From contig JAFXMP010000179.1 of the NCBI GenBank assembly GCA_017530275.1, positions 1 to 23,997 on the forward strand: a DNA stretch of 23,997 nucleotides, in the 5' to 3' direction. Every line of letters starts with the position of its first letter. Within the stretch, counting starts at the first letter, position 1. The notes under the pieces are model-generated. The model did no database searches, was not told where the DNA came from, and saw only the letters and a program-made list of their open reading frames with translations. Below are positions 1-23,997 of the stretch, one piece after another. The translations under genes were made by a program, and so were the position numbers. This stretch comes from Clostridia bacterium. GTDB taxonomy: Bacteria > Bacillota_A > Clostridia > Christensenellales > Aristaeellaceae.

Positions 1-2
1 AA

Positions 3-524
3 GACGGCGTGTTTGGCACGATTTACGACGCTTTCAACGACCGGACCCGTTACTACGTATGGGGCTATTTGGACAATACCCGCTGCTGCGACTGGCAGTG
101 GGAAATCAAAGTAGAGAATGCGAAGAATCTGCCTGCCAACGGCTCGCTGGTGACCGTGAAGGGCACCTTCAACGCTTCCGACGACGCGCTGGACGGCTAT
201 TGGCTCACCGACCCTGAAATCACCGCCCACAGCCAGTATACCGGCGGCACGGCGGAGCTGAATATGTACACCCTCAGCGGCACGCTGGAGCGGGTGCAGA
301 TCCTGAACATCATTTATAAGCCGGAATCCTTCGAGGGCAAAACCTTCTCCGCCTACGGCCGTGTTTATTCCACCAATGTCCTTCAGGACCCCTACTATGA
401 CGGCTCCTGGCAGATTCCCTTCGTGACCAAAGAAACCGTGCCCGCCATCGGCACCACCGTGCAGCTTACCGGCAAGGTGGTCAGCGGCGCTCTGTCCAGC
501 GCCACCCTGAAAGCGCTGAATTGA
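3..524 (+). CDS. C-terminal part of a probable secreted protein with two OB-like beta domains (5' end outside window)
   Basis: The reading frame is open from the left edge of the window, so the visible 173 codons are only the C-terminal part; the GTG at position 9 is probably an internal valine. I do not recognise a named family. The protein is rich in Tyr, Trp, Thr and Gly and seems to hold two similar all-beta units, roughly residues 1-75 and 85-170, each ending in a strand of the type xVTVKGTF or VQLTGKVV that recalls OB-fold modules of Bacillota surface lipoproteins. A Cys-Cys pair sits in the first unit (CCDW). No membrane segment or sorting signal is seen at the C-terminus. It converges on the large Cys-rich secreted protein gene, with a hairpin between them. 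The coding call is firm; the OB-like assignment is only a resemblance. Confidence 0.7.
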   Translation, partial: DGVFGTIYDAFNDRTRYYVWGYLDNTRCCDWQWEIKVENAKNLPANGSLVTVKGTFNASDDALDGYWLTDPEITAHSQYTGGTAELNMYTLSGTLERVQILNIIYKPESFEGKTFSAYGRVYSTNVLQDPYYDGSWQIPFVTKETVPAIGTTVQLTGKVVSGALSSATLKALN

Positions 525-596
525 TTTTATCCCTTGAATGCCCAAAGCAGAAAAACCGGCCCCGTCACAGCAATGTGAAGGAGCCTGTTTTTTCAT

Positions 597-651
597 GGCT
601 CATTTGAGCCGGACGCTGAAGGAGCCGCCCTCCTTTTGGAAGGGCGGCTCC
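597..651. terminator. Hairpins between two convergent genes
   Basis: A perfect 11-bp stem (GGAGCCGCCCT at 621-631, complement at 641-651) lies in the 150-bp gap between two convergent genes. A second smaller inverted repeat, GGCTCA/TGAGCC, is at 597-610. No good T-run follows the large stem on either strand, although a TTTTTT stretch at 588-593 precedes the small one. The position suits a shared transcription end, but the missing T-tract makes this a weaker call than the other terminators here. Confidence 0.5.
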
Positions 652-674
652 TGAGGAATCAAGCGGCGATGGCG

Positions 675-3600
675 TTACTTGCCGATCGTCAGGATGGGAT
701 TGTGGGGAGCGGGTGCGCCGTCCATATCGAAGGGCGCGTACTGGAATACGATCTCCGTTTCGCCGGTGAGACCGTTCAGATATTCCGCCTTGAGGGTGAT
801 GGTATCGCCCTCCAGGATGTAATCCTGATCCGGGGCCAGGGTGTATTCGCCGTTCACGATGGAAGCAAAGCCATAATCGCCGTCTTTCTTGGTCACGACG
901 ATATCGCCGTTTTCATTGGGCGCGCCTGCTTCGATGCCGGGCTGCACCAGCATGAACCGGCTGGTGATCTCGGTACCGTCGGCGCTCAATTCAGAAAGCA
1001 GGGCGTTGAATTCCTCTTCCGTCAGCTCCGGCATGTCGGGCACGTCCACATCCCGCAGGGCCTTGAACTTGTGATCCTGCACCGTGACCATCATGGGCCA
1101 GTATTCGCTGCCGTTGATGACGACCAGCTCATATTCGCCGTCCTCGATCTCAGCCAGGAATTCGTCGGTGAATTCGATGACGAAGCTCTTGGTTTCCGTC
1201 TTTTTATAGGTATACTTGGTGCCGGCGTTTTTGATCACCTCATCGAAGCCCTTCTGCACCTCGTCCCTGAAGCGCACGCCGCCGTCCCTCTGCATATTGC
1301 CGTTGACGTGGATGCCGTTTTCCATATCGGTGATGGTCACGTTGCCGGATTCGATCAGGTACTGGCCGCCCATCTTGCCGACGGAGGTGGCCACGGTGAA
1401 GATTTCGCCGCCCAGGGAAGCGCCGCAGCGCTTGCAGGAGAAGGTGGTGACATACACCTGCATTTCGATGGGCCTGCCGTCCTTGCCCACCGCGGTGCGG
1501 GTCCTGCCATGGGAAGCGGTGCTGCTGACTACCTTATGGCCCAGGGCGGGGATGGTGTCGTAGCCGGTTTTACCGTCCTGCGTCGCGGGGCAGTAAATGC
1601 ACTTTTCGCCGTTATACTGGCCGTCTTTGGTGCAGGTGGGCTCCAGCGAAGCCACGGGCTCGAAATGGTGCTTTCCATCTGGGCTCAAGGTTTTCAGGAT
1701 TTCCGTTTCGTCCAGATCGCCGCGGGTGCACTTTCTGTGAATAAAGCCTTCGGTTTCGCAGGTGGCGTCCACCTTCTCCACGATCTCGATGTCATGGCCC
1801 AGAGGCTGGATGGCGTCGCCGAAGACCTGCTTGCAGATGGTGCACTGATAGGCTTCCTTGCCGAACTCGGTGCAGGTGGGCTCGATGTCGCCCTCCGGAT
1901 AGCGCACCTGGTTATGGTGTAGCTCCGTCACCCGGCGCAGATGCGCGCCGCAGTCCACGCAGTACGCTTCCTCGATGCGGGGCTGGCTGGGATTCTCGCA
2001 TTCGCCCGCCTGGACCACGGGAATGGTACCGAAGTGGTGGCCCGTTTTGTTGGCGGAATCGGGCACGCCGCAGCGGGCGCACAGCTTGCAGTGGGTGCCC
2101 TGGCCCGGATCGGTCACCAGGGTGGGGCCGTAGTTCCACCATTTGCCGTTTTCAAAGTCGTGGCCCAGGGGCAGCACCTTGTCGGCTTCCGCTTTCCCAG
2201 CCTCTACCAGCTTTTGCAGCTCGCTCATGGGCATATCATAGCTGGTATATTTGCAGGTGGGGCAGTAAGCTTCCACGGAAGCGGGCTGGTTGCAGGTGTT
2301 CTCCCGCCTAATGGTGATGTTTTCCCAGTCGTGATCCAGTTCGACGACGTAGACGCAGTGATGGCATATTTTGCTGTGCTTTGCCCCTGCGTAAATCCAA
2401 TCGCCAAATTCATGATTGGGCGTTTCCTCCGCGCCGCAGCGGACGCAGACCCGGATGCAGTGTTCCTCATCCAGCTTATCCCACTTGCTCCAGTTGTGGC
2501 CTACTTCGGCACAGGTGGCGTTGTAGGGCGTAGGATCGGGGGTAACCGCCACGGGTGTGGGTTCCGTCGTGGGACCGGGGGTTTCGACGACGACCACTTG
2601 CTCCGTAGGCGCGGTGGTGGGTTCGGGGGAAGCGTCATCGGGCTTGGCCAGGGGCACCCACTCGCTCCAGTCGCACTTGCTGCAGGTATCCGTGCGGCCA
2701 TAATGACTTTCCGAAATTTGACCCGGTTTGCCTTCCACTATATCATGGGCCAGGATTTCGCCGATTTCTTGCTTGCAGATTTCGCATACCGCTTTATGGC
2801 CTTGCATTCCGTAGCTGGTGTAGGTGACCCCGGCGTCATGGATGCACTCGCTTGATATCATACTGGCAAACGGACATTTGCTGCATGTATCGGTGGTCAC
2901 GCGGTAATGGTCTGAAATGGTCACCGTGGTCACCAAATCATGGGGTTCCATCTCGCCGATATACTGCTTGCAGTCCGGGCAGTACATTTGGTGCATGGAC
3001 GCTCCCAAGCTCTCGAGTTTGGCGTTGGGATGGGTGCAGTCCCCGCTGATCTTGAATTCCTTCCGTTTTTCTCCGATGGACACGCCGTCCAGGGGCTTGA
3101 TGATGATGACGCCAGTGCCGGGCTTATCGTTGTTTTCGTATTCCACGGTATAGTCCTGACCCTTGATCAGCTCTCTGCCATACAGCGTGACGTTTTCTTC
3201 CGGCGTTACCGGTTTGCCGTCGTATTTCTGATCGGGAATATCGGCGATTTTCGCGTCGCTCAGTTTTTTCGGACGGGGCAGGGTCACCCAGGCGGAATAG
3301 CCGCACTGAGAGCAAGTCTCATATCGTCCATATTCCAACTCGTTTCTGTAGAATGCCTTGCCTTCCACTATCTGATGGGGCAGGGGGCCGCTGATATCCG
3401 TATGGCAGATATTGCATTCTATATGGTGGGTGCCTTTCATATACTTGTCGGTCGAGGCGTCGTTGACATAAGTGACCTCGCCGTCGTGGCGGCACATTTC
3501 TCTTCTGTCATGATAATTGCACTCGCTGCATGTATCGGTGATAATCTGGTAATGGCCTTCCGTGGTTTCCGTGGTTTGGATATTATGGGATTCCGGTTCG

Positions 3601-4685
3601 CCAAGATACTGCTTGCAGTCGGGGCAGTACAGTTGGTGCTGCGCCATGTTAATAGATAGTTTTTTTGCATGGCGATGGTTGCAGTCAGGGGCGGTGATCA
3701 CAAATTCCTTCCGTATTTCGCCGGTGGATACGCCGTCCACGGGCTTGATGATCACCACGCCGGTGCCGGGCCCGTCGTTGTTTTCATATTCCACGGTATA
3801 GTCCTGGCTCCCGGTCAGGTTTTCGCCGTCCAGGATGACGGTGACGTCCGGCGTTACCGGCCCGCCATTGTATTCCTGATCGGGGATTTCGCCCACTTCC
3901 GCCTTGTTCAGGTCCTTCGGCAGAGGCAGAGTAACCCAGGCGCTGTAGCTGCACTTGGTGCAGGCCTCGTAGCAGCCATAATCTGTCGGCGTTCTGAAGA
4001 AAGCTTTGCCTTGTTCCGTCTCATGGGCCAGGCTGACCCCATAGATATTCTCATGGCAGATATTGCATTCCTCGTGGTGGCCCAACAGGCCGTCGTTGAC
4101 CATAGTGGTCCCGCCGTCGTGGGGGCACTCGCTTGACTCATGCTTCTTCATATGATTGCATTTGCCGCAGTAATCAACCAACGTGCCCGCTGGGAAATTG
4201 GGATCGCCTTCGGATGCCGGGAAGGTCTGAAAATCGTGCGGTTCTTCCTCGGTCACTTCTTTTTCACACACGCCGCAGGTATACGTTGTAACATGCGTAT
4301 TGTCGTCCTTAGGCAGGCAGCTCTGCCGAATCAACTTGTCTTTGGGATGGGTACATTCCTGACTGCTGTTAGATGGCATTTCAACATTACATTTGTCGCA
4401 TTTTCCATCGTCGTCATTATCTGCGCAGGTCTGCCGTGTGCAAAACTGCGCTCCGCAGGTACATTCCAGTACGTTAATGTGCGTACCGGGGTTGTTTCCG
4501 TCATCCGGGAAGTCGCCAAGCGTTTTGACCTTTTCAGACGGATGCGAGCAGCTGGAATCGCCGCCGAGCCACGTCCCAAAGTCAGATTCCCGCATCATAG
4601 CCAGTGCGCTTATGGTGACGAGCACGAGGCACAGTGCCATCACCGCCACAAATGCCAGCCATTTCCAGAGAGTTCTTGATTTCAT
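675..4685 (-). CDS. Large secreted cysteine-rich repeat protein (CxxC modules, YDG/NN Ig-like repeats, X2-like C-terminus)
   Basis: The product has 1336 residues. I chose the ATG at 4685 because an AAAGGAG ribosome site lies 9 nt upstream and the protein then begins with a classical signal peptide (MKSR, then a hydrophobic stretch to about residue 30); a longer in-frame start at 4757 would run through that ribosome site. Dozens of CxxC pairs with nearby His-Asp/Glu occur, suggesting many small zinc-ribbon or disulfide modules. Residues about 187-397 and 398-613 form a tandem duplication of about 213 residues, with a third partial copy to about 682. Each full copy carries one YNG/YDG...DYTVEYENND...GTG repeat typical of Bacillota surface proteins. 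A Pro/Thr-rich linker (about 685-720), more CxxC modules and an X2-like Ig domain at the C-terminus follow. No LPxTG or other anchor is visible. Likely an extracellular or wall-associated protein; ligand unknown. A LytTR-type site lies upstream. Confidence 0.85.
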   Translation of the reverse strand: MKSRTLWKWLAFVAVMALCLVLVTISALAMMRESDFGTWLGGDSSCSHPSEKVKTLGDFPDDGNNPGTHINVLECTCGAQFCTRQTCADNDDDGKCDKCNVEMPSNSSQECTHPKDKLIRQSCLPKDDNTHVTTYTCGVCEKEVTEEEPHDFQTFPASEGDPNFPAGTLVDYCGKCNHMKKHESSECPHDGGTTMVNDGLLGHHEECNICHENIYGVSLAHETEQGKAFFRTPTDYGCYEACTKCSYSAWVTLPLPKDLNKAEVGEIPDQEYNGGPVTPDVTVILDGENLTGSQDYTVEYENNDGPGTGVVIIKPVDGVSTGEIRKEFVITAPDCNHRHAKKLSINMAQHQLYCPDCKQYLGEPESHNIQTTETTEGHYQIITDTCSECNYHDRREMCRHDGEVTYVNDASTDKYMKGTHHIECNICHTDISGPLPHQIVEGKAFYRNELEYGRYETCSQCGYSAWVTLPRPKKLSDAKIADIPDQKYDGKPVTPEENVTLYGRELIKGQDYTVEYENNDKPGTGVIIIKPLDGVSIGEKRKEFKISGDCTHPNAKLESLGASMHQMYCPDCKQYIGEMEPHDLVTTVTISDHYRVTTDTCSKCPFASMISSECIHDAGVTYTSYGMQGHKAVCEICKQEIGEILAHDIVEGKPGQISESHYGRTDTCSKCDWSEWVPLAKPDDASPEPTTAPTEQVVVVETPGPTTEPTPVAVTPDPTPYNATCAEVGHNWSKWDKLDEEHCIRVCVRCGAEETPNHEFGDWIYAGAKHSKICHHCVYVVELDHDWENITIRRENTCNQPASVEAYCPTCKYTSYDMPMSELQKLVEAGKAEADKVLPLGHDFENGKWWNYGPTLVTDPGQGTHCKLCARCGVPDSANKTGHHFGTIPVVQAGECENPSQPRIEEAYCVDCGAHLRRVTELHHNQVRYPEGDIEPTCTEFGKEAYQCTICKQVFGDAIQPLGHDIEIVEKVDATCETEGFIHRKCTRGDLDETEILKTLSPDGKHHFEPVASLEPTCTKDGQYNGEKCIYCPATQDGKTGYDTIPALGHKVVSSTASHGRTRTAVGKDGRPIEMQVYVTTFSCKRCGASLGGEIFTVATSVGKMGGQYLIESGNVTITDMENGIHVNGNMQRDGGVRFRDEVQKGFDEVIKNAGTKYTYKKTETKSFVIEFTDEFLAEIEDGEYELVVINGSEYWPMMVTVQDHKFKALRDVDVPDMPELTEEEFNALLSELSADGTEITSRFMLVQPGIEAGAPNENGDIVVTKKDGDYGFASIVNGEYTLAPDQDYILEGDTITLKAEYLNGLTGETEIVFQYAPFDMDGAPAPHNPILTIGK

Positions 4686-4852
4686 GATGGAATTCTCCTT
4701 TCCTTGTTCAAAGTGCCTTTTCCCTTTTTGAACGGTACCTGTGTCAGGCCCGATCATTCACTTCCTGATGGTTTTACTTCCACTCGTTTTGTTTCATGAC
4801 GTTCACACGCTCCTTATAAAGAACTTGGCAGAATCGCTGAAAATAAAATACC

Positions 4853-4885
4853 AAAAAATGGCCCGAAAGTACAGGCTTTCGGGCC
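4853..4885 (-). terminator. Rho-independent terminator after the LytTR-DUF3021 operon
   Basis: Read on the minus strand there is a perfect 10-bp stem GGCCCGAAAG / CTTTCGGGCC with a 6-nt loop, followed by ATTTTTT. It lies 45-77 nt beyond the DUF3021 stop codon. Its distal edge touches the twin-box site at 4884-4913, so the terminator of the upstream operon sits where the promoter of the Cys-rich gene would be expected. Confidence 0.85.
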
Positions 4886-4913
4886 GAACGGTCGTTTTGA
4901 GGGGCTGAACGGT
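4884..4913 (-). promoter_or_regulatory. LytTR-type twin-box binding site upstream of the Cys-rich protein gene
   Basis: Two direct GAACGGT boxes (ACCGTTC on the minus strand) at 4886-4892 and 4907-4913 are spaced exactly 21 bp start to start, that is, two helical turns. LytTR regulators are known to bind paired direct repeats of about 9 bp around a GTT core with 12-13 bp between. The same arrangement with the same flanks (CCGAACGGTC then TTTT) occurs at 6028-6057 ahead of the LytTR gene. A possible -10 (TATTTT at 4845-4850) lies downstream on the minus strand. The site is about 200 bp upstream of the start at 4685. Binding is inferred, not shown. Confidence 0.75.
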
Positions 4914-4929
4914 TTTATTGTTTTTACTT

Positions 4930-5391
4930 TTATGGCTCACGCGGCCGCCGCGCCTTCCATTGGCGCAGTTTGGCGTTCATTTTTTTCACCTGCCTGCGGG
5001 AGGAAACGTACTGCACAAGCCAGATCAAAGCGTAAACGAGCACGAACGTGCCGCCGATCAGCGCGCAAAAGCCCAGCGGCGGCATGTCCATCCAGCCCAG
5101 GGCGATCATCGTGCCGAAAAACACGATGGTGCTGCCCACGGAAATCAGGAAATGCGTAAGCGTGCAGCGCAGGATGCTCCACGCGTCGATGCCGTACAGG
5201 GCGGAGGTGCCCATGTTCACCGCGCCGTACAGGCCGGAGAGGAAAAAGTACAGGATCAGAGTCCCGCGGTTTTCCTCCCGGGAAAGAAAAGCTTCCGGCT
5301 CCAGCAGGGCGTAGAACACGAAGGCCACCGCGATACCCGCGGCAAAGCCCGCCAGGCTGAACACAATCGCCTTTTTTCGTAAGTCCTTCAT
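4930..5391 (-). CDS. DUF3021-family integral membrane protein
   Basis: A 153-residue protein with four hydrophobic segments (about residues 8-28, 44-64, 78-104 and 108-130) and a basic C-terminal tail. Size, topology and its place directly after a LytTR gene fit the DUF3021 family, which in Bacillota is commonly co-transcribed with a LytTR-only regulator and is thought to control it at the membrane. The start codon overlaps the LytTR stop codon as ATGA (5388-5391), which implies translational coupling. The exact role of the family is not established. An inhibitory membrane partner of the regulator is the likely function by analogy with known LytTR regulator/inhibitor pairs. Confidence 0.82.
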   Translation of the reverse strand: MKDLRKKAIVFSLAGFAAGIAVAFVFYALLEPEAFLSREENRGTLILYFFLSGLYGAVNMGTSALYGIDAWSILRCTLTHFLISVGSTIVFFGTMIALGWMDMPPLGFCALIGGTFVLVYALIWLVQYVSSRRQVKKMNAKLRQWKARRPREP

Positions 5392-5876
5392 AAGCTATCC
5401 CCTTCTTTGCCTGCCAGCATCGTCAGCCGCTCCTGGATGGCGCGCACAAACCGCCGGGCCACCCAGGTGACGCTGCCGTTTTCAAAAACCACTTGAATGG
5501 TGCCCGCCATGCTCAGATCAAAGCTGGCGATCCAATCGATGTTGATGATCTCAAACCGGCTGATGCGCACAAAGCGGTCCGGCGACAGCTTTTCTTCCAG
5601 TTCCTGCAGGGAACAGCGCGCCTCATATTCATCCGATTCCGTGCAGACGATCAGCCTGCGCAGTTCCGTGTGCACGCGGATGATGTTCTCCTGGTGCAGG
5701 AAGCTTCTGCTGCTGCCTTTGAACACCATGATCGGGGAGCTTTCCTCTTCCGCGCATCGTTCCACCGCGGACGCGATCCGGTCTGTGAGCGCCGTTTTCC
5801 TGCTGGCGCGAATGATCACTTCCGGCGCGCCGCACGCGGGATCAAGCTCAAACCGGACGGTAATCTTTTTTTTCAT
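5388..5876 (-). CDS. LytTR-domain DNA-binding transcriptional regulator
   Basis: The product is 162 residues starting at ATG 5876, preceded by GGTGGAAAG; an upstream in-frame start would add 26 atypical residues. There is no receiver domain: the N-terminal about 55 residues form a short alpha/beta region and the rest (about 60-155) is a LytTR DNA-binding domain, with the expected core features SLQELEEKLSPDRFVRISR, a following INIDWI and a late RRFV segment. It is the first gene of a coupled pair with the DUF3021 membrane protein. A LytTR-type twin box at 6028-6057 upstream suggests autoregulation, and an identical arrangement upstream of the Cys-rich secreted protein gene suggests that gene is a target. 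Without a receiver domain, activity is probably set by the membrane partner rather than by phosphorylation. Confidence 0.88.
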   Translation of the reverse strand: MKKKITVRFELDPACGAPEVIIRASRKTALTDRIASAVERCAEEESSPIMVFKGSSRSFLHQENIIRVHTELRRLIVCTESDEYEARCSLQELEEKLSPDRFVRISRFEIINIDWIASFDLSMAGTIQVVFENGSVTWVARRFVRAIQERLTMLAGKEGDSL

Positions 5877-5993
5877 GATTTCTTTCCACCATTTTGCGTT
5901 TTCAGTTTGGCGGACGCGAACGAATAGGGGGGCCGCTTTGCCAAACGATCCCAAGACGAGAAATCAAAAATCAAAAAATTACAAACTCATCTT

Positions 5994-6022
5994 AGCATAA
6001 CAGCCTCCGAAAAGAAATATTA
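5994..6022 (-). promoter_or_regulatory. Candidate promoter of the LytTR-DUF3021 operon
   Basis: On the minus strand a TATGCT -10 (5994-5999) is preceded at 17 bp by a poor -35 (TAATAT, 6017-6022). The proximal LytTR box ends 8 bp upstream of this -35. A weak -35 next to an activator site is the usual arrangement for activator-dependent promoters. Inferred from sequence only. Confidence 0.5.
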
Positions 6023-6027
6023 CAGAA

Positions 6028-6057
6028 CCGAACGGTCATTTTTCGCGCGTGAACGGT
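6028..6057 (-). promoter_or_regulatory. LytTR-type twin-box binding site upstream of the LytTR gene
   Basis: GAACGGT boxes at 6030-6036 and 6051-6057 are 21 bp apart, in the same orientation and spacing as the pair at 4886-4913, and share the flanks CCGAACGGTC and a TTTT spacer start. The site is about 150 bp upstream of the LytTR start codon and just upstream of a weak promoter, which suggests positive autoregulation. Confidence 0.75.
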
Positions 6058-6187
6058 GCGGAAGGGGGACGGGGGGGAAAAAATCCCAGGCTTTCTATGG
6101 GCCAGAAGCCCTCAAACTTTCGTAACCCCAGCACGACAAGCGAAAGCTGTGAATTCTTCCCAACCAACTAACTTCGCTTAACAGGGT

Positions 6188-6240
6188 CCAGGGGCCGAAG
6201 GTCCCTGGTTCAGGGGTTTAGGGGGCCGAAGAGGCCCCCT
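6188..6240. repeat. Two GC-rich intergenic hairpins with GAA/TTC loops
   Basis: The first hairpin (6188-6208) pairs CCAGGG with CCCTGG around a GCCGAAGGT centre. The second (6220-6240) pairs AGGGGGCC with GGCCCCCT around GAAGA. They lie just beyond the YitT stop on the minus strand but have no T-run, so they are not classical terminators. On the minus strand the first closes with a C(TTCG)G tetraloop, like several hairpins of the array at 23655-23997. The rest of 6061-6187 shows nothing I can assign. Confidence 0.5.
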
Positions 6241-6250
6241 GCCTCGTCCT

Positions 6251-7129
6251 TCATTCGCTCATGCCCCGGAATCCCTTTCCCACGATTTCGCTGGAGGAGG
6301 TGATGGTTATGAAGGAATGGGGGTCGGTGGCGCGGACGAACAACTGCAAGCGAATGGCCTGGGAGCGGTTGATGACGGTCATGATGATCTTGCGGTCTTC
6401 ATGGGTGAAGCTGCCCCTGCCGTCCATTACGGTGGCGCTGTGGTGCAGGTTTTCCATAATGAATTTGCAGATGGGGTCGGGGTTGTCGGTAATGATCTGG
6501 AACACCTTGTAGGTACGCAGGTTGTCCATCACCGCGTCCACCATGTAGGATTTGAGGAACAGGCCGAACAGGGAGAAAAGCCCCGTTTCCATGCCGAAGG
6601 CGAAGCACGCGCCGATGGCCACGATCAGGTCGGCGATGCCCAGGGCCAGGCCGATGTTCATGTGGGAATACTTTTTCACCAGCATGGCGATGATGTCGGT
6701 ACCGCCGGAGGACGCGTCCACGTTAAACAGAATGGCGGAGCCCACGGCGGGCAGGCCCACGGCGAACATGAGCTCCAGCACCGGCTGGCTGGTCATAGGC
6801 GCGGACATGGGGATCAGCCTTTCCAACAGCCATGTCAGCCCCGAGGATACCAGGGCGGAATAAGCCGTTTTCGCCCCAAAGCCCTTTCCTATGAAAGCCG
6901 CGCCGACGATCAAAAGCACGATGTTCAGGATCAGGTTCAGGGTGGCGGTGGTCAGGTCGGGGATGTAGTGGGCTGCCAGGATGGAAATACCGCTGACGCC
7001 GCCGGTAGTGAAGTGGTTGGGAAATTTGAAAAAATACACGCCCAGGGCCAGGATCACGGTGCCTAAGTTCAGCCAGCCGAACTGCTTCCACCAGTCCGGG
7101 GTGAACAGCTTCGCGTTTTGCTTGTCCAT
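6251..7129 (-). CDS. YitT-family membrane protein (DUF161 + DUF2179)
   Basis: The product has 292 residues. The start at 7129 is preferred because it overlaps the stop of the upstream esterase gene as TAATG, indicating coupling; a longer frame has a poorer context. The N-terminal about 200 residues hold five or six membrane segments, including the conserved motif FPNHFTTGGVSGIS near residue 36 and DASSGGTDIIAM near residue 140, both typical of the YitT/DUF161 family. The C-terminal about 80 residues (from YKVFQIIT) form the soluble DUF2179 domain, with the usual TYMDGRGSFT-like element (here TVMDGRGSFT). Members are conserved Bacillota membrane proteins whose transported substrate is not firmly known. 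Confidence 0.9.
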   Translation of the reverse strand: MDKQNAKLFTPDWWKQFGWLNLGTVILALGVYFFKFPNHFTTGGVSGISILAAHYIPDLTTATLNLILNIVLLIVGAAFIGKGFGAKTAYSALVSSGLTWLLERLIPMSAPMTSQPVLELMFAVGLPAVGSAILFNVDASSGGTDIIAMLVKKYSHMNIGLALGIADLIVAIGACFAFGMETGLFSLFGLFLKSYMVDAVMDNLRTYKVFQIITDNPDPICKFIMENLHHSATVMDGRGSFTHEDRKIIMTVINRSQAIRLQLFVRATDPHSFITITSSSEIVGKGFRGMSE

Positions 7130-7914
7130 TACCGGCCATACCCCATTTCCAGCAGAAAACGGCACAGCGCGTTTCCCCACTCGGCGGCGGGCCCAAATTC
7201 CGCCCCCAAGCCGATGCCGTGGTGCCCCTTGGGATATATGTGCAGCTCAAAGAGCACGCCCTTGTCCGCCAGGGCTTTGGCCAGGTCCAGGCTGTTCTGC
7301 ACGGGCACGCAGTCGTCCTCCGCCGTGTGCCAGATAAAGGCGGGCGGCGTGTCGGATGTCACATGCTCTTCGGCGGAATACCAGCGGGCAAGCTCTTCGT
7401 TTTCCCATTCCTTGCCCAGCAGGCTCTGGCGGCTGCCCAGGTGGGTGTATTCGCCGAAGGAGGCCACCGGATAGCAGGGAATGAACACGTCGGGCCGGGA
7501 GGAGAAGCGCTCCACCGGGTCGGCGCTTTGGGGGTTGCCCCCGTCATAATGAACGGCGGCGGTGCAGCACAGGTTGCCCCCGGCGGAAAAGCCTAAGATA
7601 CCCACCTTGGCATAGCCCAGGGAACGCACCAGCCGGATGGCCTGGGCCGCGTCGGTCCAGGGGGCCAGGCGATGGCAGGGGGCTACCCGGTAATCCAGTA
7701 CGTAAGCCGCGATGCCCTGGAAATTCAGCATCCGGGCGATGGGGTCGCCCTCGTGATCCGCCTTCATCACGTAGCCCCCTCCGGGGCAAACCACGACGGC
7801 CCCACGGGCCCCCTCCACGGGAAACGCTTTCAGGGATGGCTGCGCCTGGCCCGGGCTGTCCGCCGTATAGGGCGCTTCACCGGGCCAAAGATAAAGGATT
7901 TCCTGTCCGTCCAT
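7129..7914 (-). CDS. Alpha/beta-hydrolase, acetylxylan-esterase-like (BD-FAE/esterase-lipase group)
   Basis: The product has 261 residues from ATG 7914, preceded by AAAGGAG about 9 nt upstream. The fold is shown by the oxyanion-hole motif PGGGY (residues 44-48), the nucleophile elbow GFSAGG (Ser about 110), an acid in HTAEDDCVP (about 208) and the catalytic His in KGHHGIGLG (about 240). This order and the NxxxLYLWPGxAP-like N-terminus match the cytoplasmic carbohydrate-ester or xylan-esterase group of gut Bacillota. No signal peptide is seen, so the substrate is probably an imported acetylated or feruloylated sugar. It is the first gene of an operon with the YitT gene. Substrate is an inference. 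Confidence 0.87.
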   Translation of the reverse strand: MDGQEILYLWPGEAPYTADSPGQAQPSLKAFPVEGARGAVVVCPGGGYVMKADHEGDPIARMLNFQGIAAYVLDYRVAPCHRLAPWTDAAQAIRLVRSLGYAKVGILGFSAGGNLCCTAAVHYDGGNPQSADPVERFSSRPDVFIPCYPVASFGEYTHLGSRQSLLGKEWENEELARWYSAEEHVTSDTPPAFIWHTAEDDCVPVQNSLDLAKALADKGVLFELHIYPKGHHGIGLGAEFGPAAEWGNALCRFLLEMGYGR

Positions 7915-7955
7915 GGTGCCTCTCTCCTTTGAAATCGGTACGGTACTTCCTTTGT

Positions 7956-7984
7956 ATTTTACGCCATTTCCGCCGTGACTGCAA
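7956..7984 (-). promoter_or_regulatory. Promoter of the esterase-YitT operon
   Basis: On the minus strand TTGCAG (7979-7984) and TAAAAT (7956-7961) are separated by exactly 17 bp, and the start codon follows about 40 bp downstream of the -10. The promoter is divergent from that of the SPFH gene. Confidence 0.65.
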
Positions 7985-8065
7985 GCCATAGATAAGCAAG
8001 AGGTGACATTTGAGACATGTTTTTGTATTTTTAAGCCGCTTCCCCTTTTATTCGAGCCCAGGGGA

Positions 8066-8074
8066 TGCTATACT
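8066..8074 (+). promoter_or_regulatory. Extended -10 promoter of the SPFH gene
   Basis: TGCTATACT is a near-consensus extended -10 element. No clear -35 is visible (TTTTAT at 17 bp). It lies 78 bp upstream of the ATG at 8152. Confidence 0.5.
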
Positions 8075-8151
8075 GTATCCGTCGCAAGGAAACAGGGAAC
8101 GGCGGCCGAAAAGGGCCGGGCGTTCCAAAGGAACACAAGGAGGAACAAACG

Positions 8152-9087
8152 ATGTCTCAATTCACCACGCCCGTCAACACCCGGAAAACGGCCAGCCCCA
8201 AGAGCATGAAAGCGCTGATAATCGCGCTGGTCATTATCCTGGCGGCGCTGATCATCTTTTTCCGCTGCACCGTGCAGATCGATACCGGATACACTGCCAT
8301 CGTGACCACCTTCGGCAAGGTGGAGGATTACACCCTGGAGGCCGGTTTCCACATGAAGAGCCCCTTCCAGGAAATCATTCTGATGGATAACCGGGAGCAG
8401 AAGACTCCCTTCTCCACCCAGGCTTTTTCCAGCGATATCCAGCAGGTGGACGTGGTAGGCTCCATCAACTACGCCATCAATAAGTCCACGGCCATGACCC
8501 TGTTCCGGGAAGTAGGCACCGATTACTTCAACAAGCTGGTATACCCCCGCATGCTGGAAAACACCAAAGCCGTATTTTCCAAGTACACGGCTGAAAACCT
8601 GGTCAGCGCCCGGGAGCAGCTGTCCATCCTGATCCGGGATAACCTGAGCAAGGAAATGGATCGCTACGGCATTTCCATCATCTCCGTATCCATCGAAAAC
8701 ATCGACTTCACCGACGCCTTCACCGACGCCGTGGAAGCAAAGCAGGTGGCCGCCCAGCGCAAGCTGCAGGCTGAAATAGAACAGGAACAGAAGACCATGG
8801 AAACCCAGCAGGCCGCCCAGCGCCAGAAGATCGAAGCCGACGCCAAGGCCGAGGTGCTCAAGATCAACGCTGACGCGGAAGCCTATTCCACCAAGGTAAA
8901 GGCGGAAGCGGAAGCCGAGGCCAACCAGAAGATCGCCCAGAGCCTGACCGAGAACCTGATCCAGTTTACCCAGGTGCAGCAGTGGAACGGCGAACTGCCC
9001 ACTTACGTTTCCGGCGGCGCGGCGGAAGCCCTGCCCGTGCTGAGCCTGAACGCCCTGGATGCCGGAGCGCAGGAAACGGAAGAATAA
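8152..9087 (+). CDS. SPFH/Band 7 (prohibitin/HflC-like) membrane protein
   Basis: The product has 311 residues. The start at 8152 has an AAGGAGG site 8 nt upstream. One N-terminal membrane segment (about residues 20-38) is followed by a Band 7 domain (VDTGYTAIVTTFGKV-type beginning, here at about residue 44) and, from about 190, a long Ala/Glu/Lys/Gln-rich coiled-coil with KAEAEA repeats, then a short C-terminal tail that includes FTQVQQWNG and a GGAAEALP stretch. The family forms ring- or cage-like membrane microdomain scaffolds that act on membrane proteases or membrane order. The gene is monocistronic, with its own promoter and a strong terminator. Confidence 0.92.
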   Translation: MSQFTTPVNTRKTASPKSMKALIIALVIILAALIIFFRCTVQIDTGYTAIVTTFGKVEDYTLEAGFHMKSPFQEIILMDNREQKTPFSTQAFSSDIQQVDVVGSINYAINKSTAMTLFREVGTDYFNKLVYPRMLENTKAVFSKYTAENLVSAREQLSILIRDNLSKEMDRYGISIISVSIENIDFTDAFTDAVEAKQVAAQRKLQAEIEQEQKTMETQQAAQRQKIEADAKAEVLKINADAEAYSTKVKAEAEAEANQKIAQSLTENLIQFTQVQQWNGELPTYVSGGAAEALPVLSLNALDAGAQETEE

Positions 9088-9110
9088 TCCGGTACCTTAC
9101 AGATTGGAAG

Positions 9111-9144
9111 GCCGTTTGGCGGATGAAGCCAAACGGCTTTTTTT
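9111..9144 (+). terminator. Rho-independent terminator after the SPFH gene
   Basis: A perfect 10-bp stem GCCGTTTGGC / GCCAAACGGC with a 7-nt loop is followed by seven T residues (9138-9144). Confidence 0.93.
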
Positions 9145-9213
9145 GTACGGCCAATGCGGGATCATTGGTGTTTTCGCAGAATATAAGTCGAGGCACAACC
9201 AAGAAGCGGACGC

Positions 9214-9242
9214 TTGCATTTGGGGCGGGGAGATGTTATAAT
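9214..9242 (+). promoter_or_regulatory. Strong promoter of the CorC-like gene
   Basis: TTGCAT (9214-9219), a 17-bp spacer and TATAAT (9237-9242), with an extended TG at 9234-9235. The start codon follows 33 bp after the -10. Confidence 0.8.
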
Positions 9243-9274
9243 TCAATCACTTTCACATTTGGGAGGGAAATTTC

Positions 9275-10615
9275 TTGGAAGACCCGATAGGCCGATGGTT
9301 TTTGGAAGTGCTGATACTCGGTCTTTGCGGCCTGCTGGCGCTGTGCCAGGCTGCGCTGACAAATGCAAACGAAGGAAAAGTACGCGCTGCCGCTTCGGAA
9401 GGGGACGGAAGGGCGAAGAAACTGCTGCCTTTTTTGGATCAGCCGGAGCCGGTGATCGCGCTGCGGGGGCTGCGCACCCTGTGCCTGCTGCTGTTCGCCG
9501 CCCTGGGGATGGAGCTTTGCCAAGGGGCGGGGCTGCCCTTTGCGGCGGCAGTGGTGATCTTCTGCCTGATCGCCGCGCTGCTGATCATGATCCTGTGTAA
9601 AATGACCCCGGAAAAGGTGGGGCGCAAGCGGGCGGATCAGATCGCCCTGACCCTTCGGCCCCTGATCGCCTTCGTCACCCGGGTGATGACACCCTTCACC
9701 GCCCTGGAGCGTATGGCGGCGCGGAATTTGGCCCGGCTGTTCGGCATCGATCCCCATGACCCGGACGAGGAAGTGACGGAGGAAGAGATTCGCGCTATGG
9801 TGGATATGGGCGGAGAAAACGGCGTGATAGAAAGCGACGAACGGGAAATGATCAAGAACGTGTTCGATTTCGGCGACCTCACCGCCGCGGACTGCATGAC
9901 CCACCGCACAGACGTGACCTCCATCTGGATCGGCGACGATCAGGAAACTATTCTGGAAACTATCAAGGAAAGCGGCCTTTCCCGGTTCCCGGTGTATAAG
10001 GATGATATTGACGACATCATCGGCGTGCTGTCTACCCGCGAATATCTGCTGAATATGAGCGACAAGCATCCCCGGCCCCTGCGCACGCTGCTGCGGGACC
10101 CCTATTTCGTGCCGGAGACCGTGCCCACGGACGTGCTGCTGCGGAACATGCAGCACGTAAAAACCCATATCGCTATCGTGGTGGACGAGTACGGCGGTAT
10201 GAGCGGCATCATCACCATGGAGGACCTGTTGGAAGAGATCGTAGGGAATATCTACGATGAGTTCGACCCCGCGTCGGAAAGCGAAATTCAGGCGCTGGGG
10301 AACGATACCTGGCGGATCAACGGCGGGGTGGAGCTGGAGGCGGTGGCAGAAGCCCTGAAAATCACCCTGCCGGAGGATGAAGACTACGATACCCTGGGAG
10401 GCCTGATTTTCAGCCGTTTTTCCACCATTCCCCAGGACGGAACCACGCCCAGCCTGACGCTGTACTGCACCGAGGACGGGGAAGCGCCGGAAGAGGGGAC
10501 GGCGGATCAAATCGAAATCCAGGTGGAAACCATTCTGGACCGCCGGGTGGAATGGGCCAAAGTGCGCGTGATCCGCGCCGGGAATGTGGAAGAAAACACG
10601 GATACGGAAGAATAA
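9275..10615 (+). CDS. CorC/HlyC-family protein with CNNM-like membrane region, CBS pair and C-terminal transporter-associated domain
   Basis: The product has 446 residues and starts at TTG 9275, which is supported by GGGAGG 8 nt upstream; no ATG is as well placed. The N-terminal about 160 residues contain two or three hydrophobic segments (about 8-28, 66-108), short for the DUF21/CNNM domain. Then comes the linker with [18 protein letters not shown], followed by two CBS motifs (about 205-325) including [22 protein letters not shown] sequence, and the CorC_HlyC domain (about 340-435, with YDTLGGLIF). The family includes magnesium or cobalt efflux factors and CNNM exporters, so a role in divalent cation export is likely. 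The name hemolysin is historical. Confidence 0.9.
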
Positions 10616-10626
10616 GGAACTTGAAA

Positions 10627-10657
10627 AGGGGCGCGGCGAGGTCACGTCCCTTTTTTT
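10627..10657 (+). terminator. Probable terminator after the CorC-like gene
   Basis: An imperfect stem (GGGCG against CGTCCC with a bulge) directly precedes seven T residues (10651-10657). The T-run is clear but the stem is weak. Confidence 0.55.
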
Positions 10658-10777
10658 GACGTTTTTTGCAGGGAAAAGCCGCGGGGAGGCGAAAAGAAAA
10701 AAAGGGTATTGTCCCTATGGAAGATGATTGCAGGATTCTTCGTTGATTGTGTATCAACTTGCAAAGGATGAAATGTT

Positions 10778-11257
10778 ATGTGGATTTGCCAGCGATGCCA
10801 GACAGAGAACAGAGATTCAGCTCATGCTTGCCGCCAATGCGGGACAGTGCGCGCCGCGGGACGGTTCGGCTCCGCGCCGCAGCAGCATTCAGGCATGGGT
10901 TCCGCGCCGCCCCGGGTGATCGCGGCCAAGCCCGCGCAGGGCCAGGAGCCGTCTCCGCCCAGCCCCACCCGGTCCGGCTATCAGCCTCCGGAAGAAAATG
11001 TCCGCGCGCCGCGGCAGAAGAAGGGCGGCTTGGCCCGGCTGGTGGGCGTAGTGCTGTGCGTGCTGTTGCCGATACTGACGCTGGTGCTGGCCTGGCAGCA
11101 GCGGGAACTTCTTCGCCCCGTCCTCGCGCCCCTGATTACGGGGGCGGAAGCGCCGGACTGGCTCAGCTGGACGTGTTACGGCCTCCTTTCCCTGACCGCC
11201 GCGCTGATCGCCCTGCTGCCGGGGCTGTGGACGCTGCTGCTCAACAGAAGAAAATGA
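10778..11257 (+). CDS. Zinc-ribbon membrane protein of unknown function
   Basis: The product has 159 residues from ATG 10778, with AAAGGA 9 nt upstream. An N-terminal zinc ribbon of the form CxxC-x10-CxxC (Cys 4, 7, 18, 21; MWICQRCQT...ACRQCG) is followed by a Pro/Ala/Ser-rich linker to about residue 80. Two membrane segments follow (about 85-103 and 128-152), and a short basic tail ends the protein. Such zinc-ribbon plus two-helix proteins are common in Bacillota and their role is not known. It lies 18 bp upstream of the PLP-enzyme gene, so the two are probably co-transcribed. A weak promoter (TTGCAG at 10728, TATCAA at 10752, 18-bp spacer) may precede it. Confidence 0.8.
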   Translation: MWICQRCQTENRDSAHACRQCGTVRAAGRFGSAPQQHSGMGSAPPRVIAAKPAQGQEPSPPSPTRSGYQPPEENVRAPRQKKGGLARLVGVVLCVLLPILTLVLAWQQRELLRPVLAPLITGAEAPDWLSWTCYGLLSLTAALIALLPGLWTLLLNRRK

Positions 11258-11275
11258 TGAAAGAAGGTTTGAACA

Positions 11276-12316
11276 GTGCTTTCGTTTGAAAACGATTATT
11301 CTGAAGGGGCGCATCCCCGGCTTTTGCAGGCGCTCATGGACACCAATTTCATTCAGCAGGTGGGCTATGGGGAGGACGAATACAGCCTGCGGGCCAAGGA
11401 AAAGATCCGGGCCGCCTGCCAGGACCCGGAAGCGGACATTTTTTTCCTGGTGGGCGGAACCCAGACCAACGCCGTGGTGATCGACGGCCTGCTTTCCGGC
11501 ACGGAGGGCGTGGTGGCCGCCAGCACGGGCCATGTGAACGTCCACGAGGCCGGGGCCATCGAATATACGGGGCATAAGGTGCTCACCGTGCCCGAGCGGA
11601 ACGGCAAGATCGACGCGGAGGATCTGCGCGCCCTGCTGACCGCCTTTTACGCTGATCCCACCCATCCCCATATGGTGTACCCCGGCGCGGTGTACATTTC
11701 CCATCCCACGGAATACGGCTCCCTCTACTCCCTTTCGGAACTGACAGCGCTGAAAGCGGTATGCGCGGAATATGGCATCCCCCTGTTTTTGGACGGGGCG
11801 CGGCTGGGCTACGGTCTCATGAGCTATGATACCGACGTGACCTTGCCGGACATCGCCCGCCTGTGCGACGCTTTTTACATCGGAGGCACCAAGGTGGGGG
11901 CCTTGTGCGGTGAAGCGGTGGTGTTCCCCCGCCATGGCGCGCCTAAGCGCTTCATCACCCACATCAAGCAGCACGGGGCCATGGTGGCGAAAGGGCGATT
12001 GATTGGCGTGCAGTTTGATGCTCTGTTTACCGATGGGCTTTATTTTGACATCAGCCGCCATGCCATCGAGATCACGGAGAAAATGAAGCGGGGCCTTGCC
12101 GCGCTGGGGATCGCTTTCTTCCGTCCGTCGCCCACCAACCAGCAGTTTGTGATCTTGGAAAACGACGTGCTGGACCGCATCAAATCCCAGGTGCGGTATT
12201 CTTACTGGCAGCCTTACGACGAAAACCGTTCCGTGGTGCGCTTCGCCGCCAGCTGGGCCACCCGGGAGGAGGACGTGGACGCGCTGGTGGAGATCGTGAA
12301 AGGCTGCATGAATTAA
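11276..12316 (+). CDS. PLP-dependent enzyme, low-specificity L-threonine aldolase / beta-eliminating lyase family
   Basis: The product has 346 residues and starts at GTG 11276 (AGAAGG 8 nt upstream). It shows fold-type I PLP features of threonine aldolases: FENDYSEGAHPRLL at the N-terminus, GYGEDEYS (about residue 31), a GGTQTN cofactor loop (about 60), HVNVHEAGAIE (about 83), LDGARLGYG containing the PLP-binding Asp (about 173), and FYIGGTKVGAL, where the Lys is expected to form the Schiff base (about 205). The expected reaction is cleavage of threonine or allo-threonine to glycine and acetaldehyde. Length is normal. It follows the zinc-ribbon gene closely. A MITE-like element lies 30 bp downstream. 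Confidence 0.92.
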   Translation: MLSFENDYSEGAHPRLLQALMDTNFIQQVGYGEDEYSLRAKEKIRAACQDPEADIFFLVGGTQTNAVVIDGLLSGTEGVVAASTGHVNVHEAGAIEYTGHKVLTVPERNGKIDAEDLRALLTAFYADPTHPHMVYPGAVYISHPTEYGSLYSLSELTALKAVCAEYGIPLFLDGARLGYGLMSYDTDVTLPDIARLCDAFYIGGTKVGALCGEAVVFPRHGAPKRFITHIKQHGAMVAKGRLIGVQFDALFTDGLYFDISRHAIEITEKMKRGLAALGIAFFRPSPTNQQFVILENDVLDRIKSQVRYSYWQPYDENRSVVRFAASWATREEDVDALVEIVKGCMN

Positions 12317-12345
12317 GGACTGTGCTTGAAAGAGAACATAGAACG

Positions 12346-12420
12346 CACAAGGGACAGTTCAAGACCGCTGAAAAAGCCTCCGGGTTTATTCAGTACAAGG
12401 CGAAAGAACCGTCCCCTGCG
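12346..12420. mobile_element. Short MITE-like element (copy 1, deleted form)
   Basis: The ends are CACAAGGGACAGTTC (12346-12360) and GAACCGTCCCCTGCG (12406-12420), which are imperfect inverted repeats of each other. The 5' part (including GCTGAAAAAGC) resembles the reverse complement of the 3' part of the element at 13797-13927. No transposase lies in the window. Confidence 0.55.
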
Positions 12421-12493
12421 CAATCCTGATCTATGCCGATCAGATAGAAAATCCAATGTCAACACGTCAGGGAAAGGTTTGGAGGGGGAAAAA

Positions 12494-13765
12494 ATGATGC
12501 ATGATTTTGATACGTATACGCTTTATGAAATCAAAAAAAGAAATGTTTACTCCGTTCGGATCAGGGTTATCCTGACCGCTCCCGTAAACGGATCGGTTCT
12601 CAAGGCCGCTTCCGAAAAAGCCTTTCGTCGTTTCCCGTACTATGCCAGAAAAGCCGTGGTAAATAATCAGGATGCTTACGAACTGACGCCCTGCGAAAAA
12701 CCAATCACAGTGTCGCCGGATGACCATATCGTTCGCCTGGGAACACCGGACACAAACGATCTTCTGTTTGCCGTTACCTATGAAGGAAAGAATGTCTATT
12801 TCAGCTTCGCGCATAACTTCTGCGGGGCTTGCGGCGCTATGCGATGGATCAAAGCCACATTGTGGCAATACCTGACGGACCTTGGAAACACGATTGACAG
12901 TACGGGGATCATCACAGGGAATACACCCATGGAGCCCGCAGAATACGCGGAGCCGGATATCGACGCGCTTCCATACGATTCGCCGGTGGGCAATTTGGAA
13001 TTCCCGCACGATTCATTCACCCTGATGTCGGATTATATGGCTTTCATGAAAGATCCGCATGGCGTGATGGGGTACTACCCGATCAGCATACCCAAAACGG
13101 AACTGATGAAATACGCGCGGGATAACGATGGAAGCCCCAATTCGATCATCTCCTCCATCCTGTTCAGAATGTGCACCCGGGTGTTCCCCGATGAAACCAA
13201 GTTTTCCGGCCGAATTGCCTGTAATTACCGGACGGATGTTGGATGCCCCGAAACGTATCGGGATATGGTCAGGCAGCTTTATGTGCCGTATCGGATCAGC
13301 ATGAAGGACTGGCCCATTGAAAACATTTCAACGGTGACGCGAAGCCGCATGTATGTTCAGATGCAGCCGGAAGTAAGCTGGGAGGAATGCAGGAAAGTGG
13401 CTGCTTTCCGCAGGGAAATAGACGCGCAGCCCGATCTGAACAGCAAAGCAAGTTATGCTGTCGATCACAGCCCGACTCTCCACGGAACACCCTCAACCTT
13501 TGTTATCAGTTATGTCGGAAAAGTGGAATGGGGCGGGCTTGCGCCGTTTATACAAGGCGTTTATACAATCACCTTCGGTCACGTCATGGTAGAAATCAAC
13601 GCAACGAACGAAAGCTTCTGCCTCAGCTTCCAGACAATGTATCACCACGAAAAATATATTCAGGCATTTACGAAAATATTGGATGAAGAAGGGCTTTCCT
13701 ATACGGTTGGAGCACTTACAGAAAGACGTCTCCCGGAAATCATCCTGCCGCCTATGGCGGAATAA
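12494..13765 (+). CDS. Condensation-domain-like / alcohol-acetyltransferase-like protein
   Basis: The product has about 423 residues. The start at ATG 12494 (or the adjacent ATG 12497) is set by GGAGGGGG 5 nt upstream; an in-frame extension back to 12326 would run through the MITE-like element. The overall pattern resembles stand-alone NRPS condensation-domain or alcohol-acetyltransferase-like proteins: an N-terminal FRRFPYYARK segment, a central motif at the acyl-transfer position, and a C-terminal half with NYR, VISYVGKVEWG and a FQTMYHHEKYIQAF region. The usual HHxxxDG motif is replaced by HNFCGACG (about residue 107), so the second His and the Asp are missing. It may therefore be inactive or use another mechanism. 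It stands alone between MITE-like elements, with codon use less GC-biased than the neighbours. Confidence 0.75.
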   Translation: MMHDFDTYTLYEIKKRNVYSVRIRVILTAPVNGSVLKAASEKAFRRFPYYARKAVVNNQDAYELTPCEKPITVSPDDHIVRLGTPDTNDLLFAVTYEGKNVYFSFAHNFCGACGAMRWIKATLWQYLTDLGNTIDSTGIITGNTPMEPAEYAEPDIDALPYDSPVGNLEFPHDSFTLMSDYMAFMKDPHGVMGYYPISIPKTELMKYARDNDGSPNSIISSILFRMCTRVFPDETKFSGRIACNYRTDVGCPETYRDMVRQLYVPYRISMKDWPIENISTVTRSRMYVQMQPEVSWEECRKVAAFRREIDAQPDLNSKASYAVDHSPTLHGTPSTFVISYVGKVEWGGLAPFIQGVYTITFGHVMVEINATNESFCLSFQTMYHHEKYIQAFTKILDEEGLSYTVGALTERRLPEIILPPMAE

Positions 13766-13796
13766 AACCGGAAGGGGCATTTCACCAAACAGAGAA

Positions 13797-13927
13797 CACA
13801 AAGGACGGTTCTTTGTGCTGAATGGGAAAGCTGATAGCCCCGCCAGATCAAGTTAATCATCAGTAAAAAAGTGTTGAAATCGTTAAAGCTTTTTCAGCCG
13901 GAGGAACACATAGAACCGTTCCTTGTG
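13797..13927. mobile_element. MITE-like element (copy 2)
   Basis: A 131-bp element bounded by the 16-bp inverted repeats CACAAAGGACGGTTCT (13797-13812) and AGAACCGTTCCTTGTG (13912-13927), with two mismatched positions. It aligns over its whole length, with small gaps, to the element at 14943-15070 in the same orientation. Non-coding, with no transposase; it would have been mobilised in trans. Confidence 0.7.
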
Positions 13928-13933
13928 CATTCG

Positions 13934-14839
13934 TTACTTTTCAACGAAGTTGAGCGTGGCGTATTTGGCGATATGGGCGGTGAGAAGCTCGTCGTAGGCT
14001 TCGTTTCTTTCGTAATGAGTATAGCCGATCTGCCAGAGGCCGAAAGCCGCGAAGTTTCCGATGATTTCCCATACGATCATCTCATCACTGAACAGGGAAG
14101 ATTGACGGGCAACTCCGATCACGAAAACGCTGACAGAGAACAGGCTCAGGATTCGGCGGTAACGGTTTTCCAGCAACTTCACAATGCCGTCTTCTTCCTC
14201 CTCGTAGTGCATCCTTAGCACTTCCCGCATCGTATCCTGCACGCTTTCGGTGACGGGTACCGAGCACAAAAGGTTAATCCGCAGCGGGGATGGAACCCGC
14301 ATAGCGGAAATATACCGTTTGATCGCGGATGCGTATTCCTGGTTGATCGCCATCTTCGGGCCGACTTGAATCGGATCGAAAAAGGCTTTCGGGTCTTTCA
14401 AGTGTAGATCCAGTATGGAAGCTGCGCGGGACCGAATGCTGTTCCACTGTTTTGCGTCTCGGTTCGTCTGGGAAATCGTATAGGCCAGAAGGATCATGGT
14501 AAGCATCGTGATGTCAAAAATCCCATTTGTCCTTCTTCCAACGGAGCCCGTCATGCTCAGGATGATGACGACTGCTTCTGCGGCGCAAAGAATTGCGAGC
14601 AGCAAAGTGCCGAACGTGTAACGCCGCTTCCTACGGTAGAAAAGCAACGCGGCAAGGCCGGATACGATGCCGATCATGTTTTTTGTCCAGATACCCCATG
14701 GAAGCGGAATATAGGATAAGTAGGGGGAACCCGATGCGGCCAGATAGTTCCGGATCAGAAGCTCGTAGACCAAATTGAGCGCGGATACAAGGATGACACA
14801 AATCCCGATTCGTTTCAGATTCCGGTAATACAAACTCAT
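13934..14839 (-). CDS. Unrecognised integral membrane protein
   Basis: The product has 301 residues from ATG 14839, with AGGTGA about 8 nt upstream. I do not recognise the family. Four N-terminal hydrophobic segments are visible (about residues 10-28, 50-67, 76-95, 106-122). They are followed by a soluble region of about 100 residues, which holds DLHLKDPKAFFDP and many charged residues (YEEEEDGIVKLLENRYRRI), and two more membrane segments (about 230-247 and 257-273). There is no catalytic motif I can name. The gene lies alone, opposite in direction to its neighbours, and is flanked by two directly repeated MITE-like elements. Confidence 0.75.
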   Translation of the reverse strand: MSLYYRNLKRIGICVILVSALNLVYELLIRNYLAASGSPYLSYIPLPWGIWTKNMIGIVSGLAALLFYRRKRRYTFGTLLLAILCAAEAVVIILSMTGSVGRRTNGIFDITMLTMILLAYTISQTNRDAKQWNSIRSRAASILDLHLKDPKAFFDPIQVGPKMAINQEYASAIKRYISAMRVPSPLRINLLCSVPVTESVQDTMREVLRMHYEEEEDGIVKLLENRYRRILSLFSVSVFVIGVARQSSLFSDEMIVWEIIGNFAAFGLWQIGYTHYERNEAYDELLTAHIAKYATLNFVEK

Positions 14840-14942
14840 TCTTTTTCACCTGCTTCCGGAAACGCGTGTGTTCTTATGTTTCGCCAAATGATCAAAAACT
14901 CCTGCCGGATGAGCTAAAGTCAGCCGCGCCGCCGATGGAATA

Positions 14943-15070
14943 CACAAGGGACGGTTCTTTGTGCTGAACGGGAAAGCTAATAGACCCGCCCAGTCAAGTT
15001 CATTATCAGGAAAAAGTGTTGGTATCTCAAAGGTTTTCAAACGCAAGAACACGGAGAACCGTCCCGATAC
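14943..15070. mobile_element. MITE-like element (copy 3)
   Basis: This aligns to 13797-13927 in direct orientation with small indels. The left end is CACAAGGGACGGTTCT (14943-14958); the right end AGAACCGTCCC (15055-15065) is its inverted counterpart. The bases between the previous gene and this copy (14840-14942) show nothing else I can assign. Confidence 0.68.
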
Positions 15071-15128
15071 CGCCTTTTGTCCAACAGAATAACGATAAAC
15101 TTTTTTCAACATTTTTCGGCTTTTTCCC

Positions 15129-15157
15129 TTGCATTTCGGAGCGGTCAGGACTACAAT
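15129..15157 (+). promoter_or_regulatory. Promoter of the PII-like/antiporter operon
   Basis: TTGCAT (15129-15134), a 17-bp spacer and TACAAT (15152-15157). Transcription would begin near 15164, giving a leader of about 255 nt that opens with a perfect small hairpin (TTTGCG/CGCAAA, 15163-15180) and then contains the three tandem repeats. Confidence 0.65.
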
Positions 15158-15185
15158 ACATGTTTGCGTGAAAGCGCAAAATGCG

Positions 15186-15409
15186 GATGAGCGCACAGGC
15201 GCAGCCGTGGCGCGTCCCGCCGCTTCCGCATGGAATAAGCGGCGGGCATCGAAAAAGAAAGATGAGCGCACGGGCGAAGCCGTGGCGCGTCCCGCCGCTT
15301 CCGCATGGAAAAGCGGCGGGCATCGAAAAAGAAAGATGAGCGCACGGGCGAAGCCGTGGCGCGTCCCGCCGCTTCCGCATGGAATAAGCGGCGGGCATCC
15401 AAAAGAAAG
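15186..15409 (+). repeat. Three tandem 74-75-bp repeats, each with hairpins, in the leader of the PII-like gene
   Basis: Copies begin at 15186, 15261 and 15335 (each at GATGAGCGCAC) and are 75, 74 and about 75 bp. Copies 2 and 3 differ at very few positions; copy 1 has two extra substitutions near its start. Each copy contains a perfect 10-bp stem CCCGCCGCTT / AAGCGGCGGG (5' arm slightly shortened by the one-base deletion in copy 2) and a second imperfect stem GCGCACGG / CCGTGGCGC. The array ends about 10 bp before the start codon of the PII-like gene, so it lies in the transcribed leader. The 74-bp copy would break any reading frame through it. Confidence 0.9.
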
Positions 15410-15419
15410 GAAGAGAATC

Positions 15420-15761
15420 ATGCAGGTATTCGTATTCGTTTTGAACCGGACCGAGCATTTGGAAAGCCTGCTGCAGTCCTTTGCCGATCACGGCCTGCGG
15501 GGCGCCACCGTGCTTGACAGCCGGGGCATGGCCCGCATTCTGCACACCGAGGATGAAATGCCCATCTTCTACGGCCTGCGCGCCATCATGGAGCCGGAGC
15601 ACCGCAGCAGCAAAACCATTTTCATGGTGCTGAAGGATGAGCAGGTGGATATTGCCCGCAAGGTGGTCAACGAAGTGACTGGTGGGCTGGACGTGCCCGA
15701 CAGCGGCATTATGTTCGCCATACCGCTGACTATGGTGGAAGGACTGGAAAAGAAGAAATGA
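15420..15761 (+). CDS. PII-like small regulatory protein
   Basis: The product has 113 residues from ATG 15420, with AAGGAAGAG just upstream; the frame is open further upstream but there consists only of the tandem repeats. The predicted order is strand (MQVFVFVLNR), helix (TEHLESLLQSFADHG), strand (GATVLDSRGM), a longer loop (about 38-63, with DEMPIFYGLR), strand (KTIFMVLK), helix (DEQVDIARKVVNEVTG) and strand (SGIMFAIPL). This is the double beta-alpha-beta ferredoxin-like fold and size of PII/SbtB-type proteins, with the long loop in the T-loop place. The stop codon overlaps the antiporter start as ATGA. PII-family proteins often bind and gate the transporter encoded beside them (GlnK-AmtB, SbtB-SbtA). 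Such a role here is an inference; the bound ligand is unknown. Confidence 0.78.
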   Translation: MQVFVFVLNRTEHLESLLQSFADHGLRGATVLDSRGMARILHTEDEMPIFYGLRAIMEPEHRSSKTIFMVLKDEQVDIARKVVNEVTGGLDVPDSGIMFAIPLTMVEGLEKKK

Positions 15762-16927
15762 ACACCTTGCTGCTGATCGGTATCGCAATGGGCGCGGGTC
15801 TGCTTATGAGCCGGGGAGCCCGCGCCGTTAAACTGCCCAATGTGACGGCCTTCCTGGTGGCGGGCCTGATCATCGGCCCCTGCGTGGCGGGCATCTTATC
15901 CCGGGAGCAGGTGGCATCCATGGGCCTGATTTCAGACGCGGCCCTGGGCTTTATCGCCTATGCCATCGGCGGGGAATTCAAACTGAGCTACCTGAAAAAA
16001 ATCGGCAAAGCGCCTTTGACCATTACCGCTTTCCAGGGCCTCGCAACGGCGTTCTGCGTGGACGCAGGCCTGATCGCCTTCGGGGTGGACGTGCCCCTGG
16101 CCCTGCTGCTTGGCGCTATCGCGCTGGCTACCGCTCCTGCCGCCACCCTGATGGTGGTGCGCCAATACAAGGCCAACGGCCCTGTGACCCAGATGCTGCT
16201 GCCCGTTGTCGCCATGGACGACGCTTTGGGCCTGATGGTGTTCAGCATTTCCGCCTCCGTGGCTCAGGGTATGCTGGGTGGCGCTGTCACGGTTCAGAGC
16301 ATGGTGCTGACTCCCATTCTGGAAATCATTGGCAGCATCGCCCTGGGCGGCGCCCTGGGCTTGGTGCTGGCTTTCGGGGCCCGGTTCTTCGCCAGCCGAG
16401 GCAATAAGCTGGCCCTCAGCATCGCCCTGGTGCTTGCTGGCGTGGGCCTGTGCGATATGTGGAACCTTTCTTCCCTGCTGGTGTGCATGATGATCGGCGC
16501 GGTGATGGTGAACCTGAGCCAGCAGCGTGAAGTGCTTATGGAGCAGTGCGACCGCTTTACGCCGCCTCTGTTCCTGCTGTTCTTCGTGCTTTCCGGCGCG
16601 GACCTGGATCTGTCCGTGCTGCCCAGCGTGGGCCTGATCGGCGTGGGCTACCTGCTGCTGCGCTGCATCGGCAAATGGGGCGGCACCATGCTGGGCGCCG
16701 TGTGCGTGAAAGCGGACAGCAACATCAAAAAGTATTTGGGCCTCACGCTGCTTCCCCAGGCCGGCGTCGCTATCGGTATGGCGTCCCTGGTGGCGGCTCG
16801 GTTCCCCACCCTTGGCAGCCAGGTAAACACCATCGTGCTGGCGGGCGTGCTGGTCTTTGAATTGATTGGCCCCGTCATTACCAAGCTTGCCCTGACAAAG
16901 GCGGGAGAAATCACCCCAGGCAAATAA
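15758..16927 (+). CDS. Cation:proton antiporter (monovalent cation:proton antiporter-2 type)
   Basis: The product has 389 residues with about 12 hydrophobic segments across its whole length, matching the Na_H_Exchanger/CPA2 fold. The pair of acidic residues in VVAMDDALGLM (about residue 151) sits where CPA2 antiporters have their ion-binding ND/DD motif. LVAGLIIGP near residue 33 and a late LPQAGVAIGMA segment (about 330) are also family-typical. There is no C-terminal TrkA-N or TrkA-C regulatory domain, and the protein ends after the last helix. That fits regulation by a separate subunit, and the PII-like gene overlaps its start by 4 nt. The probable role is Na+ or K+/H+ exchange for pH or ion homeostasis. 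Confidence 0.9.
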   Translation: MNTLLLIGIAMGAGLLMSRGARAVKLPNVTAFLVAGLIIGPCVAGILSREQVASMGLISDAALGFIAYAIGGEFKLSYLKKIGKAPLTITAFQGLATAFCVDAGLIAFGVDVPLALLLGAIALATAPAATLMVVRQYKANGPVTQMLLPVVAMDDALGLMVFSISASVAQGMLGGAVTVQSMVLTPILEIIGSIALGGALGLVLAFGARFFASRGNKLALSIALVLAGVGLCDMWNLSSLLVCMMIGAVMVNLSQQREVLMEQCDRFTPPLFLLFFVLSGADLDLSVLPSVGLIGVGYLLLRCIGKWGGTMLGAVCVKADSNIKKYLGLTLLPQAGVAIGMASLVAARFPTLGSQVNTIVLAGVLVFELIGPVITKLALTKAGEITPGK

Positions 16928-16942
16928 ATGCGGCATCATCCT

Positions 16943-16979
16943 GCGGCTTTGGGAGAAGCGTTTCCTGGGCCGCTTTTTT
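16943..16979 (+). terminator. Terminator after the antiporter gene
   Basis: GCGGC (16943-16947) pairs with GCCGC (16969-16973), with partial inner pairing, followed directly by TTTTTT. Confidence 0.7.
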
Positions 16980-17226
16980 ATACTTTTGGTCACGAAGTCA
17001 GAAGAAATAATGAGGCAGGGGGCTTCTTCAATCCGCAGCCTGTTACTCAATCGTCATATAGTCATCGTCAAACAGTATATTATACGTACATAATTGCAAT
17101 ATCATATTTTTGTTAAAAAAGTAAGAGCTTTCTTTGCTTTTCCTTCCCTTTTCTTTTCTATAAGCGGTATAGTCGGGGGAGAGGCTGCCCCTCTTAGCGT
17201 TTTCGAATGGAAAAGTGTCGACCTGC
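16980..17226. other. Intergenic stretch, no gene seen
   Basis: This is unusually AT-rich at about 17040-17160, then turns GC-rich. A small hairpin (AGAGG/CCTCT, about 17181-17200) is present. Promoter-like hexamers occur but none is convincing. No reading frame here has a ribosome site or family resemblance. Confidence 0.5.
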
Positions 17227-17396
17227 ATGGTATAATAACGAGGCGACCGGCGCGAAGGGCGGTCGGCCGTCTTGCCGGGCCGCGAATGCGTGCATGGCAA
17301 GCGTTATGGTATAAATAACGAGGCGACCGGCGCGAAGCGCGGTCGGCCGTCTTGCCGGGCCGCGAATGCGTGCACGGCAAGCGTTATGATATAATG
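17227..17396 (+). repeat. Tandem ~80-bp repeat carrying repeated extended -10 promoter motifs
   Basis: Two nearly identical units (17227-17305 and 17306-17385) are followed by the start of a third. Each junction carries a -10-like motif with TG one base upstream: TGGTATAAT (17228), TGGTATAAA (17307) and TGATATAAT (17387). Each unit also holds hairpins (GACCG/CGGTC and CTTGCC/GGCAAG). The last motif lies about 40 bp before the start of the first chromate-transporter gene, so transcription may start from any or all of the three. No good -35 boxes are seen, as is usual for extended -10 promoters. Confidence 0.8.
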
Positions 17397-17436
17397 AGAA
17401 GCGAATATTTCTAAAAGAAAGACAGGGACGGTGCGG

Positions 17437-18021
17437 ATGGAGGATCAAAAAGAAAAGAAGGAAAAAAGCCTGCCGCGGCTTTTTTGGGGCGTTTTCACGA
17501 TCAGCGCCTTTACCTTCGGGGGCGGCTTTGTGATCGTGACCTTTCTCAAAAAGAAATTTGTGGATGACATGGGCTGGATCGACGAAAATGAAATGACAGA
17601 TTATATCGCTCTGGCCCAATCCACCCCCGGTTCTATTATGGTGAACGCCGCTATTCTGCTGGGCTGGAATACCTTAGGCTTTCCCGGTATGCTCACGGCG
17701 GTGCTGGGGTCCGTGCTGCCGCCCATGATCATTTTGGGCGTTATTTCCATTTGCTATGCCGCTTTCGCGCAAAACCGCATCGTGGCCCTGGCGCTCCGGG
17801 GCATGCAGGCTGGGGTCGCCGCCGTGATCCTGGACGCCGCGCTGAATATGGGCACGAAGGTGATCAAAGAAAGATCCGTCCTGCATACCGCCCTCCTGAT
17901 TGCCGCTTTCGTTGCGGCGTTTTTCCTGAAAGTGAACGTGATGCTTCTGATTTTGGCGGCGCTGATCATCGGCGTGGGGGAAGCCCTGCTCTCCAAACGG
18001 AGGGAGGGAAAACAGCCGTGA
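17437..18021 (+). CDS. Chromate transporter, short-chain CHR protein (first half)
   Basis: The product has 194 residues. I prefer ATG 17437 over GTG 17431 because AGGGA at 17424-17428 is then 8 nt away instead of 2. One CHR domain is present, shown by FTFGGGFVIV (about residue 27), a DYIALAQSTPGSIMVN motif (about 62) and NTLGFPGMLTAVLGSVLPP (about 82), with four or more hydrophobic segments. Short CHR proteins come in pairs that form one functional transporter, with two halves of opposite topology. The second half follows with a 4-nt overlap. The substrate is chromate in tested members, but in a gut anaerobe the natural role may be sulfate-like anion handling; that is inference. Confidence 0.9.
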   Translation: MEDQKEKKEKSLPRLFWGVFTISAFTFGGGFVIVTFLKKKFVDDMGWIDENEMTDYIALAQSTPGSIMVNAAILLGWNTLGFPGMLTAVLGSVLPPMIILGVISICYAAFAQNRIVALALRGMQAGVAAVILDAALNMGTKVIKERSVLHTALLIAAFVAAFFLKVNVMLLILAALIIGVGEALLSKRREGKQP

Positions 18022-18581
18022 TTTATTTCCAGCTCTTTTGGAGCTTTTTCCAGGTGGGCCTGTTCTCCATTGGCGGCGGTTACGCGGCGCTGCCCCTGAT
18101 CCAAAGCCAGATCGTGGAAATCCACGGCTGGCTCACCGCGGCGGAGTTTTCCGATCTGATCACCATTGCCGAAATGACCCCGGGCCCCATCGCCATCAAC
18201 GGGGCTACCTTTGTGGGCATCCGCTGCGCCGGGGTGATGGGGGCTATGGCTGCGACCCTGGGCTTTATCCTGCCCGCCTGCGTGCTGGTGTCGGTATTGG
18301 CCTTGCTTTACAAAAAATACCGCACCCTAACGCTTATGCACAGCGCGCTTTCCTCCCTGCGGCCGGTGGTAACGGCCCTGATTGCCTCGGCGGGCCTGAA
18401 AATCCTGTGGGAAGCGCTGCTGCAGGGAAGGGAACTGCTTCCGCAGAACGTGGACTGGCTGGCGGCGGCCCTGTTCCCGGCTGTTTTCTTCCTGATCCGG
18501 AAAGCAAAATGGAATCCCATCCTCGCCATGGTGTCCAGCGGGGCTGTCTATACGGCGGTCCATCTGCTGCTGCCAGGATGA
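18018..18581 (+). CDS. Chromate transporter, short-chain CHR protein (second half)
   Basis: The product has 187 residues from GTG 18018; GGGAGGG is 9 nt upstream and the start overlaps the previous stop as GTGA. The CHR motifs are repeated in it: FSIGGGYAALPLI (about residue 16), FSDLITIAEMTPGPIAIN (about 44) and a GVMGAMAATLGFILPA segment (about 71), with five or six hydrophobic segments. Together with the upstream gene it would build a two-subunit CHR transporter. No terminator is obvious; an inverted repeat begins 46 bp downstream. Confidence 0.9.
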   Translation: MIYFQLFWSFFQVGLFSIGGGYAALPLIQSQIVEIHGWLTAAEFSDLITIAEMTPGPIAINGATFVGIRCAGVMGAMAATLGFILPACVLVSVLALLYKKYRTLTLMHSALSSLRPVVTALIASAGLKILWEALLQGRELLPQNVDWLAAALFPAVFFLIRKAKWNPILAMVSSGAVYTAVHLLLPG

Positions 18582-18627
18582 AAGGCGAATGGAGGGGATT
18601 GGCTGAAGGGCTTCAAGAACGCTTTCA

Positions 18628-18757
18628 GTGAGTTTGGAGGGTGGAGAGTGGAGGGAGGAGTTATATATAATGATTCGCAGCTTATCCTGCAAGTTACTAT
18701 TCAAAAGTGACAGACAATTCAAAACTCCACCCTCCACCCTCCAAACTCCACGCTCAC
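18628..18757. repeat. Long imperfect inverted repeat of GGAGGGTGGAG type
   Basis: The left arm (18628-18660) begins GTGAGTTTGGAGGGTGGAG. The right arm (18725-18757) is its imperfect inverted complement and ends in CTCAC. The central about 64 bp are AT-rich and include TATAAT at 18666-18671. The size and layout are MITE-like, and as RNA it would fold into a long hairpin. Confidence 0.65.
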
Positions 18758-18793
18758 TTAAAGTGTCTATTAAGAAGGGAAGGAGCGCTGTCT

Positions 18794-19180
18794 ATGTGGG
18801 AAACCGATGGAGAAACCCTGCTGTTTTTTTCGGGGCATCCTGCTGCCCTGCCGTTATATATGGGGCTGGAGGAAAAGCTTTTTGAACTGTTTCCCCAGGC
18901 GCAAAAGCGCGTGCAGAAAACGCAGATCACATTTTACCACCGTCACGTGTTCGCCTGTGTTTCCTTTGCCCGAGTCCTGCGGAAGCGGGATCAGCCGGAA
19001 GGCTCCCTGGTGCTGACTTTGGGACTGCCGTCCCCGCTGAAGTCTCCCCGCGCCGCTGTCCAGACCGAGCCGTATCCAGGCCGATGGACCTGCCATCTGG
19101 TGCTTCAGGGTCAGGGGGAATTGGATGAAGAGCTGCTCGGCTGGCTCCGGGAAGCTTATGATTTTTCAGAAAGGAAATAA
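18794..19180 (+). CDS. DUF5655-like small protein
   Basis: The product has 128 residues from ATG 18794, with AAGGAG about 9 nt upstream; the frame is open further upstream into the inverted repeat, which is unlikely to be coding. It is soluble, with no signal peptide. Features include KTQITFYHRHVFACVS (about residue 43), LTLGLPSPLKSPR (about 75), a YPGRWTCHLVL segment (about 94) and an acidic ELDEELLGWLREAYDFS end. This agrees with my memory of the DUF5655 group, often seen as single-domain proteins of unknown function in Bacillota, but I cannot confirm the family by search. The next gene begins 139 bp later with its own promoter. Confidence 0.72.
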   Translation: MWETDGETLLFFSGHPAALPLYMGLEEKLFELFPQAQKRVQKTQITFYHRHVFACVSFARVLRKRDQPEGSLVLTLGLPSPLKSPRAAVQTEPYPGRWTCHLVLQGQGELDEELLGWLREAYDFSERK

Positions 19181-19238
19181 AAAGCGGGCTTCCGGCGCAT
19201 GCTATTTACAGCGTCTGACCAAATTTGGAAAATATAGG

Positions 19239-19267
19239 TTGACAAACGGATTTTTATGTTGTAAAAT
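19239..19267 (+). promoter_or_regulatory. Strong promoter of the thioredoxin-system operon
   Basis: A perfect TTGACA (19239-19244), a 17-bp spacer and TAAAAT (19262-19267). The start codon follows 52 bp downstream of the -10. Confidence 0.8.
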
Positions 19268-19319
19268 TAGATTTGATGAAAGATATTAGGACGTAAACCG
19301 GAAGGAAAAGGAGATTGCC

Positions 19320-20180
19320 ATGGACCGTTACGATATCGCCATCATCGGCACAGGTCCGGCGGGGGTATCCGCCGCCATTACGGCCACCATCCGAAACAAG
19401 AAGGTGCTGCTGCTGGGCAGCCGTGACCTGACAGAAAAGCTGGGAAAGGCCCACCAGATACAGAATTATCCCGGTTTTCCCGCCGTGTCCGGCTCGGAGC
19501 TGGCGGCGGCTTTTCAGCGGCATCTTGCGCAGATGGGGATCGGGATCACAGAAAAGCGGATCAACGCCGTGTATGCCATGGGCGATTATTTTGCCCTCCA
19601 ATCCGGGGACGAAATGATGGAAGCTTCCGCCGTGATCCTGGCCACCGGCGTGGTTCAGGGCAAACCCTTGCCCGGCGAGGAAGAACTATTGGGCCGGGGC
19701 GTCAGCTACTGCGCCACCTGCGACGCGCCGCTGTATCGGGGCAAACGAACCGCCGTGATCGGCTACAGCCCAAGGGAAGAGGCGGAAGCGGCGTTCCTTT
19801 CGGAAATCTGCGCACAGGTGCTGTATTTCCCTGTATATAAGGAAGAAACCAGCCTGCCCGATTCCGTGACCGTGATCCGGGAAAAGGTAAACGGCATCGA
19901 AAACGCGGGAGACGGCGTGATGGTCAAAACCGCGGAAAACGGGTATACTGTGGACGGTGCGTTCGTGCTGCGGGAGGCGGTGGCCCCGGGCCAGCTGGTG
20001 CCGGGTCTTGAGGTATACGGCAGCCATGTGGCGGTGAACCGCGCCATGGAAGCCAGCATTCCCGGCGTGTTCGCCTGCGGAGATATCACCGGCACGCCCT
20101 ACCAGTATATCAAGGCGGCGGGAGAGGGCAACGTGGCCGCCCTGAGCGCAGTCAAGTATCTGGACGCACAAAAGCGATAA
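19320..20180 (+). CDS. Thioredoxin-reductase-like flavoprotein without recognisable NADPH-binding motifs
   Basis: The product has 286 residues from ATG 19320 (AAAGGAG 6 nt upstream). The FAD-binding motif GTGPAG (10-15), the redox-active CATCD (Cys 131 and 134) and the C-terminal FAD contact GVFACGDI (about 250) are intact. At the place of the NADPH motif GGGxSAxEEA it has VIGYSPREEAEAAF (about 146-159), and the HRRxxxR motif that binds the NADPH phosphate is absent; the equivalent stretch reads YFPVYKEE. This is the pattern of the ferredoxin-dependent flavin thioredoxin reductases described from clostridia, which lack both motifs. Electrons may therefore come from ferredoxin. A thioredoxin gene follows 23 bp later. 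Family membership is good, donor identity inferred. Confidence 0.85.
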   Translation: MDRYDIAIIGTGPAGVSAAITATIRNKKVLLLGSRDLTEKLGKAHQIQNYPGFPAVSGSELAAAFQRHLAQMGIGITEKRINAVYAMGDYFALQSGDEMMEASAVILATGVVQGKPLPGEEELLGRGVSYCATCDAPLYRGKRTAVIGYSPREEAEAAFLSEICAQVLYFPVYKEETSLPDSVTVIREKVNGIENAGDGVMVKTAENGYTVDGAFVLREAVAPGQLVPGLEVYGSHVAVNRAMEASIPGVFACGDITGTPYQYIKAAGEGNVAALSAVKYLDAQKR

Positions 20181-20203
20181 ACAATGAAAAGGAGAGAAAA
20201 ATC

Positions 20204-20515
20204 ATGGTAAAGAAGATCAATGCGGAACAGTTTGCGGAAGCAAAAAAGAGCGCAGTGGCGCTGGTGGATTTTTCCGCCACCTGGTGCGGCCCCTGCCGGA
20301 TGCTGGCCCCCGTATTGGAAGGGATCAGCGAAAAGCTCCAGGGTCAGGTGGATTTCTACAACGTGGATGTGGACGACGCGCCCAGTCTGGCGGCGGAATA
20401 CAAGGTCAGTTCCATTCCGTGCCTGGTGCTGATGAAGCAGGGCCAGCTCGTGGACCAGTCCATCGGCTTCAAGCCGGAAGCTCAAATTCTGAACTGGATC
20501 AAGAGCAAACTGTGA
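20204..20515 (+). CDS. trxA: Thioredoxin
   Basis: The product has 103 residues with the canonical WCGPC active site (residues 27-31), the preceding VDFSAT strand and the cis-proline in SSIPC (Pro 72). An AAAGGAGAG site precedes the ATG. A third cysteine at 73, directly after the cis-proline, is not part of the active site. It reduces protein disulfides in the cytoplasm and would receive electrons from the flavoprotein encoded 23 bp upstream. Length is normal. It is part of the three-gene operon that ends with the OhrR-type regulator. Confidence 0.95.
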   Translation: MVKKINAEQFAEAKKSAVALVDFSATWCGPCRMLAPVLEGISEKLQGQVDFYNVDVDDAPSLAAEYKVSSIPCLVLMKQGQLVDQSIGFKPEAQILNWIKSKL

Positions 20516-20550
20516 AACCTCGACGCCTTCACGTCTGCAAGGAGGCCGCT

Positions 20551-21009
20551 ATGGAACAAAATCAGCAGCAAACTGCCGGTGAGGACCTGCCGCAGCTGCA
20601 TTTGGACAGCCAGCTATGCTTTCCCCTGTATGCTGCCGCCCGCAAAGTGGTGAATCACTATACCCCTTACCTAAAGCCCTTCGGGATCACCTATACCCAG
20701 TATATCGTGCTGCTGGCCCTGTGGGAAAGCGGCAGCGCCACCGTGGGCGATCTTTGCCGCCGGCTGTACCTGGATAACGGCACCATCACGCCATTGCTGA
20801 AAAAAATGGAGGAGATGGGCTTTATCGCCCGCAGCCGTTCCAAGCAGGACGAGCGCGTGGTCACCGTGACGGTGACGGAAGCGGGCTGGGACCTGCGCCA
20901 GCGGGTAAAAAACGTGCCCTTCCAGGTGGGCAAATGCATCCCTATGACCCAGGGAGAAGCGTTCAGTCTGTATCAGCTGCTGCGCAGGCTGGTGGAACAG
21001 TTGGATTGA
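20551..21009 (+). CDS. MarR-family regulator, OhrR-type (thiol-based peroxide sensor)
   Basis: The product has 152 residues from ATG 20551 with AAGGAGG 5 nt upstream. A winged helix-turn-helix (about residues 45-120) is indicated by FGITYTQYIVLLAL, LDNGTITPLLKKMEEMG and SKQDERVV. The N-terminal LDSQLCFPLYAAARKV segment places a single Cys (23) exactly where OhrR proteins carry the peroxide-sensing cysteine, with the usual nearby Tyr residues. It is the third gene behind the reductase and thioredoxin (35-bp gap), so it may repress this operon and release it on oxidation. No ohr gene lies in the window. The target is therefore an inference from position. Confidence 0.88.
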   Translation: MEQNQQQTAGEDLPQLHLDSQLCFPLYAAARKVVNHYTPYLKPFGITYTQYIVLLALWESGSATVGDLCRRLYLDNGTITPLLKKMEEMGFIARSRSKQDERVVTVTVTEAGWDLRQRVKNVPFQVGKCIPMTQGEAFSLYQLLRRLVEQLD

Positions 21010-21021
21010 CGTAAACGTCAA
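21006..21021. other. Perfect short palindrome overlapping the OhrR-type gene stop codon
   Basis: TTGACGT-AA-ACGTCAA, 7-bp arms with a 2-nt centre, covers the stop codon. It does not resemble the known OhrR operator (TACAATT-type arms), so its function is open. It might be an operator for the genes downstream. Confidence 0.4.
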
Positions 21022-21129
21022 AAGAGCGTCAAGCGGAACTGAAAAACGAATCAGGGCTGGAGAGGCTTGCTTTTCAGCAAATCTATCTACGCCTTACAGC
21101 GGGCCGTCAAGATTCGATCTCTCAAAGAA

Positions 21130-21184
21130 AGCCTCGCGTCCGGATGCACGATATGGCAAAGGATCTGGATGCCGGGGCTTTTTT
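21130..21184 (+). terminator. Probable terminator of the redox operon
   Basis: An imperfect hairpin pairs AGCCTCGCGTCC (21130-21141) with GGATGCCGGGGCT (21167-21179 region), followed by TTTTTT. It lies about 120 bp beyond the last stop. The remainder of 21022-21321 holds no gene I can support. One open frame (about 21107-21292) reads sensibly for 60 codons but has no ribosome site. Confidence 0.5.
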
Positions 21185-21321
21185 AACGATAAATGAAGAC
21201 CATTGGAGTTACAGGAATGAGAACAAAGAAAAGGATGTGCTCTGTTCCCTTCAAAAAACATTCTATCTGTGTATCGAACGAGTAGAAACATGAACCCGAC
21301 GAAGCGGGAAAGGATGCAGAT

Positions 21322-22077
21322 ATGAAATTGAAGGAATTCGGATCAAGAAACGAAGAAACGATCATTCTGCTTCATGGGGGCGGACTTTCGTGGTGGAATT
21401 TTCAGGCGGAAGCAGAGATCCTGCAATCCGATTATCATGTGGTTCTGCCGATTCTCGATGGACACGCCGGAAGCGACCGGCCTTTTTCGTCCATTGAGGA
21501 TAATGCGGCGGAGCTGATCGCAACCATCGACGAAGCCTTGGGCGGCAATGTCCTGCTGATTGGCGGACTGTCGCTCGGCGCGCAGATCGCGCTGGAAATG
21601 TTGGCGCAAAGAAGGAATATCTGCCGGTATGCGCTGATCGAAAGCGCTTCTGTTATCCCATCGAAGCTGACAAACGCGCTCATCGGGCCTGCGTTTGGCA
21701 GCAGCTATGGGCTGATCAAAAACAGGCGTTTTGCGAAAATGCAATTCAAATCCCTGCACATGAACGACACCTTTTTTGAAGCGTATTACAGGGACACCTG
21801 TAAAATCGCAAAGGCAGATATGATCGCGTTTCTCAAAGCAAACACCGCCTATTCCCTGAAACCGTCCATTGCTGATACGTCTGCGCGCGTTCATGTGCTC
21901 GCAGGTGGGAAAGAAAACAGGGAAATCCTTCAATCCGTTGATGTGATCAAAAACAGGATACCCGGCTGCGCCGCGCATATCCTCCCCAATCTCTTTCATG
22001 GGGAGTTTTCTATCAATCACCCGGAGCAGTATGCCGCATATCTAAGAAACCTGGCCGTCAGTCAGGAGTTACGCTGA
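21322..22077 (+). CDS. Alpha/beta-fold hydrolase
   Basis: The product has 251 residues from ATG 21322 with GAAAGGA 7 nt upstream. Fold features are the oxyanion motif LLHGGG (about 16-21), the nucleophile elbow GGLSLGAQ (Ser 84) and a C-terminal His in LFHGEFSI (about 231). The usual catalytic acid is replaced by a HVLAGGKENREI stretch, where a Glu may serve. No signal peptide is seen. Codon use is less GC-biased than in the redox operon upstream, which suggests different ancestry. A second hydrolase follows 9 nt later, so the two probably share a transcript. The substrate cannot be told. Confidence 0.85.
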   Translation: MKLKEFGSRNEETIILLHGGGLSWWNFQAEAEILQSDYHVVLPILDGHAGSDRPFSSIEDNAAELIATIDEALGGNVLLIGGLSLGAQIALEMLAQRRNICRYALIESASVIPSKLTNALIGPAFGSSYGLIKNRRFAKMQFKSLHMNDTFFEAYYRDTCKIAKADMIAFLKANTAYSLKPSIADTSARVHVLAGGKENREILQSVDVIKNRIPGCAAHILPNLFHGEFSINHPEQYAAYLRNLAVSQELR

Positions 22078-22086
22078 GAAGGGACT

Positions 22087-22956
22087 GTGAATCAGATGAT
22101 CAGAATGTGCGATAACGGTTCTGTTCCTGTGGGAAGCGCGCAGATGAGTTATGCCCGATTTGGAACCGGACCAAAGACTGTAGTCATTCTTCCCGGGCTG
22201 TCGGACGGACTGGTCACGGTCCGGGGAAAGGCCCGTCTGCTGGCGCAGCCCTATCGCGCGTATTTTCGTGATTTCACGATCTACATGTTCAGCCGAAAGG
22301 AACCTCTGCCGGAGGACTGCTCCATCCGGGAGATGGCGGCCGATCAAGCGGAAGCGCTTCGGTATCTCGGCATTGACAGAGCCTGCGTTCTGGGCGTTTC
22401 AGAGGGAGGCATGATCGCGCAGTATCTGGCGGGCGATCATCCTGATCTGGTGGCTCGGCTGGCGCTGGCCGTCACCGCGCCGTATGCAAATGAGATCGTG
22501 CAGCGCTTCGTCAACTGCCGTATCGAAGACGCGCAGCGCGGCGATCACAAGGCGATCATGGTGGGTTCTTCGGAAGCGGCTTATTCCGAGAAAAAGCTCA
22601 AAAGCTATCGAATGCTCTATCCGCTGCTGGGCCTGATCGGTAAGCCAAAGGACTACAGGCGCTTTTTGAGCAATGCAAATGCGATCCTGTGTTTTGACGC
22701 GCGTGATGTGCTGAAGCAGATCCGCTGTTCCACTTTGATCCTTGGCGGCGAGGAAGATAAGACCGTCGGCCCGGAAGGATCAAGAGAGCTGCATGCCGCC
22801 ATTGCCGGCAGCAAACTGCACATGTATCCTGGGCTTGGCCACGCAGCATATGAGGAAGCGCCGGACTTCAACAGGCGGGTGTTTGGCTTCTTTGATGAAA
22901 ACAAATCAGCAATTATGGGCAAAAACTGGGCAAAAACTCCTGGAAAAAAAGATTGA
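22087..22956 (+). CDS. Alpha/beta-fold hydrolase, second of a pair
   Basis: The product has 289 residues. GTG 22087 is taken here, but ATG 22096 is nearly as likely: the purine-rich site at 22076-22084 is 2 nt from the first and 11 nt from the second. Features are ILPGLSDG near residue 34 (oxyanion region), GVSEGG (Ser 105), the acid in LGGEEDKTVG (about 222) and His in GLGHAAYEEAP (about 253). It belongs to the same superfamily as the upstream gene but is not a close copy. The stop codon lies inside the -35 box of the tRNA promoter that follows, so the gene is packed against the tRNA cluster. Confidence 0.86.
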   Translation: MNQMIRMCDNGSVPVGSAQMSYARFGTGPKTVVILPGLSDGLVTVRGKARLLAQPYRAYFRDFTIYMFSRKEPLPEDCSIREMAADQAEALRYLGIDRACVLGVSEGGMIAQYLAGDHPDLVARLALAVTAPYANEIVQRFVNCRIEDAQRGDHKAIMVGSSEAAYSEKKLKSYRMLYPLLGLIGKPKDYRRFLSNANAILCFDARDVLKQIRCSTLILGGEEDKTVGPEGSRELHAAIAGSKLHMYPGLGHAAYEEAPDFNRRVFGFFDENKSAIMGKNWAKTPGKKD

Positions 22957-22981
22957 CACCTCGGCTTAAAGGTGGTATATT
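22953..22981 (+). promoter_or_regulatory. Strong promoter of the tRNA-Ser pair
   Basis: A perfect TTGACA (22953-22958), a 17-bp spacer and TATATT (22976-22981), about 39 bp upstream of the first tRNA. The -35 overlaps the stop codon of the hydrolase gene. Confidence 0.85.
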
Positions 22982-23019
22982 ATATAAGCACTTCGATGAG
23001 GCTGTCAGCCGCAGCGCGC

Positions 23020-23108
23020 GGAGGGATGGCCGAGTGGTTGATGGCGCTGGTCTTGAAAACCAGTGATGCTGAAAAGCACCGGGGGTTCGAATCCCTCTCT
23101 CTCCGCCA
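23020..23108 (+). tRNA. tRNA-Ser, anticodon UGA
   Basis: A class II tRNA with long variable arm. The acceptor GGAGGGA pairs with TCTCTCC (one G-T pair). The anticodon stem CTGGT...ACCAG encloses a loop with TGA. The T arm holds GGTTCGAATCC, and the CCA end is encoded. TGA reads UCA and other UCN codons as serine. Confidence 0.95.
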
Positions 23109-23131
23109 TTTTGTGCATTTACCGACCAAAT

Positions 23132-23223
23132 GGAGAAGTACCCAAGTGGCCGAAGGGGCTCCCCTGCTAAGGGAGTAGTACGAGTGAATCGTAGCGAGAG
23201 TTCAAATCTCTCCTTCTCCGCCA
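23132..23223 (+). tRNA. tRNA-Ser, anticodon GCU
   Basis: A class II tRNA: acceptor GGAGAAG pairs perfectly with CTTCTCC, the anticodon stem CTCCC/GGGAG encloses CTGCTAA (anticodon GCT), and there is a long variable arm, a GTTCAAATC T loop and an encoded CCA. It reads AGU/AGC serine codons and lies 23 bp after the first tRNA-Ser, probably on one transcript. Confidence 0.95.
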
Positions 23224-23224
23224 G

Positions 23225-23272
23225 AATCCCGCAAACCCTTATGTATCAAGGGCTTGCGGGATTTCTTTTTTT
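23225..23272 (+). terminator. Rho-independent terminator after the tRNA pair
   Basis: The stem AATCCCGCAA (23225-23234) with TTGCGGGATT (about 23254-23263) and inner ACCCTT/AAGGGC pairing is followed by TCTTTTTTT. It begins 2 nt after the tRNA CCA end. Confidence 0.92.
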
Positions 23273-23571
23273 ATCGTGATCCAGAGGGCAAATTTGTTTA
23301 TTTGTGTTTATACTTCTCTATTTACTACACTATTTACAACATATTGACCGCACTCATGAGGTGAAATTTTTCAATGCAGGCGATTTCACCTTGCATCACA
23401 GCAGCAAGAGGCAGAAGCCATTTTGCCGCTGTTTTTTATTTCTATAATATTCGCGCACGTGCGCGCGCGAGGATGCCGCCCTGGGTGGTCAGGTGAATGA
23501 AATAAATAAAAAAAATATAATATTTTGGCTGATCTTGGGTCTTCGCCGGCCGCATTGAATTTTCGCAGCGG
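23273..23571. other. Intergenic stretch with extreme base composition and palindromes, no gene seen
   Basis: It contains a 9-bp perfect hairpin AGGTGAAAT / ATTTCACCT (23359-23391), a 14-bp GC palindrome around CGCACGTGCG (23452-23465) and an AT palindrome AAAATAT-A-ATATTTT (23512-23526). AT-rich and GC-rich blocks alternate. No reading frame has a credible start site. The sequence directly follows a tRNA cluster, a common integration locus, but no integrase or duplicated tRNA end is visible. Confidence 0.5.
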
Positions 23572-23638
23572 CACAGTACCTTCGGTACTGTGAGGGCAGA
23601 CCACGCTTTAAACCGCTAAAGCTACGCTTTAGTGGTTT
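23572..23638. repeat. Two stable hairpins at the head of the hairpin array
   Basis: The first (23572-23592) is a perfect stem CACAGTAC-C(TTCG)G-GTACTGTG-type hairpin with a UUCG-style tetraloop on the plus strand. The second (23610-23638) pairs AAACCGCTAAAGC with GCTTTAGTGGTTT over 13 positions with one G-T pair and a TAC loop. Confidence 0.8.
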
Positions 23639-23654
23639 ATACCCTCCTCGGCAC

Positions 23655-23997
23655 CAGCCCCATAGGGGCTGACGCATCATGGCGAAGGTGACGCCAGCCC
23701 CATAGGGGCTGATGGTGACGGAGGTGACACAACGCCAACCCCGAAGGGGTTGAGGGTTGCGCCCAGGAGAGCGAGGCCAGCCCCGAAGGGGCTGATGGTG
23801 GATCGGACAGCCTGGCCGGAGCCGACAGCCAGCCCCATAGGGGCTGACGGTGGGGGCTGGGAGCTGGGGCAGCGGGGTCGCCAACCCCGAAGGGGTTGAG
23901 GGTTGCGCCCAGGAGAGCGAGGCCAGCCCCGAAGGGGCTGATGGTGGATCGGACAGCCTGGCCGGAGCCGACAGCCAGCCCCATAGGGGCTGACGGT
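23655..23997. repeat. Array of eight 17-nt palindromes inside a larger direct repeat, running off the window edge
   Basis: Palindromes start at 23655, 23695, 23736, 23778, 23830, 23882, 23924 and 23976. Three variants occur: CAGCCCCATAGGGGCTG (1, 2, 5, 8), CAACCCCGAAGGGGTTG (3, 6) and CAGCCCCGAAGGGGCTG (4, 7). Start-to-start spacing is 40-52 bp. The 119 bp at 23733-23851 recur identically at 23879-23997, a period of 146 bp. On the minus strand the GAA variants read C(TTCG)G tetraloops. The unequal short spacers and short repeats do not fit CRISPR. No gene is supported: frames that cross the array give PLWGW-type peptides in shifting phases. Confidence 0.9.

Follow-up and report, generated by a model that had tools for sequence, protein, structure and literature searches.

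The locus studied here raises the question of which genes a LytTR regulator and its DUF3021 membrane partner control, and through what arrangement of DNA signals such control could be exerted. Within the 23,997-nt stretch of DNA that was analysed, hereafter the window, the two genes form a minus-strand operon ahead of an open reading frame for a 1336-aa protein (Table 1). An earlier note on this DNA had described matching twin-box sites at two places in this region. The pairing of the boxes, their 21-bp period, the flank, the orientation and the coordinates all proved exact, and the sites are placed as described, with site B ahead of the LytTR gene and site A ahead of the gene for the 1336-aa protein.

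Table 1. Features of the LytTR/DUF3021 locus and its predicted target gene, in window coordinates
Feature	Position	Strand	Description
Predicted target gene, 1336-aa protein	675..4685	-	ORF; signal/anchor N-terminus, 65 Cys, CBM_X2; alternative upstream start at 4757
Lone fifth box, GAACGGT on +	4730..4736	-	In leader of secreted gene; without exact partner 21 bp away
Site A -10-like hexamer TATTTT	4845..4850	-	4/6 to TATAAT; TGG ahead; 17 nt from -35 position
Terminator-like hairpin after LytTR-DUF3021 operon	4860..4885	-	10-bp stem, 6-nt loop, T6 at 4858-4853
Site A, twin LytTR boxes	4884..4913	-	ACCGTTCAG-12-ACCGTTCGG; 17 nt past DUF3021 end
DUF3021 membrane protein, 153 aa	4930..5391	-	PF11457, E 1.4e-20; putative LRS membrane inhibitor
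LytTR regulator, 162 aa	5388..5876	-	PF04397, E 9.6e-19; 4-nt overlap with DUF3021
Site B promoter-like stretch	5989..6017	-	-35 position TTTCTT at 6017-6012, 17-nt spacer, -10 TAAGAT at 5994-5989
Site B, twin LytTR boxes	6028..6057	-	ACCGTTCAC-12-ACCGTTCGG; 10 bp ahead of LytTR operon -35 position

By analysis with Pfam, PF04397 is the only domain in the window LytTR protein, and no receiver domain was found. Residues 102-108 of this protein read FVRISRF, in which the F-h-R-h-x-R portion of the conserved LytTR motif FhRhHRS (as cited in the accessible part of PMC4227749) is kept, with H replaced by S and S by F; all seven residues are invariant across 20 aligned sequences that include the one from the window. 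The aligned partner proteins all match DUF3021 in Pfam (26/26). The 1336-aa protein was called secreted-type from its hydrophobic N-terminus, and its sole Pfam match is a CBM_X2 domain (residues 1260-1316, E 2.8e-9). When plasmid records were searched for the LytTR protein, 26 of 72,556 contained a match, each of them below 60% identity and the best-ranked at 34%.

Elsewhere in the window, three tandem repeats with a period of ∼75 nt (15175-15415) lie upstream of a Na/H exchanger-type gene, and a region at 23650-23946 contains seven 28-nt palindromic repeats, with the core CCAGCCCCATAGGGGCTG or variants of it, spaced 40-52 nt apart. The latter region also holds a perfect 119-nt duplication, with a separation of 146 nt, that runs to the window end. 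The only matches to Rfam at gathering scores in the whole window are two tRNAs, a tRNA-Ser pair in adjacent positions at 23020-23223 with anticodons TGA and GCT.

The LytTR and DUF3021 genes constitute a LytTR Regulatory System (LRS), a class whose regulators are not known to have a receiver domain. The description of such a pair as an orphan system does not stand, since the class was described in 2018 (PMC6193735). As set out in the available portion of that description, the gene for a soluble LytTR regulator comes first in an LRS and is followed directly by one for a small membrane protein, mostly of the DUF3021 or DUF2154 type; the regulator binds 9-bp direct repeats that are 11-13 bp apart (mostly 12) with a strong bias to a position 10 bp ahead of the -35 element, and it is inhibited by the membrane protein, with positive feedback when the latter is removed (PMC6193735). 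According to the same portion, the Streptococcus mutans systems were the only characterised LRS as of 2018 (PMC6193735). The window locus resembles HdrRM, BrsRM and their relatives in having the regulator gene first, a small membrane protein as partner, the same repeat spacing and the same distance to the -35 position. Class membership and the autoregulatory site are thus features that are already known and not new.

The S. aureus (Staphylococcus aureus) regulator AgrA carries a receiver domain and is paired with a kinase, whereas the window LytTR protein is without a receiver domain by Pfam. The corresponding LytTR motif is FFRCHNS in AgrA and FVRISRF in the window. In other respects the window sites are like the AgrA-dependent P2 and P3 promoters, which, in the accessible part of PMC4227749, combine a LytTR-domain regulator with two upstream direct repeats and a non-optimal core promoter; the AgrA repeats centre near -60, and the window distances agree with this value (PMC4227749).

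Sites A and B each contain two GAACGGT boxes with a 21-bp period, share a CCGAACGGTC flank and lie on one strand; the box sequences in Table 1 are given as read on the minus strand, which is the sense of the LytTR, DUF3021 and secreted-protein genes. They are the sole exact GAACGGT pairs in the window, and pairs with up to three mismatches number seven when 1.47 are expected. A 28-bp matrix, built from 26 sites of other genomes with the window excluded, gave scores of 37.4 and 30.5 at the two window sites and 5.6 at the best of all other window positions, and the best score among 400 shuffled windows was 15.9; the training sites had been chosen by eye among the matches listed (for a common spacer or closeness to LytTR), and the window sites were already known at that time. 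A chance likeness of the two pairs might be entertained on the ground that GAACGGT occurs eight times in the window, but the matrix, whose training sites come from other genomes, gave none of the 400 shuffled windows a value approaching those of the two sites, and we find this explanation hardly credible. Raw counts of a simple pattern with one mismatch in 40 genomes (369, compared with 372 for a reversed control) were uninformative and were set aside.

Downstream of the site A boxes the order of elements is 10 bp, the hexamer TGTACT (4873-4868, 3/6 to TTGACA) at the -35 position, 17 nt and the hexamer TATTTT, which lies past the T run. The hairpin starts at box 2 and overlies the -35 position. 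Its computed stability is -19.4 kcal/mol, a value that none of 500 shuffled sequences equalled, and 7 of the 10 pairs in its stem are GC; a GC-rich stem, a T run and a position at the operon end are the makeup of an intrinsic terminator, so we predict that it acts as one. As a target promoter, site A has the repeat and -10 spacing of LRS promoters, but its -10 hexamer is only a 4/6 match and its -35 position is inside the hairpin. Site B has LRS promoter geometry (12-bp spacer, 10 bp to the -35 position) with two weak hexamers, its -10 being a 4/6 match to TATAAT with TG one base ahead. A generic promoter scan found none in 4600-6300.

The distance from the site A box to the ATG of the secreted gene is 200 nt, and this leader contains the lone fifth box. 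In two near relatives (L001 and L002) the corresponding leaders are 193 and 195 nt long, and a perfect TATAAT is present past the hairpin in both; TATAAT-like hexamers occur at the -10 position of site A in many relatives. Among 11 relatives with a site after DUF3021 the leader is 81-128 nt when starts are picked automatically.

Alignment of LytTR homologues led to 50 loci in genome contigs, ten of which were omitted (L036-L040 and L042, in which the match is limited to the C-terminal part, and L046 and L048-L050, from distant Bacilli), leaving 40 relatives that make 41 loci with the window. Boxes lie directly after DUF3021 (score of at least 14, start at most 27 nt from the stop codon) in 19 of the 41 (L001, L002, L003, L005, L006, L007, L011, L012, L013, L017, L018, L019, L020, L021, L028, L030, L041, L045 and the window), and sites farther behind DUF3021 are found at 78 nt in L027, 73 nt in L031 and 361 nt in L010. 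At six of the 41 loci (L008, L015, L025, L032, L033 and L034) a site upstream of LytTR faces a divergent gene. A site directly beside the LytTR/DUF3021 pair that faces a neighbour is thus present at 25/41 loci. No outward site was found near the pair in 13/41, which include L004, whose sequence ends 100 nt after DUF3021, and L029, which has a weak site at the LytTR end and in which DUF3021 was not found. For a close LytTR (L086 in genome G114), no site scoring at least 15 was present in 3.5 kb and none scoring at least 18 in 10 kb (L124).

Sites of the autoregulatory type, facing LytTR, were detected at 5/41 loci by the matrix and at 8/41 by a looser scan (10/12 box letters, with L034 excluded as the mirror of its divergent site), counts to which L006, L014 and L028 contribute short upstream sequence; the one in L043 is 341 nt upstream. 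The earlier note had proposed that the regulator controls both itself and the secreted gene. The first part fits the presence of site B in the window, but this placement is the rarer one in the clade (8/41, compared with 19/41 after DUF3021). The second part fits the LytTR-like character of the sites, the orientation of site A towards the secreted gene and the 25/41 loci with an outward site, which often faces a gene for a secreted protein. In the window clade, then, the commoner site adjoins the terminator that closes the operon and points towards a neighbouring gene, with the upstream site usually missing, whereas the LRS repeats in the accessible part of the class description are upstream of LRS operons and bacteriocin genes, and terminators do not figure in that part (PMC6193735). 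No description of a terminator-nested LytTR/DUF3021 layout was found among the titles and abstract beginnings of the open-access literature, a body of text that leaves most subscription papers outside.

In 10 of 20 sites after DUF3021 (the 19 above and L087), the stop codon and a box overlap by a single base, with which the stop codon ends and the box begins. In a tree built from 40 LytTR rows, the downstream and divergent placements require at least four changes, two of them imposed by branches with good support; the placement labels show no clear clustering (32 of 500 shuffles were as low). L001, L002 and L003 form a group with the window at 94/87 support, a value below the tree's own mark for a firm branch, and all three of these nearest relatives have boxes after DUF3021 together with a hairpin. 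Among 14 loci of a neighbouring LytTR subfamily, two (L187 and L192) have boxes that begin with ACCGAATA, with a similar spacer, upstream of LytTR, and looser cases of this type are seen in L184 and L191. To judge by L187 and L192, changes in the regulator may be accompanied by changes in the box.

When sites were compared by context, a hairpin whose stability exceeds that of 95% of shuffled sequences was present at 17 of the 20 after-DUF3021 sites (the exceptions are L005, L006 and L017) and at one (L025) of eight divergent-facing sites, the latter being the six listed above plus L088 and L089. With automatic gene calls, which miss some genes (the window DUF3021, for example, where an antisense frame wins), the association between hairpin and context was weaker (16/26 compared with 7/35, P 0.0013, with 8 sites uncounted). 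At the upstream sites of L012 and L013 a codirectional gene ends 5 and 21 nt ahead and no hairpin is found, so the hairpin rule is not strict.

The two forms of site also differ in their promoter elements. Across 47 box-matrix sites with a score of at least 23, from which L006, L041 and L068 had been dropped beforehand, a -10 hexamer matching at least 5/6 is at the expected place in 18/22 sites with a hairpin and 14/25 without (shuffled means of 3.0 and 3.1), and TTG is at the -35 place in 1/22 with a hairpin compared with 14/25 without (P 1.5e-4). When the three dropped sites were restored, the -10 counts became 18/24 and 14/26, and a wider set of 62 sites, 15 of them reached via a model that contains the hairpin and the -10, gave the same picture. 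No recognisable -10 was found at L006, L041 or the site before the L026 secreted gene, and both window sites, like several others that match at 4/6 or fewer, are below the 5/6 mark.

In 21 aligned elements, 9 of the 10 stem pairs change on both sides, and the pairing score is 0.421 compared with 0.235 ± 0.027 for shuffled alignments, a score that leans to the hairpin because the sequences were selected for having one and were folded on the model of the window structure. The score is also high (0.366) when the 3' arm is slid by one column, as loop lengths differ. Judged from these sequence comparisons, the nested layout appears to be a variant of the known LRS that recurs with a changing target gene.

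The genome-wide distribution of the 76-nt element was followed with a covariance model (R1). Matches with E ≤0.01 were found in the genomes of 33/40 relatives, at one to four places each, many of these genomes having supplied training sequences. In two family samples searched with stricter filters, 9/397 and 8/200 genomes had a match with E ≤1e-3, and matches with E <1e-8 were confined to five genomes, all of which contain a clade LytTR and all of which are training sources. Within the 200 genomes of the G001 family, R1 matched with E <1e-8 in 4/7 that have a clade LytTR (E <1e-60), those four being training sources, and in 0/193 others; in the G012 family, it matched with E ≤1e-3 in 3/14 genomes with LytTR (E ≤1e-40; one is a training genome) compared with 6/383 without. 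In genome G276 the R1 match and the LytTR gene are on separate contigs. Outside the training set, these sequence searches suggest a weak co-occurrence of R1 and LytTR. The idea of a mobile repeat that copies terminator and boxes around was dropped on finding zero to four R1 matches per genome in 40 genomes, located before differing genes.

Genes for signal-bearing proteins are enriched behind the sites. A signal-like N-terminus was predicted for the products of 26/47 genes there and for 67/464 background frames (odds ratio 7.3, P 1.4e-9), a contrast that may be flattered by the home-made predictor and by a background that includes some targets and perhaps false frames. This target set derives from sites scoring at least 23, with 12 LytTR genes, doubtful frames or proteins of <100 aa omitted, and contains the near-copies L001/L002. 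Pfam matches among 47 proteins of a second list, which overlaps this set, comprise eight receiver domains, four BspA-type LRRs, three Listeria-Bacteroides repeats and two each of AIM24, DUF2225, ABC transporter, CUB, Big_2 and CBM_X2. BspA-like LRR, Listeria-Bacteroides repeat, Big_2, CUB and CBM_X2 modules are thus found in targets of several relatives, whereas the window protein has CBM_X2 only and is otherwise of its own Cys-rich type.

The predicted target in L001/L002 is a 675-aa protein with a signal-like N-terminus, and that in L003 is of the BspA LRR type, with at least 446 aa (the contig ends there) and an N-terminus that is secreted-type by eye. The window protein has at most very weak similarity to the L001 and L003 targets (E 0.009 and 0.18; the L002 target, as a near-copy, was left out of the comparison). 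The element is thus retained in front of different target genes. As to whether boxes and secreted gene stay together in relatives, the element persists in L001, L002 and L003, but the partner gene is not conserved.

Partial relatives of the Cys-rich protein were found in 2/15 genomes, neither with a site directly in front, and the pairing of a site with a window-type Cys-rich protein was not seen in the relatives compared. One of them, in genome G028, is a 566-aa Cys-rich protein (33% identity over 416 columns) whose gene is ∼5 kb from each of the LytTR/DUF3021 pairs of that genome and has its nearest same-strand site ∼3.8 kb upstream, ahead of another gene; the protein is thus not tied to the site everywhere. 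The second LytTR/DUF3021 pair of G028 (L113, 3542-8381), apparent by visible similarity, is ∼12 kb from the first, and it is surrounded by several genes for signal-bearing proteins and by three further sites, of which one is weak. From the sequence arrangement, a single cluster of surface-protein genes seems to be shared by two LRS in this genome.

In Lachnospiraceae, a protein of ∼270 aa that starts with MKLKVLITGKN or similar residues recurs beside the LytTR/DUF3021 pair as its predicted target, and the one scanned singly (L012) has a C-terminal receiver domain. Its gene, grouped by N-terminal similarity, is downstream of DUF3021 in L007, L011, L012, L013, L018 and L019 and divergent in L008 and L015. 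The site is on the side of this gene in every case and in both placements, so it goes with the target. In genome G024 (L170, 5305-13330) two giant signal-bearing genes, of 1488 and 1086 aa, stand in tandem with a hairpin site of their own each; the signal predictor missed the second owing to its start. Taken together, these comparisons support the idea of a regulon, with LytTR binding as a prediction.

Based on the above results, we consider it probable that site A is an activator-dependent target promoter lodged within the terminator of the LytTR-DUF3021 operon, a confidence that was lowered slightly because both window -10 hexamers miss the 5/6 mark. In the proposed mechanism, DUF3021 would keep LytTR inactive until a signal arrives and would then let go of it, and the LytTR activator would bind both twin-box sites. 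At site B it would raise expression of its own operon, and at site A it would switch on the gene for the large secreted Cys-rich protein. There the hairpin would take the place of the -35 element, with the T run in the spacer and the -10 at the ordinary distance for a LytTR promoter. The terminator would insulate the target from operon read-through, and bound LytTR would replace the missing -35 and recruit polymerase.

An alternative is that site A acts on elongation, with LytTR at the terminator edge serving as a roadblock or anti-terminator that sets read-through into the secreted gene. Boxes that abut the hairpin in the 17/20 after-DUF3021 sites are in keeping with this idea, as a simple promoter needs no such contact, and so are the boxes and hairpin without recognisable -10 in L041 and the weak -10 of the window; in another system, AlpA is known, from the accessible part of its description, as a regulator that acts as an antiterminator. 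However, the -10 tends to be at an equal distance from the boxes with or without a hairpin, and divergent-facing sites, where no LytTR-operon transcript arrives, keep the boxes and mostly a -10-like hexamer, which makes elongation control quite unlikely. It is also unlikely that the boxes, while genuine, chiefly serve as binding sites for a different LytTR protein in the cell. Some genomes do have two LytTR/DUF3021 pairs, as in G028, and co-occurrence outside the R1 training set is weak, but the G001 family distribution, although its four matching genomes supplied training sequences, the ACCGAATA boxes in 2/14 neighbouring-subfamily loci and the sharing of the stop codon's last base with a box all argue for a link to the adjoining regulator. 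We regard as very unlikely the view that site A is an evolutionary leftover or a second autoregulatory device and that an unrecognised promoter within the leader drives the secreted gene. The long leader (compared with 81-128 nt in 11 relatives), the lone box and the imperfect -10 of site A would suit it, but the leaders of L001 and L002 are nearly as long and have a perfect TATAAT past the hairpin, and boxes, spacing and hairpin that recur before changing genes are hard to explain in this way.

A further reading is that the nesting is itself a regulatory device, through transcriptional interference, and also a portable output port. Transcripts of the operon would cross the boxes and end at the target -10, so that the activator would be displaced and the target promoter blocked; with a self-activating operon the output would be delayed or pulsed, the sensor pair being made first and the secreted protein once the operon is quiet. 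The absence of an upstream autoregulatory site from most relatives could then reflect a loss that tunes this interference, and any gene placed behind DUF3021 would fall under the control of the membrane sensor. We hold this joint reading tentatively and think it rather unlikely.

With the nested target promoter as the preferred reading, the 76-nt element is a searchable and recurrent one that names its adjoining target, and it would provide a list of predicted targets of LytTR/DUF3021 systems. These predicted targets are rich in signal-bearing proteins and come from rumen and gut Clostridia. The layout would also be a natural case of an activator-dependent promoter with a terminator hairpin in place of its -35 region, making it a compact, insulated genetic part.
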